Positions 1 through 64,000 of a stretch of DNA of 64,000 bases are shown one piece after another (position 1 is the first letter of the stretch; each line of letters begins with the position of its first letter). The notes below the pieces were generated by a model. The model made no database searches. It saw only the letters and a program-made list of their open reading frames with translations, and was not told the DNA's origin. A program made the position numbers and the translations under genes. Origin of the DNA: Aliicoccus persicus (GTDB taxonomy: Bacteria; Bacillota; Bacilli; Staphylococcales; Salinicoccaceae); NCBI RefSeq assembly GCF_900110815.1, contig NZ_FOIT01000001.1, forward strand, positions 231,910-295,909, written 5' to 3'.

Positions 1-530
1 AATGGATTGATGATGACGTGAAACTAATCCGCCCGCTCAATTATCCACCGGGCACACCGGGTAAGGGCTACAAAATCATCAACGTAAACGGCACGAAACT
101 GATGATCATCAATTTACAAGGTCGTGCATTCATGCCAACAATCGATTGTCCATTTAGAAAAATAGATGAACTACTAGATAAAGAGCAAGCGGACATGTAC
201 ATCGTTGACTTCCATTCAGAAACAACAAGTGAAGCGCTTGCGATGGGATACTACCTGGACGGGCGTGTCAACGCAGTAATCGGAACGCACACGCATGTGC
301 AAACGAATGATGCGATGCGGTTAGATAAAGGGACGCTCTACATTACTGACGTCGGGATGACTGGATTTAACAAAGGGATTCTCGGCATTCAAAAAGACGA
401 GGTCATCAGACGCTTCATTACAGGTTTGCCTGAGCGCCATGTTGTACCGGATGATGGTCCAGGTGTTTTATCGGCTGTCATTATTGACACTGATAAACAC
501 ACGATTAAGACGATTCAAATCAATGAATAA
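1..530 (+). CDS. ymdB: YmdB-family metallophosphoesterase (3' part)
   Basis: C-terminal 175 or so codons of a calcineurin-like phosphoesterase of the YmdB family, which hydrolyses 2',3'-cyclic nucleotides and affects biofilm and RNA-related regulation in Bacillus. The reading frame is open to the left edge (in frame from base 3, WIDDDVKL...), so the GTG at 18 is internal and the true start lies outside the window. Seen: the metal-binding block VDFHSETTSEALAMG, then YLDGRVNAVIGTHTHVQT with the paired histidines, and YITDVGMTG near the end, all diagnostic of this family. In Staphylococcaceae it usually follows rny (RNase Y) and precedes korAB, as here. Stop TAA at 528-530. Confidence 0.93.
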   Translation, partial: WIDDDVKLIRPLNYPPGTPGKGYKIINVNGTKLMIINLQGRAFMPTIDCPFRKIDELLDKEQADMYIVDFHSETTSEALAMGYYLDGRVNAVIGTHTHVQTNDAMRLDKGTLYITDVGMTGFNKGILGIQKDEVIRRFITGLPERHVVPDDGPGVLSAVIIDTDKHTIKTIQINE

Positions 531-602
531 ATAGGTCTCAAGACCAATGCTTTAGAGACTTGTAAATTGCTATAGTTGTTATTGAACAGGAGGATTTTGT
601 AA

Positions 603-2330
603 ATGAAGGATCAGATTACATGGAAAGTCGGCGGACAGCAGGGTGAGGGGATAGAATCTACTGGTGAAGTATTTTCTACGACTTTAAACCGCATGGGTTA
701 TTACCTGTATAGTTATCGACATTTTTCAAGTCGTATTAAGGGTGGGCATACGAATAATAACATTCGTATTTCGACGCGTGAAGTTCGCGCTGTCGCTGAT
801 AATACAAATATATTGGTCGCATTTGACCAACAGACAATAGATGTTAATGCACATGAGCTTGTCACTGGTGGTGTCATCATTGCAGATGAGAAGTTTTCAC
901 CGACTGTGGACGATGCGCTAGATGTGGAGTTAATCGTAATACCATTTACTGAAACTGCTAAAGAGATTGGTAGTCAGTTGATGAAAAACATGGTGGCGAT
1001 TGGTGCCAGTGCGAAGCTGATGGATATTAACTTAGAACATTTCTATGAAATGGTACATACGTTATTTGCACGCAAAGGTGAAGACATCGTCGAAAGTAAC
1101 CGTAAAGCATTGAATGCGGGTTATGATTTGATGGCAGAAAAAGTTGGTCACCTTAATTTGGATGACTTTAAACTAAACGCACCCGATGATAAGGAAAAGT
1201 TATTCCTCATTGGTAATGACGCAATCAGCTTCGGTGCAATTAACGCAGGTGTGCGTTTTATGGCGGCTTATCCGATTACGCCAGCGAGTGAGATTATGGA
1301 GTATATGATTAAACATCTACCAAGATTCGGTGGGACAGTCATTCAAACAGAAGATGAAATCAGTGCCGTGATGATGGCAATTGGTTCGAACTATGCCGGT
1401 GGACGCAGCTTTACATCATCTGCTGGACCGGGATTATCACTCATGATGGAATCGATCGGATTATCTGGTATGACCGAAACGCCACTCGTCGTTGTTGATA
1501 CGATGCGTGGAGGACCGTCGACTGGATTACCAACAAAGCAAGAGCAATCGGATATCATGCAGATGGTTTATGGTACGCATGGGGATATTCCTAAAATCGT
1601 CCTTGCACCAAGCGATGTTGAGGATGCTTTTTATACGACGATTGAAGCATTCAACCTTGCTGAAATATATCAGCTACCGGTTATCTTATTATCTGATTTG
1701 CAGATGTCACTCGGTAAACAGACATCAGATCCATTTGATCAATCAAAAGTTGAAATTAATCGTGGTAAAACTGTGTTTACAGATATGGAAGCCCACGAAA
1801 CGGACTACTTCCATCGCTATGAAGATACGGAAGATGGCGTATCTAGACGACCGATTCCAGGACTTAAAAACGGGATTCACCACGTGACTGGTGTTGAACA
1901 TAACCCAGACGGTACACCGAATGAAGGTGCAGAGAATCGAAAAACACAGATGGATAAAAGAATGCGTAAGCTTTCTAATCAACTGATGAAAGAACCATTT
2001 AAAGTACATGGTGATGAAGAAAGTGACGTACTTATGCTCAGCATTTTAAGTGTGAACGGTGTCGTTGATGAAGCCGTTTCAAGACTGGATGAGAAGGTAA
2101 CTGTCATTCACCTGAAGCAGATCTATCCGATGCCGATTGAAAAATTACGACCTTACTTAGACGGTGCGAAGAAAATCATCGTCATTGAACATAATTACAA
2201 TGGTCAGTTAACGAGTATCTTAAAGATGAATTATGCAGGCCATGAACGAATCGCTTCGATTTTAAAATATGATGGAACACCGTTTAAGCCAAATGAAGTA
2301 GTGGCAGAAATTAAAGGTATTATAAATTAA
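603..2330 (+). CDS. korA: 2-oxoacid:ferredoxin oxidoreductase, alpha subunit (gamma-alpha fusion)
   Basis: Large subunit of a two-subunit 2-oxoacid:acceptor oxidoreductase (2-oxoglutarate/pyruvate to acyl-CoA, reducing ferredoxin), 575 aa. Residues 1-185 form the gamma domain (GGQQGEGIESTGEVF, then SRIKGGHTNNNIRIS); residues 200-575 form the alpha domain with GAINAGVRFMAAYPITPASE and SSAGPGLSLMMESIG. The fused gamma-alpha arrangement is normal for this subfamily. ATG at 603 has the strong ribosome-binding site AGGAGG at 590-595. It is followed after 15 bases by korB, so the two are co-translated. Cytoplasmic. Substrate choice cannot be read from the sequence. Confidence 0.95.
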   Translation: MKDQITWKVGGQQGEGIESTGEVFSTTLNRMGYYLYSYRHFSSRIKGGHTNNNIRISTREVRAVADNTNILVAFDQQTIDVNAHELVTGGVIIADEKFSPTVDDALDVELIVIPFTETAKEIGSQLMKNMVAIGASAKLMDINLEHFYEMVHTLFARKGEDIVESNRKALNAGYDLMAEKVGHLNLDDFKLNAPDDKEKLFLIGNDAISFGAINAGVRFMAAYPITPASEIMEYMIKHLPRFGGTVIQTEDEISAVMMAIGSNYAGGRSFTSSAGPGLSLMMESIGLSGMTETPLVVVDTMRGGPSTGLPTKQEQSDIMQMVYGTHGDIPKIVLAPSDVEDAFYTTIEAFNLAEIYQLPVILLSDLQMSLGKQTSDPFDQSKVEINRGKTVFTDMEAHETDYFHRYEDTEDGVSRRPIPGLKNGIHHVTGVEHNPDGTPNEGAENRKTQMDKRMRKLSNQLMKEPFKVHGDEESDVLMLSILSVNGVVDEAVSRLDEKVTVIHLKQIYPMPIEKLRPYLDGAKKIIVIEHNYNGQLTSILKMNYAGHERIASILKYDGTPFKPNEVVAEIKGIIN

Positions 2331-2345
2331 GGAAGGTAGATATAG

Positions 2346-3212
2346 ATGGCAACATTTAAAGACTTCAGAAACCATATTAAACCGAACTGGTGCCCAGGAT
2401 GTGGTGACTTTAGTATCCAAGCTGCGATTCAAAAAGCATGTGCAGCCAATGGACTAGAGCCAGAGGAACTTGCGTTAGTCACTGGAATCGGGTGTAGCGG
2501 GCGTTTGAGTGGTTATATTAAATCTTATGGATTCCACTCGACACACGGGCGTAGCTTACCTGTTGCGCAAGGGATTAAAATGGCGAACCAAGAGCTGACA
2601 GTTATCGCTTCAGGTGGTGACGGAGACGGATTTGCGATCGGTATGGGTCATACGATTCATGCATTAAAACGCAACATCGACATTACGTACATCGTCATGG
2701 ATAACCAAATTTATGGACTGACAAAAGGTCAAACATCACCGACATCTGATGCTGGATTTGTTACGAAAACGACACCAGATGGCGCAAAAGAAAACCCAAT
2801 TGCGCCACTTAAAGCAGCGATGGCAAGCGGTGCGACTTTTATCGCGCAAAGTTTATCGAGTGATATCAAAGGTTTAACAGCAATTATTCAAGAAGCATTA
2901 AATCATAAAGGATTTAGTTTTGTGAATGTATTTAGTCCTTGTGTAACATATAACAAGATCAATACGTATGATTGGTACAAAGAAAATATTGTAGATATTG
3001 CAGATTTAGAAGATTATGACAATGCAGACCGTGCGATTGTGTCTAAATACTTAGAGGAACATAATGGGATGTTAAAAGGTATTGTTTACCAAGATAAAGA
3101 AGCAAAATCATATGCTGAACATATCGAAAGTTACAATGACACAAACAATGTTCACGAGACACCAGAAGTGTCTGAGAATGACTTTAAAGAATTGATGGCG
3201 AGTTTTAAATAA
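2346..3212 (+). CDS. korB: 2-oxoacid:ferredoxin oxidoreductase, beta subunit
   Basis: Thiamine-diphosphate and iron-sulfur-binding beta subunit that partners the preceding alpha subunit; 288 aa, the usual length. Seen: WCPGCGDF (first Cys pair of the cluster site) at residues 15-22, TGIGCSGR, the TPP/Mg motif GGDGDGFAIGMGHTIHA and DNQIYGLTKGQTSPT. Ribosome-binding site GGAAGG before ATG 2346. The operon ends with an intrinsic terminator just downstream. Together korAB would link the TCA cycle to ferredoxin reduction; this is known of the family, not shown here. Confidence 0.95.
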   Translation: MATFKDFRNHIKPNWCPGCGDFSIQAAIQKACAANGLEPEELALVTGIGCSGRLSGYIKSYGFHSTHGRSLPVAQGIKMANQELTVIASGGDGDGFAIGMGHTIHALKRNIDITYIVMDNQIYGLTKGQTSPTSDAGFVTKTTPDGAKENPIAPLKAAMASGATFIAQSLSSDIKGLTAIIQEALNHKGFSFVNVFSPCVTYNKINTYDWYKENIVDIADLEDYDNADRAIVSKYLEEHNGMLKGIVYQDKEAKSYAEHIESYNDTNNVHETPEVSENDFKELMASFK

Positions 3213-3226
3213 TCTTTAAATGTATT

Positions 3227-3260
3227 AGGACTATTACTGTAAAAGTAGTAGTCCTATTTT
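3227..3260 (+). terminator. Intrinsic terminator of korAB
   Basis: Stem AGGACTATTACT (3227-3238) pairs with AGTAGTAGTCCT (3244-3255) with one wobble pair, loop of 5, followed by a short T-rich run (ATTTTCTT). Lies 15 bases past the korB stop. Confidence 0.75.
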
Positions 3261-3331
3261 CTTATAAAAATTCATACTTTAGGTGCATTTTAAAATAAAT
3301 TCTTCTGATTTCAATCATTAGCATATGCAAT

Positions 3332-3360
3332 TTGTCAGAATTATGTCATAATATATTTAT
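3332..3360 (+). promoter_or_regulatory. Putative sigma-A promoter of the ABC exporter pair
   Basis: TTGTCA at 3332-3337 followed after 17 bases by ATTTAT at 3355-3360 (or 16 bases to TATTTA). The longest open frame of the next gene would start on this -35 element, which argues for the later TTG start at 3401. Confidence 0.4.
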
Positions 3361-3400
3361 TACTTCGGAAATCGAAAGAAACAGGAAAGAGTTGGTCAGT

Positions 3401-5122
3401 TTGCTACGCATATTTAGTTACGCTTGGAAATACAAGTTTTACATAATGATTGCGTTAATTCTTATGTTTATCGAACTTGTCGTCGATTTAGTTCAACCGT
3501 TTTTTATTTCGAAAGTTATCGATGATGGTATCGTTGCACAGGATATTAACACGGTTTGGTTTTATTTAGGAGTCATGCTCTTAGTCAGTCTCATTGCATT
3601 TACTGGGGGTATATTTAACTCATACTTCTCCAGTTTTGCAGCAAATATGTTCAGTTATGACTTGAGACGTGCACTATTTAATCGAATTCAGTATTTTAGT
3701 TTAGGCACACTTTCAAAGTTCCAAACTTCGAGTTTAATCACACGACTGACGCAAGACGTCTTACAAGTCGAAATGTTACTCTACATGTCACTGCGAATCG
3801 TCTTACGTGCACCATTACTCGTATTTGGTTCACTTGCGATGGCGTTCGTCGTCAACCCAACACTCGGATTTTACTTATCAATGCTCACGCCAGTTTTACT
3901 TATTTTCTTATTTATTGTTGCGCGTTTTGGTGCAAAGATATTCATGCGCGTTCAGAAACGTATAGACCAAATCAACAGATTCATCCAACAAAATTTAGAA
4001 GCTGTTCGATTAATTAAAGCGAATGACCGCGGTGAGTTTGAATCAAATAGATTCCAAAAAGTTGCAGCGCGACTGCGTGATGACACGATGTATGCACTGC
4101 GATTAATGGAAACGATTATGCCCGTGCTACTTATCATCATGAACGGTAGTATTCTTATCGTCATCTGGTTCGCCTCAGACATGTTACAAAACAACGCGGT
4201 ACAAGTCGGTGAAGTTGTCGCCGTAATTAACTATGGTCTACGTATGCAGAACGGGTTTGGTATGTTTGCATTCATCATAATGGCATTCTCACGTGCGAAA
4301 GCATCGTCAGATCGTATGAATGAAGTGTTAGATGCGCCGATTAACACGGACGATAAAACACCAACGTTAATCGAAGATACTGCAGGAACAGTTGAATTTA
4401 ACAATGTATCATTTAGATATCCAGGCACGAAGAAGGAAGTCCTTAAAAATATTACGTTTAGGATTAATCCAAATGAGAAATTCGTTATCATGGGTGGTAC
4501 TGGTGCCGGTAAATCGACCTTGCTGAGCTTAATACCACGCATGTATAAGACGACGGAAGGTTCGGTCATCGTCAATGACAAAAATGTTGAAGACTGGAAT
4601 GAAGATGATCTTCGCCAGACGATAGGTTATGTACCACAATCTTCAACATTATTCTCAGGTAGTATTTATGAGAACTTGTTATGGGGAGATTTAGAAGCGC
4701 TTGAAGAAGATGTGATGGTCGCAACGCAACGCGCGCAAATACATGATAATATTAAAAACTTTGATAACCAATATCGCACAATTGTCGGTCAGCGTGGCGT
4801 CACACTTTCTGGTGGTCAGAAACAACGTCTGTCAATCGCACGTGCGCTCGTTAGAAAACCATCGATTTTAATATTAGATGATAGTACATCTGCACTCGAT
4901 ATAAAAACTGAAAACGCATTGTGGGAAGCATTAAAAGATTTAAACGCAACGCGAGTTATCGTGACTCAAAAAGTGATTACAGCGAAAACAGCAGATCGTA
5001 TTCTCCTTCTAGATAAAGGTGAAATCAGCGCCATCGGTTCTCATGATGAGTTGATGAACACATCTAAGCTCTATCAAGAAATTGTTGAATCACAGAGCAA
5101 AGGAGGTAGTTTCGATGATTAA
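3401..5122 (+). CDS. ABC exporter half-transporter, degenerate-site subunit
   Basis: Fused membrane/ATPase subunit (573 aa from TTG 3401) of a heterodimeric ABC exporter of the YheI/BmrC/TM287 type. Six membrane helices fill residues 10-310; the nucleotide domain has GGTGAGKST (Walker A), a perfect signature LSGGQKQRL, but Walker B reads ILDDSTSALD with Asp where the catalytic Glu belongs, and the switch His is lost (IVTQKVIT instead of IIAHRLxT). So its own ATP site is the non-catalytic one. Start: AGGAAAGA at 3383-3390 is 10 bases before TTG 3401 (MLRIFSYAWKYK); the longer frame from TTG 3332 overlaps a promoter. The next gene overlaps its end by 8 bases. Substrate unknown; multidrug or lipid-linked export is typical. 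Confidence 0.9.
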   Translation: MLRIFSYAWKYKFYIMIALILMFIELVVDLVQPFFISKVIDDGIVAQDINTVWFYLGVMLLVSLIAFTGGIFNSYFSSFAANMFSYDLRRALFNRIQYFSLGTLSKFQTSSLITRLTQDVLQVEMLLYMSLRIVLRAPLLVFGSLAMAFVVNPTLGFYLSMLTPVLLIFLFIVARFGAKIFMRVQKRIDQINRFIQQNLEAVRLIKANDRGEFESNRFQKVAARLRDDTMYALRLMETIMPVLLIIMNGSILIVIWFASDMLQNNAVQVGEVVAVINYGLRMQNGFGMFAFIIMAFSRAKASSDRMNEVLDAPINTDDKTPTLIEDTAGTVEFNNVSFRYPGTKKEVLKNITFRINPNEKFVIMGGTGAGKSTLLSLIPRMYKTTEGSVIVNDKNVEDWNEDDLRQTIGYVPQSSTLFSGSIYENLLWGDLEALEEDVMVATQRAQIHDNIKNFDNQYRTIVGQRGVTLSGGQKQRLSIARALVRKPSILILDDSTSALDIKTENALWEALKDLNATRVIVTQKVITAKTADRILLLDKGEISAIGSHDELMNTSKLYQEIVESQSKGGSFDD

Positions 5123-6959
5123 GTTTTTCAATGAACCATTCGGATTCAAAAAGATTTTGACGAAAGAAGAAATTAAGGGAAATGTGACGAGAATGGATCG
5201 TCACGGTAGACCAATCGATCAAAAAGCAAATGATATATGGGGCACGTTAAAACGTCTTTGGAAGTTTATCTCGCATGAACGCATATTGTTACTCTTCATC
5301 GTAATATTTGTCATCGGGGTTGCATTACTCAGTATTGCTGGACCATTTTTAGTCGGTCACATCGTTGATAACTATTTTATTGCAGGTGAAATGGATGGAT
5401 TAATGACGATTCTCCTCATCTTACTGGCAATTTATATCGGTCATGCAATCTCCCAATATGTGGCGAGTTTTACGATGGTCGGACTCGCACAAAGAACTGT
5501 ATATCGCATGCGGGAACGCTTGTTCTCACACATGCAAGTACTCTCTGTTCGATTTTTTGATAAGCGACAGCATGGGGAATTAATGAGCCGTATGACGAAT
5601 GATATTGAGACGATATCACAAACGTTAAACTCTTCATTTATACAGTTTACATTAAGTATCGTGACTCTAATCGGTACAGTTTCAGTAATGATTTATTTAA
5701 GTCCGCTCTTGACAGTCGTTACACTGACAATTATTCCGTTATTGTTCATCGGTATTCGATTTGTTACAAGTCGTACAGGTCCACTTTATAAGAAACGACA
5801 ACAACGTACAGGTGAGTTAAACGGCTATATTGAAGAGATTGTTTCTGGGCAAGAAATTGTTAAAGTATTCTCACAAGAAGAAACAGCTATTAAAGATTTT
5901 GATGAAAAGGCAGCCAACTTACGAGATACAACATTCTGGGCATTCTTATATGCAGGGATGATTCCTAAGATTATGAACATGTTAAACAACTTAGGATTTA
6001 CTCTTGTTGCTGGTGTCGGTGGTTTACTTGTGTTTTACACGGATGGAATTGTCACAGTCGGTACGATTGTAATTTTCGCTGAGTATGCACGTCAATTTAC
6101 ACGTCCACTCGCAGATTTAGCCAACCAGTTTAACCAAGTTCTATCTGCGATTGCAGGTGCTGAACGCGTATTCGGTATTATCGACACAGAACCTGAGGAT
6201 GATTCGGGTGAAATCGAAGAGAAAATTATCCACGGTAACATTGATTTTAAAAATGTTGTATTCAGCTATGATAAGGATCAGTCAAAACCAACGATTAACG
6301 ACTTGACCTTTAATATTAAGGCTGGGGAATCCGTCGCACTAATTGGTGCAACAGGGGCAGGTAAGACGACGGTCATGCAACTGCTCGCCCGTTTCTATGA
6401 AGTAGATGGCGGTGAAATCCTTGTTGATGAGATCAATTTAAATAAATATAAGCGTTCAACTATACGTTCACAAACAGCGTTTGTACTACAAGATCCGTAT
6501 CTGTTTGAAGCAAGTATTAAAGATAATATTCGCTACGGTAAACTTGATGCCACGGATGAGGAAATCATACGCGCAGCAAAATTAGCAAATGCTCATGAGT
6601 TTATTATGGAATTAGAAAACGGTTATGATACTGTTTTAGAACTTGATGAAGGTTTCGTTTCTCAAGGACAGAAACAACTGTTATCAATCGCTCGCGCATT
6701 CATTACAGACCCTGCGATATTATTACTGGATGAAGCGACAAGTAGTATCGATACGGTGACAGAGTTGAAAATTCAAGATGCGCTTGAGTCATTAATGAAA
6801 GGTCGAACGAGTATCATTATCGCGCACCGCCTAAACACGATTAAAGCAGTGGACCGTATTTTTGTTCTTGAAAATGGTGAAATGTTAGAAAGTGGAACGG
6901 AAGAGGAACTGATGGCACATGGCGGAAGATACTATGAAATGATTTCGAATAATGACTAA
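5115..6959 (+). CDS. ABC exporter half-transporter, catalytic-site subunit
   Basis: Second half (614 aa) of the heterodimeric exporter. Long cytoplasmic N-terminus (about 50 aa), six membrane helices to about residue 335, then an ATPase domain with GATGAGKT, Walker B ILLLDEATSSID with the catalytic Glu, and an intact switch IIAHRLNT; the signature is changed to VSQGQKQLL. Its complete Walker motifs pair with the perfect LSGGQ of the partner to make the one active site; the other site is doubly degenerate. This complementary pattern proves the two are partners. ATG 5115 follows AAAGGAGG at 5099-5104 and overlaps the upstream stop by 8 bases, so translation is coupled. A longer frame from TTG 5082 has no ribosome-binding site. 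Confidence 0.92.
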   Translation: MIKFFNEPFGFKKILTKEEIKGNVTRMDRHGRPIDQKANDIWGTLKRLWKFISHERILLLFIVIFVIGVALLSIAGPFLVGHIVDNYFIAGEMDGLMTILLILLAIYIGHAISQYVASFTMVGLAQRTVYRMRERLFSHMQVLSVRFFDKRQHGELMSRMTNDIETISQTLNSSFIQFTLSIVTLIGTVSVMIYLSPLLTVVTLTIIPLLFIGIRFVTSRTGPLYKKRQQRTGELNGYIEEIVSGQEIVKVFSQEETAIKDFDEKAANLRDTTFWAFLYAGMIPKIMNMLNNLGFTLVAGVGGLLVFYTDGIVTVGTIVIFAEYARQFTRPLADLANQFNQVLSAIAGAERVFGIIDTEPEDDSGEIEEKIIHGNIDFKNVVFSYDKDQSKPTINDLTFNIKAGESVALIGATGAGKTTVMQLLARFYEVDGGEILVDEINLNKYKRSTIRSQTAFVLQDPYLFEASIKDNIRYGKLDATDEEIIRAAKLANAHEFIMELENGYDTVLELDEGFVSQGQKQLLSIARAFITDPAILLLDEATSSIDTVTELKIQDALESLMKGRTSIIIAHRLNTIKAVDRIFVLENGEMLESGTEEELMAHGGRYYEMISNND

Positions 6960-6973
6960 GTTTCATTTAAAAG

Positions 6974-7002
6974 TTGAAATTTTAAGTCACGATTGGTAGA
7001 CT
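6974..7002 (+). promoter_or_regulatory. Putative promoter of the riboswitch-ykoEDC transcript
   Basis: TTGAAA (6974-6979), 17-base spacer, TAGACT (6997-7002). About 20 bases upstream of the riboswitch fold. Confidence 0.45.
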
Positions 7003-7020
7003 ATTATATGAGATATAAAT

Positions 7021-7106
7021 CGCATACCACTAGGGGTGCCCACACGGGCTGAGACTCACCCTTATTACCTGATCTAGATCATACTAGCGTAGGGAAGTGG
7101 CATATA
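7021..7106 (+). promoter_or_regulatory. TPP riboswitch (THI element)
   Basis: Carries the conserved aptamer landmarks in order: ACTAGGGGTGCC (7029-7040), CTGAGA (7049-7054) of the pyrimidine-sensor helix, ACCCTTATTACCTGATCTAG (7058-7077) and TACTAGCGTAGGGA (7082-7095), closed by an ACCAC/GTGG P1 stem. It binds thiamine diphosphate. The downstream terminator implies transcriptional OFF control: high TPP turns ykoEDC off. This matches the precursor-uptake role of the operon. Confidence 0.96.
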
Positions 7107-7125
7107 TTTAAGGTACCATTATATA

Positions 7126-7157
7126 TATGCACATCACACGTTAGTGGTGTGCATTTT
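7126..7157 (+). terminator. Riboswitch-controlled terminator
   Basis: GCACATCAC (7128-7136) pairs with GTGGTGTGC (7144-7152) around a short loop, followed by ATTTTTGTG. It sits between the TPP aptamer and ykoE and is presumably the expression platform. Confidence 0.8.
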
Positions 7158-7189
7158 TGTGTCTTAATATAAAAGTGGAGGAAGTAAAT

Positions 7190-7768
7190 TTGGCAGTTAG
7201 AAGAGGGTTAACGTTAACAGATGTTTTAATAACAATCGTCATCGCGTTGGTATTTGCAGTTGTATATTCAGTGTGGGGGCCAGTGTATTCTGCACTTTCC
7301 GTCACAGGACTTCATGTTAATGAATTGATGTATGGAATGTGGTTCATTGCAGCTGTAGTAGCATATCTAATAATCAGAAAGCCGGGTGTTGCAATACTTG
7401 CAGAGTTTGGTGCAGCATCAGCAGAAACAATCATTTTGTTAGAATTTAATACGACTTTGATGGTTTATGGATTAATACAAGGAATCGCATGTGAAATCGT
7501 GTTTGCTATTTTTAAATATAAATCTACAAGTGTGATGGTTGCGATGCTTGCAGGTTCTGCGGCTGCGCTATCTACTGCACCGCTCGATTGGTATTATGGT
7601 TACCTAGGACATATAGAAACTTGGAACTTGATTCTTTACTTCGGATTTAGATTGATTAGTGGTGCACTTATTGCTGGATGGTTTGCATGGGTCATTTACA
7701 AAGCCGTACAGAAGACCGGTGTGCTGAAGTTCTTGGGTGACCGACAGCAACATCACGAGGAATTATAA
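7190..7768 (+). CDS. ykoE: Thiamine-precursor ECF transporter, substrate-binding S component
   Basis: Integral membrane S component of the YkoE family (192 aa), which captures a thiamine precursor (hydroxymethylpyrimidine or similar). Five to six hydrophobic segments; N-terminus MAVRRGLTLTDVLITIVIAL and YSVWGPVYSAL are typical of YkoE. Start: TTG 7190 follows GGAGGAAG (7177-7184); the longer frame from 7157 begins in the terminator T-run and is unlikely. Stop TAA shares its last base with the ATG of the next gene (TAATG at 7766-7770). TPP riboswitch upstream sets the substrate class. Confident in family; exact ligand inferred. Confidence 0.92.
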   Translation: MAVRRGLTLTDVLITIVIALVFAVVYSVWGPVYSALSVTGLHVNELMYGMWFIAAVVAYLIIRKPGVAILAEFGAASAETIILLEFNTTLMVYGLIQGIACEIVFAIFKYKSTSVMVAMLAGSAAALSTAPLDWYYGYLGHIETWNLILYFGFRLISGALIAGWFAWVIYKAVQKTGVLKFLGDRQQHHEEL

Positions 7769-9171
7769 TGTCAATAATCATTGAAAATTTGCGTTTAAAA
7801 TATCCAGATGCAAAAGAAAAAATATTCGATGATTTATCGATCAAAATAGAGCAGAATGAAAAAATTTTACTCGTGGGGCCCAGTGGTTCAGGGAAGAGTA
7901 CATTGCTCAATGTGATGGGTAAACTCATTCCAAAAGTCATCGATATTCCGATGAAACACGAAGTGCTAGAAACGGCAGAGAACGGTGCATTTGTATTTCA
8001 AGACCCAGATTCACAATTTACGATGCCCACGATCGCAGAAGAACTCGCGTTTATTTTAGAGAATAGAAATGTGCCCAGAGATGATATGGATGAACAGTTT
8101 GAAGCCGTGCTTCAAACTGTCGGTCTCAATGTGGATCTCAATATGCGTATTCACCAGTTAAGCGGTGGGATGAAACAAAAATTAGCCATTGCGAGCACTT
8201 TACTGCAGCAAGCGGACACATTATTTTTAGACGAACCGACGAGCATGTTAGATGCTCAGTCGGCACGTCATCTGTGGGATACGATTGTCAATGTATGGCA
8301 AGATAAGACAGTCATCATAGTAGAACATCGCGTCGAGTTTATTTGGGATATCGTCGATAGAATCGTTATGATGAATCACAACGGAGAAATTATATATATA
8401 GGTACTCCAGAAGAAACGTTAAATAAGCATATCAACCTGCTTGATGAATTTGGTATATGGCATCCTAGATCGTGGGAGAAAGCGCCGGTATTTAATAAAA
8501 TTAAAGAGCAAGATGAAACTGTATTAACACTTGAAGATATGGCAGTGACACGAGGCAAAAAACAGATCGTTCATATCGATAAACTAAACATAAACAAAGG
8601 TGAATGGATCACTTTAGAAGGTGAGAATGGCAGTGGAAAGACATCGATACTACTCTCACTCATGAAGCTGATTAAGCATGAAGGTGCTGTCTATTACAAA
8701 GATAAATTCATAAAGAAAACGAAGGATTATAAAGGAAAAGTATTTCCAGTGTTTCAAAATCCTGAACTACAGTTTATGACAAATAATGTATTAAATGAAG
8801 TATCCATAAATTTTGAGCGTACACACGAAGAATTAGAAGCTAAGCAAATCGGCTTGGAATTGCTTGAACGCTTCGGGTTAGAACATTTAAAAGATTTGCA
8901 TCCACTGGAAATTTCAGTCGGACAAAAACGTCGATTAAGCGTAACGACTGCCATCACACAGACGCCAGAAGTTATTCTATTTGATGAACCGACGTTTGGA
9001 CTAGATCGAAACAATACATTCAAACTATTAGAACTATTTGATGAACTCGTACGTTCTGGCATCACAATCATCATGATCACGCACGATGAAGAAATTAAAA
9101 AACGCTATCCGTCAAGAAGACTTTTAATTGATAATAAGTCACTCATCGAAGTGGGTGATGTTCATGTTTGA
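7768..9171 (+). CDS. ykoD: Thiamine-precursor ECF transporter, duplicated ATPase
   Basis: 467-aa cytoplasmic ATPase with two ABC domains in one chain, powering the YkoE/YkoC importer. Domain 1 (1-240): GPSGSGKST, Q-loop FQDPDSQF, signature LSGGMKQKL, LFLDEPTSMLD. Domain 2 (255-467): GENGSGKTS, FQNPELQF, a weakened signature ISVGQKRRL, ILFDEPTFGLD, then ITHDEE with His. The double-ATPase form replaces the separate EcfA/EcfA' of general ECF modules. Start overlaps the ykoE stop by one base; the end overlaps ykoC by 8 bases, so all three are coupled. Confidence 0.93.
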   Translation: MSIIIENLRLKYPDAKEKIFDDLSIKIEQNEKILLVGPSGSGKSTLLNVMGKLIPKVIDIPMKHEVLETAENGAFVFQDPDSQFTMPTIAEELAFILENRNVPRDDMDEQFEAVLQTVGLNVDLNMRIHQLSGGMKQKLAIASTLLQQADTLFLDEPTSMLDAQSARHLWDTIVNVWQDKTVIIVEHRVEFIWDIVDRIVMMNHNGEIIYIGTPEETLNKHINLLDEFGIWHPRSWEKAPVFNKIKEQDETVLTLEDMAVTRGKKQIVHIDKLNINKGEWITLEGENGSGKTSILLSLMKLIKHEGAVYYKDKFIKKTKDYKGKVFPVFQNPELQFMTNNVLNEVSINFERTHEELEAKQIGLELLERFGLEHLKDLHPLEISVGQKRRLSVTTAITQTPEVILFDEPTFGLDRNNTFKLLELFDELVRSGITIIMITHDEEIKKRYPSRRLLIDNKSLIEVGDVHV

Positions 9172-9958
9172 TCGCTTCAAATGGTATAGAACATTCGTTG
9201 ATTCAGTCAATCCGGTCACAATGATCCTCGTCGCGACCCTAATGTTCCCGCTCGTCGTCTTTATACATAATCCAAATATCATGTTTTACCTGGCAGTACT
9301 CATGACTGTAATTCTCTTTATCTTCTCGGGGATAAAATACCATTATCTACTCGGTATGATCATCATCCTTTTACTACTCAGCACCATATCGGTGATGTAC
9401 ATGGTCTTTTACGGTGAAGGAGAAACAACGCTATTTCAATGGGGATTAATCCATATCACTGAGGAGAGTTTGATGCGTGGTGGCCATATATTCATGCGTG
9501 GGTTTGTCATGTCATCATTTGGCTCTTTAATTATTTTTACGACTAAAATTACTGATGTATTTTACAGCTTGATGCAACAGGTGAAATTACCACCAAAGTT
9601 TGCCTATGCATTTATGGCTGGTATTCGCATGGTACCGATTATCTTCGATGAATATTTAACACTTAGACGTACTCGACTTGTACGCGGTGCTTTAGTACCA
9701 AGAAAATATACGAGAGGTTTAACAGGGTTTATCACGTTGATTGTGACTCTGCTTTCCCAAAGTATACGCCGTGCATTTCGCTTGGGAATCGCGATGGAAT
9801 CTAAAGGATTCACGAACGGACCAAGAACGTATTACTATAAGACATCACTATCAATCTATGATATGTTGTTTGTCGTGTTAATTGCCATCGTCGTCTACTT
9901 AGGATTCGTTCTCGGTGGCGCACTTCCAATATTTGAAATAGATAATGTAATTGCTTAA
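9164..9958 (+). CDS. ykoC: Thiamine-precursor ECF transporter, membrane T component
   Basis: Transmembrane coupling subunit (264 aa) of the ykoEDC importer, CbiQ/EcfT family. Several hydrophobic helices, and the two coupling motifs that touch the ATPases: the first around LRRTRLVRGALVPR, the second near RAFRLGIAMESKGF. ATG 9164 (MFDRFKWYRTF) is chosen; ATG 9158 in the same frame is six bases earlier and nearly as good. Overlaps the ykoD stop by 8 bases. Last gene of the riboswitch operon; miaB has its own promoter downstream. Confidence 0.9.
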   Translation: MFDRFKWYRTFVDSVNPVTMILVATLMFPLVVFIHNPNIMFYLAVLMTVILFIFSGIKYHYLLGMIIILLLLSTISVMYMVFYGEGETTLFQWGLIHITEESLMRGGHIFMRGFVMSSFGSLIIFTTKITDVFYSLMQQVKLPPKFAYAFMAGIRMVPIIFDEYLTLRRTRLVRGALVPRKYTRGLTGFITLIVTLLSQSIRRAFRLGIAMESKGFTNGPRTYYYKTSLSIYDMLFVVLIAIVVYLGFVLGGALPIFEIDNVIA

Positions 9959-9965
9959 AACTCTT

Positions 9966-9994
9966 TTGAAAATATCATACAAAACCTATATACT
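9966..9994 (+). promoter_or_regulatory. Promoter of miaB-ymcA
   Basis: TTGAAA (9966-9971), 17 bases, TATACT (9989-9994): a near-consensus sigma-A promoter 40 bases before the miaB start. Confidence 0.65.
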
Positions 9995-10033
9995 TAATAG
10001 AAGAATTCTAGGACGTAGAAAGTAGGTTTTAAA

Positions 10034-11566
10034 ATGAATGAAGAACAGAGAAGAGCACATTCTAAAGTAAATACGTCAAAAAAAGAAGAGAAAGACTACA
10101 GTAAATACTTTGATAATGTGTATCAGCCACCAAATTTGAAGGATGCCAAAGTGCGTGGAAAATCTGATGTTGTGCATTCGGATTTCAATATAGATGAAAA
10201 GTTTAAAGGCATGGGTAAAGGACGTAAGTTTTACATCAAAACTTACGGATGTCAAATGAACATTCACGATACAGAAATTATGGCCGGTATTTTTACAGCA
10301 CTCGACTACGCGCATACGACAGATGTAAATGATGCGGATGTTATCTTGCTTAATACTTGTGCAATTCGTGAAAACGCTGAAAATAAAGTGTTTGGTGAAA
10401 TTGGTAACTTAAAACACTTAAAGCTTGAGCGACCAGATGTGTTGATCGGTGTCTGCGGTTGTATGGCGCAAGAAGAATCAGTTGTGAATAAAATACTAGA
10501 ATCATACCAAAACGTTGACATGATCTTTGGTACACATAATATTCACCGTCTGCCAAACATTTTAGACGAAGCATATATGTCTAATGCGAAGGTTATTGAA
10601 GTATGGTCTAAAGAAGGTGACGTCATTGAAAACTTACCAAAAGTACGAGATGGCGCAACAAAAGCATGGGTAAATATCATTTACGGTTGTGACAAGTTCT
10701 GTACATATTGCATCGTGCCGTTTACACGTGGTAAAGAACGCAGTCGTATGCCGGAAGAAATTTTATCAGAAGTAAAAGAACTTGCAGCAAATGGTTACCA
10801 AGAAATTTGTTTACTTGGACAAAACGTCAACGCGTACGGTAAAGATTTAGATATCGATTATGATCTTGGTGATCTTATGCGAGACATTTCGAAAATCGAT
10901 ATCCCACGCGTACGCTTTACGACATCACACCCTTGGGATTTCTCCGACAGTCTAATCGATGCACTTGCTGAAGGTGAAAATATGATGCCGCATATCCATT
11001 TACCAGTTCAGTCAGGAAATGACCAAGTCCTTAAAATCATGGGTAGGAAATATACGCGAGAAAGCTATTTAGAACTCGTGAAGAAAATCCGTGAGAGAAT
11101 GCCAGATGTCGCATTAACAACAGATATCATCGTCGGATATCCAAACGAAACAGAAGAGCAGTTTTTAGATACGATTTCACTATATGAGGAAGTTGGATTT
11201 GAACATGCTTATACGTACATCTACTCACCGCGAGAAGGTACGCCAGCTGCAAAAATGAAAGATAATGTATCAGACGAAGTAAAACGAGATCGTTTACAGC
11301 GTTTGAATCGCGTGGTGACACATAATACGGCGCATGCGTTGTCTAAATTCGTAGGTGAGACAGTAGAAGTACTGTGTGAAGGTACATCTAAAAAGCGTGA
11401 TGATATTTACGCGGGGTATACGGATAAGCAAAAACTTGTGAATTTTACTGCGCCAGATGATAGTGTTATAGGTAAAATAGTAAAAGTAAAAATAAATCAT
11501 GCTCGAAACTATTCACTAGATGGTGAGTTTATCGAAGTGGTGAACAAAAATAAGGTGGAAATTTAA
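10034..11566 (+). CDS. miaB: tRNA-2-methylthio-N6-dimethylallyladenosine synthase
   Basis: Radical-SAM methylthiotransferase that adds a 2-methylthio group to i6A37 of tRNAs reading UNN codons; acts after MiaA, also encoded in this window. 510 aa, with the N-terminal extension (about 65 aa) common in Bacillota. Seen: [27 protein letters not shown] and GVCGCMAQE (three Cys for the auxiliary cluster), the radical-SAM motif CDKFCTYC in [17 protein letters not shown], and a C-terminal TRAM domain. ATG 10034 is preceded by GTAGGTTTT, a modest ribosome-binding site. TAATG overlap with ymcA. Confidence 0.96.
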
Positions 11567-11994
11567 TGTACTCAAAGGATGAAATCGTAAAAGAAGCAAA
11601 AGAATTAGGCCGTATGATTGCGAATACAGAGCAGGTTGAGTTTTTTAAAAAAGCAGAAGCTAAAATTCATGAAAATGAAGACGTTAGAAAAAGAATGGCG
11701 AGCTTGAAAAGCTTGCAAAAGCAAGCGGTGAACTTCCAGCAGTATGGTAAAGAAAAAGCGTTGAAGATGACAGAAGAAAAAATAGAAAAAATTCAGGATG
11801 AACTAGATGAGATGCCAATTGTGGATCAGTTTAAAGAATCCCAAACACAAGTGAATCAGATTTTACAGATGGTGTCGCACGCAATTAGTTCAACAGTGAC
11901 TGAAGAAGTCATCAAATCAACAGGTGGCGACTTATTGAAGGGCCAGACTGGTGCTGAGGTGCGTAACCAGCCGAATCAGACAGAGATAAAGTAA
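11566..11994 (+). CDS. ymcA: YmcA/RicA-family Y-complex protein
   Basis: 142-aa all-helical protein of the YlbF/YmcA family. In Bacillus RicA joins RicF and RicT in a complex that steers RNase Y mRNA processing and carries iron-sulfur clusters. Seen: N-terminal [19 protein letters not shown], a central amphipathic region with KRMASLKSLQKQAVNFQQYG and a C-terminal ISSTVTEEVIKSTGGDLL typical of the family. It overlaps miaB by one base (TAATG), the conserved miaB-ymcA pairing. A hairpin with T-run, which is also the first unit of the 51-bp array, ends the transcript. Confidence 0.88.
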   Translation: MYSKDEIVKEAKELGRMIANTEQVEFFKKAEAKIHENEDVRKRMASLKSLQKQAVNFQQYGKEKALKMTEEKIEKIQDELDEMPIVDQFKESQTQVNQILQMVSHAISSTVTEEVIKSTGGDLLKGQTGAEVRNQPNQTEIK

Positions 11995-12041
11995 TTTAAT
12001 ATTGGTTTTTTGGTGCGGTTTTGGTTAAGGTTTGGTGAGGC

Positions 12042-12086
12042 TGCTACTTCGAGCATGAATTTGCGTACGAAGTAGCAGCTTTTTTG
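12042..12086 (+). terminator. Terminator of miaB-ymcA (array unit 1)
   Basis: TGCTACTTCG (12042-12051) pairs perfectly with CGAAGTAGCA (12068-12077), followed by GCTTTTTTG. Lies 48 bases past the ymcA stop. Confidence 0.75.
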
Positions 12087-12092
12087 ATTTAC

Positions 12093-12137
12093 TGCTACTT
12101 CGGGGTTGAAAAATGGTGTGAAGTAGCAGGTTTTTTA
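12093..12137 (+). terminator. Second tandem terminator (array unit 2)
   Basis: TGCTACTTC (12093-12101) pairs with GAAGTAGCA (12120-12128), then GGTTTTTTA. The same stem as unit 1, giving back-to-back terminators; from unit 3 on the T-run is lost. Confidence 0.6.
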
Positions 12138-12587
12138 TTAATCGCTAACTCAGCCCGAAAAATTCCTTTGAGTTAGCGACTATTTAGGTTTATCGCTAAC
12201 TCACGCTCGAAAAATGTGGTGAGTTGACAGGGGATTTGAATTAGTGCTAACTCAAGCACAAAAAATGGATTGAGTGATCACGGTTTCTGATTTCGTGCCA
12301 ACTCAATCTCGAAAAATGTGTTGAATTGGCATGGTTTCTGATTTCGTGCTTACTCAAGCTTGAAAAATGTTGTGAGTAAGCACGGCTTTTAATTTCGTGG
12401 TAACCCGAGCCCAAAAAATGGAGTGAGTTACCACGGATTGTGATTTTGTGGTAACTCGAGCCCGAAAAATGGAGTGAGTTACCACAGATTGTGATTTCGT
12501 GGTAACTCGAGCCCGAAAAGTGGAGTGAGTTACCACAGTTTCTGATTTAGTGCTTACTTGATCCCGAAAAAAGTTGTGAGTGAGCAC

Positions 12588-12849
12588 AGTTTAGAAAAGT
12601 GGAGTATAGTAGCATGTGTATAATTCCATCATCAGCTTCAATATGAGACAAAACGATTTTTAAATATTAAAGGGAAAAATGGGACTATATTTTAAAGTAA
12701 ACAGGTAATCCGAGGGTTTTTGAAGATCTATTGGCAGTCTAGTTAAAGATTAGTATTACTCATTCTTTTAGCTTAAAAGAGTAAGTTCAAAGGTTGACTG
12801 AACGAAGATTCTATATGGAACATTAAAACCAGACAAAAGGGTGAATTAT
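12588..12849. other. AT-rich spacer before the broken DUF2332 gene
   Basis: No open frame worth reporting. It holds one hairpin at about 12755-12785 (TTACTC...GAGTAA enclosing CTTTTAGCTTAAAAG). A TTGACT at 12794 has no -10 element at proper spacing, so no promoter is claimed. Confidence 0.5.
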
Positions 12850-13891
12850 GTGGATCAGAAAGCTTTGTCTAATATGTTTAAAAGATTTTCCGAGGAAGAA
12901 TGCAAAGGTACGAGTGAATTGTATGAATTTCTATCTTTACAAATAGCTTCGGATGAGCAATTACTTGAGTTATCTACTTATGTAAGTGAAGGACAGCCCA
13001 AGCCAAACATGTTATTTGGCGCTGTTCATTACTTGTTATTACAAGGTTCAAATCATCAGTTGAAAGATTATTATGAAAGTATAACTAATCCTCCAAAAAA
13101 TAAGGAAGGGTCTTTTCCTTTATTTAAGGATTTTTGCCTTAAAAATAAACAAAAAATAATAAACATTGTGAAGAGTAAATTAGTGCAGACAAATGAAGTA
13201 AGACGATGTGCTTATCTTTATCCAACATTTTGTTATGCATTTAATCAAGTAAATAAACCCTTGGCTATGATTGAAATAGGGACAAGTGCAGGGCTGCAAT
13301 TAATGTGGGATAAGTTTAGTTATTCATACGGAAATGATAATAAATTCGGAGATGTTAATTCAACAGTTCATATAACGGCAGAAGTTAAAGGTGAACGACC
13401 TGAAATTCCCATTTCAAGTCCACCTGTTAAAAGTAGGATTGGTGTAGATTTAAATATCATTGACTTTAATAATGATGAAGATTATAACTGGTTAAAATCA
13501 CTCATTTGGCCTGAACATAAAGAGAGATTAAAGCTTTTTGATGATGCTGCTGAACTGTTAAAAAAAACACCCTCCAAATCTTATAAATGGTGACGGTGTA
13601 CTATTGCTTGATAGTATCGTAAAGGAAATACCTATAGATCAAGCAATATGTGTTTTCCATACACATGTGGCTAACCAAATGCCAAAGGATATGAAAATAA
13701 ATTTATTAAATAAAATTGAGAAAATAGGTTTAGAAAGAGATGTTGTTCATGTATACAATAATATTTGGGATAAATCATTACACCTTGATTATTGGATAAA
13801 TGGCAAAGAAACGAAATTAATAGTCGGAGATACAGATGGCCACGGACGTTGGTTTCAATGGAAGCTAAATGATTCCTCTATCTCTAACTAA
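12850..13891 (+). pseudogene. DUF2332 family gene, frameshifted at an A8 tract
   Basis: Two adjoining frames together make one roughly 345-aa DUF2332 protein (function unknown; S-adenosylmethionine-type fold has been suggested for relatives). Part 1 to 13593 has LVQTNEVRRCAYLYPTFCY, AMIEIGTSAGLQLMWDK, GVDLNIIDF and SLIWPEHKERL; part 2 (to 13891) has NGDGVLLLDSI, AICVFHTHVANQMP. The frame is lost in the run of eight A at 13560-13567: with seven A it would read LLKKHPPNLINGDG and continue to 13891. Start taken as GTG 12850, 6 bases after AAGGGTG; GTG 12841 is possible. Codon use is more AT-rich than in the neighbours, suggesting acquisition. Could be a sequencing error or a phase-variable tract. 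Confidence 0.85.
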
Positions 13892-14053
13892 ATAATTGTA
13901 AACCTAGATTTGATTTTGGTTTAAACGAGTGCGAATGTTTAACAGATATTCCTATCTATCATAACAAAACCCATATTTTCTGTGGTTTCATTTAGATTTT
14001 AATGATTAGATTGTGCACAAATTAAAATTAAAACTAGCAAGCCTTTTTTTCAC

Positions 14054-14083
14054 TTGTTATTTTCGCCTCACAAAGTATATGAT
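14054..14083 (+). promoter_or_regulatory. Putative promoter of the 77-aa membrane protein
   Basis: TTGTTA (14054-14059), 18 bases, TATGAT (14078-14083), about 30 bases before the ATG at 14114. Confidence 0.4.
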
Positions 14084-14113
14084 TTGGTATGACTATTATA
14101 ACGAGGTGATGGG

Positions 14114-14347
14114 ATGTTCGATTTACCAGATATCGATTGGTCCAAACTGGATTTTGAATGGCTGATTGAAGATATAGATTTGATTATTTACATGATGCAG
14201 ATCATGATGATTGGTATTCCGATATTATTCATTATCATTTTAGTTTTATTTAGCTTTCTACTCATTCAGAACAACAACAAAGTATCCCGCATTGAAAAAC
14301 ACATGGAAGAATTGAAGGATTTATTAAAGGAAAACAACAAACGTTGA
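14114..14347 (+). CDS. Small single-span membrane protein, unknown function
   Basis: 77 aa. Acidic, aromatic N-terminus (MFDLPDIDWSKLDFEWLIED), one long hydrophobic helix about residues 24-52 (MIYMMQ... to ...FLLIQ), then a charged C-terminal coiled coil (VSRIEKHMEELKDLLKE). Strong ribosome-binding site GAGGTGATGGG ahead of ATG 14114 and own terminator downstream, so it is very likely translated. No family recognised. Membrane anchors with a short coiled coil of this kind often act as adaptors, but no role can be inferred from the neighbours (array on one side, mutS on the other). Confidence 0.75.
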   Translation: MFDLPDIDWSKLDFEWLIEDIDLIIYMMQIMMIGIPILFIIILVLFSFLLIQNNNKVSRIEKHMEELKDLLKENNKR

Positions 14348-14354
14348 TATATTT

Positions 14355-14386
14355 GCTACTCTCCTCAAACGGAAAGTAGCTTTTTT
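14355..14386 (+). terminator. Terminator of the 77-aa gene
   Basis: GCTACTCTCC (14355-14364) pairs with GGAAAGTAGC (14371-14380), one mismatch, followed by TTTTTT. The GCTACT stem resembles units 1-2 of the 51-bp array. Confidence 0.8.
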
Positions 14387-14448
14387 AATTTCACCATGAA
14401 TAAATGATATAATAACAGAAAGAAATTTGTGATCGTGAGTTGAGTATA

Positions 14449-16968
14449 ATGACGAATGTAACGCCAATGATGAAACAATATTTATCGATAAAAGACCAAT
14501 ATCCTGATGCACTTCTACTATTTAGACTCGGGGATTTTTACGAGTTATTTTACGAAGATGCGATTACGGCAAGCAAGGTGTTGGAAATCACGTTAACGAC
14601 GCGTGATAAGAAGAAGGATCCGATCCCGATGTGTGGTGTGCCATACCATTCTGTAAAGGGTTATATTGAAAAACTAATTGACAATGGCTTTAAAGTCGCC
14701 ATCTGTGAGCAAATGGAAGATCCGGCGACGACGAAAGGGATGGTTAAGCGCGAAGTTGTTCGCATTATTACGCCTGGGACGCTGATTGATGATTTCGGGA
14801 TGGATGATGCGAGCAGTAACTATATTCTTTCTTTGTTTCGTTCTGATTATGGTGTAAGCATCGCTTATTCTGACATTTCGACAGGTGAGATATCGAGTTT
14901 TTTCACAACGGATTTAGATTTAGTTAAGAGTGAAATTGGACGCATTCGTCCGCGTGAGATTGTTGTGAATGATGCAAGTGAAGTGCTGTTAAAGGAGCTA
15001 TTTAAGGACCCACCTTTCTATACTGTGTTCAATGAAATTGAACGATTTGAACTTGACACGTATTCAGAGATTCATGATGACGAATTATCGAATCTCTCGT
15101 TATTAATGACTTATATATACAAGCATAACATGAAGGAACTGAAACACTTTAAACCGGTTCAACAGCATAATGTGAAAGCATTTATGCAACTCAACTATGT
15201 CGCATTATCTAACTTGGAATTGATCGAGAGCTTGCAGACAAAGAAAACGAAAGGTTCTCTCTACTGGTACTTGAATCGTACGACGACACCGATGGGGAAG
15301 CGTAAGCTTAAAAAGTGGATTGAAAAACCACTGATTGATTTAAACGCAATAAAAGATCGTCATCACGTTGTGAATACATTGCTCGAGCATTTTATCGAGC
15401 GTGAGGACCTTAAAGCGTATTTGGATCATGTATATGATATCGAGCGCTTGGTCGGGCGTTTATCGTTTGGAAATGTTGATGCGAAGGACCTCGTACAATT
15501 GATGCATTCATTGGAGAAGTTGCCTGATGTAAAGACATTGCTCGATCAATTAAAGTTAACTGAGCACCATCTGTTTAATGACTTTGATCCCTTGAAAGAA
15601 GTTCATGAAGTGCTTTCTAGCAGATTGAATGAAGATGCACCGAAGACTGTGCGTGAAGGTAATATATTTAAATCTGGTTTTAATGAGGAACTGGATAGAT
15701 TACGTGATATTTCTAAAAATGGTCGAGCGTATTTAGATGAGTATATTGAGGCTGAAAGAACACGTACAGGTATTCGTCAATTAAAGGTTGGATACAACAA
15801 AGTGTTCGGTTATTATATTGAGATTTCAAAAGCGAATGCACTGAATTTTGATGCGGAAGCATTTAGTTATCATCGTAAACAGACGTTGACAAATGCAGAG
15901 CGTTTCATCACGCCTGAATTAAAGGAAATGGAAGATGAAATCATCAATGCACAGGATGAGAGTGTGCGCTTAGAGTATCAGTTATTTTTAGAGCTTCGAG
16001 AGTTGATGGAGTCATATATTCAACCATTACAGATGACGGCTGAACACATTAGTACACTGGATTGCTTGATTTCATTTGCGCATGTGACGAGTGAATATCA
16101 GCTCGTAAAGCCTCGATTTGATCAGAATGTATTATCTATTGAAGATGGTCGTCACCCTGTGGTAGAGCGTGTGATTGGCCAAAATACGTATGTGCCGAAT
16201 AGCATAGATATGGATAATTCGATATTTATGTATTTGATTACCGGACCGAACATGAGTGGTAAATCAACGTATATAAGACAGACTGCAATTATTAGTGTCA
16301 TGGCTCAGATGGGCATGTATGTCCCTGCGAAATCTGCGACATTGCCGATATTCGATCAAATCTTTACTCGTATTGGTGCGAGTGATGATTTAGCATCGGG
16401 TAAATCGACATTTATGATTGAGATGTTAGAGGCGAATGATGCACTTCAAAACGCGACGAAGGATAGTTTGATTGTTTTTGATGAGCTCGGTCGTGGTACG
16501 AGTACGTATGACGGGATGGCACTTGCTCAAGCGATGCTCGAGTATATTCACAATAATATCGGAGCGAAAACATTGTTCTCGACACATTATCATGAGTTGA
16601 CTCAACTTGATCAAACAATGTTTGGATTGAAAAATGTTCATGTAAAGGCAAGTGAACATCAAGGTAAACTTGTGTTCTTACACAAGGTGAAATCAGGAGC
16701 TGTGGAACGTAGCTATGGTGTGCATGTTGCGCGTCTTGCGGAGTTACCGGAACATGTGACAAAACGTGCAGATGAACTGTTGTTTTCTTTTGAAAAACAA
16801 GCGAAATCTAACGAGAATCAATTGTCCTTATCATTTGAAGATACGGAAACGCCAGTAGAACAATCTGAAATTGAATTGATACTAGAATCATTAGACATTA
16901 ACCAACTGACACCAATCGATGCGTTAAATGAACTACAGCGATTAAAAGACAAGTTAGGTGATAATTGA
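14449..16968 (+). CDS. mutS: DNA mismatch repair ATPase MutS
   Basis: Recognises mispairs and loops as a clamp and recruits MutL; 839 aa from ATG 14449 (family about 850-870). Seen: mismatch-binding wedge motif GDFYELF near residue 35 (Phe-x-Glu), clamp and lever regions, Walker A GPNMSGKST at about 605, LIVFDELGRGTSTYDG (Walker B), STHYHEL, and a C-terminal beta-clamp peptide QLSLSF. ATG 14449 follows GTGAG; TTG 14440 in frame is a weaker option. Followed directly by mutL, as in most Bacillota. Confidence 0.97.
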   Translation: MTNVTPMMKQYLSIKDQYPDALLLFRLGDFYELFYEDAITASKVLEITLTTRDKKKDPIPMCGVPYHSVKGYIEKLIDNGFKVAICEQMEDPATTKGMVKREVVRIITPGTLIDDFGMDDASSNYILSLFRSDYGVSIAYSDISTGEISSFFTTDLDLVKSEIGRIRPREIVVNDASEVLLKELFKDPPFYTVFNEIERFELDTYSEIHDDELSNLSLLMTYIYKHNMKELKHFKPVQQHNVKAFMQLNYVALSNLELIESLQTKKTKGSLYWYLNRTTTPMGKRKLKKWIEKPLIDLNAIKDRHHVVNTLLEHFIEREDLKAYLDHVYDIERLVGRLSFGNVDAKDLVQLMHSLEKLPDVKTLLDQLKLTEHHLFNDFDPLKEVHEVLSSRLNEDAPKTVREGNIFKSGFNEELDRLRDISKNGRAYLDEYIEAERTRTGIRQLKVGYNKVFGYYIEISKANALNFDAEAFSYHRKQTLTNAERFITPELKEMEDEIINAQDESVRLEYQLFLELRELMESYIQPLQMTAEHISTLDCLISFAHVTSEYQLVKPRFDQNVLSIEDGRHPVVERVIGQNTYVPNSIDMDNSIFMYLITGPNMSGKSTYIRQTAIISVMAQMGMYVPAKSATLPIFDQIFTRIGASDDLASGKSTFMIEMLEANDALQNATKDSLIVFDELGRGTSTYDGMALAQAMLEYIHNNIGAKTLFSTHYHELTQLDQTMFGLKNVHVKASEHQGKLVFLHKVKSGAVERSYGVHVARLAELPEHVTKRADELLFSFEKQAKSNENQLSLSFEDTETPVEQSEIELILESLDINQLTPIDALNELQRLKDKLGDN

Positions 16969-16970
16969 TA

Positions 16971-18797
16971 ATGAGCAAAATTAAAGTACTGGATAAGATT
17001 TTACAAGATAAAATTGCTGCGGGTGAAGTGGTAGAACGTCCAAGTTCTGTCGTGAAAGAGCTTGTTGAAAATGCGATTGATGCAGATGCATCGGATGTGA
17101 CGGTGTACATTGAAGAGAGCGGTATGAAGTCCATTCGAATTATTGATGATGGCCACGGTATAAGAAAAGAAGATGCCCCGCTTGTGTTTGAGCGTCATGC
17201 AACGTCAAAAATTGAAAATGATTATGATTTGTTTCAAGTACGTCAGTTAGGTTTTCGTGGCGAAGCATTGGCATCAATTGGTTCTGTTTCACATGCAACG
17301 ATTGAAAGTTTCAATCGTGAGAGTTCACCATTTAAATTGACATATCATGGTGGGGAACAAATTGAACTGACCGATGGTAAAGAGCGTGTTGGCACAGATA
17401 TTTTAATTGAAAACCTGTTTTATAATACACCCGCTCGTCTGAAATACGTTCGTCATTTAAAAACAGAAGCTGGAAAAATTATCGATGTCATCTCACGCGT
17501 GGCAATTGCTCATCCGAATGTCGCATTTAAACTTGAACTCGATGGTAGCACGCGTGTACAGACAAAGGGCAACGGTAATTTAAAAGAAGTTATTGCAGAC
17601 ATTTATGGACTCAACATCGCTAAGGCTGCCATTCCGTTTGAGCATGAAACACAGGATTTTAATATTACTGGATTTATCGTGAAGCCCGAAATTTCAAGAA
17701 GCAATAAAAATTACATTCATGTGTCGATCAACCAACGTCATATTAAAAACTTTGGCATCTCACAGGCAATCATTAACGGTTATCATTCGTTGTTACCTAA
17801 AGATAAATACCCAATCGCTTTTTTAAACATCGATATGGACCCAAAACTTGTCGATGTAAACGTCCATCCGACCAAGTTAGAAGTAAGAATTTCAAAAGAC
17901 CGTGCATTGTTTGTTTTAATCGAAGAAGCTGTCAAAGCGACATTGCGTGGTACACCATTAATACCTGAAATTACACATGATGAGCCGGAGCAACCATTTT
18001 TAACGGAACAACAAGTGCTTAACTTAGCAAAGACGCCTGATTATTCTTATCAGAACTTTAGTAAGAAGAGTAAACCGTTTGTAGAAGAACAGGTGCAGTC
18101 AAGACGTGATGTTTATCCGGATTATTATGAAACGGAAACAAAGACGGATTATGGCGCTTCGGATAATGTTGAAGTCGAAGAAGAACAAGAAACACAGCCT
18201 GAAGTCAAAACCGATAAGTTGCCATATTTTGAAATCATCGGTCAATTGCACGGGACTTATGTGTTACTACAAAATGATCAAGGTCTATATTTAATGGACC
18301 AGCATGCCGCGCAAGAGCGCATTAAGTACGAGTATTACTATCAACATGTCGATGAAAATTCTGAATCGACGCCACTGCTTATCCCTTATACGTTTGAGTT
18401 TCCTCAAATGGATGTTATTGCAATCGATGAAAAACTGGATGACTTAAAAACGATGGGATTTGAAATTGAACGAGTTAGTCATTCTACGTATCATGTGATG
18501 AGCTATCCGAACTGGATTAACAGTAAAAATCCAGAAGTTGATATTCAAGATTTACTAGACTTTATCTTAGAGAAGGATTCGTTTTCAATTCAAGCATATA
18601 AGGAAGAAGTATCGATTATGTTAAGTTGTAAACGCTCAATTAAAGCCAATCGCTATTTGACGAATTCTGAAATTGAACAGTTACTCAATGATTTAAATGC
18701 ATGTGAGTCTCCATACACTTGTCCGCACGGCAGACCTGTAATCATTCACTACAGCACGAACGATATTGAACGTCAATTTAATCGAATAATGAAGTAG
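16971..18797 (+). CDS. mutL: DNA mismatch repair endonuclease MutL
   Basis: 608 aa. N-terminal GHKL ATPase (ELVENAIDADASD, IDDGHGIRKED, FRGEALASIGS), then a linker rich in Glu (about 360-420), then a C-terminal dimerisation/endonuclease domain with the metal motif MDQHAAQERIKYE (DQHAx2Ex4E), SCKRSIKANRYL and CPHGRP. So this is the nicking type of MutL found in bacteria without MutH. ATG 16971 lies 2 bases past the mutS stop with AGGTGATAA as ribosome-binding site; TTG 16965 is an in-frame alternative. Acts with MutS and the beta clamp on newly made DNA. Confidence 0.97.
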   Translation: MSKIKVLDKILQDKIAAGEVVERPSSVVKELVENAIDADASDVTVYIEESGMKSIRIIDDGHGIRKEDAPLVFERHATSKIENDYDLFQVRQLGFRGEALASIGSVSHATIESFNRESSPFKLTYHGGEQIELTDGKERVGTDILIENLFYNTPARLKYVRHLKTEAGKIIDVISRVAIAHPNVAFKLELDGSTRVQTKGNGNLKEVIADIYGLNIAKAAIPFEHETQDFNITGFIVKPEISRSNKNYIHVSINQRHIKNFGISQAIINGYHSLLPKDKYPIAFLNIDMDPKLVDVNVHPTKLEVRISKDRALFVLIEEAVKATLRGTPLIPEITHDEPEQPFLTEQQVLNLAKTPDYSYQNFSKKSKPFVEEQVQSRRDVYPDYYETETKTDYGASDNVEVEEEQETQPEVKTDKLPYFEIIGQLHGTYVLLQNDQGLYLMDQHAAQERIKYEYYYQHVDENSESTPLLIPYTFEFPQMDVIAIDEKLDDLKTMGFEIERVSHSTYHVMSYPNWINSKNPEVDIQDLLDFILEKDSFSIQAYKEEVSIMLSCKRSIKANRYLTNSEIEQLLNDLNACESPYTCPHGRPVIIHYSTNDIERQFNRIMK

Positions 18798-18804
18798 GGT
18801 GCTT

Positions 18805-19680
18805 ATGAAAAAAGAAATGATACAAGTATATAACCAGTCCCGCAAAATTAATGTCAACGTATATCAGCCGGATTCTCCGAAGTTTGCAGCAATTATGTTG
18901 CATGGTATGTCTGAACATTCGGGTCGTTATGATTATTTTGCCTCTCGTCTCATGGATGCAGGTGGTTATGTATTGACATATGATCATCGCGGACATGGAA
19001 TAGATGCTGAGAATCACGGTGATATAGACTCGATGGACGCTCTCGTTAGTGATGCACTTGCCGTTGCTGGCCATTTACCTAAAGATGTACCCCATGTAAT
19101 TGTTGGACACTCGATGGGGTCAATCGTTGCACGTCAGTTGCTGGCAATGAATCAGTTTACGCGATTCATTATTATTGGTTCATTAACTAAGAATAGTTTC
19201 CTTGATATCCTCAGTGCAGGTGCGCTCTTGCCATTGTCTGTGATTTCACCGAAATCACAACTTGAAGTGGTTAACTTTCTCGCGCTTAACGTCAATGATA
19301 AGTTGTTTAATGGGACTGAGAAAAATCGTTGGTTGAGCAGCAATGAAGAAAATGTGAAATCGTATAATGACGATCCATTATGTGGTTTTAAAATGACAAC
19401 AAAAGCAATTTACGAGACACTCTTTTATTCGCAAAAATCACTAAAGAAATCGATGCTTGCTCGTATTAAGAACAATCCTAACGTTTTGTTTGTTTCAGGA
19501 ATGGATGATGCCATCAACAATATGGGCAAAGATATTTTTACACTTGCTAAAAATTATAATCGCGCCGTGAATGACGTAAAGGTTCACTTATACCCGGATG
19601 CACGACATGAAGTGCTGAATGAGAAAAATCGTGATGAAGTGATAGATAATATAATCGATTGGATTAATGACAATGGCTAA
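18805..19680 (+). CDS. Alpha/beta hydrolase, monoacylglycerol lipase-like
   Basis: 291-aa serine hydrolase of the Hydrolase_4 (lysophospholipase/monoacylglycerol lipase) group. Seen: AAIMLHGMSEHSGRYDYFA near residue 30 (oxyanion and HG motif), DHRGHG, nucleophile elbow VGHSMGS with Ser103, a likely acid in GMDDAINN, and the His in ARHEVLNE. No signal peptide, so cytoplasmic. In S. aureus an equivalent hydrolase precedes miaA, with glpFKD between it and mutL; here it follows mutL by 7 bases. Start at ATG 18805 (GTG 18799 in frame). miaA overlaps its end. Natural substrate unknown. Confidence 0.88.
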   Translation: MKKEMIQVYNQSRKINVNVYQPDSPKFAAIMLHGMSEHSGRYDYFASRLMDAGGYVLTYDHRGHGIDAENHGDIDSMDALVSDALAVAGHLPKDVPHVIVGHSMGSIVARQLLAMNQFTRFIIIGSLTKNSFLDILSAGALLPLSVISPKSQLEVVNFLALNVNDKLFNGTEKNRWLSSNEENVKSYNDDPLCGFKMTTKAIYETLFYSQKSLKKSMLARIKNNPNVLFVSGMDDAINNMGKDIFTLAKNYNRAVNDVKVHLYPDARHEVLNEKNRDEVIDNIIDWINDNG

Positions 19681-20584
19681 AAAGAAATTATTAATTTTAA
19701 TAGGTCCGACAGCGGTCGGGAAAACTGCATTGAGTATTCAAATTGCTAAGCGCTTTGATTTTGAGATTATTAGCGGTGACTCAATGCAAATATATAAGCA
19801 TATGGATATCGGGACAGGTAAGATTACAGAGGAAGAAAAGGAAGGCGTTCTTCATCATATGTTAGATATAGTAGAGCCTGATGAAGATTATTCTGTAAAA
19901 GCGTATCAAGATCAAGTGACGTCTTTAATTAACTCAGCACACGATCATGAAAAACTCCCATTCATTGTTGGTGGTACAGGCTTATATATAAAGTCATTAA
20001 TTTATGAAAGCTATAAATTTAATGATGAGAATGAAGCAGAAAAGGAACGATTGAATAAACATTATGAATCTTTTACCAATGAAATATTGTACGAGCAACT
20101 CATCGATAAAAATAATGAGTATGCAGAAACAATACATCCCAATAATCGTCGACGCATGATAAGAACACTTATTAGACATGATTTAGGTGATTTTTTTAAC
20201 AAATCTACCTATAATAATTTACCAAAATATGATATATTTATAATAGGATTACATCGAGAACGTGAGCGTCTATATGAGCGGATTAATATGCGAGTTAGAG
20301 GTATGTTTGATGAGGGCTTGTTAGAGGAAGTTCATCACTTAACAACGAACTTCAGTTTGTCAAAAACAGCACATGCTGCGATTGGGTATAAGGAATTTGA
20401 TGGCTACTTTAATGGTGAATTGACACTCGAGGATGTTATAGAACAAATTCAACAAAACTCTAGAAGATATGCCAAACGGCAGCTCACATTTTTTAGAAAT
20501 CAGCTACCTGTTACTTGGTATGACGTTGATAAGGATAGCATTGAGACAATCATGGAAGATATTCAACAATTTATAAATAGATAG
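19667..20584 (+). CDS. miaA: tRNA dimethylallyltransferase
   Basis: Transfers a dimethylallyl group to N6 of A37 in tRNAs reading UNN codons, making the substrate of MiaB. 305 aa. Seen: P-loop GPTAVGKT, ISGDSMQIYKHMDIGTGK, HHMLDIVEPDEDYSV, IVGGTGLYIKSLIY, NNRRRMIRTLIRH and RRYAKRQLTFFRNQ, all family hallmarks. It overlaps the hydrolase end by 14 bases; ATG 19673 is an equally possible start. hfq follows after 11 bases, the common miaA-hfq pair. Confidence 0.96.
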   Translation: MTMAKKKLLILIGPTAVGKTALSIQIAKRFDFEIISGDSMQIYKHMDIGTGKITEEEKEGVLHHMLDIVEPDEDYSVKAYQDQVTSLINSAHDHEKLPFIVGGTGLYIKSLIYESYKFNDENEAEKERLNKHYESFTNEILYEQLIDKNNEYAETIHPNNRRRMIRTLIRHDLGDFFNKSTYNNLPKYDIFIIGLHRERERLYERINMRVRGMFDEGLLEEVHHLTTNFSLSKTAHAAIGYKEFDGYFNGELTLEDVIEQIQQNSRRYAKRQLTFFRNQLPVTWYDVDKDSIETIMEDIQQFINR

Positions 20585-20595
20585 GGGAGATTTCC

Positions 20596-20790
20596 ATGTC
20601 AAACAAAGATTTGCAAGACTCTTTTTTAAACGAAGTCAAAAATTCTGAAGAGGTTGTCACGGTATTTTTAGTCAATGGCTTCCAGATGAAAGGCGTCGTT
20701 ACTAATTTTGACAAATATGTCATTGAGTTAGTGATTGATGAGAAATCGCATATTATTTATAAACATGCGATCAGTACTTTCCAAAAATAA
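20596..20790 (+). CDS. hfq: RNA chaperone Hfq
   Basis: Sm-fold hexameric RNA-binding protein, 64 aa. Sm1 region spans about 8-45 (DSFLNEVKNSEEVVTVFLVN, then GFQMKGVVTNFDKYVIEL) and Sm2 carries IIYKHAIST with the conserved YKH. It ends straight after Sm2 with FQK, so it lacks the C-terminal tail of E. coli Hfq and is near the minimal core. Good ribosome-binding site AGGGGAGA before ATG 20596. Terminator follows. In Gram-positives the role of Hfq in sRNA regulation is often minor; not decidable here. Confidence 0.95.
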   Translation: MSNKDLQDSFLNEVKNSEEVVTVFLVNGFQMKGVVTNFDKYVIELVIDEKSHIIYKHAISTFQK

Positions 20791-20810
20791 CAATCTCTCA
20801 TCTCACATGA

Positions 20811-20852
20811 AACACCCATTCGTACATTGTGCGCCAATGGGTGTGTTTTTTT
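20811..20852. terminator. Bidirectional terminator between hfq and the minus-strand gene
   Basis: AACACCCATT (20811-20820) pairs with AATGGGTGT (20836-20844), followed by GTTTTTTT on the plus strand. Lies between converging genes and touches the stop of the minus-strand one. Confidence 0.8.
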
Positions 20853-21585
20853 ATGATACTTCTCCAGTTTCTTGTGTGATCGTTTCTACATCTTCAGGTA
20901 TATCTAATTCAAACATACCGTCATCTATCTCTTCGTTAGTTTCAATGTCAGTGACCTCAAGTAAAAATTCGTGACGTTCACCAACCTCATGTTGTTTTAA
21001 AATAATAAAAAATTCTGTGTCCACCCACATTTCAAATGTGTTTGTTAAGTCCGCATCAGCTTTTGGTTCAAAAATTAAATGATAGGATTCCCGGTCCAAT
21101 ATTTCTTCTGTTCCATCAATCGTTACATCATATTGCTCGAGCGCAGCCTCAATGACGGATACGGCCTGTGTATCATCATAGCCATTTACAATTGACTCAG
21201 ATGCTTCATCTTCTTCCTCATTTGTAGAACGGATGTACTCATATGCGACCGCTTCATTTTCATTATAGCTGAGCGCATAGTCATCACTACCCACGATAAT
21301 ATCTACATCATCCTCATCATGAATAATCTCATAGCGGAGTAATGTATTTGAATCTTCTTGTTTCATCCATTCTTTAACGATGAGTTCAGTTGTCATTTCA
21401 TCCGTCGTTAAAGTCGTTTTAGATTCCTTATAGAAACTGTTTAACTCATCAATCTGTTCTTTAGCATCTTCAATTAATGTCTCGATCGACATGTCGGAAT
21501 CTGCTTCTGCAGATACGACTGTATTTATATTAAGTCCAATGAGCAATAGCACGGTTGTTGTCAAACTCAATTTATTTAATTTCAT
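20851..21585 (-). CDS. Secreted protein, possibly LolA/YdcC-like
   Basis: 244 aa from ATG 21585, which follows GGAGAGAT on the minus strand; the six-codon longer frame has no ribosome-binding site. Signal peptide of about 25 residues (MKLNKLSLTTTVLLLIGLNI then VVSA before EADS); no lipobox Cys. The mature part is acidic, with a beta-rich pattern (LLRYEIIHDEDDVDIIVG, ADLTNTFEMWVDTEFFIILK) reminiscent of the LolA/YdcC fold that holds lipids. That family link is a tentative reading. Monocistronic, transcribed away from pheST. Confidence 0.65.
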   Translation of the reverse strand: MKLNKLSLTTTVLLLIGLNINTVVSAEADSDMSIETLIEDAKEQIDELNSFYKESKTTLTTDEMTTELIVKEWMKQEDSNTLLRYEIIHDEDDVDIIVGSDDYALSYNENEAVAYEYIRSTNEEEDEASESIVNGYDDTQAVSVIEAALEQYDVTIDGTEEILDRESYHLIFEPKADADLTNTFEMWVDTEFFIILKQHEVGERHEFLLEVTDIETNEEIDDGMFELDIPEDVETITQETGEVS

Positions 21586-21679
21586 ACTTATATCTCTCCT
21601 CAAATAAGCATGTATATAATACTTCTATATTTCCCTTCAGTTTACACCATAAAACTCTATTTAGTTTATTGTAATCTAC

Positions 21680-21707
21680 TTGCAATATTATTTATATTAC
21701 ATATAAT
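21680..21707 (+). promoter_or_regulatory. Promoter of the pheST T-box transcript
   Basis: TTGCAA (21680-21685), 16 bases, TATAAT (21702-21707). About 45 bases before the T-box leader. Confidence 0.6.
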
Positions 21708-21749
21708 TTAAATAAGGAATACTTTCAGACATAAATGATTTTTTTATCT

Positions 21750-21912
21750 TTTGTTAAGGGAGTCGTGTGCGAGACTGAAACACATGATACAAAAGTAGAA
21801 TCAGGTTCAGCTGAATGCATAAAACGATAAATTAAGAGCGCCCACATCGTTGGGAATATAGGTGGTACCGCGGAGACTTCCGTCCTAGTCATATAGGATA
21901 GAAGTCTTTTTT
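21750..21912 (+). promoter_or_regulatory. T-box leader of pheST
   Basis: Contains the invariant T-box AGGTGGTACCGCGG (21860-21873) that pairs with the 3' end of uncharged tRNA, followed by a terminator (GACTTCCGTCCTA...TAGGATAGAAGTC then TTTTTT, 21876-21912). Uncharged tRNA-Phe would favour readthrough. The leader is compact (about 160 bases), so Stem I is short; a TTC within GGTTCAGC near 21806 is a candidate Phe specifier, but I did not fold it. Confidence 0.9.
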
Positions 21913-21936
21913 ATCGTAAAAATAAGGAGAGATTAT

Positions 21937-23004
21937 ATGGATACATCAAAAGTAACTGAAATTAAAACTTCTTTTACGGAACAAATCACTGATGTTGCAG
22001 ATGAAAAACAACTGAATGATGTGCGTGTGACATTCCTAGGTAAAAAGGGTCATGTTAATGGGTTAATGAAAGAGATGAAAAACCTTTCACCTGAAGATAA
22101 ACCGGTATGGGGAAATGAAGTGAACGCGCTTCGCAATTACATCTTGGAAACGATTGAATCTATTGGAACGAAACTAAACGAGGAGAAATTAAATCGTCAA
22201 CTTGCAGAAGAGACACTTGATGTAACACTGCCAGGTCGTACGGTATCTGTTGGGTCCCCACATCCATTATCACGCATCGTTGAAGAGATTGAAGATTTCT
22301 TCATCGGTCTCGGGTATGAAGTGGCTGAAGGATATGAAGTTGAAACCGACTACTATAATTTTGAACTACTAAACCTACCTAAATCACACCCTGCACGAGA
22401 TATGCAAGACAGTTTCTATATTAATGATGAGTTGTTACTTCGTACACATACTTCACCCGTGCAGGCACGTGTGATGAAGTCTAAAGATGGTAAAGGTCCA
22501 GTTAAAATCATATGTCCTGGAAAGGTGTATCGTCGTGATTCAGATGATGCGACGCATTCACATCAGTTCACACAGATCGAAGGACTTGTCGTCGATAAAA
22601 ATGTCCGCATGAGTGATTTAAAAGGAACGCTAGAATCATTTGCTAAAGAAGTGTTTGGTGATGCACATGATATCAGATTGCGTCCGAGCTACTTCCCATT
22701 TACAGAACCGAGTGTTGAAGTAGATATCTCTTGTTTTAAATGTAATGGAGATGGCTGCAACATTTGTAAAGGTTCGGGTTGGATAGAAATTTTAGGTGCG
22801 GGTATGGTGCACCCGAACGTGCTTGAAATGTGTGGATTCGATAGTAATGAGTATTCAGGATTTGCATTCGGTATGGGGCCAGACCGCATTGCAATGTTGA
22901 AATACGGAATTGAAGATATCCGTCATTTCTACACGAATGATCTAAGGTTCATTTCACAATTCAAACAGACTGAAGATGGAGGTCATGTCGATGCTAGTCT
23001 CTAA
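21937..23004 (+). CDS. pheS: Phenylalanyl-tRNA synthetase, alpha subunit
   Basis: Catalytic class II subunit of the (alpha-beta)2 enzyme, 355 aa. Coiled-coil N-terminus, motif 1 around [19 protein letters not shown], motif 2 around [20 protein letters not shown] with QIEGLVVD, and motif 3 [17 protein letters not shown] near the end. [17 protein letters not shown] is the Cys-rich insert seen in Gram-positive PheS. ATG 21937 follows AAGGAGAG. Overlaps pheT by 14 bases. Regulated by the T-box upstream. Confidence 0.98.
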
Positions 23005-25399
23005 AGAGTGGTTAAAAACATTTATAGATGTAGATGCAGATACAAAAACACTGGCAGAAAAAATTACACGTGGTGGTATTGAAGTCGATGATATTATTGA
23101 TTACACAGATAGTATTAAGTCACTTGTTGTCGGCTATGTAGAGTCTGTTCAAAAACATCCTGAAGCAGATAAGCTGTCGGTATGCCAAGTTAATGTAGGG
23201 GAACATACACAACAAATCATTTGTGGTGCGCCGAATGTGCGTCAGGATAGTTATGTTGTCGTTGTTTTACCTGGCGGTCGTTTACCTGGCGGTGTAAAAA
23301 TTAAAAAAGCAAAATTACGTGGTGAAGAATCTCACGGGATGATTTGTTCACTAGATGAATTAGGTATTCATAGTGACTATGTCCCACAAGAATTTTCAGA
23401 CGGAATTTTTATCTTCCAAAATGAACAAATACCAGGTGATGATGCGCTTGAAGCATTGTTACTCGATGACCAAGTACTTGAGTTTGATTTAACACCGAAT
23501 CGTAAAGATGCATTATCAATGATTGGTGCGGCTTACGAAGTGCGCGCATTGTTTGGCGGCGAAGTAAATGAACCTGAAGTAAAAATTGATAGGAAAGCAG
23601 ATGGATCAATTACACCGGTTACTGTGTCCAATGAAGATTTAGAAGCGAGTCCATTTTATGCAGCGCAATCAGTAGAGAATGTAACGATTGGACCGTCACC
23701 ATATTGGATGCAAATTCGTTTAATTAAATCAGGAATTCGTCCGATTAACAATGTCGTTGATATTTCTAACTACGTATTACTTGAATATGGTCAACCACTT
23801 CATATGTTTGACCGTGACAAAATTGGCAGCGACACAATTACGACGCGATATGCACGTGATGGTGAGGTTATGACGACACTAGACGAAAAAGAACGTAAAC
23901 TTCAACCGACAGATATCGTTGTGACAAATGGTACTGAGCCAATCGCACTTGCTGGAGTCATGGGTGGAAATTTCTCAGAGGTCAGTGATGCGACGACAAA
24001 TGTCATCATTGAATCTGCTGTTTTCAATAAGGTATCGGTGAGAAAGACATCAAACCGTCTAAATGTGCGCAGTGAAGCGTCTAGTCGATTCGAGAAAGGT
24101 GTTTCACATGTATTCGTGCTAAAAGCATTGAACAGAGCGGCATATCTGCTGCAAGAATACGCAGGTGGAACAGTCGTCGGGGATGTCATTTCTGACGGTG
24201 CACTCGACTTAGAAGATAGTGAAATTGTTATTTCTACTGAATTCATCAACAACCGACTCGGCATGGATCTTTCTGATGAAGATGTTAAAGAATCATTGAA
24301 CAGACTTGGTCTCGGTGTCACAGATGAAGGAGAAACACTTAAAATTGCGATTCCATCACGCCGTGATGATTTAACAATTAAAGAAGATATTATCGAAGAA
24401 GTCGCAAGAATATATGGCTATGATAATTTGAAATCAACATTACCTGAGTACTCTAAGATTACTCCAGGCCGTCTGACGGATTCGCAAAAGAAAACGCGCG
24501 TCATTCGCAGACAATTAAATGCAATCGGATTTAATGAGACGATTAACTATGCACTGACAAGTGATAAAGAATCACGTCAGTTCACGCATAGAACACAAGC
24601 GCTTGGATTATTAATGCCGATGAGTGAAGAGCGTAAAGTATTAAGAAATAGTTTAGTCCCACACCTGTTAAAAAATGTGACGTACAATTTAAACCGTCAA
24701 CAGAAAAATGTTGTGCTGTATGAAATCGGACGTGTGTTTGAATTTATAGATGCACAATCACAACCGAATGAAATAGACATGCTCGCAGGTGTCATGACAG
24801 GTGTTGTTGGTCAAACAGAATGGTTGGGTAACGGCACACCTGCTGATTTCTACTACGCGAAAGGTGTTGTAGAATCAGTATTTGATAAGCTTGGACTTAC
24901 TGAGCATGTCACATATAAGCAAGAAGAATTATATGATGAGCTACATCCAGGACGTACAGCAGCGATTTACTTGGATGAGAATTTTATCGGTTATATCGGT
25001 GAAGTGCATCCGAAATATGCACAAGACCATGATTTGAATCGTACAGTAGTGTTTGAGATTACACTGCGCGATGTACTTAATATTCAGACACGGACAATTG
25101 CTTATGAAATTTTACCGAAGTATCCTTCAATCACGCGTGACATTGCACTCGTTGTAGATGTTGAAGTGACTGCGCATACACTTGATGAGATTATTAGAAA
25201 ATCTGCAAAGAAATATTTAGTCGATGTGTTCGTGTTTGATGTGTATGAAGGTGAGCATGTTGAAGCAGGTAAAAAATCTGTTGCGATTCGCTTGAAATAC
25301 TTGAATCGTGAGGAAACATTGACGGATGAACAAGTGGAAGCGGTGCATACACCGATTTTAGCAGCACTTGAGGAAAATGGTGCCTTGCTAAGAAGTTAG
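22991..25399 (+). CDS. pheT: Phenylalanyl-tRNA synthetase, beta subunit
   Basis: 802-aa beta subunit: N-terminal tRNA-binding OB domain (about 40-150, [20 protein letters not shown]), B3/B4 editing domain, B5, a catalytic-like domain and the C-terminal ferredoxin-fold anticodon domain ([16 protein letters not shown]). Start ATG 22991 ([11 protein letters not shown]), 8 bases after GGAGG at 22978-22982; ATG 22976 and 22985 are in frame but badly placed. Ends with a strong terminator; the usual neighbour rnhC is missing. Confidence 0.97.
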
Positions 25400-25432
25400 T
25401 TTGATTATTAATCTATTACTCAAACATAACAA

Positions 25433-25471
25433 AACGGATTTGGAATAAGATAAAATTCCAAATCCGTTTCT
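25433..25471. terminator. Bidirectional terminator between pheT and DUF2200
   Basis: AACGGATTTGGAAT (25433-25446) pairs with ATTCCAAATCCGTT (25455-25468) perfectly, with A/T tracts on either side; serves two converging genes. Confidence 0.85.
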
Positions 25472-25482
25472 TATTTCAATTA

Positions 25483-25833
25483 CTATCTCTTAATCTTTTC
25501 AATCGCTTTGCCACGTGCAAGTTCATCGACGATTTTATCCATAATACGGATGTCTTTCATTAATGGATCTTCGAGCTCTGCGATCTTCACGCCACATATT
25601 GTACCTGTAACTTCTAATCGAGAAGGATTGAGATGGTCATTATTTTCGAAAAACTCTCGCATCGTCATCTCTTCGTTATTTAATACGTTTTGGAAATCTT
25701 CTTCTGTATAGCTACCCATCCAGCGGAGTATCTCATCCAACTCTTCTGTTGAGCAATCTTTTCTCGTGACTTTGTTTACATAAGCGTTATAAATTGATTT
25801 GAACGTCATGTCATATATTCTATGTGTGCTCAT
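25483..25833 (-). CDS. DUF2200 family protein
   Basis: 116 aa, cytoplasmic, function unknown. The whole length fits DUF2200: start MSTHRIYDMTFKSIYNAYVN, then EELDEILRWMGSYTEEDFQN, NPSRLEVTGTICGVKIAE and the family-typical end EDPLMKDIRIMDKIVDELAR followed by GKAIEKIKR. Start at ATG 25833 from homology of the first residues; the open frame runs 28 codons further up, across the zapA promoter. It sits where rnhC (RNase HIII) is found in Staphylococcus, on the opposite strand. Confidence 0.85.
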   Translation of the reverse strand: MSTHRIYDMTFKSIYNAYVNKVTRKDCSTEELDEILRWMGSYTEEDFQNVLNNEEMTMREFFENNDHLNPSRLEVTGTICGVKIAELEDPLMKDIRIMDKIVDELARGKAIEKIKR

Positions 25834-25867
25834 ACTTAACACGAACTCCATTCTTTGATATATTATC

Positions 25868-25896
25868 TTGTGTATAAGTGGTCTTATCAGTATAAT
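25868..25896 (+). promoter_or_regulatory. Promoter of zapA-cvpA
   Basis: TTGTGT (25868-25873), 17 bases, TATAAT (25891-25896), 42 bases before the zapA start. Confidence 0.65.
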
Positions 25897-25938
25897 GAAT
25901 CTATAAAAGTCTTGCAATTAGAGAGTAGGGTTCTGTCT

Positions 25939-26214
25939 ATGGCCAATGAAAAAACGCGTGTTAATGTTACAATTAATAATCAAAATTATACAGTGTTAAC
26001 TGAAGAATCATCTGAATATATTCAATATATCGCTCATGCTGTTGATCATAAATTTCAAGAAATAAACAGAGCGAATTCTGGTTTAGATACGACAAGAAAA
26101 GCGATGTTAACTGCATTAAATATAATGGATGAATATGAGAAATTAAATCAGCGTTATAAAATTTTAAATGAAAAGTATCGTCAAGTTCAAAGTCAAATAG
26201 AAAGTCAAGGTTAG
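25939..26214 (+). CDS. zapA: Cell division protein ZapA
   Basis: 91-aa FtsZ-ring-stabilising protein. N-terminal beta hairpin TRVNVTINNQNYTVL, then ESSEYIQYIAHAVDHKFQEI and a C-terminal coiled coil. Start ATG 25939 (MANEKTRVNVT) after GAGAGTAGGG; the longer frame from 25855 reads through the promoter. cvpA starts 4 bases after its stop, as in other Staphylococcaceae. Confidence 0.9.
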   Translation: MANEKTRVNVTINNQNYTVLTEESSEYIQYIAHAVDHKFQEINRANSGLDTTRKAMLTALNIMDEYEKLNQRYKILNEKYRQVQSQIESQG

Positions 26215-26218
26215 TTAT

Positions 26219-26740
26219 ATGAGTATTATTATAATTATTTTACTAGTATTAGGTGGCATCATCGGATATCGAAGAGGGTTGTCACTCCAAGTCTTACATA
26301 TGCTCGGCACATTAAGTGCAGTAATCATTGCAGCGCTCAACTTTGAGCTTTTAGCATCTCGTTTTGATATGATTTTACCTTATCCTGCACCTGGTGATGA
26401 ATCTGCATTAACAGCATTGCCGAATTTAGAAGATCCTGAAGCATCGTTTTATAAGATGGGTGCATTTATTGTCATATTCATTATTGCTAAAGTGGTACTC
26501 CAATTGATTATCAGTGCATTTGACTACTTGCAACAAGTTCCGATTTTAGGACTCATCGGTAGTGTTGTAGGTGCTGCAATTGGTGTGGCTGAAGTCATTG
26601 TTGTTGTCGTTGTTATTCTTTTTATGATTGCTCTAATACCGCTTGAGTTTATACAAGATGTCGTAGACGGAGGGCTATTTAGGCAGTTACTTGATAATAC
26701 GTTCTTATTAAGTGGTCAACTAAAAAATTGGATTGATTAA
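26219..26740 (+). CDS. CvpA family membrane protein
   Basis: 173-aa integral membrane protein of the CvpA (colicin V production) family, of uncertain role in envelope homeostasis. Four hydrophobic segments: 2-15 with IIIIILLVLGGIIGYRRG, 25-42, 80-105 and 118-150. The start GGIIGYRRGLSLQVL is a family landmark. ATG 26219 follows the zapA stop by 4 bases; ribosome-binding site CAAGG. A terminator follows, so zapA-cvpA is a two-gene unit; polX, usual between cvpA and mutS2, is absent. Confidence 0.88.
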   Translation: MSIIIIILLVLGGIIGYRRGLSLQVLHMLGTLSAVIIAALNFELLASRFDMILPYPAPGDESALTALPNLEDPEASFYKMGAFIVIFIIAKVVLQLIISAFDYLQQVPILGLIGSVVGAAIGVAEVIVVVVVILFMIALIPLEFIQDVVDGGLFRQLLDNTFLLSGQLKNWID

Positions 26741-26741
26741 T

Positions 26742-26771
26742 TGAGTCATATTTATATATGACTCATTTTTT
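26742..26771 (+). terminator. Terminator of zapA-cvpA
   Basis: TGAGTCATAT (26742-26751) pairs perfectly with ATATGACTCA (26756-26765), followed by TTTTTAT. It lies only 16 bases before the mutS2 start, so mutS2 expression must come from readthrough or a promoter inside cvpA. Confidence 0.8.
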
Positions 26772-26787
26772 ATAGAGGTTGTTAAAG

Positions 26788-29118
26788 ATGAATCAAAAAT
26801 CAATAGATACATTAGAATTTAATAAAATACTAAATGATGTTAAGCATTATGGCATCAGTGATAAGACAAAGAGTCGAATTTCACCGGATATATTTTCAAC
26901 AGCGCTTGTTGAGATAGAAGAGATGATTGAGGAAGTCGATGAAGCGATGACGATGCTCCGTGTACGTTCTGTAGAGCTCAGTGGTATTTCTGATACGATG
27001 GGCATTATTAAACGTGCGGAGATTGGTAGTCCTTTATCGGTTGGTGAACTCAATCAAATTAGACAGATGCTTTATCGTAAAAAGGCACTGGGTGATACAT
27101 TTAAAACTTTTCTAGATGAAGCGTATGAGTTTTCTCATTTGCCACCGATGATTGATGGTCTTGAAGACATTCATTTCTTATATCGAAGAATACGTGAGAC
27201 GGTCGATGAAGAAAAAGTGCTTGACCATGCATCTGAGCAGCTGCTGTCTATTCGAAGAAAAATTATTAGTGAAGAAAATCGAATGAAAGAACGTTTAAAT
27301 ACAATTACGCGTTCTTCTAACATGTTATCCGATGCGATCATCACAACGCGTAATAATAGATATGTTGTCCCAGTCAAAGTAGAGTACCGCTCGGAATTTA
27401 AAGGGATCGTTCACGATATGTCAGCGAGTGGTCAGACGGTATACATGGAGCCGCTACAAATCGTACAAATGTCTAATAATATAAGTCAATATCGCGATGA
27501 AGAAGCTGTTGAAGTCGAACGTATTTTATTTGAGATTTCAAGTGAGGTTGCGGCTGTTGGTGATTCACTAAAGTCTCATGATATTGTACTGCATCACATG
27601 GATATGGTATTTGCCAAGGCTAAGTATGGTGTCAGTATTAAAGGAACTAAACCGGAAGTTGTGGCGTCGGGTGGCATTTATTTACCGGGTGCATTTCACC
27701 CGTTGATACCGAGTGATGAAGTCGTAAAAAATGATATTTTCATCGATGACGATATCCGAGCAGTCATTATTACTGGACCGAATACAGGTGGTAAAACAGT
27801 CACATTAAAAACTGTTGGACTATCCGTGTTAATGGCGCAAAGTGGAATTCCTGTGCCGAGTCGAGATGGTGCTCAGTTAAAATTGTTTAATTCTGTATAT
27901 AGTGATATCGGTGATGAACAATCCATCGAACAGTCATTATCAACGTTTTCTTCACACATGACGAATATCACTAAAATTATTGAAGAAGCAGACGAAGACT
28001 CGTTGGTATTACTCGATGAACTTGGTGCCGGTACAGATCCAGAGGAAGGTGCTTCTCTTGCAATTAGCATCATCGAGTTTTTGCTCGGTAAATCTTCTCG
28101 CATCATTGCAACAACGCATTATCCTCATTTGAAGACGTTTAGTTATTCTCGAGATGATGTCATCAATGCTTCCGTTGAATTTGATGTGGAGACTTTGTCA
28201 CCAACATATCGTTTGATGATGGGTGTGCCTGGTAAGTCAAATGCATTTGAAATCTCTAATAAACTTGGATTAAATCCGATTGTCATTGAACGTGCAAGCA
28301 GTTTGATCGGACATGATTCAAGCGATATTGATAAGATGATTGAAGCACTTGAGCGTCATACGAAACAAGCGAGAGAAAATGATTTGGAAAGCGAGTCATT
28401 ACTGAAAGATAATCTGAACTTAAATCATGAATTAAATGAACTCGTTCATGGTTTTAACACACATAAAGAGACGCTTCAAAAACAAGCGAGAGAAGAAGCG
28501 AATCGAATGGTGCGTGAAAAAGAAGCGCAAGCGACTGCTATTATTGAAGAGTTGGAGACGATGCGCACACTCGGCGTAGAGAATATTAAATCTCATGACT
28601 TGATTGATAGGAAGAAACAAATCAGTGATCAATATGAAGGTGCAGCAATAAAGAAAGAGAAAAAACGTAAGACGGATGAAACGATCCGTGAAGGGGATAT
28701 GGTTGATGTGCTCAGCTATTCTCAAAAAGGTGAAGTTTTATCTGTAAATGAACGTGACAAAGAAGCTGTCGTCCAAATGGGCATTATTAAGATGAAGCTG
28801 CCACTGGATGAGTTGAAGAAACGTAAAAAAGAAGTTCAAAAATCTGTCGTTAAGAAGACCTTACAAAGTGCACCAGCGAATCGTGCACTGGATCTACGTG
28901 GTAAACGTTACGAAGAGGCATTGATCGAACTGGATCGTTATCTGGACCAGGCAACGTTACAAAATTACCAGACAGTTGAAATTATTCACGGTAAAGGCAC
29001 AGGTGCCTTGCAAGCTGGTGTTCAGAAGTTTTTACGAACACATAAGAAAGTACAATCATTTAGAGGTGGTATGCCTTCAGAAGGTGGTTTTGGCGTAACC
29101 ATTGTCGAAATGAAGTAG
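26788..29118 (+). CDS. mutS2: MutS2 (RqcU-type) ATPase/endonuclease
   Basis: 776 aa. MutS-like core without the mismatch-binding domain: Walker A TGPNTGGKT near 330, LVLLDELGAGTDPEEGASLA (Walker B), TTHYPHLK; then a coiled coil (about 515-640), and a C-terminal Smr nuclease domain (ALDLRGKRYEEAL, VEIIHGKGTGALQAGVQKF). Known roles include suppressing homologous recombination and splitting collided ribosomes in Bacillus. ATG 26788 after GAGGTTG (TTG 26779 in frame). A 33-aa gene follows by 10 bases. Confidence 0.95.
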   Translation: MNQKSIDTLEFNKILNDVKHYGISDKTKSRISPDIFSTALVEIEEMIEEVDEAMTMLRVRSVELSGISDTMGIIKRAEIGSPLSVGELNQIRQMLYRKKALGDTFKTFLDEAYEFSHLPPMIDGLEDIHFLYRRIRETVDEEKVLDHASEQLLSIRRKIISEENRMKERLNTITRSSNMLSDAIITTRNNRYVVPVKVEYRSEFKGIVHDMSASGQTVYMEPLQIVQMSNNISQYRDEEAVEVERILFEISSEVAAVGDSLKSHDIVLHHMDMVFAKAKYGVSIKGTKPEVVASGGIYLPGAFHPLIPSDEVVKNDIFIDDDIRAVIITGPNTGGKTVTLKTVGLSVLMAQSGIPVPSRDGAQLKLFNSVYSDIGDEQSIEQSLSTFSSHMTNITKIIEEADEDSLVLLDELGAGTDPEEGASLAISIIEFLLGKSSRIIATTHYPHLKTFSYSRDDVINASVEFDVETLSPTYRLMMGVPGKSNAFEISNKLGLNPIVIERASSLIGHDSSDIDKMIEALERHTKQARENDLESESLLKDNLNLNHELNELVHGFNTHKETLQKQAREEANRMVREKEAQATAIIEELETMRTLGVENIKSHDLIDRKKQISDQYEGAAIKKEKKRKTDETIREGDMVDVLSYSQKGEVLSVNERDKEAVVQMGIIKMKLPLDELKKRKKEVQKSVVKKTLQSAPANRALDLRGKRYEEALIELDRYLDQATLQNYQTVEIIHGKGTGALQAGVQKFLRTHKKVQSFRGGMPSEGGFGVTIVEMK

Positions 29119-29128
29119 GTGGGTATTT

Positions 29129-29230
29129 ATGAAGTTAGATAATTTTGATATGTATAAGCTCGCACGGATTCTAATCGTATGTGGCGTTATTGCGTTTGTC
29201 GGTGGCATTCTATTTTTAGTATTTGCATAG
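29129..29230 (+). CDS. 33-aa single-span membrane microprotein
   Basis: Short frame: ATG 29129, stop TAG 29228-29230. Product has a polar start (MKLDNFDMYKLAR) and one hydrophobic helix of about 20 residues (ILIVCGVIAFVGGILFLVFA) reaching the C-terminus. The ribosome-binding site GTAGGTGGG (29116-29124) is well placed, and the gene sits 10 bases after mutS2, in the same direction, with the trxA promoter beginning only after its stop. This spacing supports translation. No family recognised; C-terminally anchored tail protein by topology. Confidence 0.6.
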   Translation: MKLDNFDMYKLARILIVCGVIAFVGGILFLVFA

Positions 29231-29244
29231 TTTGAGCAATGTTA

Positions 29245-29274
29245 TTGTAAATGCTGTATATTGTTGTGTATAAT
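29245..29274 (+). promoter_or_regulatory. Promoter of trxA
   Basis: TTGTAA (29245-29250), 18 bases, TATAAT (29269-29274), 36 bases before ATG 29311. Confidence 0.6.
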
Positions 29275-29310
29275 TTGATTACAGTAAAAATGATTAAGGA
29301 GAGATTCGAT

Positions 29311-29625
29311 ATGGCATTAAAAGATGTTAACGATCAAGGTTTCAAATCGGAAATTTCAGAAGGCGTAAAACTTGTAGACTTTTGGGCACCTTGGTGTGGA
29401 CCTTGTAAGATGATTGCACCAGTTCTTGAAGAGCTTGCGACAGAAGTAGATGGTAAAGCGGATATTCTAAAATTAAATGTTGATGATAACCAGCAGACTG
29501 CAACAGAATACGAAGTAATGAGTATTCCAACATTAATTATTTTCAAAGATGGCGAACCAGTAGATAAAGTGGTTGGTTTCCAACCGAAAGAACAACTATT
29601 AAGTTTAGTTGAGAAACATGCATAA
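29311..29625 (+). CDS. trxA: Thioredoxin
   Basis: 104-aa cytoplasmic disulfide reductase with the classic active site WCGPC (Cys29, Cys32) in DFWAPWCGPCKM, the cis-proline loop MSIPTLIIF, and GFQPKEQL near the end. Start ATG 29311 behind AAGGAGAG; the longer frame from 29251 overlaps the promoter. Own promoter and terminator, so likely monocistronic. Confidence 0.97.
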   Translation: MALKDVNDQGFKSEISEGVKLVDFWAPWCGPCKMIAPVLEELATEVDGKADILKLNVDDNQQTATEYEVMSIPTLIIFKDGEPVDKVVGFQPKEQLLSLVEKHA

Positions 29626-29640
29626 TTGTCATTAATTGAA

Positions 29641-29665
29641 GCCACCTAATTAGGTGGCTTTTTTG
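29641..29665 (+). terminator. Terminator of trxA
   Basis: GCCACCTAATTAGGTGGC (29641-29658) is a perfect palindrome followed by TTTTTTG. Confidence 0.85.
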
Positions 29666-29681
29666 TATTGGAGGTGTAGAG

Positions 29682-31454
29682 ATGGATGCATTGCAATTAA
29701 AATTATCTGTATTACCGAGTGAACCGGGCTGTTATTTAATGAAAGACAAAAACGGTGAAGTGATATACGTCGGGAAATCAAAGCTGTTAAAAAATAGAGT
29801 GCGTTCGTATTTTACGGGGGCACACGACGAGAAAACGATGCGCTTGGTTAGAGAAATTATCGACTTTGATTACATCGTGACGAGTTCTGAAGCAGAATCA
29901 TTGCTTCTCGAGTTAAACTTGATTAAGAAACACCAACCGAGATTTAACGTGTTATTAAAAGACGATAAAAGTTATCCTTTTATTAAGATAACGAAAGAAC
30001 GACATCCCAAACTCATCGTGACACGTGTCGTTAAAGAAAAGACAGGTACATACTTCGGACCGTATCCGAACGCCTATAGTGCACATGAGACGAAGAAGTT
30101 GTTGGACCGGTTATATCCACTTCGTAAATGTAACACATTGCCAGACAAGACATGTCTTTACTATCATATTGGACAATGTTTAGGACCGTGTGTCAATGAA
30201 GTACCACAATCGACATATGACGAAATGATCGGTGAAATCACACAGTTTTTGAATGGAGTTACGAAACATATCGTCGGCGATTTAGAACAGAAGATGAAAG
30301 ATGCAGCTGAGAACTTAGAGTTTGAACAAGCGAAGGAGTACCGCGACTTAATCGGTCATATTGAGGAAACGCTTGTCAAGCAAAATATGATGACATCAGA
30401 TATGACTTCGCGTGATGTGTTTGGCTATGCAGTGGATAAGGGATGGATGAGTGTGAGTGTATTGCTCATAAGAAATGGTAACCTCATCGAAAAGAAGGCG
30501 GAACTGTTTCCACTAAACGATAGTGTCGAAGAAGAATTCTTTAGATATATCGCACAGTATTATGATCTAAATTCTTCACTTCTACCGAAGGAAGTACATA
30601 TACCGAAAGACTTCACAATTGAAACACTCGAAGAGTACTTGCCGACGAAAGTATTGCAGCCAAAGCGTGGACAAAAACACGAGATGGTTCAACTGGCGAT
30701 TAAAAATGCGACGCTGTCAATTGATAATAAATTTGAAATTATAAAACGTGATGAGAGTCGAACAATTCGTGCGATTGAAAATTTAGGAGAAGCATTAAAC
30801 ATTGAAACACCAATCCGCATCGATGCATTTGATAACTCTAACATTCAAGGCGTAGATCCTGTCAGCGTGATGGTCACTTTCGTTGATGGGAAACCATCGA
30901 AAAAAGACTATCGAAAGTACAAGATAAAAACCGTCGATACTGTGGATGACTATAAAACGATGGCGGAAGCAGTCAGACGTAGGTATACACGCGTGAGACA
31001 AGAACGCTTACCATTGCCAGACCTCATCATCGTGGATGGTGGTCTCGGACATATGTCTACAGTCAAAGGCGTGCTCTATGATGAGCTAGGGCTAGAGATT
31101 CCAGTCGCTGGACTTGCTAAAAATGATAAGCACCAAACGCATGAATTATTGTTTGGTGACAAAGGAGAAATTGTTCCACTCAAACGCAATTCACAGGAAT
31201 TTTATTTGTTGCAAAGAATTCAAGATGAGGTCCACCGATTTGCTATTGCATTCCACCGTCAAACACGCAGGAAGTCAACAATTCAATCTCAACTAGACGG
31301 TATTTCTGGACTAGGTCCGAAAAGAAAACAAAAATTGCTTAATACGTTTGGATCGATTAAACGAATGAAAGAGAAATCAGTTGACGATTTTGTGGCTATT
31401 GGTATCCCAAAAAATATCGCAGAAAATGTTGTTTCAGCGTTAAATAAACCTTAA
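29682..31454 (+). CDS. uvrC: Excinuclease ABC subunit C
   Basis: Dual-incision nuclease of nucleotide excision repair, 590 aa. GIY-YIG nuclease at 12-90 ([20 protein letters not shown]), UvrB-interaction (UVR) motif around 195-235, RNase-H-like second nuclease domain ([27 protein letters not shown]), and tandem helix-hairpin-helix at the end ([14 protein letters not shown]). ATG 29682 follows GGAGGTG. Located between trxA and sdhC as in Staphylococcus. Confidence 0.97.
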
Positions 31455-31460
31455 ATCGCC

Positions 31461-31489
31461 TTGATTATGCCATGTTGTAAGAGTAGAAT
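31461..31489 (+). promoter_or_regulatory. Promoter of sdhCAB
   Basis: TTGATT (31461-31466), 17 bases, TAGAAT (31484-31489), 52 bases before sdhC. Confidence 0.55.
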
Positions 31490-31540
31490 GGAATATATGT
31501 ATTAAATGTATATTTATTCTGACAATGAGGGGGAACAACA

Positions 31541-32152
31541 GTGGCAAAACAAGATTTAAGTTTTGTTAACAGACGGGTGCACTCACTGCTAGGTGTACTT
31601 CCGCTAGGGGTATTCTTGATTCAACATTTAATTGTTAACCATCAGGCGACAGTTAGTGTTGAACGCTTTAATTGGGCAGCAGGAATTATGGGGCAATTGC
31701 CATTCGTAATTTTCCTAGAGATTTTCATTATCTACCTACCTATTTTGTTCCATGGTATTTACGGTGTTTACATCGCATTTACATCGAAGAGCAATGTAGG
31801 AAATTACAGTTCATTTAGAAACTGGATGTTCGTGTTACAGCGTTTTAGTGGGGTTATTGCATTTATTTTTATTGCCGTTCACGTATTCCAGACGCGCGTC
31901 CAAGTATTCTTTGGCGCTGAAGTTAACTTTGATATGGTAGCTGATATCGTGACGAACCCATTCTGGTTTGCATTTTGGTTTGTTGGTATTATTGCAACAG
32001 TATTCCACTTTGCGAACGGACTTTGGTCATTCGCAGTGACATGGGGTATTACACAATCTGCAAAATCTCAACAGATTATGGCATATGTTTCACTTGCTGT
32101 ATTCGTTGTTGTTAGTGTGATTGGAATTCAAGCATTATTTGCATTTATTTAA
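31541..32152 (+). CDS. sdhC: Succinate dehydrogenase cytochrome b558 subunit
   Basis: 203-aa heme-b membrane anchor with five predicted helices, of the Bacillus type. Conserved histidines are visible in the helices: RRVHSLLGVLPLGVFLIQHL, LIVNHQ, FHGIYGVY, AVHVFQT and FHFANGLW. GTG start at 31541 after GAGGGGG. Anchors SdhA/SdhB on the inner side of the membrane and passes electrons to menaquinone. First gene of sdhCAB; sdhA follows after 17 bases. Confidence 0.96.
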   Translation: MAKQDLSFVNRRVHSLLGVLPLGVFLIQHLIVNHQATVSVERFNWAAGIMGQLPFVIFLEIFIIYLPILFHGIYGVYIAFTSKSNVGNYSSFRNWMFVLQRFSGVIAFIFIAVHVFQTRVQVFFGAEVNFDMVADIVTNPFWFAFWFVGIIATVFHFANGLWSFAVTWGITQSAKSQQIMAYVSLAVFVVVSVIGIQALFAFI

Positions 32153-32169
32153 ATAAGGAGTGAATGATT

Positions 32170-33933
32170 TTGGCAAACAATAAAGTAATTATTGTTGGTG
32201 GTGGACTTGCTGGCTTAATGGCTGCAATTAAAGCGGCTGAAGCAGGTTCTCAAGTAGATATATTTTCAGTTGTTCCTGTAAAACGATCTCACTCCGTATG
32301 TGCTCAGGGTGGAATTAACGGGGCAGTGAATACGAAAGGTGAAGGTGACTCTCCATTACTTCACTTTGATGATACAGTTTACGGTGGTGACTTCTTAGCG
32401 AACCAACCACCAGTAAAAGCGATGTGTGAGGCAGCACCTGACATTATCCACCTATTGGATAGAATGGGTGTTATGTTCTCAAGAACACCTGAAGGGTTGC
32501 TTGATTTCCGTCGTTTCGGTGGTACATTATTCCACAGAACAGCATTTGCTGGTGCAACAACTGGTCAACAGTTACTATATGCACTCGATGAACAAGTGCG
32601 TAAATATGAAGTGGATGGTCTCGTAACGAAATATGAGGGCTGGGAGTTCTTAAGTGCAGTTATCGATGATGATGGGGCAGCACGAGGTGTTGTCGCTCAA
32701 AACATGACGACTGGTGAACTTGAAGCATTCAAATCAGATGCTGTAATTATGGCGTCTGGTGGTCCTGGTATTATCTTTGGTAAGTCGACAAACTCAATGA
32801 TCAACACAGGATCAGCAGCAGCGGCAGTTTATCAGCAAGGTGTTGTGTATGCAAACGGTGAGTTCATTCAAATTCACCCAACTGCGATTCCTGGTGACGA
32901 CAAGTTGCGTCTGATGAGTGAATCTGCTCGAGGTGAAGGTGGACGTGTTTGGACATATAAAGACGGTAAGCCATGGTACTTCCTAGAAGAGAAATACCCA
33001 GATTATGGTAACTTAGTACCGCGAGATATTGCGACGCGTGAAATTTTTGACGTGTGTGTGAATCAAAAACTCGGTATTAACGGTGAGAACATGGTGTACT
33101 TAGACCTGTCTCATAAGGATCCAAAAGAACTAGACATTAAGCTCGGTGGTATTATCGAAATCTATGAGAAGTTCACGGGTGATGACCCACGTAAAGTACC
33201 GATGAAAATCTTCCCAGCTGTACACTATTCAATGGGTGGACTTTATGTTGACTACAATCAGATGACGAATGTACCGGGTCTATTTGCTGCTGGTGAGTGT
33301 GATTATTCACAGCATGGTGGTAACCGTTTAGGTGCCAACTCATTACTATCTGCAATTTACGGTGGTATGGTTGCAGGACCAAATGCAATCGAATATGTGA
33401 AATCACTAGATAAACACATCGATGATGTCGATGAATCGATTTACGAACGTCAGTTAAAAATCGAACAAGATAAGTTCGATAAGATTCTTGCAATGAACGG
33501 TGAAGAAAACGCTTATCTGATCCACCGCGAACTTGGAGAATTAATGACAGACAACGTAACGGTCGTAAGATTTAATGACAAGCTTGAAGAGACAGACCGT
33601 AAGATTGTCGAATTGATGAAACGTTATGAAAACATTAATATCGGTGATACAAAACGATGGAGTAACCAAGCAGCATTCTTTACACGTCAGCTATGGAATA
33701 TGCTCGTATTAGCACGAGTGATTACAATCGGTGCGTTGAACCGTAATGAATCACGCGGTGCGCATTACAAGCCAGATTTCCCTGAACGTAATGATGAAGA
33801 ATGGTTAAAAACAACGAAAGCATATTACCAGGGACCACTTGAAGCACCGCGCTTTGAGTATGAAGACGTCGATGTAAGTCTTATCCCACCGCGTAAACGT
33901 GACTATTCGACAGCATCAAAAGGAGGTAAGTAA
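32170..33933 (+). CDS. sdhA: Succinate dehydrogenase flavoprotein subunit
   Basis: Oxidises succinate to fumarate with covalent FAD; 587 aa. Seen: FAD-binding GGGLAGLMAAIKAAE, the flavinylation region KRSHSVCAQGGINGA with its His, substrate-binding RRFGGTLFHRT, SESARGEGGRVW, and HYSMGGLYVDY. TTG 32170 is preferred because AAGGAG (32155-32160) is 9 bases upstream; ATG 32164 would leave only 3 bases. sdhB starts 3 bases after the stop. Confidence 0.96.
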   Translation: MANNKVIIVGGGLAGLMAAIKAAEAGSQVDIFSVVPVKRSHSVCAQGGINGAVNTKGEGDSPLLHFDDTVYGGDFLANQPPVKAMCEAAPDIIHLLDRMGVMFSRTPEGLLDFRRFGGTLFHRTAFAGATTGQQLLYALDEQVRKYEVDGLVTKYEGWEFLSAVIDDDGAARGVVAQNMTTGELEAFKSDAVIMASGGPGIIFGKSTNSMINTGSAAAAVYQQGVVYANGEFIQIHPTAIPGDDKLRLMSESARGEGGRVWTYKDGKPWYFLEEKYPDYGNLVPRDIATREIFDVCVNQKLGINGENMVYLDLSHKDPKELDIKLGGIIEIYEKFTGDDPRKVPMKIFPAVHYSMGGLYVDYNQMTNVPGLFAAGECDYSQHGGNRLGANSLLSAIYGGMVAGPNAIEYVKSLDKHIDDVDESIYERQLKIEQDKFDKILAMNGEENAYLIHRELGELMTDNVTVVRFNDKLEETDRKIVELMKRYENINIGDTKRWSNQAAFFTRQLWNMLVLARVITIGALNRNESRGAHYKPDFPERNDEEWLKTTKAYYQGPLEAPRFEYEDVDVSLIPPRKRDYSTASKGGK

Positions 33934-33936
33934 ATC

Positions 33937-34704
33937 ATGGAAGAGAACAAAACAATTACTCTGATGATCAAACGCCAAGAAAGTACTGAAACGGATTCAT
34001 ATTGGGAAGAATTTGAAGTACCATATCGTCCGAATATGAACGTAATCAGTGCATTGATGGAAATTCAACGAAATCCGGTAAACTCTAAAGGTGACAAAGT
34101 AGCCCCTGTAACTTGGGATCAAAGTTGTCTTGAAGAAGTTTGTGGCGCATGTTCAATGGTGATTAATGGTAAGGCGCGTCAATCGTGTACTGCACTAGTC
34201 GACCAAATTAAACAACCAATTAAATTGGAACCAATGAGCACATTCCCAGTGATTCGTGACTTACAAGTGGATCGTTCACAAATGTTCGATAGCTTAAAAC
34301 GCGTACGTGCTTGGGTACCAATCGATGGTACTTATGATCTTGGACCTGGTCCGAGAATGCCAGAAAAACAACGTCAAGTGGCATATGAATTATCTAAATG
34401 TATGACTTGTGGTGTATGTTTAGAGGTGTGTCCGAACGTCAACGATAAATCAAACTTTATGGGTGCTGCACCTATTTCACAAGTTCGTTTATTCAACTTG
34501 CATCCTACTGGATCAATGAACAAAGATGAACGCCTTGATGCATTGATGGGTGTTGGTGGTGTTGCAGAATGTGGTATGTCACAAAACTGTGTCGCTGCAT
34601 GTCCAAAAGGTATTCCATTAACGACTTCTATTGCTGCAATGCAAAGAGAAGCAAACTTCCATATGTTTAAATCATTCTTCGGAAGTGACCATGTCGTTAA
34701 CTAA
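33937..34704 (+). CDS. sdhB: Succinate dehydrogenase iron-sulfur subunit
   Basis: 255 aa, carries the [2Fe-2S], [4Fe-4S] and [3Fe-4S] centres between FAD and heme. Seen: SCLEEVCGACSM with a later QSC (plant-type cluster), CMTCGVCLEVCPN, and CGMSQNCVAACPKGIP (C-terminal clusters). Strong ribosome-binding site AGGAGG inside the end of sdhA. Last gene before a terminator. Confidence 0.97.
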   Translation: MEENKTITLMIKRQESTETDSYWEEFEVPYRPNMNVISALMEIQRNPVNSKGDKVAPVTWDQSCLEEVCGACSMVINGKARQSCTALVDQIKQPIKLEPMSTFPVIRDLQVDRSQMFDSLKRVRAWVPIDGTYDLGPGPRMPEKQRQVAYELSKCMTCGVCLEVCPNVNDKSNFMGAAPISQVRLFNLHPTGSMNKDERLDALMGVGGVAECGMSQNCVAACPKGIPLTTSIAAMQREANFHMFKSFFGSDHVVN

Positions 34705-34720
34705 TATTTGTTGCTGTAAT

Positions 34721-34754
34721 CCTGAAACACGAAAGTGTTTCGGGATTTTTTGTT
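34721..34754 (+). terminator. Terminator of sdhCAB
   Basis: CCTGAAACAC (34721-34730), GAAA tetraloop, GTGTTTCGGG (34735-34744), one wobble pair, then ATTTTTTG. Confidence 0.85.
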
Positions 34755-34823
34755 TTTATCGTCTAATTCTTGCGTTTAGTATAATGGTTATATACTAAAA
34801 AGTACGACAGAAGGAGGGCCATC

Positions 34824-35717
34824 ATGATCTACATCATCATCGTTTTATTCGCATTACTCGTTGCTAGTTCCATATATATGATTTACTATAAGCGTCAGAT
34901 TAAAAACATTAGTGAACAACTCAATTTTGTTTTAGAACATCAATCTTTTAAATTCATTCAAACTGATATTAGACCGAAGGAAATTATGAATCTTGTCGCA
35001 AACTGTAACACGTTGCTAGAATCAAGTCGTGAACTTGATAGGAACTATTTAGAAAGAAATGAAGTCATCAACCAGACCATTGTCAGCCTCTCACATGACA
35101 TTCGAACACCGCTCACATCGCTTGATGGTTATTTACAACTTGCAAGTCGACAGAGCAGTGATAATGAATATATCACGATGGCGTCATCACGTGTAAAGCA
35201 GCTTAACAAGGTGGTGGATGAACTCTTCTTATATACGAAACTGCAAAATCCGGACTATGAACTCGACTTGGAAACAATCGATATCAGTCCTTTTATTACC
35301 CGTGAGTTGTTCGAATTTCATAATGACTTCCAAAAGATCAGTACAGAACCAATCATTAATTTACCAGACAAAAAAATTATGGTATCTATAAATACACATG
35401 CATTAGAACGGGTGATTAACAATGTCATTAAAAACTATTTTGATCATGGTCAGGATGAATTAGAAATCCAACATCACACGGAAGATAGAGAAGTAACAAT
35501 CACATTTAAAAATGCCATCGTACCCGGTGCTGAAATAAATTCAAAAGATTTATTCACAAAGTTTTATAAAACAGATCGATCTCGTTCAGATCAAACATCC
35601 GGACTCGGTTTATCGATCATCGAATCATTAATGACTAAAATGAATGGTAAAGTGAATGCGACTGTTGAGAATGGAATGTTCAGCATCCATTTAACATTTA
35701 AGAGATTAGATACATAG
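34824..35717 (+). CDS. Sensor histidine kinase, single membrane span
   Basis: 297 aa. One N-terminal hydrophobic helix (residues 2-20), no extracellular domain, then a HisKA domain with H-box SLSHDIRTPLTSLDG (His91) and an ATPase domain with N-box NNVIKNYFDHG and G-box SGLGLSIIESL. Such short-anchored kinases usually sense through a partner, here most likely the ABC transporter encoded downstream. ATG 34824 has AAGGAGG. The regulator gene follows by 11 bases: kinase first, regulator second, the reverse of the usual OmpR-pair order. Ligand unknown. Confidence 0.9.
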   Translation: MIYIIIVLFALLVASSIYMIYYKRQIKNISEQLNFVLEHQSFKFIQTDIRPKEIMNLVANCNTLLESSRELDRNYLERNEVINQTIVSLSHDIRTPLTSLDGYLQLASRQSSDNEYITMASSRVKQLNKVVDELFLYTKLQNPDYELDLETIDISPFITRELFEFHNDFQKISTEPIINLPDKKIMVSINTHALERVINNVIKNYFDHGQDELEIQHHTEDREVTITFKNAIVPGAEINSKDLFTKFYKTDRSRSDQTSGLGLSIIESLMTKMNGKVNATVENGMFSIHLTFKRLDT

Positions 35718-35728
35718 GAGGTTTAAAG

Positions 35729-36406
35729 ATGCATAAAATACTAATAATAGAAGATGATTCAGACATAAATAAAGTCATCACCGATACGCTCACTACGAGT
35801 GGCTATGAAACTACATCTGCTTACTCAGGTACTGAAGGACTCATGCATCTCAGCCAAAATACATTTGACTTGGTCATTCTCGATTTAATGTTGCCTGGCC
35901 TTAAAGGGGAAGAACTGATTGTAAAGTTTAGAAAAGAGTTAGAATCAGATACACCTGTGATTATTCTTTCAGCAAAAGACAAACTTGACCATAAACTTGA
36001 TCTGTTTGAACGTGGGGCGGATGATTATATGACGAAACCATTTGAAATTGAAGAGTTGCTCGCACGTGTGTCTGTTCAATTAAAACGCAGTTCAAACAAA
36101 ATGAAAGAAACGATGCATCAGCATAAGCAGTTAAAAGTAAATTCAGATACGTTAGAAATACATATTGACGACACACCAATCGTTTTCACACGTAAGGAGT
36201 TTAAAATTATAGAACTGTTGATTAAAAATCCGACACGCATTTTCTCAAAAGAAGATTTATATGAAATGGCTTGGGATGAGTTGTATATTGGTGAAGATAA
36301 AACAGTGACGGTACACGTGAGTAATATTAGACATAAATTAAAAGAAGTGACTGATGAGCCATATATAGACACCGTGTGGGGCATTGGCTTTAAACTAAGC
36401 AAATAA
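35729..36406 (+). CDS. OmpR-family response regulator
   Basis: 225 aa. Receiver domain with acidic pocket IIEDDSD, phospho-acceptor Asp52 in LVILDLMLPG, and Lys103 in MTKPFE; C-terminal winged helix (VFTRKEFKIIELLIKNPTRI, TVTVHVSNIRHKL, IDTVWGIGFKL). Partner of the kinase just upstream; AGGAGG ribosome-binding site. Probable target is the ABC operon that starts 83 bases downstream. Similar modules respond to peptide antibiotics. Confidence 0.93.
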   Translation: MHKILIIEDDSDINKVITDTLTTSGYETTSAYSGTEGLMHLSQNTFDLVILDLMLPGLKGEELIVKFRKELESDTPVIILSAKDKLDHKLDLFERGADDYMTKPFEIEELLARVSVQLKRSSNKMKETMHQHKQLKVNSDTLEIHIDDTPIVFTRKEFKIIELLIKNPTRIFSKEDLYEMAWDELYIGEDKTVTVHVSNIRHKLKEVTDEPYIDTVWGIGFKLSK

Positions 36407-36489
36407 AGGCTTTGAACTTTCTTTATATTTCCTTAGCGTTCATTTAACCTGGTTCCTTTAATATATGTCAGTAAGAGGAGGTTGTTATT

Positions 36490-37422
36490 ATGTCAGATAT
36501 ACTGATACAAGTGAATCAGTTAACGAAAACGTACAACAACAAAAATTCCGTCAGCGATGCAAATTTCAGCATTCGCAAAGGTGACATATTCGGGTTGATC
36601 GGTAAAAATGGCGCGGGGAAGTCCACATTATTAAAGATGATTGCTGGATTTATTCATCCAACAGCTGGTGACATCAGGTTATTTAATCATGATGTCGATA
36701 GTAATCATACGTACTTTGAACGCATTGGTGTCCTCATTGAACAACCGGGTCTTTATCCGTATTATAGTGGTTATCGAAACTTAGAACTCATCGCTATCAG
36801 CTATGGTTTAAAAGATAAAGAAACACATATAAACAAAGTTCTATCACAAGTTGGTCTAGAGAAAGACAAAGATGTGAAAGTAAAAAATTACTCAATGGGG
36901 ATGAAACAGCGCCTCGGTATCGCTTTAGCTTTGTTAGGTAATCCTGATATTTTGATTTTAGACGAATCTATAAATGGACTCGATCCTGAGGGAATCGTCG
37001 ATATTCGACATTTAATTATGGAGCTAAACAAGTCAGGGATGACGATAATTATTGCTAGTCATATACTCGAAGAGTTATCTAAAATCGCAACGCGATATGC
37101 AGTGATTAATCAAGGAGAAATACTTGAGATTTTATCACGTGATGAACTGCTCGAGACATGTGAAGAAAGAATAGAATTAGAAGTCGATGATATAAAACAA
37201 GTACTGCCAGTTTTAGAACAATATCTTGATGTGCAAACTTACAAAGTTATGGATTCGAAATCCGTCCATATATTTGATACACATGTTGAAGTGCAACAGG
37301 TGATCAAATTATTATCGAAGAACGAATTAAGCATCCATTCAATTACGAAACATAAACAGAGCCTGGAGCAATATTTCTTAGAGCGTACAGGCGTAGAAAG
37401 TGTAGGTGTTTCTAATGATTAG
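36490..37422 (+). CDS. ABC transporter ATPase (BcrA/lantibiotic-immunity type)
   Basis: 310 aa. Walker A GKNGAGKST, signature YSMGMKQRLGIA, Walker B ILILDESINGLDPEG, switch ASHILEEL; C-terminal extension (about 220-310) typical of the antibiotic-resistance (BcrA) subfamily. The permease gene overlaps its end by 8 bases. Together with the two-component pair upstream it looks like a detoxification or immunity module for cell-envelope peptides; substrate is inferred from family only. Ribosome-binding site GAGGAGG. Confidence 0.92.
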   Translation: MSDILIQVNQLTKTYNNKNSVSDANFSIRKGDIFGLIGKNGAGKSTLLKMIAGFIHPTAGDIRLFNHDVDSNHTYFERIGVLIEQPGLYPYYSGYRNLELIAISYGLKDKETHINKVLSQVGLEKDKDVKVKNYSMGMKQRLGIALALLGNPDILILDESINGLDPEGIVDIRHLIMELNKSGMTIIIASHILEELSKIATRYAVINQGEILEILSRDELLETCEERIELEVDDIKQVLPVLEQYLDVQTYKVMDSKSVHIFDTHVEVQQVIKLLSKNELSIHSITKHKQSLEQYFLERTGVESVGVSND

Positions 37423-38179
37423 TATGATTCGAATGGAGTTTAGTAGATTCTTTACGAACAAGATGATGTATATACTACTTGTTGTATTTATGGCATTTCA
37501 AATGTTTGGAGCGTTTATGAATGCACAGTTTGAAACAATATCACCAATCAGTGGTCAGAATGTTGTAGACATCACACAAAGTGAGTATATGCAAATGATC
37601 TTGGCACAATCACCATCGTGGGTCATGTTATATATCGGTATCTTTACAGTATCGTTCTATATGAGTGAGTATAACAATGGTTTCCATAAGAATTTTATCT
37701 CAATGGAAAATGCACGTGTACAAATAGTTATTGCAAAGCTACTCGTGCTAGGAATGTTTACATTGCTCATGTTCGTCATTATGATTTTTACAGATTTTGT
37801 CGGTCGTGCGATTTTCTTTGAAAATACTAATATTGGGGATCCACTAAACTTTATAAAAATAATAGTTGGACAATTCCTTTTACACTGGGCATTCGTCGCT
37901 GTCGTACTATGCATTACGATGATTGTGAGACGAATGGTGGCCAACATTGTAATTACTGTACTTCTTGCATTAAATGTAATTGGTATGCTGCTATCAGCAC
38001 TAGAATCATTGATTCATGATGGTTCGATCACATCATATTTACTCATTAACACAATTACATCACCGATGGATTATAATAATACAGGTGATTTTCTACATGT
38101 GATTATCGTTGCGCTTGTTTACTTCGCCGTTGCAACAGCTATTTCAGTACGATTTAAACAGAAAGAAGATTTACATTGA
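37415..38179 (+). CDS. ABC transporter permease of the same module
   Basis: 254 aa, six hydrophobic segments (about 11-29, 57-80, 105-130, 150-172, 180-202, 220-245), ABC-2 type permease layout. ATG 37415 (MISMIRMEFSRFF) after AGGTG; GTG 37406 in frame is less likely. The N-terminal amphipathic MIRMEFSRFFTNK before the first helix is usual for BcrB/NisG-like partners. Ends 24 bases before a stray hairpin of the 51-bp family and a terminator. Confidence 0.85.
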   Translation: MISMIRMEFSRFFTNKMMYILLVVFMAFQMFGAFMNAQFETISPISGQNVVDITQSEYMQMILAQSPSWVMLYIGIFTVSFYMSEYNNGFHKNFISMENARVQIVIAKLLVLGMFTLLMFVIMIFTDFVGRAIFFENTNIGDPLNFIKIIVGQFLLHWAFVAVVLCITMIVRRMVANIVITVLLALNVIGMLLSALESLIHDGSITSYLLINTITSPMDYNNTGDFLHVIIVALVYFAVATAISVRFKQKEDLH

Positions 38180-38203
38180 TAAATACGATTACTTATTGGT
38201 GTC

Positions 38204-38235
38204 GTGCTTACTCACGACGATTTTCTGAGTTGGCA
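38204..38235 (+). repeat. Dispersed single copy of the 51-bp-array hairpin family
   Basis: GTGCTTACTCA (38204-38214) and TGAGTTGGCAC (38225-38235) with a 10-base loop. The left arm is identical to that of array unit 7 (12346) and the right arm matches what unit 6 (GTGCCAACTC) would need; two pairs are weak. It sits directly before a terminator. Confidence 0.6.
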
Positions 38236-38240
38236 CAAGC

Positions 38241-38284
38241 AATGGGATGTTCTCTGATTCATTCAGAGAATATCCCATTTTTGC
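38241..38284 (+). terminator. Terminator of the kinase/ABC module
   Basis: AATGGGAT...TCTCTGA (38241-38257) pairs with TCAGAGAATATCCCATT (38263-38279), then TTTTT. Long, nearly perfect stem. Confidence 0.85.
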
Positions 38285-38391
38285 ATAAATTTCACAAAAA
38301 AATTAAGTAAAAAGTTATCAAATATAGAAATTTTTCTAATAATTATTTCGAATTGCGTTATAATATAGAAAAACATCAATCTTTGGAGGCG

Positions 38392-38838
38392 ATGACAATA
38401 GATAAAGAATCGATTGAATCTATCGAAAGATCCATGCGTATCATTTCAAACCGTGTTCGTTTATATGGTCGTGAGGTACTAAAGGAGTATAACTTATCTA
38501 CACTACAATTTATTGCACTGCAAATCGCAAATGATAAGGAAGGTATAACAATCGGTGATTTATCTAAGCGATTAGGTCTTGCGCATTCAACAACGACGGA
38601 TATCGTTGATAAGTTAGAACGCAGTGGATTTGTGCGTCGTGAAAAGTATGAAAAAGATAAACGTATCGTACTCGTTCTTGTTTTAGAGCGTGCTGATGAT
38701 GTAATCGGACAAGTCATTGAGAAACGTATCGAGTACATGAAGGAAGTTACTGAACATTTAACTAATGATGAATCGAAGCAGTTAAAAGAAATATTAAATT
38801 CAGTAAAAGTGAAGATGGACGAACTTTCAGAATATTGA
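38392..38838 (+). CDS. MarR-family transcriptional regulator
   Basis: 148 aa from ATG 38392 (MTIDKESIESIERS). Winged helix: LSTLQFIALQIAND, ITIGDLSKRLGLAHSTTTDIVDKL, then wing EKYEKDKRIVLVLV; helical dimer ends. A TATAAT at 38359-38364 lies inside the longer frame, so the later start is right; GGAGG (38385-38389) is only 2 bases before the ATG, which is unusually close. An AGAAATTTTTCT inverted repeat at about 38326-38337 could be its own operator. murI follows after 19 bases. Ligand unknown. Confidence 0.85.
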   Translation: MTIDKESIESIERSMRIISNRVRLYGREVLKEYNLSTLQFIALQIANDKEGITIGDLSKRLGLAHSTTTDIVDKLERSGFVRREKYEKDKRIVLVLVLERADDVIGQVIEKRIEYMKEVTEHLTNDESKQLKEILNSVKVKMDELSEY

Positions 38839-38857
38839 AGAGTAAAGGAAGATTAAT

Positions 38858-39661
38858 TTGAACAATCAACCCATAGGTATATTGGACTCAGGTGTCGGTG
38901 GATTAACAGTTACACAAACGTTGCTTAGGGAATTATCAAATGAATCTTTTATATATGTGGCTGATATGAAGGGATACCCATACGGCGATAAAACACTTGA
39001 AGAAGCTCAAACATTCATCCTAAAAGCAACTGATTTCTTATACGACCAGGGTGTGAAGATGATCGTGTTTGCTTGTAATACAGCAACGGCTGCAGCAATT
39101 GAAGTCGCTAAACGACGATATCCTATACCTGTGATTGGTGTAATAGAACCAACTGCTCGTCTTGCATCACGTACAACGACGAATAATCAAATTTTGTTAC
39201 TTGCAACAGAAAGTACAGTGAAAAGTAATTATTATGCACAAGAAATCAACAGAATTAATCCAGATATTCGCGTGATTAGTAAAGGGTGTTCAACGTTTGC
39301 GCCATTTATTGAATCTGGTGGTTATCATGACAGAGTAGAGAGTTTGTTGACGATTGATAATGAAATTAATGGTTATAAGGATACACCGGCAGATACAATA
39401 ATTTTAGGTTGTACACATTATCCAATGTTAAGAGAAACATTAGAGGAATATTTTAATCATTCTAAAACATTCGTTGATTCGTCGAATGAAACTTTAAAAG
39501 ACATTCAATTTATCTTAAGTCATGAAGATTTGTACAATGATAGCATGAATGTCACTGCACGTTTACAGGTATATTTAACAGCGGAAAGCAAAACGTTTGA
39601 AAGCATTCTAAATGAATGGTTGCCAAATGAAAAATATTCGCTTAATGTCATAGAATTATAA
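38858..39661 (+). CDS. murI: Glutamate racemase
   Basis: Makes D-glutamate for peptidoglycan; 267 aa. Seen: GILDSGVGGLTV near the N-terminus, catalytic Cys in VFACNTATAAA, second Cys in LGCTHYPML. TTG start at 38858 with AAAGGAAG upstream. Forms a run with rdgB and the phosphoesterase (9 and 3 base gaps), the order known from Staphylococcus after sdhB, here separated from sdhB by the kinase/ABC and marR genes. Confidence 0.96.
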   Translation: MNNQPIGILDSGVGGLTVTQTLLRELSNESFIYVADMKGYPYGDKTLEEAQTFILKATDFLYDQGVKMIVFACNTATAAAIEVAKRRYPIPVIGVIEPTARLASRTTTNNQILLLATESTVKSNYYAQEINRINPDIRVISKGCSTFAPFIESGGYHDRVESLLTIDNEINGYKDTPADTIILGCTHYPMLRETLEEYFNHSKTFVDSSNETLKDIQFILSHEDLYNDSMNVTARLQVYLTAESKTFESILNEWLPNEKYSLNVIEL

Positions 39662-39670
39662 GGGGATCTT

Positions 39671-40267
39671 ATGAATGAAATTGTCGTTGCTTCAGGCAAC
39701 AAAGGAAAGATTCGTGAATTTAAAGAGATATTTTCAAATTTGAATATAAGCGTTGTCGGTATTAAAGATAAAGTGCCAGATTTCGATGTGGATGAAACGG
39801 GTACAACTTTCGAAGAAAATGCCATTTTAAAAGCAGAAGCTGCTTCTACGCTGTTAAACTTACCAGTCATTAGCGATGATTCTGGATTGGAAGTTGACGT
39901 ATTGAATGGAGAACCAGGCGTTTATTCGGCTAGATATGCTGGAGATTTAGGCGATGATGCAAATAACAAAAAACTTTTGGAAAATATGAAAGACCAATCG
40001 AATAGACGTGCACGATTTGTTTCGGTCATTGCTGTAGCAATACCAAATAAACAAACGATTACGTTTACTGGAACAATTGAAGGGAATATATTAACTAGTT
40101 TAATCGGTCATAATGGTTTTGGGTATGATCCGTTGTTTGAAACACTTGACGGTTTGAAGTTTGGTGAGATTAGTCTTGAAGATAAGAACAAGATTAGTCA
40201 TCGTGCCAATGCTTTAAAGAAACTGCAAAACGATCAAACACTGCTAAATCTTTTGAAAGGAGAATAA
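39671..40267 (+). CDS. rdgB: XTP/dITP diphosphatase
   Basis: 198-aa Ham1-type house-cleaning pyrophosphatase that removes deaminated purine nucleotides. Seen: ASGNKGKIREFKEIF at the start, DETGTTFEENAILKAE, ISDDSGLEVDVLNGEPGVYS and FGYDPLF; SHRANAL near the end. ATG 39671 after AAGGGGA. Confidence 0.95.
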   Translation: MNEIVVASGNKGKIREFKEIFSNLNISVVGIKDKVPDFDVDETGTTFEENAILKAEAASTLLNLPVISDDSGLEVDVLNGEPGVYSARYAGDLGDDANNKKLLENMKDQSNRRARFVSVIAVAIPNKQTITFTGTIEGNILTSLIGHNGFGYDPLFETLDGLKFGEISLEDKNKISHRANALKKLQNDQTLLNLLKGE

Positions 40268-40270
40268 TTC

Positions 40271-40765
40271 ATGCGAGTACTTATAGTTAGTGATAACCAT
40301 GGTGAGGAAAGAATTTGTCGCAGTGCACATGAAGAACAAAAATGTGATATCAATATTCATTTAGGTGATAGTGAATTTCCATATAGCTATGAAGAAATGC
40401 AAATGTTTCACTGTGTAAGAGGGAACTGTGACAAAGATGAGAATTATCCCATGAGTGGCTTTTTGGATGATGTTAAGATTTTCTACACTCATGGCCATAA
40501 GCATAAAATTAAAGGTGATTCTAGAGAAATACTCGCTAAAAAAGCAGAAGAAAAACAGGCGAAGTATGCATTATATGGTCACTCACATGTTGCTAAAGTC
40601 GAAAGAATTGGGTCGGTGTTTTGCATTAATCCAGGCAGTATTTCACGATCAAGAAGTAATATCGAAGAGACATATGCTGTGCTTGATACTGTAAAAGATC
40701 ATCTTACTTTCTTTAATCGTAGACATAATGTTGTCGAAGAATATGATTTGAATCAAATATACTAA
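40271..40765 (+). CDS. YfcE/YsnB-type metallophosphoesterase
   Basis: 164-aa small phosphodiesterase. Metal ligands visible: IVSDNHGE, HLGDSEF, VRGNCDKDE, FYTHGHKHKI and ALYGHSHVAKV, INPGSIS. ATG 40271 three bases after rdgB with AAAGGAG. Conserved partner of murI-rdgB; exact substrate unknown. Confidence 0.92.
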   Translation: MRVLIVSDNHGEERICRSAHEEQKCDINIHLGDSEFPYSYEEMQMFHCVRGNCDKDENYPMSGFLDDVKIFYTHGHKHKIKGDSREILAKKAEEKQAKYALYGHSHVAKVERIGSVFCINPGSISRSRSNIEETYAVLDTVKDHLTFFNRRHNVVEEYDLNQIY

Positions 40766-40773
40766 TTCAACTA

Positions 40774-40816
40774 AACTCCTATAGCAAATGTGTTATCGGA
40801 GTTATTTTTGTTTTTA
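40774..40816 (+). terminator. Terminator after the murI operon
   Basis: AACTCC (40774-40779) pairs with GGAGTT (40798-40803), inner TAT/ATA weak, followed by ATTTTTGTTTTT. Nearly the same sequence recurs at 41731. Confidence 0.6.
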
Positions 40817-40850
40817 TTTAGATATATTAAATTTAACTGGGGAGATTAAA

Positions 40851-41231
40851 ATGTTTAAAAATCTTGGACAAGTCATGGTGTATGTAAAAAACTTAGACGC
40901 AGCAAAAGCATTTTGGACAGAAAAATCTGGCTTTAGCCTAATTGATGACCAAATAGAGGGTGACATACGTTGGATTGAAATAGCTCCAACAAAAGAATCT
41001 GAAACAAGTATCGTATTGCATGACAAAGCAGTGATAGCTAAGATGTCACCAGAATTAAATTTGGGTACACCGTCATTGATGTTTATTACAGATGACGTCG
41101 AAGGTTTATATCAAGAATTTAAGAACAAACAGATTACTGTCGGTGACCTTGTCGAAATGCCTACTGGTAAAGTATTTAATTTTGCAGATGATGAAGACAA
41201 TTACTTTGCGGTTATGCAACCAAATGAATGA
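40851..41231 (+). CDS. VOC (glyoxalase/bleomycin-resistance fold) family protein
   Basis: 126 aa with two beta-alpha-beta-beta-beta modules: FKNLGQVMVYVKNLDAAKAF, WTEKSGFSLIDD, EIAPTKESETSIVLHDK and PTGKVFNFADDEDNYFAVMQ. Start ATG 40851 behind GGGGAG. The superfamily includes glyoxalases, dioxygenases and drug-binding proteins, so the function is open. Followed by a second, broken VOC gene. Confidence 0.85.
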   Translation: MFKNLGQVMVYVKNLDAAKAFWTEKSGFSLIDDQIEGDIRWIEIAPTKESETSIVLHDKAVIAKMSPELNLGTPSLMFITDDVEGLYQEFKNKQITVGDLVEMPTGKVFNFADDEDNYFAVMQPNE

Positions 41232-41261
41232 TATGAATCTTTAAAAAGGAGTATTTTGATT

Positions 41262-41697
41262 ATGATCGGTGTAGAGATTGATATGGTTGTTACAGATAGC
41301 TTAAAAGCACTGTAATTATATGAAAAAATTTTTGAGATCGAACGCATTGAGGTTGACAGATTTTCCAAAAGGTGAAAATGAAGTAGTCTTCTCTTTGTAT
41401 GACGTACGCTTTCACATGCTAGATGAAAATCCAGACTTTGATTTAAAGGCACCGAAGGCAGATGATCCAAAACCAATTTGGTTTAACATTATGGTACCTG
41501 ATATCAACGAAACATTTAATAAGGCGATACGTAATGGATGTAAAGAAATTCAGCCGGTCACAGCTTTAGAAGATTATGGTGTATCTAATGCAATATTTAG
41601 TGATGATTTTGGCTATATATGGATGTTACACCAAGTGCATAAAGAAGTTAGTTTTGAAGAGCGAACGAGACTGTGGGAAGAAAAGAGAGAAAATTAA
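41262..41697 (+). pseudogene. PhnB-like VOC protein, broken by a nonsense codon and a frameshift
   Basis: Good start (AAGGAG then ATG 41262, MIGVEIDMVVTDSLKAL) runs into TAA at 41313-41315 where relatives continue with Glu (KAL-E-LYEKIF). Reading on in the same frame gives LYEKIFEIERIEV, then the frame is lost near 41353 by one extra T; the +1 frame resumes TDFPKGENEVVFSLYDVRFH and goes to 41697 (GVSNAIFSDDFGYIWMLHQV, SFEERTRLWEEKR). Two independent lesions make this a true pseudogene rather than a sequencing slip. The open frame from 41320 alone lacks the first strand of the fold. Confidence 0.85.
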
Positions 41698-41730
41698 GCG
41701 ATCATGAAATTGCAAGGATCTATCATTTAA

Positions 41731-41767
41731 AACTCCGATAGAAAGTTGTTATCGGAGTTTTTTTGTT
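41731..41767 (+). terminator. Terminator after the VOC pair
   Basis: AACTCCGATA (41731-41740) pairs perfectly with TATCGGAGTT (41750-41759), then TTTTTTG. Confidence 0.85.
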
Positions 41768-41881
41768 TCAAAAAGTAAGACAATTTAGTAGCAACTAACA
41801 ATTATATAAAATTTTAACTATTATTAAATAACTCAAATATTAAAGAGAAATTTCCATGACTTTTATAACTAAATTTATTAT

Positions 41882-41910
41882 TTGTAAATTGATTCCTATA
41901 GTAGTATAAT
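41882..41910 (+). promoter_or_regulatory. Promoter of the XRE-TPR regulator
   Basis: TTGTAA (41882-41887), 17 bases, TATAAT (41905-41910), 46 bases before ATG 41957. Confidence 0.65.
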
Positions 41911-41956
41911 TATTTATATTACATAATGATATCCATAAATTGAAAAGGTGATGACC

Positions 41957-42904
41957 ATGGCTGATAAGAACAACAAGATTTTAGGTGCACGCATCAAGAA
42001 AGCTCGTCTTGCTAAAGGTTTCACGCAAGCCAAGCTTGCTGAGGGTATTTGCACGCAAGCTCAAATTAGTAATATTGAAAAGGGGACGAATAACGACAAT
42101 CCTTCTTCTCATACATTATTTCTATTAAGCGAAAAGTTAGATACGAGCATGAGTTATTTGTACGGACAAGACAATGCGTTTCATGGCAATGTCCAAGATA
42201 TTGAATTTGATGAATTAAGAGAAATTATCAATAGAATCAAATCAAGACGAGATTATGAAACATTGAATTATATTATTAAACATGAGTTAGAAAATTTTAA
42301 TAATACAGATGAGTTCTTTAATCAATATTTACAATGGCACAAAGCACTGGTTGTGTATTACGTCGAAGATAATTTTGAAAAAGCAGAATCACTCATTCTT
42401 AATGCACTTAACATTACTATCGGTGAAGAAAGTTTAAGAACGACGACACAAAAAATTCGTGTAAAGATGAGTTATTCTAATTTCTTAATGAATCAAGAGC
42501 GTCATGATGAGGCGAAGGTCTTATTGGATGAATGTATGTCGGATTACGATGAACTGATCCAGAATAATAGCATGTCATTTGAATTATTGGAATTACACAA
42601 TTATTTAATTTTAAACTTATCTAATATATACTTTAATCAACAAAAGTATGAAGAGATACTTGAACTGATTTCTAAAGCGATAGAACAATCTCATAAATAT
42701 AATTCAATGGTGTCACTTGGTGACTTCTATTATCAAATTGCCTTGGCAAATAAACGATTAAATCATCTCGAGTTATACTTTATGAACGTCGAAAAGGCAC
42801 TAACTATTTTCGATTTGCAAAGAAACGATCAGATGTATATGTTCGTTTCAAAGAAGCTAGAACTTACAAATAAAGAGCTAGAACTACTTACAGTTTCAAA
42901 ATAG
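41957..42904 (+). CDS. XRE-type regulator with TPR-like C-terminal domain
   Basis: 315 aa. N-terminal helix-turn-helix (ILGARIKKARLAKGFTQAKL, then QAQISNIEKGTN, residues 8-65), then a long all-helical region with TPR-like helix pairs (NFLMNQERHDEAKVLLDECM, SNIYFNQQKYEEILELISK, QIALANKRLNHLELYFM). This is the architecture of RRNPP-type peptide-responsive regulators (PlcR, Rgg) and of stand-alone XRE-TPR proteins. No short secreted-peptide gene was found next to it. ATG 41957 after AAAAGGTG. Own promoter and terminator. Targets unknown. Confidence 0.85.
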   Translation: MADKNNKILGARIKKARLAKGFTQAKLAEGICTQAQISNIEKGTNNDNPSSHTLFLLSEKLDTSMSYLYGQDNAFHGNVQDIEFDELREIINRIKSRRDYETLNYIIKHELENFNNTDEFFNQYLQWHKALVVYYVEDNFEKAESLILNALNITIGEESLRTTTQKIRVKMSYSNFLMNQERHDEAKVLLDECMSDYDELIQNNSMSFELLELHNYLILNLSNIYFNQQKYEEILELISKAIEQSHKYNSMVSLGDFYYQIALANKRLNHLELYFMNVEKALTIFDLQRNDQMYMFVSKKLELTNKELELLTVSK

Positions 42905-42912
42905 GTGTTTTA

Positions 42913-42941
42913 AAAGTCATCTTTTTAGATGACTTTTTATT
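42913..42941 (+). terminator. Terminator of the XRE-TPR gene
   Basis: AAAAGTCATC (42912-42921) pairs with GATGACTTTT (42928-42937), loop TTTTTA, followed by TATTTTT. Confidence 0.75.
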
Positions 42942-42961
42942 TTTAATGAGAGGAGCTTTAG

Positions 42962-43420
42962 ATGGATCAACTCGTTTTTTACTTCGCCCTCATGTTGCTC
43001 GCAAGTATACCTTGGATTGAGGCATCGTTTGCAGTTCCTATAGCAATACTGACTGGTGCAAATCCTGTCATATCATTTATCGTGGGCATGTTTGGAAATA
43101 TTGTAACGCTGTTGCTCGCAGTTGTGTTTGCTTCACAGATTAAGGAATGGTTGAACAAACGAAAAAGAACAAAGTCTACGAAACGTGTTACGAATACATT
43201 TGAGAAATATGGATTAGTTGGTGCAGCATTGCTAGGTCCAATACTGTTGGGATCACATATCGTTGCAATCATTGCAATTTCAATGAATATACCAAAACGG
43301 CAGACGTTTATATACGTTTCTTTAGGTACAGCATTGTGGGCGATTGTCTTGTCAGTACTTGTACAATTCGGTATCGATTTATTCGGTCTTGAAAACATGA
43401 GACTTTTAGATGGAGCTTAA
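42962..43420 (+). CDS. Small multidrug-export family membrane protein
   Basis: 152 aa of the Sm_multidrug_ex family (named from a weak drug-export report; function unsettled). Four hydrophobic segments: 5-25, 33-58, 85-108, 118-142, with a basic loop KEWLNKRKRTKSTKRVTN between. LLASIPWIEASFAVPIAI at the start is the family signature. ATG 42962 behind AGAGGAG. Confidence 0.85.
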   Translation: MDQLVFYFALMLLASIPWIEASFAVPIAILTGANPVISFIVGMFGNIVTLLLAVVFASQIKEWLNKRKRTKSTKRVTNTFEKYGLVGAALLGPILLGSHIVAIIAISMNIPKRQTFIYVSLGTALWAIVLSVLVQFGIDLFGLENMRLLDGA

Positions 43421-43437
43421 TAAAATCTGACACAAAA

Positions 43438-43478
43438 AAAGCTGAGACCAAAAATAATTTAAGGTCTCAGCTTTATTA
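43438..43478. terminator. Bidirectional terminator between converging genes
   Basis: AAAGCTGAGACC (43438-43449) pairs perfectly with GGTCTCAGCTTT (43463-43474), with A-run before and T-rich tract after. Confidence 0.85.
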
Positions 43479-43509
43479 TTGTTTAAGATCTAAAAGTGGG
43501 GGAGTTAAA

Positions 43510-45036
43510 TTACTCTGCATCCTCTTCTTCTACATCTTCTTCAGCGTCCGCATCTTCTTCAGCATCAGCGTCTTCTTCAGCATCTGCATCTTCTTCTGTA
43601 TCTTCATCAGTATCAGCGTCTTCTTCAGTATCTGCATCTTCTTCAGTATCTGCATCTTCTCCAGTATCTGCATCTTCTTCAGTATCTGCATCTTCTTCAG
43701 TGTCTACGTCTTCCTCATTATCTACATCATCTTCAGTATCAACGTCCTCTTCAGTATCTACATCTTCAGAATCGTCATCATCTTCGACAGCTTCGCCACC
43801 ATCTGCAGCAGTAATTACATAAATCTTACCACTATCAGTACCGGCAATAAGTTTACCGTCAGAAGTAACTAATACATCACGGAAGCGTTCGCCTTCTTCT
43901 GTTAATAGACGCTCTTCACCAACAATTGTATCGCCTTCAATGACCATACGTAAAACATAGTTTGGTGCTAAACCACCGATGAATAGGTTGTTCTCCCATT
44001 CAGGAATTGCATCGTTATCGTAGAACATCATACCACTTGGTGCTGATGTTGGATCCCAGTAGTATCTCGGTTCAACAAATCCTTGTGCTTCATGTTCTGA
44101 AATACCATCGTTGATTAATTCACCAGAATACTCGATACCATAAGAAACGACTGGCCAACCGTAGTTGTTACCTGGCTCGATAATGTTAAGTTCGTCACCA
44201 GCTTGTGGTCCAAACTCAACAATCCATAAATCATTCGTTTCTGGATGGAAGTCGATACCTTGGATGTTACGGTGACCATAAGTATAAATACCATCTAAAG
44301 CTTCTTCATCATCGATGAATGGGTTAGTATCTACAGGTTCACCTTCTGGTGTAATATGAATGACCTTACCAAGATAAGCATCTAAATCTTGTGCACGTTC
44401 ACGAATTGGGTCATCTGAACGTTCACCAGTTGTAACAAAAATGTTTCCTTCTTCGTTAAAGACGATACGTCCACCATAGTGTAATGTACCATCATATCCT
44501 GGTTCAGCTTGGAAGATCACTTCAAGATCTTCTAATTGAGACTCATCTTCTGATAATACACCTCTAGCAACAGCTGTTAATGTACCATCATCGACATCTT
44601 GAGCAAATGTCATGTAAACCATTCTTGACTCTTCAAAGTCAGGAGCTAGTGCTAAATCGAGCAAACCACCTTGACCTTCATTGTTAATTTCAGGTGTACC
44701 TTCGATTGGATCTGAAACAGTACCATCTACAATATTTACAAGTAGTAATTCGCCAGTGTCTCTTTGAGTGACTAAGATACGATCTTCATCAAATTCAACC
44801 ATACCCCATACTACGTCAAGTCCTTCTGCAACGACTTCAACGTTTAACTCAGTTTCTGTTTCTACTGCAGGTGCTCTCGTTTGTTCTTCAAAAGCTCTTT
44901 CGAATTCAGTTACCTTTGGCTCTGATTCTGCTGATCCATCATCTTCTTGAGCGAGTGCAGGTGCAGCTAAAGTTAAACCAGCTGCAATAGTTGCAAGTGC
45001 TAGTGATGACTTAAATAATGAATATTTGCTTTTCAA
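43510..45036 (-). CDS. Secreted PQQ-type sugar dehydrogenase with acidic repeat tail
   Basis: 508 aa. Signal peptide (MKSKYSLFKSSLALATIAAG, cleavage after APALA), then a six-bladed propeller of the soluble aldose dehydrogenase (GSDH/YliI) family: HYGGRIVFNEEGNIFVTTGE, LDAYLGKVIHI, GHRNIQGIDFHP, WIVEFGPQAGDELNIIEPG, NNYGWPVVSYG. Such proteins oxidise sugars with PQQ and calcium; no PQQ genes lie nearby. Residues about 415-508 are almost only Asp, Glu, Ala, Thr, Val in six-residue repeats (DTEEDA), an 18-bp DNA repeat; no LPXTG follows. TTG 45036 sits 9 bases after GAAAGG; TTG 45045 is a poorer start. Confidence 0.88.
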   Translation of the reverse strand: MKSKYSLFKSSLALATIAAGLTLAAPALAQEDDGSAESEPKVTEFERAFEEQTRAPAVETETELNVEVVAEGLDVVWGMVEFDEDRILVTQRDTGELLLVNIVDGTVSDPIEGTPEINNEGQGGLLDLALAPDFEESRMVYMTFAQDVDDGTLTAVARGVLSEDESQLEDLEVIFQAEPGYDGTLHYGGRIVFNEEGNIFVTTGERSDDPIRERAQDLDAYLGKVIHITPEGEPVDTNPFIDDEEALDGIYTYGHRNIQGIDFHPETNDLWIVEFGPQAGDELNIIEPGNNYGWPVVSYGIEYSGELINDGISEHEAQGFVEPRYYWDPTSAPSGMMFYDNDAIPEWENNLFIGGLAPNYVLRMVIEGDTIVGEERLLTEEGERFRDVLVTSDGKLIAGTDSGKIYVITAADGGEAVEDDDDSEDVDTEEDVDTEDDVDNEEDVDTEEDADTEEDADTGEDADTEEDADTEEDADTDEDTEEDADAEEDADAEEDADAEEDVEEEDAE

Positions 45037-45150
45037 AATTATCAACCTTTCAAAGTGTATTTAAAAGCTTCGCATTGATCCAAGTGTAACGTGACAATCG
45101 TTTCTACGTTAGAGCTGATCAAAGCAATTCGAACTCTATTGATAATCATA

Positions 45151-45178
45151 ATTATACATCTATTTAGATTTAAATCAA
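45151..45178 (-). promoter_or_regulatory. Promoter of the sugar dehydrogenase
   Basis: On the minus strand TTGATT (45178-45173), 16 bases, TATAAT (45156-45151). It would give a 5' leader of about 110 bases. Confidence 0.5.
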
Positions 45179-45491
45179 TGATTACAACTCGAAACTGTGT
45201 CATTATACGACCTTAGTATGATTAAAATCACACGTGTATAATTCTACAACTTTTTGGTAATATGTAATCGTTCACAATGTTGATTCTATCGTGTTTATAT
45301 CTTTAAAGTTTATCTGGTGATTAATATAATGGTTTCTAGATTTTAATGAAATATAAAAATAATTAAGTTATTTAATATCTATTCCTCATGAAACTTTAAT
45401 GTATAATATGTATATGATATTCATTAATTGTATTAAATTTACAACGCTTAAATTATTATAATCTGATAATTAAATATTGAATTTAGAATAA
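45179..45491. other. AT-rich intergenic stretch, nothing recognised
   Basis: About 310 bases of very AT-rich sequence between the sugar dehydrogenase promoter and the tRNA terminator. Scattered TATAAT-like hexamers but no convincing promoter pair, open frame, hairpin or repeat. Confidence 0.5.
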
Positions 45492-45533
45492 TAAAAAACC
45501 GTTAAATCCAAAGTAGAGAGGATTTAACGGTTT
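45492..45533 (-). terminator. Terminator of tRNA-Arg
   Basis: AACCGTTAAATCC and GGATTTAACGGTT (45497-45509 and 45520-45532) pair perfectly; on the minus strand the stem is followed by TTTTTTATT. Confidence 0.85.
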
Positions 45534-45551
45534 AATATTTAAGAAAATTTA

Positions 45552-45625
45552 CGTCCTGGGAGGGATTCGAACCCCCGACCGATAGCTTAGAAGGCTATTG
45601 CTCTATCCAGCTGAGCTACCAGGAC
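45552..45625 (-). tRNA. tRNA-Arg (anticodon UCU)
   Basis: 74-base cloverleaf on the minus strand: acceptor GTCCTGG/CCAGGAC, D arm GCTCAGCTGGATAGAGC, anticodon arm ATAGC-CTTCTAA-GCTAT giving TCT, variable CGGTC, T arm GGGGGTTCGAATCCCTC, discriminator G. CCA is not encoded. Reads AGA/AGG codons, important in low-GC genomes. Single gene with its own promoter and terminator. Confidence 0.97.
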
Positions 45626-45646
45626 ATCATTTAATCGACAAGATTT

Positions 45647-45676
45647 ATTATAACTCAACTATTTGATCGATGTCAA
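45647..45676 (-). promoter_or_regulatory. Promoter of tRNA-Arg
   Basis: On the minus strand consensus TTGACA (45676-45671), 18 bases, TATAAT (45652-45647), 21 bases before the tRNA 5' end. Confidence 0.75.
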
Positions 45677-45752
45677 ACACCATTTTAACAATATTTACTG
45701 TGCTATAATTTACCATAATTATTATAAAGAATTAAGGAAAGGAGCGACAACA

Positions 45753-45992
45753 ATGAACAGGGTCAACATATACTTATCAACAGCATTTGTTATTATTGCG
45801 CTCCTATATTTTTCAATCATGTATTTAAACTTTTCTATTAATCATGAAATGATCATTATTCTTTCAGCAATACTATTTGTTATTACAAGCTATCTATTGT
45901 ACAAAAGTAAATTCAAGTTTAATCCAATCAACGTTGGCATCTTATTGTTTACACCACTTATGATTATCTCACTGCTTGTTCAACAAGTATAA
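45753..45992 (+). CDS. Small membrane protein, unknown function
   Basis: 79 aa with three hydrophobic segments (about 8-27, 33-50, 60-77) and a basic loop YKSKFKFN. ATG 45753 follows AAGGAAAGGAG; an extended -10 (TGCTATAAT, 45701-45709) lies 44 bases upstream. The longer frame from 45663 crosses that promoter and is rejected. Its last 24 bases overlap, tail to tail, the end of helD on the other strand. No family recognised. Confidence 0.7.
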   Translation: MNRVNIYLSTAFVIIALLYFSIMYLNFSINHEMIIILSAILFVITSYLLYKSKFKFNPINVGILLFTPLMIISLLVQQV

Positions 45993-48026
45993 ATGACGTG
46001 TGGCGCGCGAAGCTAATACATAGTGTACATTCTGTCTGTCACTATATTCATCGCTATCAACAACAATGACGGTATTGAACTCAAATCCCTTTGCTAAATA
46101 GTAGGGAAGTATCAAATGATTTCGATTGTAGATCGTATCTTCATCTTGTAAATGTTTAAAAGTCGGATGTTTATCTTTAATTTGTTCATAGATTTCCGTG
46201 CTCAGTTCTCTTGAAGGTGTGATGATTGCAATTTGGTTATCATTGTTTGTAATAATCGATTCAATTGATTGAATTAAATCTGTGTAGTTTATATGTTGAA
46301 CTTCGTCACCATCTACTGAGACAGATTCAATCGAGTTTGGCTTTATTGTATTTAAATATTCGTTGATTTGATTTGTCGAACGATACGATTGAACTAAATA
46401 TTTTTGCACTTGATTCTTAAGATTTAAAGGATCGATTGCTGCCAGATGTAAGCGTTGGTTTAAGTCACCAAGGCTCGTAAATGTTGCACGTGAAAAATAT
46501 GTTTTTAATGCTTTGAACTGAACGTTTGAGTAGTCTTGGACTTCATCGACAAGGACATGTCTGATATGGGTATCACGGACATCTGTGATGTACATGATTA
46601 TAAGTAACATTGGTCCAAGGTCTTCATACTTATAGTTATTTTGTTTAATAGAATCAATGGTTTCTAATCTTGTGTTCTTGTGTGTCAATGAGTTGATATA
46701 GATGTTTTCGATATGAACGAAACGATAGTGCAGAATCATACGATGTACTTTTTTGTACATTTTAACGGCCTTTTTATGAGCTTCTTGTTTTAGCTCATGA
46801 TCTTCGCCGATGTATTTGTCGCTTTCTTTCATTTCATTATAGAGTGATTGTGTCTTCAATTTAACGCGGTTGTTTACCATTTTAATGAGCTTTTTACGCA
46901 TATCAAAGATACGAGCACGGATGTTTACACTATTTGCATACTGATAAAAATCATGTTTGAGTTGTTCTCTACTGATAAGAGCACCTTCATCTGACATCAG
47001 TGTTCTAAAGTACATATTTTTGTGTGTAAGATTGAAGAGGTATTCTTCAAGATGTTCTAAATAGAACATACTATTTTTATATTTATAGCTCGTGTGATCT
47101 TCAATTTCCAACCGTCTCATGTTTTCTGTTAAGCCTTCAAATTTTCTGCTACGCAAGTAAGGTATTTTATTTTTAATGGTAAAGAAAGTTGAGCTCTCTA
47201 CATTGTCTTCTCCTAGCTCTGGTAATACATCTGAAAGATAGTCATTGAATACTTCATTTGGGTTGAGCAACAGAATTTTATCTGCGGATAATGAGTCTCT
47301 ATGATGGTAGAGTAAATAGGCAATGCGTTGCATTGCAAGTGACGTTTTACCGCTTCCTGGCGGACCAAAGACGAGTGTATCTTGTGCCAATGGTTGACGA
47401 ATAATGACGTTTTGCTCTGCTTGAATCGTCGTGACGATATTCTTAAGTTTTGTTTGAGATGTATCTGTTAATAAGCGCTGCAGCACTTCATCTCCGATAT
47501 ACATATCACTATCAAACATATTTAGTAGTTTAGAATTTTCGATTATAAATTGTCTGCGTTCTGAAACATTCGCTTCAATCGTTTCCCCGTTCGGTACTTT
47601 ATAAGATAGTTGTCCAATAATATTTTCATAGAACAATCCAGCAACTGGTGTTCGCCAATCATATATCAGTATATTGTGATCATCATCTCTAAATGTCATG
47701 TTGCCGATGTACACTTCTTCATTATCAATAATTAGTTTTCCGAAGTACGGTTTGTTAATGATTGACTGGAGGAATTCAAGTAACTCTGAAGTACGTGTAA
47801 ACTGCATTTCTTTGATACGGATATTTGGCAATTCAGACATGAAGTCCATGATGTCTCCGTCTTCATAGTCAACAACGTTGGAATAACTCTCAACCATCTC
47901 TGCTCGCGACTCTATTATTTCGGCTGTTTGAGATGCTCTATGCCGTGTTATTTTATTGAAATAATTATTAATAAAATTAACCATATTCTCTAGATGATTA
48001 ACTTCTTGTTCAAATGATTTTTTCAT
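45969..48026 (-). CDS. HelD-type RNA polymerase recycling ATPase
   Basis: 685-aa superfamily-1 helicase-like protein. HelD pries RNA polymerase off DNA and nucleic acids after termination. Seen: N-terminal coiled coil (FEQEVNHLENMVNFINNYFN), the HelD-specific YIGNMTFRDDDHNILIYDWR with TPVAGLFYE, Walker A VFGPPGSGKTSLAMQRIAYL, LLLNPNEVFNDYLSDVLPEL, Walker B region LVDEVQDYS, SYRST, and a final FEFNTVIVVDSDEYSD. Slightly shorter than Bacillus HelD. ATG 48026 lies 7 bases after GGGGGG; ATG 48032 is too close. Related UvrD/RecD-like enzymes are the alternative but the N-terminal block favours HelD. Confidence 0.85.
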   Translation of the reverse strand: MKKSFEQEVNHLENMVNFINNYFNKITRHRASQTAEIIESRAEMVESYSNVVDYEDGDIMDFMSELPNIRIKEMQFTRTSELLEFLQSIINKPYFGKLIIDNEEVYIGNMTFRDDDHNILIYDWRTPVAGLFYENIIGQLSYKVPNGETIEANVSERRQFIIENSKLLNMFDSDMYIGDEVLQRLLTDTSQTKLKNIVTTIQAEQNVIIRQPLAQDTLVFGPPGSGKTSLAMQRIAYLLYHHRDSLSADKILLLNPNEVFNDYLSDVLPELGEDNVESSTFFTIKNKIPYLRSRKFEGLTENMRRLEIEDHTSYKYKNSMFYLEHLEEYLFNLTHKNMYFRTLMSDEGALISREQLKHDFYQYANSVNIRARIFDMRKKLIKMVNNRVKLKTQSLYNEMKESDKYIGEDHELKQEAHKKAVKMYKKVHRMILHYRFVHIENIYINSLTHKNTRLETIDSIKQNNYKYEDLGPMLLIIMYITDVRDTHIRHVLVDEVQDYSNVQFKALKTYFSRATFTSLGDLNQRLHLAAIDPLNLKNQVQKYLVQSYRSTNQINEYLNTIKPNSIESVSVDGDEVQHINYTDLIQSIESIITNNDNQIAIITPSRELSTEIYEQIKDKHPTFKHLQDEDTIYNRNHLILPYYLAKGFEFNTVIVVDSDEYSDRQNVHYVLASRATRHLYLLNKQ

Positions 48027-48186
48027 CGTCATTCCCCCCGTAAGGCATTATACTACGACTTAATAATATATATCAGTCTATAATTTTTTGGAAATATAAT
48101 GTATAATAGTAGTTGTAAAAAGTATTGAATGCGCATAGCCACATACGCTCAAAACGTCTGTGGTATTTTTATGCTATTTTGATTAA

Positions 48187-48216
48187 TTGTCAAAGAATTA
48201 ACCCATCATATATAAT
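48187..48216 (+). promoter_or_regulatory. Promoter of the acidic secreted protein
   Basis: TTGTCA (48187-48192), 18 bases, TATAAT (48211-48216), 37 bases before ATG 48254. A weak hairpin CCACATAC...GTCTGTGG (48139-48165) lies upstream. Confidence 0.6.
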
Positions 48217-48253
48217 AACAACAATTGTAATAACATAAAAAGGTGATTAACTT

Positions 48254-49264
48254 ATGAAGAAAACATTATCTATACTTGCTGTGTTGTCTCTAGGTACCGC
48301 GACTTTTATTGCTGCTGAAAACGAATTTCTAGAGAATGTCGCTTATGCGCAAGAGGATGAAGAAGTTGAAGAAGATGTTGATGAGGAAGTATCTGAAGAA
48401 GAGGAAGAAGACGAAGATACTGTTGTAGATGAAGAAGACGAGGAAGATGAAGAAGACGAGGAAGAAGTAGACCCACAACTCGGACAGAAATTATTTGCTG
48501 CATTTACACAACATTCTGCAGTAGAAAATTACTTGTTTGATATTTATGGACTTGAAAATAATACAACGCAGTATTTGGATGATCAATACCAAGTCGAAAT
48601 GCCGAAGTTTTATCCGAATCAATATTTAGTTAAAACGACGCAATTTGATGAATTTGCTGAAGTTCCAGAAGGCATGGAATTTTACCTTGTGTTACCGAAT
48701 AAAATAAATGAACAGGTTGTTTACGGCTTCAATGAAGATGTTGCTATCGTGTTTGTAAATCCACCGTTCATTCCTTTATATTCGAGTATGATTTCTAATG
48801 GGGTCGAGTTTGATAGTGAAACGTTACTTGCGAATAATCTAGAACTTTCAGAAGATGCGCTTGATCGCATCGTATTTTCACCGACAAACTTTGAAACTGA
48901 AAATTTAAACAATGAAAACTTTGCAAAAGTTTGGAAGTTAGTTAAAGGTGATGATGTCGCTGAGGATGAAGTATTCGAAGTGAGACGTGACTTACAGTAC
49001 GTAAACTCTGACTTGAGAAACAATTCTTATATTTATCCGGATAATACGTTTGAGATTCGTGCAACAACATCTGAAGATAATTTAGTATTCACGATACAAC
49101 CTGATGGTGGCATTATGGTGTATCCTGATGTGCCTTATATTGTCGTAGAATCTGATGTCGATTCTGTCGAAGCAACGAAAGCAGTGCTCGAAAATCATGA
49201 GATGTACCACGTCTCTGAAGTATCTGATATCGATGTGTCTGATATTGTTGATCAGTTTCAGTAA
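48254..49264 (+). CDS. Secreted protein with acidic low-complexity N-terminus, unknown
   Basis: 336 aa. Signal peptide ending NVAYA at residue 32, then about 40 residues made almost only of Glu, Asp and Val (34-73), then a 260-residue domain with no family I recognise (QLGQKLFAAFTQHSAVENYL; PEGMEFYLVLPNKINEQVVY; NNSYIYPDNTFEIRATTSED; GGIMVYPDVPYIVVESD). No membrane anchor or sortase motif at the end. ATG 48254 behind AAAAAGGTGA. Stand-alone unit with own promoter and terminator. Acidic linkers of this kind occur in secreted proteins of salt-tolerant Staphylococcaceae; that is an inference. Confidence 0.75.
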   Translation: MKKTLSILAVLSLGTATFIAAENEFLENVAYAQEDEEVEEDVDEEVSEEEEEDEDTVVDEEDEEDEEDEEEVDPQLGQKLFAAFTQHSAVENYLFDIYGLENNTTQYLDDQYQVEMPKFYPNQYLVKTTQFDEFAEVPEGMEFYLVLPNKINEQVVYGFNEDVAIVFVNPPFIPLYSSMISNGVEFDSETLLANNLELSEDALDRIVFSPTNFETENLNNENFAKVWKLVKGDDVAEDEVFEVRRDLQYVNSDLRNNSYIYPDNTFEIRATTSEDNLVFTIQPDGGIMVYPDVPYIVVESDVDSVEATKAVLENHEMYHVSEVSDIDVSDIVDQFQ

Positions 49265-49274
49265 ATAATATAAT

Positions 49275-49318
49275 AGACCTTATTATCTCAAAAAAGTAGA
49301 TAATAAGGTCTTTTTGTT
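49275..49318. terminator. Bidirectional terminator between converging genes
   Basis: AGACCTTATTATCT (49275-49288) pairs perfectly with AGATAATAAGGTCT (49298-49311), followed by TTTTG; A-tract on the other side. Confidence 0.85.
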
Positions 49319-49321
49319 GTT

Positions 49322-50536
49322 CTATGACTCAAATTTCTTGTAAATGGCTGCTGCATCTATTGTATGTGATTCAATTTCTTCTTTAGCGTAGTATTTACCG
49401 TTTAGAACGATGCCATAGATATCCATGAGGTGATCAAAAGAATCTAGTGGATTATTATTAAGTATGACGTAGTTCTCATGTTTACCGATTACCTCCATTG
49501 GCATTACAGTAGCACGATGTAAAACTTCACTAGGAGAGAGTCCCAGTTCGTTAAAGATATTCATCTCTTCAATCATGCTGTAACCAGGATAGTTCCAAAA
49601 TCCTGCAGGTGCATCGGTACCGATATAGACTTTCCCACTCATATCGATATAGCGCTTTGTGATGATTTTCATCACTGCATATTCCCATTCGGCGTAGCGT
49701 TTATAATTTGACGTTCGTGATGGTTCTAGTTTCTCGAACATTTCATCTAATGTGACGTTTTGATCTTGTCGAATTTTATCGACAAGGTTAGTGTTAGGGA
49801 CAGTGATTTTTCCAAATGCATTTTTACGGTACAGTGATAATGTAGGCACGAGTACAATATCCCGTGATTTTAGTTCGTCGAGTGTATCGTCTAGTACGTC
49901 AGAATCTATGTCAACATCTTGTAAAAAGAACATTTCTTCGAAGTCACCCGGCTCATATTCACTATATAAACATTGAATAATACCTGACGCGTGTTCTAAA
50001 TACTTCACACCAACTTTTGCAGCATGTAGTGCATCGGTTTGTTCATGTGCATGAATAAGGTCAGCCGCGACTTGTAATCCGAGTTGTTTTGCTTGCATGA
50101 CAACTGCAACTAGAACATCTGTTTTAATATTCCCATATACTTTTATAAACTTTGCACCTTGTGCGTGAAGTTCTTTTACAGTGTTCATTGCTTCCACAAT
50201 ATCATTTGTAGCAATGTGACCATCACCACTCGGTCCCCATAGACCTGGGTTGCCGTCGATCATCTTATAAGTGGGGTAAATATTTGGACTAACTTCATCA
50301 ATCGTGTTGATGAGTTCATACATACCTGCAGTATTTCTTACGTTAGTTATTGATGAAAGCAAATAGTATTTCGCATAAAAAGGACTGATGTGCGTATGCA
50401 TGTCTGTAAGTCCCGGAATAATGTATTTATTTTGCGCATCGATTGTTTCTGATTCATTTGAGTTGATTGTTAATGTTTGTTGTTTGAAAGACTTAATATC
50501 AGGATTAAATACGTAACCATTTGTTATTTCAATCAC
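49322..50536 (-). CDS. Metal-dependent amidohydrolase
   Basis: 404 aa of the imidazolonepropionase/prolidase-like amidohydrolase group. Small beta domain, then the barrel with metal ligands DMHTHIS near 55, a possible carboxylated-Lys strand KFIKVYG, ADLIHAHEQT, LEHASGI, and GTDAPAGFWNYPG with the catalytic Asp; ends in LGLSPSEVLHRATVMPMEVI. Substrate not readable. Start chosen as GTG 50536 (MIEITNGYVFNPD), 6 bases after AAAGGAAAG and 1 base past the stop of the upstream gene; the frame extends 13 codons further. Co-transcribed with the small membrane protein. Confidence 0.82.
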   Translation of the reverse strand: MIEITNGYVFNPDIKSFKQQTLTINSNESETIDAQNKYIIPGLTDMHTHISPFYAKYYLLSSITNVRNTAGMYELINTIDEVSPNIYPTYKMIDGNPGLWGPSGDGHIATNDIVEAMNTVKELHAQGAKFIKVYGNIKTDVLVAVVMQAKQLGLQVAADLIHAHEQTDALHAAKVGVKYLEHASGIIQCLYSEYEPGDFEEMFFLQDVDIDSDVLDDTLDELKSRDIVLVPTLSLYRKNAFGKITVPNTNLVDKIRQDQNVTLDEMFEKLEPSRTSNYKRYAEWEYAVMKIITKRYIDMSGKVYIGTDAPAGFWNYPGYSMIEEMNIFNELGLSPSEVLHRATVMPMEVIGKHENYVILNNNPLDSFDHLMDIYGIVLNGKYYAKEEIESHTIDAAAIYKKFES

Positions 50537-50537
50537 T

Positions 50538-50789
50538 TTAATCTTTCCTTTCATCCTCATCGTATTGCGATTCAACGCGTGCGCGTACTTTATCGATTAT
50601 TTCATCACGACTATTTTTCTTACCGCCTTTTCTCGTTTGGCGAAACAAATAAAAGGCATATAAAATCAATGCAGCACCGACGAATGCTGAGAATAATGCG
50701 GTCTGGTTATCCACTTGTAAGAAACTGATACCAGATGCAAAAAAAATAACACCGAAAAGCAAGATGATAGGTGCAAATACTTTTTTCAT
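50538..50789 (-). CDS. Small two-span membrane protein
   Basis: 83 aa: two hydrophobic helices (about 5-24 and 32-50, FAPIILLFGVIFFASGISFL and ALFSAFVGAALILYAFYLF), then a basic and acidic tail RQTRKGGKKNSRDEIIDKV. Minus-strand ATG 50789 has GAGAGGAA. First gene of a two-gene unit with the amidohydrolase; transcribed away from the 41-bp array. No family recognised. Confidence 0.75.
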   Translation of the reverse strand: MKKVFAPIILLFGVIFFASGISFLQVDNQTALFSAFVGAALILYAFYLFRQTRKGGKKNSRDEIIDKVRARVESQYDEDERKD

Positions 50790-50831
50790 AGAACGTTCCT
50801 CTCTATGTTTATTATTAATTCATTTTAACAT

Positions 50832-51283
50832 GAATTTGCGTGCCAATGAGAGTAGCTCATAGTCCGTTAAATTGATTTGCACGCCAATGAGAGTAGCTCA
50901 TAGTCCGTTAAATTGATTTGCACGCCAATGAGAGTAGCTCATAGTCCGTTAAATTGATTTGCGTGCCAATGAGAGTAGCTCATAGTCCGTTAAATTGATT
51001 TGCACGCCAATGAGAGTAGCTCATAGTCCGTTAAATTGATTTGCACGCCAATGAGAGTAGCTCATAGTCCGTTAAATTGATTTGCGTGTCAATGAGAGTA
51101 GCTCATAGTCCGTTAAATTGATTTGCACGTCAATGAGAGTAGCTCATAGCCTCGTAAACGGATTTGCACGCCAATGAGAGTAGCTCATAGTAACCCAAAC
51201 GGATTTGCACGCCAATGAGAGTAGCTCATAGTAACCCAAACGGATTTGCACGCCAATGAGAGTAGCTCATAGTCAACCAAACG
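50832..51283. repeat. Eleven tandem 41-bp repeats
   Basis: The core CCAATGAGAGTAGCTCATAG starts at 50843, 50884, 50925, 50966, 51007, 51048, 51089, 51130, 51171, 51212 and 51253, exactly 41 bases apart. The core holds an inverted repeat ATGAG-AGTAG-CTCAT. Flanks vary in a patterned way: TTTGCAC or TTTGCGT before the core; TCCGTTAAATTGA after it in units 1-7, CTCGTAAACGGA in 8, TAACCCAAACGGA in 9-10, TCAACCAAACGG in 11. It fills the gap between two divergent genes. Not protein-coding. Confidence 0.95.
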
Positions 51284-51373
51284 GTATTTCACGAATAAAA
51301 TAATTTATAATACATCCTCTGACAGTTGAATATGTATAATAGATGTAATGAATGCTTTAAAGGAGTTTTTTAT

Positions 51374-51991
51374 ATGAATAAGTTTGATGAAATGATACTC
51401 GTTGTTAAACGAGATGTGTTATTTAACGATGAAAGCAATGCATTCCATGGTTTTTTAAGTGACCAAGAGCCTAAATTCAAAGCGATTGAAAAGACGTTGG
51501 ATACGTACGAAACAAAGCGTCGTGGTGATATGGAAGAGGATCCGACTTTTAAACAACTCGTCAGTTATTGTCTGCTCGTGAATGAGCGTAATGAAGTGCT
51601 CGTATATGAGCGTCTTTCTGGTGGTGGTGAAACACGCTTACATGGCAACATGTCAATCGGTGTCGGTGGTCATATGAATGACTTCAGCAATGCTGGTAAA
51701 TTTGAAGATCAAATGTTAGAGAACACATATCGAGAATTGGAAGAAGAAGTTGGTTTACATCAGGATGATGTTGTCGGCATGCAAACTCTGGGGCTAATCA
51801 ATGATGATACGAATGAGGTAGGGCAAGTACATATCGGTGTCGTGTTTAAGGTCGATGTTAAAAGTGAACATATATCAGCTGTAGAATCTGACACACTTCG
51901 CATAGATTGGGTAGACCCTAAAGCATTCGGGGATTTGGATAATTACGAGACTTGGAGTGCACTGATTATCGATGCACTCTACAAATCATAG
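51374..51991 (+). CDS. NUDIX-fold predicted phosphoesterase
   Basis: 205 aa. LLVNERNEVLVYERL then a NUDIX helix NTYRELEEEVGL; the residue that should be the first Glu of the box is Asp and the leading Gly is displaced, so the box is slightly off consensus. Matches the conserved stand-alone MutT-like phosphoesterase group. ATG 51374 after AAGGAG; the frame upstream from 51326 has no ribosome-binding site. The next gene starts 1 base after its stop. Confidence 0.8.
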   Translation: MNKFDEMILVVKRDVLFNDESNAFHGFLSDQEPKFKAIEKTLDTYETKRRGDMEEDPTFKQLVSYCLLVNERNEVLVYERLSGGGETRLHGNMSIGVGGHMNDFSNAGKFEDQMLENTYRELEEEVGLHQDDVVGMQTLGLINDDTNEVGQVHIGVVFKVDVKSEHISAVESDTLRIDWVDPKAFGDLDNYETWSALIIDALYKS

Positions 51992-51992
51992 T

Positions 51993-52928
51993 ATGCAGTC
52001 TCATCCAAAATTTAAAGCGAAGTTTGAAAGAGATTTAAAAGCGCTATATGCTGATAAAAAATACGAGGAATTTATTAAGGGATTTCGGCAGTATAAGAAG
52101 TTGAATACACCAGATGACACACTTGTCATTTACTATTACGAGTCGCTGATGCACGAACGTTTGTATTTTATCGTCGTTAACTATGCATTGGAACGCATGC
52201 ATGAAGGTGAAGGTAACTATGAAGACAACACCGAATACATGTTAAAAGCGATGTTAGAGGATAAACGCTACGAGGAAATTATTGATTTCTCCAATCACCT
52301 AATGCGTGAAGACATTCCGCATCGATTTCGAATGATGATTCAAGAAATACGACAGGATGCAACGCACGCAATTGAAGACACGCAGCGTGAAAGATTAACT
52401 AAGCTTAAGAAAAAAGAAGTGATTGATGATTTAATTGATAACGAAACATTCATTAAGTATTCTGATGAGCACAAACTAAATTTTCTTAAAAAGATTATAG
52501 AACAAGAGACAGATAGTTATCGAGAATTAGTACGTGATTTGATACCAAGTACATCAAGCAATATGGTGATCACGATGATGTTAATATATTTGAAGACGAT
52601 TGATGACAATGAATCACTAGAAGTATCAAAAGATGATCACGCGTTGACAGTTACACCTAGAGAATTGCCAGTACTTGAAGAAACACGTCTCGGCGGTGGT
52701 GTACGCCAAGCAGTAAACGATAAAATAGAATCACAAGCTCCTGATTTAGTCGATGTTATGGATGCATTTGTCATCGGTGTATTAATGCAAGTATATCCGT
52801 TTGATCCACCGTTTGATGATGCTGAATTGGTCAATGGATTTGTTAATTTAGGATTAGAAATGGTCAATATCCCACATGATTATGAAACTGACGAAAGTGT
52901 TCTCGAATGGATTAAAAAACACATGTAA
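51993..52928 (+). CDS. Helical protein, unknown function
   Basis: 311 aa, charged, almost wholly helical, with TPR-like pairs in the first half (FERDLKALYADKKYEEFIKG, DDTLVIYYYESLMHERLYFI, LKAMLEDKRYEEIIDFS). The second half has DVMDAFVIGVLMQVYPFDPP, more hydrophobic. No signal peptide or membrane helix. ATG 51993 overlaps no gene and lies 1 base after the NUDIX stop, so translation is probably coupled. A gene at this position, before tig, is typical for Staphylococcaceae, but I do not know its role. Confidence 0.75.
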   Translation: MQSHPKFKAKFERDLKALYADKKYEEFIKGFRQYKKLNTPDDTLVIYYYESLMHERLYFIVVNYALERMHEGEGNYEDNTEYMLKAMLEDKRYEEIIDFSNHLMREDIPHRFRMMIQEIRQDATHAIEDTQRERLTKLKKKEVIDDLIDNETFIKYSDEHKLNFLKKIIEQETDSYRELVRDLIPSTSSNMVITMMLIYLKTIDDNESLEVSKDDHALTVTPRELPVLEETRLGGGVRQAVNDKIESQAPDLVDVMDAFVIGVLMQVYPFDPPFDDAELVNGFVNLGLEMVNIPHDYETDESVLEWIKKHM

Positions 52929-52937
52929 TCCTCATGG

Positions 52938-52965
52938 TTGTATTAGCAATACCATATGTTATAAT
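52938..52965 (+). promoter_or_regulatory. Promoter of tig
   Basis: TTGTAT (52938-52943), 16 bases, TATAAT (52960-52965), 43 bases before ATG 53009. Confidence 0.65.
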
Positions 52966-53008
52966 GTTTAAGTTGAATAAAAGTATTAGTATTGATGGAG
53001 GAATTTTG

Positions 53009-54289
53009 ATGACTCAAAAATGGGAAAAACATGAAGGTAATGAAGGTACGTTAACATTTACAGTACCAAGTGAAGACTTTGAGAAAGGATTAGACGAAGC
53101 ATTTAAGAAAGTATCTAAAGATGTATCCTTACCAGGATTCAGAAAAGGTAAGATTCCACGCAAAATGTTCGAAAGTCGTTTTGGTGTAGAATCACTTTAT
53201 CAGGATGCTTTGGACTTCGTATTGCCAGATGCTTATAGAAAAGCTATCGATGCAGAAGATATCAATCCAATTGATCAACCTGAAATTGATATCGAAGAAA
53301 TCGAACGCGGTAAAGATGTCGTTCTTACTGCGAAAATCCAAATCGAACCTGAGGTTAAGCTCGGTGAATACAAAGGATTAAAAGTAGACGAATTAGATAC
53401 AGAAGTAACTGATGAAGATGTTGAGAACGAAATCAACGCAATGTTAGAGTCACATTCTGATATGGTCATCAAAGAAGATGGCGAAATCGAAAATGGCGAC
53501 CTCGTAAAATTTGATTTCGATGGTTACGTTGATGGTGAAGCATTCGATGGTGGAAAAGCAGAAGATTATGAATTAGAAATCGGTTCTGGTAACTTCATTC
53601 CTGGATTCGAAGAAGGCATGCTTGGCTTAAAAGTTGATGATGAAAAAGATGTTCTCGTGACATTCCCTGAGGACTACCATGCAGAGCATTTAGCTGGTAA
53701 AGAAGCAACGTTTAAAGTTAAAGTGCATTCAATCAAAGCGAAGGAAGTACCGGAGCTTGATGAAGAACTATTAAAAGAATTAGATAAGGATGTTTCTTCA
53801 GTAGAAGAACTCCGCGAATCAGTGCTTAAAGATTTACAAGCAGAAAAAGAAACTGCGCGCGATAACAAGTTAAGAGAAGATTTGATCATGCTTGCATCAG
53901 ATAATTCAGAGGTAGATATTCCTGAAGTGATGGTAAAGAATGAAACAGATCGGATGGTTCAAGAATTTTCTCAAAACTTAGCACAACAAGGCTTAAACTT
54001 TGAAATGTATCAACAATTCTCTGGTCAAGATGAGAAAGCACTTCGTGAGCAAATGAAAGATGATGCGAGAAAACGTGTGAAAACGAACCTTACATTAAAA
54101 CAAATTGCAATAGATGAAAACTTCGAAGTGACTGACGAGGAGTTAAATGCAGAAGCTGAAAAGATGGCGACGCAGTTTAACATGAGTGTTGAAGATATCA
54201 AACGCACGCTCGGTGATCTTTCGATGTTAAAAGATGACTTAAGATTACAAAAGGTTGTTTCATTATTAGTAGATTCACGTGAACAGTAA
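53009..54289 (+). CDS. tig: Trigger factor
   Basis: Ribosome-bound chaperone and peptidyl-prolyl isomerase, 426 aa. N-terminal ribosome-binding domain with LPGFRKGKIPRKMFESRFG (signature loop GFRKGK), FKBP-type domain at about 155-240 (NGDLVKFDFDGYVDGEAFDG, IPGFEEGMLGLK), helical C-domain. ATG 53009 behind GGAGG; the longer frame from 52934 crosses the promoter. Followed by clpX, a conserved order. Confidence 0.97.
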   Translation: MTQKWEKHEGNEGTLTFTVPSEDFEKGLDEAFKKVSKDVSLPGFRKGKIPRKMFESRFGVESLYQDALDFVLPDAYRKAIDAEDINPIDQPEIDIEEIERGKDVVLTAKIQIEPEVKLGEYKGLKVDELDTEVTDEDVENEINAMLESHSDMVIKEDGEIENGDLVKFDFDGYVDGEAFDGGKAEDYELEIGSGNFIPGFEEGMLGLKVDDEKDVLVTFPEDYHAEHLAGKEATFKVKVHSIKAKEVPELDEELLKELDKDVSSVEELRESVLKDLQAEKETARDNKLREDLIMLASDNSEVDIPEVMVKNETDRMVQEFSQNLAQQGLNFEMYQQFSGQDEKALREQMKDDARKRVKTNLTLKQIAIDENFEVTDEELNAEAEKMATQFNMSVEDIKRTLGDLSMLKDDLRLQKVVSLLVDSREQ

Positions 54290-54297
54290 TTAAAACG

Positions 54298-54330
54298 ATG
54301 CTCTGTAGCGTATGTTACAGGGCATTTATT
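54298..54330 (+). terminator. Terminator of tig
   Basis: ATGCTCTGTA (54298-54307) pairs with TACAGGGCAT (54316-54325), mostly perfect, followed by a weak TTATT. Confidence 0.55.
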
Positions 54331-54343
54331 GTGTGCATATTGT

Positions 54344-54372
54344 TTGAAAAGTAGCATGTGATATTGTATGAT
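54344..54372 (+). promoter_or_regulatory. Promoter of clpX
   Basis: TTGAAA (54344-54349), 17 bases, TATGAT (54367-54372), 26 bases before GTG 54399. Confidence 0.6.
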
Positions 54373-54398
54373 TTGTAGAATGAAAAAGAGGTGTTCAT

Positions 54399-55652
54399 GT
54401 GTTTAAATTTAACGATGAAAATTCAAATTATACATGTTCCTTCTGTGGTAAGACGGAAGAACAAGTAAAGAAGTTATTTGCAGGTAGCGGTGTGTACATC
54501 TGTAACGAATGTGTAGACACATGTCGCGAAATGTTAGAAGAAGAGTTTAAGCATGAGCGTTCATATACATTAGAAGAAATTCCAAAACCGAAGGAAATTC
54601 TTGAGAGATTAGATGATTATGTTATCGGTCAAGAAAAGGCGAAGCGTGCACTCAGTGTCGCTGTATATAACCACTATAAGAGAGTCAATCAACAAGTCGA
54701 TGACGATGTTGAAATCTCTAAAAGTAACATTGCCTTAATCGGTCCGACAGGAAGTGGTAAAACACTACTTGCTCAAACGCTTGCTAGAACACTCAATGTA
54801 CCATTTGCGATTGCAGATGCAACGAGCTTAACAGAAGCAGGATATGTAGGTGACGATGTAGAAAATATTCTACTTCGTTTAATTCAAGCAGCCGATTATG
54901 ATGTTGATCGTGCTGAAAAAGGTATTATTTATGTCGATGAAATCGATAAAATTGCACGTAAGAGTGAGAATACGTCAATCACACGTGACGTCAGTGGTGA
55001 AGGTGTACAACAAGCATTGTTAAAAATTCTTGAAGGCACAACTGCAAACGTACCACCTCAAGGCGGACGTAAGCATCCAAATCAAGAGACAATTCAAATT
55101 GATACGACAAACATTCTATTTATCCTCGGCGGTGCATTCGATGGTATGGAAGAAATCATTTCACGTCGTCTAGGTAGTAAAGTGATTGGTTTTGGTAGCG
55201 GTGAAAAAGTCGATCGTGATGAAATATTATCAAAAGTACGTCCAGATGACTTGCAAGCTTATGGTTTAATACCTGAATTTATCGGTCGCGTACCAATTAT
55301 CTCTCACTTAGAAGAGCTTGATGTTGAATCATTAAAAGCGATTTTAACTGAGCCGAAAAATGCACTTGTTAAACAGTATAAGAAGATGCTAGAACTTGAT
55401 GATGTTGAATTGGAATTTGACAACGATGCACTCGACGCAATTAGTGAACTCGCTATTGAGCGTAAAACTGGTGCACGCGGTTTACGTTCGATTATCGAAG
55501 AACGCATGGTAGATATTATGTTTGATGTCCCATCAAATAATGATATTGCATCAATTAAAATTGTCAGAGGTACAATTGAAAATGATGAAACACCATTGCT
55601 ATTCGACAAAGAGGGTAAACAAATTGATTTAAATCCTAAGAAAAGTGCTTAA
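54399..55652 (+). CDS. clpX: ClpX, ATPase subunit of ClpXP protease
   Basis: 417-aa AAA+ unfoldase that feeds ClpP. Zinc-binding domain with Cys13, Cys16, Cys35, Cys38 ([16 protein letters not shown]); Walker [13 protein letters not shown], pore loop AGYVGDD, Walker [22 protein letters not shown] (RKH loop), [13 protein letters not shown] (IGF-type ClpP loop region nearby: KVIGFGS), sensor [11 protein letters not shown] start after AAAGAGGTG. Own promoter and terminator. Confidence 0.97.
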
Positions 55653-55659
55653 ATAGATG

Positions 55660-55690
55660 AGCTGTCTAAATAACATTTAGACAGCTTTTT
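55660..55690 (+). terminator. Terminator of clpX
   Basis: AGCTGTCTAAA (55660-55670) pairs perfectly with TTTAGACAGCT (55676-55686), then TTTT. Confidence 0.85.
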
Positions 55691-55710
55691 AAGTATGGAG
55701 AGGTGAATAT

Positions 55711-56301
55711 ATGAAAATTAACCCGAATAACGTAGATATAATTATATCCGCAGTATCTAGCAAGCAATATCCAGAAATGAATCTACCAGAAATCGCTTTA
55801 AGTGGTCGGTCAAATGTCGGGAAATCTTCTTTTATAAATACAATTGTTGGTAGAAAGAGTTTGGCTAGAACTTCCTCGAAACCAGGTAAAACCGTGACAT
55901 TAAACTTTTTTAATATCGATGATCAATTCATCTTCGTCGATGTCCCCGGGTATGGCTATGCAAAACAATCGAAAAAAGATCGTGAAAAATGGGGCAAATT
56001 CATCGAGGAATATATTACCGAACGTGAGCCGTTGGCAGCTGTTATTCAACTCATCGATTTAAGACATCCTCCAACTCAAGATGATGTGATGATGTACAAC
56101 TTTTTAAAGCACTATCAATTGCCAGTATTGGTCGTATGCACGAAGATGGATAAAATACCACGTTCAAAAGTCGACAAACATATAAAAATTATAAAAGAGA
56201 AGATTGATTTTGATCCGAATGATGTAATCCTTCCGTTTTCATCTGTTGATAAGAAAAATATGGATAAAGTGTTGGATGTAATCAGTAACATCATAGAGTA
56301 A
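55711..56301 (+). CDS. engB: Ribosome-biogenesis GTPase EngB/YsxC
   Basis: 196-aa GTPase for assembly of the 50S subunit. G1 [11 protein letters not shown]2 region [15 protein letters not shown]3 [13 protein letters not shown]4 CTKMDKI, G5 [12 protein letters not shown] 55711 behind GGAGAGGTG. No clear promoter after the clpX terminator; it may depend on readthrough. Confidence 0.96.
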
Positions 56302-56316
56302 AAATAGACAAATTGT

Positions 56317-56372
56317 GAAAACTGCATGTTTAGTATGTTCTTAGACATATTTTACATGCAGTTTTCATTTTT
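56317..56372 (+). terminator. Terminator between engB and hemA
   Basis: GAAAACTGCATGT (56317-56329) pairs perfectly with ACATGCAGTTTTC (56354-56366) around a 24-base loop that holds a small ATGTTC/GACAT pairing, then ATTTTTTC. Confidence 0.75.
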
Positions 56373-56411
56373 TCTTTGATAAAATAGAAACATATTTAAA
56401 GGAGTGATTTT

Positions 56412-57734
56412 ATGTACGTCATTGCGCTAAGTGTGAATTATAAACAAGCGAGTGTTGATGAACGCGAAAAAGTTTCATTTCAAGATTCACAACTTTCCGA
56501 TGCATTACATACATTGCGTACACAAAAAAGTATACTTGAAGCATGTCTCTTATCGACGTGTAACCGAACTGAAGTGTATGTTGTCGCAGATCAACTACAT
56601 ACAGGAAAATATTATAGCCAACAATTTTTAGCAAATTATTTTGGATTAGACATTGAAGCGATTAAACGCATTACCACGGTGCGTACAGAAGATGATGCAA
56701 TCGAGCATTTGTTCCGAGTGACAGCTGGACTCGATTCGATGGTATTAGGTGAGACACAAATACTTGGCCAAATTCGCGATGCGTTTTTACTGGCACAAGT
56801 AGAAGGCACGACAGGTACTGTTTTTAATCGACTGTTTCAAAATGCCATTACGATTGCAAAACGCGGTCATCATGAGACAGAAATTTCAAAGAACTCAGTG
56901 TCTATATCTTATGCAGCAATAGAACATATTAAATCACAAGTTAAAGAATTAACAGATTCACGAATTCTTGTCGTCGGTGCAGGTGATATGGCAGAGCAAT
57001 CATTATTAAACCTCAGTGCGACTGGTGCAAAAAATGTTATCGTATTAAATCGTACAGTGGAAAATGCGGCCAAACTTGCGGGACAATTTGGTTATCAGAG
57101 TGCTTCGTTAAACGATATTGAGGAATTACTTGTAGACGCCGATATCGTTGTGTCATCGACTGCAGCAGAAGATTTCGTAATTACTAAGGATATGCTGAAT
57201 AGTAAAAGGGATAACACAAATCCACTGATGTTAATGGATATAGCATTGCCAAGAGATATTGAACCAGAAATTTCAGAATTGGCGCATGTTACACTGTTTA
57301 ACGTAGATGATTTGGAACATATTATCGATGAAAACCTTGCGCTCCGTAAAAATGAAGCGAAGAAAATTGAAGCGATGATAGTTGAAGCGATGGATACATT
57401 TAAAGAATGGATAAAAATGCTCGGTGTCGTACCGGTGATACAAGCCATGCGTTCACGTGCACTGGATATACAAGAATCAACGTTTGAGAGTTTGAACAGA
57501 AAACTATCGGATTTAAATGAGCGAGAAAAGAAAGTCATTTCTAAACATATGAAGAGCATCATCAATCAGATGTTAAAAGATCCGATCATGTACACGAAAG
57601 AATTAGCTGATCAACCGAATCGTAAACTACAACTCGCAGAAATTGAGAAGATGTTTAACATTGAAGAACGCGTGCATGAACTGAAAGAGGAAGAAAAGAA
57701 AAAACTAGAGAAGGTACTAACGACCGTACTTTAA
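56412..57734 (+). CDS. hemA: Glutamyl-tRNA reductase
   Basis: First committed step of C5-pathway heme synthesis, 440 aa. Catalytic Cys50 in LLSTCNRTEVY, GLDSMVLGETQILGQIRDA, NADPH-binding VVGAGDMAEQSL, C-terminal dimerisation helix (about 320-425). ATG 56412 behind AAAGGAG. hemC follows after 30 bases; the membrane gene hemX, found between hemA and hemC in Bacillus and Staphylococcus and known there to control HemA level, is absent. Confidence 0.97.
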   Translation: MYVIALSVNYKQASVDEREKVSFQDSQLSDALHTLRTQKSILEACLLSTCNRTEVYVVADQLHTGKYYSQQFLANYFGLDIEAIKRITTVRTEDDAIEHLFRVTAGLDSMVLGETQILGQIRDAFLLAQVEGTTGTVFNRLFQNAITIAKRGHHETEISKNSVSISYAAIEHIKSQVKELTDSRILVVGAGDMAEQSLLNLSATGAKNVIVLNRTVENAAKLAGQFGYQSASLNDIEELLVDADIVVSSTAAEDFVITKDMLNSKRDNTNPLMLMDIALPRDIEPEISELAHVTLFNVDDLEHIIDENLALRKNEAKKIEAMIVEAMDTFKEWIKMLGVVPVIQAMRSRALDIQESTFESLNRKLSDLNEREKKVISKHMKSIINQMLKDPIMYTKELADQPNRKLQLAEIEKMFNIEERVHELKEEEKKKLEKVLTTVL

Positions 57735-57764
57735 ATGTTCAATTAACTAGATTGGAGATAAACA

Positions 57765-58685
57765 ATGAAGAAAATCGTAGTTGGCTCACGTCGCAGTGAG
57801 CTTGCATTGACACAAGCAAATCAGTTTTTAGATACTGTCAAAGCAGCGTATCCAGACGTCGAAATTGAAATAAAAGAAATCGTCACAAAAGGCGATAAAA
57901 TACTCGATGTCCAACTTTCTAAAGTGGGCGGAAAAGGTTTGTTTATAAAAGAAATTGAACAGGCTTTATTAGATGGTGAAATCGATATTGCCATTCACAG
58001 TATGAAAGATGTTCCAAGTGAATTACACGAAGATTTGACCATTGCTTGCGTACCACCGCGTGAAGATATGCGGGATGCATTTGTATCGACGGATCACGTT
58101 TTATTTAAAGATCTACCTGCAGGCAGTGTTGTTGGAACGAGTAGTTTAAGAAGAAAAGCACAACTGCTTGGTTTAAGAGATGATATTGAAGTCAAATGGA
58201 TACGTGGAAACATTAATACACGTCTTGGTAAGATGAGAGATGGCGAATACGGTGCAATTATTTTAGCTGCAGCAGGTATTAAGCGCATGGGTTGGGAAGA
58301 TATCGTAACGGAGTATTTTAGTCCTGAAGAATTTATTCCTGCAGTTGCTCAAGGTGCACTCGGTGTTGAGGTACGAAAAGAAAATAGAGAATTACTAGAC
58401 ATGTTGAAAACATTAGAGAATGCAGAAGACCGCACATGTGTCACTGCTGAACGTACGTTCTTGAATCGTATGGATGGAAGTTGTCATGTGCCAATCGGCG
58501 GTTATGCAACATTTGAAGATGAAGAATTGTATTTGACTGGTCTGATTATGGACAATGAAGGCACAGTCAAATACGTCGTTAAAAAATCACATGACAATCC
58601 CGTTGAACTGGGTAATATCGTTGCAGATGAGATGGAGAAAATTGGCGCAAAAGCACTGTTAGATGAAATCAATGATGAAGCGTAA
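57765..58685 (+). CDS. hemC: Hydroxymethylbilane synthase
   Basis: 306-aa porphobilinogen deaminase that joins four porphobilinogens. Seen: VVGSRRSELALTQANQFL, GKGLFIKEIEQALLDGEIDI with AIHSMKDVP (catalytic Asp region), SLRRKAQLL, and the dipyrromethane-anchoring Cys in MDGSCHVPIGGYA. ATG 57765 with TTGGAGAT. Overlaps hemD. Confidence 0.97.
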   Translation: MKKIVVGSRRSELALTQANQFLDTVKAAYPDVEIEIKEIVTKGDKILDVQLSKVGGKGLFIKEIEQALLDGEIDIAIHSMKDVPSELHEDLTIACVPPREDMRDAFVSTDHVLFKDLPAGSVVGTSSLRRKAQLLGLRDDIEVKWIRGNINTRLGKMRDGEYGAIILAAAGIKRMGWEDIVTEYFSPEEFIPAVAQGALGVEVRKENRELLDMLKTLENAEDRTCVTAERTFLNRMDGSCHVPIGGYATFEDEELYLTGLIMDNEGTVKYVVKKSHDNPVELGNIVADEMEKIGAKALLDEINDEA

Positions 58686-59385
58686 GCCAGTCGTCTTTAT
58701 AACGGGTACACACAGTGATGCTTTGAATGATAACAACATGCTAGATTTATGGTGGTTACCTGTAATTAAAACGGAAATTTTATCGTTTGATAAAATCGTT
58801 TTAAAAGAATCATTTGATTGGATCATATTTACGAGTCGGAATGCAGTTGAATATTTCGTACCTTTTATGGACAGAGTTAAGGTTAAAAATATCGCATCGA
58901 TTGGCAGTAAAACAAGTCATGAGTTAAAAACACATGATATCGAACCAAATTTTGAAAGTGAAGTCTTTTCACAAGAAGGCTTTATCGATAAGTTTCCAGT
59001 GGAGAAGGGATTAAAGATTCTCTATCCAGCAAGTCAAAATCGACGTCCGAAATTGGAAAATTATTTACGCGGAAAAGCGTGTGATGTCACTTCAATTGAT
59101 TTATATCGACCGGTAGATAATATCGAGTCGATTCATTATTTGTTCGACAATTTACATCGTGCTGACGCATTAACATTTGCTTCGCCTAGTGCTGTGCGTG
59201 CAATAATGGAAAATCCGCTGATGACAGATGAAATGCGAGAAATATTAAACGATAAAATTCTCGTTTGCATCGGTCCAGTCACAAATAGTGTACTGGAATC
59301 ATACGGGTTTAAATCTAGCTATCCAGATGTCCATACGAATGAAGAAACAATAAAATTATTATGTAAACTTTTAGAGGTGTCCTAA
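58675..59385 (+). CDS. hemD: Uroporphyrinogen-III synthase
   Basis: 236 aa from ATG 58675 ([15 protein letters not shown]). Sequence is divergent, as usual in this family, but [46 protein letters not shown] and [16 protein letters not shown] match two-domain HemD. Starts at ATG 58663, 58672 or 58675, all inside the hemC end and without clear ribosome-binding site, so coupling is likely. Its stop (TAA) overlaps the hemB ATG by one base. Confidence 0.9.
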
Positions 59386-60374
59386 TGCAATTTGATAGAC
59401 ATAGAAAATTAAGAACATCGTCTTATATGCGAGATTTAGTGAGAGAAACACATTTGAGAAAGTCAGATTTAATCTATCCGATATTTGTTGTAGAAGCACC
59501 AGATATAAAAAAAGAAGTGTCGAGTATGAAGGGTGTTTATCAGATATCTTTAAATCTACTCGAAAAAGAGTTAAAAGAAGTATATGAACTCGGCATAAAA
59601 TCCGTTATCTTCTTTGGAATACCAAATCACAAAGATGCTGTCGGTAGTGGGGCATATGATCCAGATGGTATCGTACAAGAAGCATGTAAACTCAGTAAAA
59701 AATTATATCCAGACCTAATCGTCATTTTAGATACTTGTTTATGTGAATACACAGATCATGGTCACTGTGGGTTGATACATCCAGAAACAAAAGATGTGGA
59801 TAATGATTCAACGCTACCATTACTCGTGAAAACGGCTGTTTCTCAAGCACAAGCGGGTGCTGATATTATTGCACCATCAAATATGATGGATGGTTTTGTC
59901 GTTGAAATTAGACAAGGGTTAGATGAAGCAGGTTTCGCTCACGTACCAATTATGAGCTACGGTATTAAATACGCATCTAAGTTTTACGGTCCATTTCGTG
60001 ATGCAGCAGAGAGCACACCTTCGTTCGGTGATCGACGCACGTATCAAATGGACCCAGCAAACCGACTTGAGGCAAATCGCGAACTTCACAGTGATTTAAA
60101 TGAAGGTGCAGATATGATGATTGTCAAGCCTGCACTGAGCTATTTAGATATCATTCGAGATGTGAGAAACGATACAAATATCCCAATTGTTGCTTATAAT
60201 GTTAGTGGTGAGTATGCGATGACAGTCAATGCGATTGAAGCTGGTTTGTTAGACAAATCAGTCATTATAGAACAGCTCGATTCCATGAAGCGTGCAGGTG
60301 CCGATTTAATTATTACGTATTTCGCGAAAGAAGTATGTTCGATGATTGATAGAGGAGAGTATAACAATGAATGA
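59385..60374 (+). CDS. hemB: Delta-aminolevulinic acid dehydratase
   Basis: 329-aa porphobilinogen synthase. Start [20 protein letters not shown]; zinc-type metal site [15 protein letters not shown]; Schiff-base lysines in [15 protein letters not shown] and [16 protein letters not shown] 59385 shares a base with the hemD stop; AGAGGTG serves as ribosome-binding site. Overlaps hemL by 8 bases. Confidence 0.97.
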
Positions 60375-61650
60375 ACAATCAAAAGCACTTTATGAAAAAG
60401 CAGTTGATTTAATGCCTGGTGGTGTGAACTCGCCTGTGCGTGCATTTAAAGCGGTCGGAGGTGACCCTGTGTTTATCGATCGTGGTGAAGGTGCACGCAT
60501 CTATGATGTAGACGGTAACGAATATATCGATTATGTGCTAAGTTATGGTCCACTAATTCTAGGACATGCAGACGATAAAGTCATAGAAGATGTGACAGAA
60601 ACTGCGAAAAAAGGAACGAGTTTTGGTGCGCCAACTGCACTTGAAAATAAACTCGCAGAACTTGTCATCGAGCGTGTGCCATCAATAGAAATGTTAAGAA
60701 TGGTATCTTCAGGTACTGAAGCAACACTTGCAGCTTTGCGTTTAGCACGCGGTTACACAGGACGCGATAAAATTCTTAAATTTGAAGGATGCTATCATGG
60801 CCATAGTGATTCACTACTAATCAAAGCAGGTAGTGGTGTGGCAACGCTTGGCTTACCAGATTCTCCAGGTGTTCCTGAAGGGATTGCTCAAAATACGATT
60901 ACTGTGCCTTACAACGATAAAGAAAGTTTACAAGTCGCATTCGATAAGTTTGGTTTTGAAATAGCAGCCGTTATCGTTGAGCCAGTGGCTGGAAACATGG
61001 GTGTGGTACCACCTGTCGATAATTTCTTACAATTTGTGCGTGATATAACGAATGAAAATGGCACAGTGCTTATTTTTGATGAAGTTATGACTGGATTTAG
61101 AGTCGGTTACAATAGTGCACAAGGTTACTTTGGAATTACGCCAGACCTTACGTGTTTAGGTAAAGTCATCGGTGGTGGTTTACCAGTCGGCTGTTACGGT
61201 GGTAAACGTGAAATTATGAATCACATCGCGCCTCTCGGCAGCGTCTACCAAGCAGGTACATTGAGTGGTAACCCAATTGCAATGCAAGCCGGGATATCAA
61301 CGTTGTCTCAACTTGATGAAAAGAGTTATGATCACTTTAATCATTTAGGTGACTTATTGGAACGCGGTTTAACAGATGTATTTTCTAAACATAATGTACC
61401 TCTGACGATAAATCGAGCAGGTTCAATGATTGGCTTCTTCTTGAACGGCGGTCCTGTACAAAATTTTGAACAGGCAAATAGCAGTGATTTGGCATTATAC
61501 GGTCGATTATTCAAAGCGTTATTATCACATGGTGTATATTTAGCACCAGCTCAATTCGAAGGCATGTTCTTGTCAACAAAACATACAGAAGCTGACATTG
61601 AGAAAACAATTGCTGCATTTGACGCAGCGCTGAATGATATTTTAAACTAA
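60367..61650 (+). CDS. hemL: Glutamate-1-semialdehyde 2,1-aminomutase
   Basis: 427-aa PLP enzyme giving 5-aminolevulinate. Seen: [61 protein letters not shown], and PLP lysine in [20 protein letters not shown] 60367 behind AGGAGAG; the longer frame from 60346 is in hemB. Last gene of hemACDBL. The cytochrome c gene follows after 84 bases with a TATAAT at 61699-61704. Confidence 0.97.
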
Positions 61651-61734
61651 ATGATGATTTCATGAATTTTGCTATTCATATTGTGTTTATTTCATGTATA
61701 ATGAAGTAAATGATGTTGATTTGGAGGATGAGCT

Positions 61735-62244
61735 ATGTCTAATCGTAGACCTTTAACAGATAAAGAAATTGCACTGCAAGGCAAAAAGGATGAAGAAAAA
61801 ATATTTGCCGATGGACAAGGTAGACCAATGGTTAATATGGGTTCAAAAGGAAGTTTCGGAAACCCAGTGATCTGGATGATGGTCATTGCTAGTGTTGTAA
61901 TTTTATTACCAATACTAATCTATCATATTAGTCCAGGTGGAGATTTAGGTGGCGGTGAGAACACTGCTGGTGCTGGCGGAGATTCTGGAACAGAAGAAGT
62001 TGCTGAATCAGATGAGGAAGCAGTAAGCGGTGAATTCGATGCAATCGCATTTGCTCGTGACAACTGTGCATCATGTCACGGACAAGATTTAACTGGTTCT
62101 ATGGGACCAAGCATTTTAGGTTTAGATGTTGATACATTTGAAACTGCAGTAAGAGAAGGACCAGGTGCAATGCCTGAATATTCTACTGATCAAATTAGTG
62201 ATGAAGATTTAGCTTTCATGGCTGAGTATTACTCAGGTCAATAA
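61735..62244 (+). CDS. Membrane-anchored c-type cytochrome
   Basis: 169 aa. Cytoplasmic N-terminus of 43 residues, one membrane helix (44-64, NPVIWMMVIASVVILLPILI), a Gly/Glu-rich linker (68-100) and a small extracytoplasmic heme domain with CASCH (Cys111, Cys114, His115) and probable axial Met146 in GAMPEYS. Resembles Bacillus cytochrome c550/c551 types in size, though the long N-tail is not typical. S. aureus lacks such proteins, so this marks a respiratory chain with a cytochrome c branch. ATG 61735 behind GGAGGATG. Placed right after the heme operon. Confidence 0.88.
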   Translation: MSNRRPLTDKEIALQGKKDEEKIFADGQGRPMVNMGSKGSFGNPVIWMMVIASVVILLPILIYHISPGGDLGGGENTAGAGGDSGTEEVAESDEEAVSGEFDAIAFARDNCASCHGQDLTGSMGPSILGLDVDTFETAVREGPGAMPEYSTDQISDEDLAFMAEYYSGQ

Positions 62245-62256
62245 TATTTTCTATTC

Positions 62257-62283
62257 GGACTAGTTCACGCTAGTCCTTTTTTC
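62257..62283 (+). terminator. Terminator of the cytochrome c gene
   Basis: GGACTAG (62257-62263) and CTAGTCC (62270-62276), perfect 7-bp stem, loop of 6, then TTTTTT. Confidence 0.8.
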
Positions 62284-62305
62284 TTTAATGTCTGGAGTCG
62301 AAGAG

Positions 62306-63385
62306 ATGAGAAAAAGAGATATTGCGAATATAATCATATTAATTCTAATCTCACTGGCCGTATCCATAATGCTCGATTGGTTCGGCATGGTGTTGCCGTA
62401 CCTATTCGGTGCGCTTATAACCGCCGTATTATATACGAAGTTTATTTCGAACGACTTCAAATACCCAACATGGTTACAAAGTGTTGGGTTATTGATAATT
62501 GGACTGGAAATCGGTTCGTCATTTAGAAAGGACTCTCTTTCTGAATTACTTGATGATGCATTCAACATCGTCTTGATTACAATCTTCGTCGTACTGCTGA
62601 GCATTGGTCTAGCATTAATATTCAAACGATTGACTGGAAGTACGATTGAAACTGCAATTTTATCGTCAATTCCAGGTGCACTTTCTCAAATGCTTGTCAT
62701 GGCTGAAGAGGACAAACGCGCAGATTTGTTACTCGTTACCATTACACAGACGTCTCGCATTATTTTAGTTGTCGTTTTCGTTCCATTCATCGCTTCCTTT
62801 TTTACAGAAAATAATAGTGATCCATCTGCTGTTATGGAATCAATCGCACCATTTACGACGCTCGGTCCGTTAAGCAATGCAATACTTATTGTAGTGGCAC
62901 TGATTATCACGTACTTTTTATCTAAAATTAACTTTGCTGCACCGATCATTATCGGTCCGGTTTTAGCAAGCGTCATATGGAACTTTACGACAGAAATTGA
63001 TTTTACAATGGATATGGAACTTATGTATGCCGCACAAATATTATTTGGGATTAAGATTGGTATTCAAATTAGATCATTAATTACAGAATTAAATACGAAA
63101 ACAATGATGGCGATGCTGTTACATAATGTACTATTAATCATTGGTACGTTAATAATCGTTGTCATTTATATGATGTTTACTACTCACAACTTCAACAACT
63201 TATTCCTATCGGCTGCACCGGGTGGTATCGGACAAATTATCATTGTTGCGAGTGAGATGGGCAGCGATATTGCAATGATTTCCACGTATCATCTCTTTAG
63301 AATATTTTTTATTATTTTACTCGTTGCACCAATGGTCAGTTGGTATTTGAAGTGGACGCGTAAAAAGGCAGAAAGACATAACTAG
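62306..63385 (+). CDS. AbrB-type integral membrane protein (AmoA-like family)
   Basis: 359 aa, about ten hydrophobic segments in two repeated halves, each with a Gly-rich signature: SSIPGALSQMLVMAEE near 125 and SAAPGGIGQIIIVASEMGSD near 305. This is the membrane AbrB/ammonia monooxygenase-like family (not the DNA-binding AbrB), of unproven transport function. ATG 62306 (MRKRDIANIIIL) lies after GGAGTCGAAGAG; ATG 62288 in frame is too near the terminator. Sits between the heme genes and valS. Confidence 0.85.
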   Translation: MRKRDIANIIILILISLAVSIMLDWFGMVLPYLFGALITAVLYTKFISNDFKYPTWLQSVGLLIIGLEIGSSFRKDSLSELLDDAFNIVLITIFVVLLSIGLALIFKRLTGSTIETAILSSIPGALSQMLVMAEEDKRADLLLVTITQTSRIILVVVFVPFIASFFTENNSDPSAVMESIAPFTTLGPLSNAILIVVALIITYFLSKINFAAPIIIGPVLASVIWNFTTEIDFTMDMELMYAAQILFGIKIGIQIRSLITELNTKTMMAMLLHNVLLIIGTLIIVVIYMMFTTHNFNNLFLSAAPGGIGQIIIVASEMGSDIAMISTYHLFRIFFIILLVAPMVSWYLKWTRKKAERHN

Positions 63386-63429
63386 CAATTGCAAAAGTTG
63401 ACTAAATGTATTATTATAATTTTAACTTT

Positions 63430-63664
63430 ATATAGAAGCATAGAAGAGTAAGGTTTGATTGGAACTTAGAGAATATGTGGTGGTGCAAACATATCGATAT
63501 CAAAATCTGAATGTAATCTATGATCAATCTTTTCTGAATGAAGTAGGAAAAGACGTGACATAAGCGTTAATTATGCATTGAGTTGTAATACGATCATGTA
63601 TTAAATTTAGGTGGTACCGCGGAAACTTTCGTCCTATGTGTTTAGGGATGGAAGTTTTTTTATA
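63430..63664 (+). promoter_or_regulatory. T-box leader of valS
   Basis: Invariant AGGTGGTACCGCGG at 63609-63622, then a terminator (AAACTTTCGTCCTA...TAGGGATGGAAGTTT with TTTTTT, 63623-63662). The upstream 180 bases include GAATGTAATC near 63510, whose GTA could be the Val specifier. Not folded. A TTGACT (63398) and TATAAT (63415) precede it but are only 11 bases apart. Confidence 0.9.
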
Positions 63665-63688
63665 TTGTTTTATGAGAGGATGAAAGTT

Positions 63689-64000
63689 ATGGATATGTCT
63701 ACAAAGTATAATCCAAAAGAAGTTGAACAAGGGAAATATGAGCGTTGGCTAGAAGCTGGTTACTTTAAAGCAGACGTCTCAAGCGATAAAGAACCATTTA
63801 CAGTTGTTATTCCGCCACCAAACGTGACGGGGAAACTGCATCTTGGACACGCATGGGACAACACATTACAAGATATCATCACGCGTATGAAACGCCTTCA
63901 AGGCTACGAAGTACTTTTCCTTCCAGGCATGGACCATGCAGGCATTGCAACACAAGCAAAAGTTGCGGAAAGACTGCGCAAAGAAGGTATAGAAATAAAA
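63689..64000 (+). CDS. valS: Valyl-tRNA synthetase (5' part)
   Basis: First 104 codons of a class I synthetase, cut by the window end. [20 protein letters not shown] matches the N-terminus of Gram-positive Val[21 protein letters not shown] contains the HIGH-type signature HLGH, followed by [19 protein letters not shown], specific for valine enzymes. ATG 63689 follows GAGAGGATG; ATG 63695 in frame is less well spaced. Controlled by the T-box directly upstream. Confidence 0.96.

Follow-up and report, generated by a model that had tools for sequence, protein, structure and literature searches.

Helically phased hairpin arrays at gene ends in Aliicoccus persicus: a dispersed palindrome family with a possible double-stranded-DNA function

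An array of 11 hairpins occupies positions 12042-12586 of the window, the 64,000-nucleotide stretch of the Aliicoccus persicus genome analysed here. The reading put forward, with confidence that stops somewhat short of even, is that it belongs to a dispersed set of helically phased palindrome arrays, predicted to function as double-stranded DNA and to be recognized by shape more than by sequence. In all, the host genome carries about 190 of these hairpins, grouped in about 33 intergenic arrays that lie mostly at the 3' ends of genes.

The array and its genome-wide family

Each hairpin has 10-nt arms and a 16-nt loop, and the unit-to-unit steps are 51, 50 and then eight times 51 bp. The 11 units, 10-bp stems and 50-51 bp spacing reported by the first-pass annotation are thus borne out. 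The constant loop that it also described is not: loops keep their length and an A-rich centre, with GAAAA at loop positions 6-10, and the exact 13-mer GCCCGAAAAATGG occurs in 1 window unit only. Stem changes are compensated in the opposite arm, units 8-10 are close copies, and the array folds much better than shuffled sequence on both strands (z -11.7 and -14.1). No Rfam family match was found at 12.0-12.6 kb, and no open frame covers 80% of the array. The features are as follows.

11566..11994, plus strand: ymcA/ylbF-family gene (Com_YlbF, PF06133), upstream of and co-directional with the array
12042..12077, plus strand: hairpin unit 1, TGCTACTTCG/CGAAGTAGCA, followed 3' by TTTTTT, terminator-like, at the ymcA terminator position (a single ordinary terminator in relatives)
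12093..12128, plus strand: hairpin unit 2, TGCTACTTCG/TGAAGTAGCA, followed 3' by TTTTTT
12143..12178, plus strand: hairpin unit 3, CGCTAACTCA/TGAGTTAGCG
12194..12229, plus strand: hairpin unit 4, CGCTAACTCA/TGAGTTGACA, imperfect
12245..12280, plus strand: hairpin unit 5, TGCTAACTCA/TGAGTGATCA, imperfect
12296..12331, plus strand: hairpin unit 6, TGCCAACTCA/TGAATTGGCA
12347..12382, plus strand: hairpin unit 7, TGCTTACTCA/TGAGTAAGCA
12398..12433, plus strand: hairpin unit 8, TGGTAACCCG/TGAGTTACCA
12449..12484, plus strand: hairpin unit 9, TGGTAACTCG/TGAGTTACCA
12500..12535, plus strand: hairpin unit 10, TGGTAACTCG/TGAGTTACCA
12551..12586, plus strand: hairpin unit 11, TGCTTACTTG/TGAGTGAGCA, with wobble pairs
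50834..51274, unstranded: intergenic tandem array of 41-bp units (10.8 copies at 93% identity), located upstream of a NUDIX gene; a second array length class, of 4 helical turns

Searched with a covariance model built from the 11 window units, the host genome yields at least 100 copies. A refined model finds 152 host copies, and a separate hairpin scan of the host array loci gives 194 hairpins. The stem classes TGCTACTTC, TGCCAATTC, TGCTAACTC, TGCTTACTC, TGCTCACTC, TGGTAACTC and TGCCAACTC recur across arrays, where they follow a block-wise mosaic order, and several arrays contain identical adjacent units. Between 13 (firm) and 16 arrays lie between convergent genes, and 1 between divergent genes. 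Convergent and divergent junctions are equal in number on a circular chromosome, so that this excess yields a sign-test p of about 0.0009 or less. In co-directional settings, units are oriented with the genes in about 11/17, a weak preference. The lone divergent case (L093 4510-4840) is a 51-bp array of two opposite-orientation blocks between TetR and GNAT genes. A second 51-bp family of the host, with stem CGCACA/TGTGCG, is found at G000:C7:187626-188037 and C5:156375-156531 (L217), adjoining 41-bp arrays.

A gap of 47 bp separates the stop codon of the ymcA/ylbF-family gene from the start of the window array. Five Salinicoccus species have one ordinary terminator 3' of ymcA, with a stem unrelated to the array, and the same holds for ymcA in relatives with a readable 3' end; unit 1 thus occupies the ymcA terminator position. 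With about 33 arrays in the genome, the adjacency of the window array to ymcA is incidental. A decoy for a Y-complex or RNase Y type factor, as first suggested, is rejected, because arrays flank dozens of unrelated genes and ymcA of relatives has a plain terminator. The terminators just 3' of ymcA in Salinicoccus (L041-L044) and in genus g2 (L148-L150) share a CTGTACA stem, which hints at a preferred terminator stem across genera. Between the array and mutS, at 12841-13891, a frameshift divides a DUF2332 gene into two parts, which cover positions 2-232 and 244-334 of PF10094; the gene is probably a pseudogene or a sequencing error.

Stem complementarity and helical phasing

The covariation of stems claimed at first pass holds far above shuffled controls. 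Among 148 distinct units, double-change cells number 175 against 60 in shuffles, and 96% of cells pair, a share that drops to 29-41% in slid structures. Sister units, picked by loop similarity only, have both arms changed at 118 positions, where independent arms would give 24; in 104 of the 118, one Watson-Crick pair is replaced by another. Arms are more complementary to their partner beyond the loop than to the neighbouring arm beyond the spacer, a contrast that is sharpest where the stem class changes. Shared ancestry alone is insufficient for this excess, which is due to either selection on the hairpin or a palindrome-restoring copying mechanism. The earlier view that the array is not plain duplication stands as far as the compensated stems go; tandem duplication occurs too, as units 8-10 and the identical neighbours in other arrays attest.

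Spacing is equally regular. Adjacent host-genome steps measure exactly 51 bp in 90 of 100 cases. For a phased pattern of four GAAA, the 16 genomes of the closest genera (g1, g2 and g6) contain 178 matches at a period of 51 bp against 3 at 48 bp and 6 at 54 bp; overlapping matches in these counts are not mutually independent. In a tandem-repeat scan of stretches chosen mostly irrespective of repeats, multi-copy intergenic arrays have periods of 41 (11 arrays) and 51 bp (4), and hardly any others; periods of 81-84 bp represent double units. At about 10.2 bp per helical turn, the two lengths correspond to 4 and 5 turns and lie one turn apart. Varied-sequence 41-bp arrays recur both in the host and in genus g6, and the array at 50834-51274 is possibly related to the 51-bp hairpin arrays. 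The window also contains, at 43510-45045 and 48254-49264, genes for probably exported proteins with long acidic repeat stretches, which are encoded by tandem repeats of 48, 45, 18 and 9 bp.

Most 51-bp steps were possibly inherited from one ancestral array, so that only about nine irregular junctions test phasing independently. The irregular hairpin steps of the host (41, 42, 70, 71, 71, 82, 82, 91, 91, 91, 92, 98.5 and 111.5 bp) fit a 10.1-10.2 bp lattice, a fit equalled by 1 in 20,000 random sets. These exceptions to 5 turns thus comprise 4, 7, 8, 9, 10 and 11 turns. Several junction fillers of equal length proved homologous, and the test was therefore redone on merged junctions (n=9), giving p=0.00008 at 10.2 bp and 0.0005 with the period floating between 10.0 and 10.6. 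With distinct lengths only, p is 0.002 (10.2 bp) and 0.012 (floating period). The phasing of the irregular steps is the chief ground for a double-stranded-DNA function, on a modest number of junctions.

Transcript, mobile repeat or DNA structure

The best-surviving alternative, though a rather unlikely one, is an RNA element: tandem 3'-UTR hairpins that would fold in the nascent transcript and act as a series of intrinsic terminators and as barriers to exonucleases, providing fail-safe termination between convergent genes and stabilizing mRNA 3' ends. The location of arrays at gene 3' ends suits this explanation, as do unit 1 at the terminator position of ymcA in relatives and a stem MFE of about -16 kcal/mol. 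T tails (at least 5 T within 8 nt downstream) follow about 70% of TGCTACTTC and TGCCAATTC units and almost never appear on the reverse strand. Such one-strand tails on two stem classes make it likely that T-tailed units act as terminators; units 1 and 2 were not listed by a terminator consensus scan, which permits loops of 3-8 nt only. Most TGCTCACTC and TGGTAACTC units, however, lack the tail, which only 19-40% of them have. Selection on a one-strand transcript predicts an excess of G.U mismatches, and none is seen in the host, where stem pairs 1-9 contain 29 G.U against 25 A.C. In genus g2 the counts are 54 G.U against 25 A.C, with the strand chosen by model score, which can itself create bias. 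Whole-turn spacing, moreover, has no role in RNA, and one array lies between divergent genes. Of the structural selection in RNA or DNA first proposed, the RNA part is therefore weakened, and the equal mismatch counts together with spacing in B-DNA turns favour a function in double-stranded DNA. Against the DNA reading, unit orientation with flanking co-directional genes (about 11/17) and T-rich 3' sides on one strand are hints that point to RNA. Terminators are likely to have been the evolutionary source of the arrays, with the first units retaining the job.

A selfish or neutral REPIN-like repeat is unlikely. Palindromes would here amplify without host function, and template switching at quasi-palindromes, not selection, would restore complementarity. 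Identical neighbours and mosaic class order speak for active duplication, two g2 species differ in unit number at a shared site beside tuf, and symmetric G.U/A.C mismatches suit template correction. The Y1_Tnp domain of RAYT/IS200 transposases (PF01797), on the other hand, was not found in the host genome, control genomes being positive, and IS200/RAYT mobilization is rejected on that ground. The same explanation leaves unaccounted for both the 41- and 51-bp periods with unrelated stems across families and the phased irregular junctions. Operator arrays, in which each stem class would supply inverted half-sites for cooperative, whole-turn-spaced binding of a sequence-specific protein, would fit the helical phasing and a core, TGCTNACTC or GCTCACTC, common to genera g1, g2 and g10 and family f2, yet are improbable in the face of seven or more stem classes plus the unrelated CGCACA class in one genome, of arms that covary although independent half-sites need not, and of a 3' rather than promoter location. 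A resemblance to CIRCE/HrcA was set aside, the half-sites being different. For recombination hot spots, another early suggestion, no evidence was found.

Relatives, known repeats and a proposed role

The earlier claim that geometry is kept while stems change holds between genera, where the stems are wholly different. Arrays of 51-bp hairpins with unrelated stems occur in sister genera, two other families and Gemellaceae; between stem families the arm distance varies and the period is constant. Six genomes of the sister genus g2, in the same family, have the same kind of unit, with a period of 51 in 34 of 35 steps. One genome of genus g10 (family f3) has five units at period 51 with loops such as AGGTTAAAAACAGGAG, and one of family f2 has three similar units directly after a TCTAAAC-stem array, both at 51. 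In Salinicoccus (taken as genus g4 from the match of S. albus), the covariance-model search gave only a single terminator-like match. A sequence-blind scan of genus g6 detected a 13-unit array with stem GGTGATAAGT/ACTTATCACC at exactly 51 bp, 10-nt arms, a 16-nt loop and, in most units, GAAA at loop positions 6-9; a MAFFT alignment of the GGTGATAAGT units is out of register. Further stems under the four-GAAA 51-bp pattern are CTTGCTCAT, CTGTCTCAT, GTCTAT, TTCTATAA, TCCGGA, TCAAATCG, CTGCGGAAT and, in the host, CGCACA, and the Gemellaceae array has stem CAAAATGGAAA. Locus L232 is an intergenic 51-bp array with no clear hairpin. A protein repeat of 17 codons accounts for some Gemella and staphylococcal 51-bp matches, which were set aside, and is rejected for the window array, which no open frame spans.

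The first-pass annotation knew of no described element with this shape. Related kinds are described; the 51-bp hairpin arrays themselves were not found in a literature search. Most known REP/BIME-like arrays come from Proteobacteria. In enterobacteria and pseudomonads, REP/BIME elements are intergenic palindromes of hundreds of copies, in regular clusters at 3' ends or between convergent genes, with subtype mosaics (PMC2817692, PMC3733652). The host arrays resemble them as short intergenic palindromes in more than 100 copies, with 3' or convergent placement and mosaic subtypes, and differ in the 16-nt loop, stems unrelated from array to array and an exact whole-turn period. No constant GTAG or CGTC tag of the REP type accompanies the palindrome in 150 aligned units. 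The BOX element of Streptococcus pneumoniae has tandem hairpin-forming boxB modules between genes, bounded by boxA and boxC, and has been regarded as MITE-like (PMC3049150). It shares with the host arrays a tandem hairpin-forming module in the intergenic regions of a small genome; the host arrays have a whole-turn period and, on a non-systematic reading of array ends, no common end module was noticed. With tag and transposase absent and no BOX-like ends noticed, the arrays are filed as neither REP nor BOX. SPRITE, also of S. pneumoniae, is a Rho-independent terminator-like repeat between convergent genes, with a single 18-bp stem and a T-rich tract (PMC3049150); convergent placement is shared, whereas SPRITE is not described as tandem and many host units lack a T tract. 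With intrinsic terminators, T-tailed units 1-2 share their place at the ymcA terminator site of relatives; the 16-nt loop, the tandem repetition and the many units without a T tail in several stem classes set the arrays apart. According to a 2006 survey, large repeat families could not account for the intergenic stem-loops of low-GC Firmicutes (PMC1590033). A 2026 survey was limited to spacers of at most 8 bp (PMC13155455), so that arrays of this kind would have been missed.

For the double-stranded-DNA reading, the following mechanism is proposed. (i) Palindromes with arms of about 10 bp, a 16-bp A-rich centre and whole-turn spacing would form a shape signal at transcription-unit ends. (ii) This spacing would place all units on one helix face, so that the array could be used by a putative protein (gyrase- or nucleoid-protein-like) that bends DNA cooperatively or senses cruciforms or supercoiling or, alternatively, by cruciforms extruded under supercoiling. 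(iii) Action would occur where transcription ends, most often between converging genes, in a working mode likened to that of enterobacterial BIMEs. (iv) Gene-proximal T-tailed units would also provide the upstream gene with intrinsic terminators. (v) Whole-unit tandem duplication would let arrays grow and shrink.

A wider and more tentative claim, possible but on the doubtful side, is that these arrays represent an undescribed Staphylococcales element. It would consist of palindrome arrays defined by their geometry, an A-rich centre and whole-turn spacing of 41 or 51 bp, in which stems are interchangeable, recognized as DNA structure, whether cruciform or bent, phased palindromes, and organizing or insulating the ends of transcription units. 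The arrays offer many natural replicates that vary freely in sequence and yet maintain complementarity and helical phase, which separates the DNA-structure, RNA-structure and sequence-specific hypotheses. The role of palindromic intergenic arrays, an old question, thereby becomes directly testable in a low-GC Gram-positive lineage.
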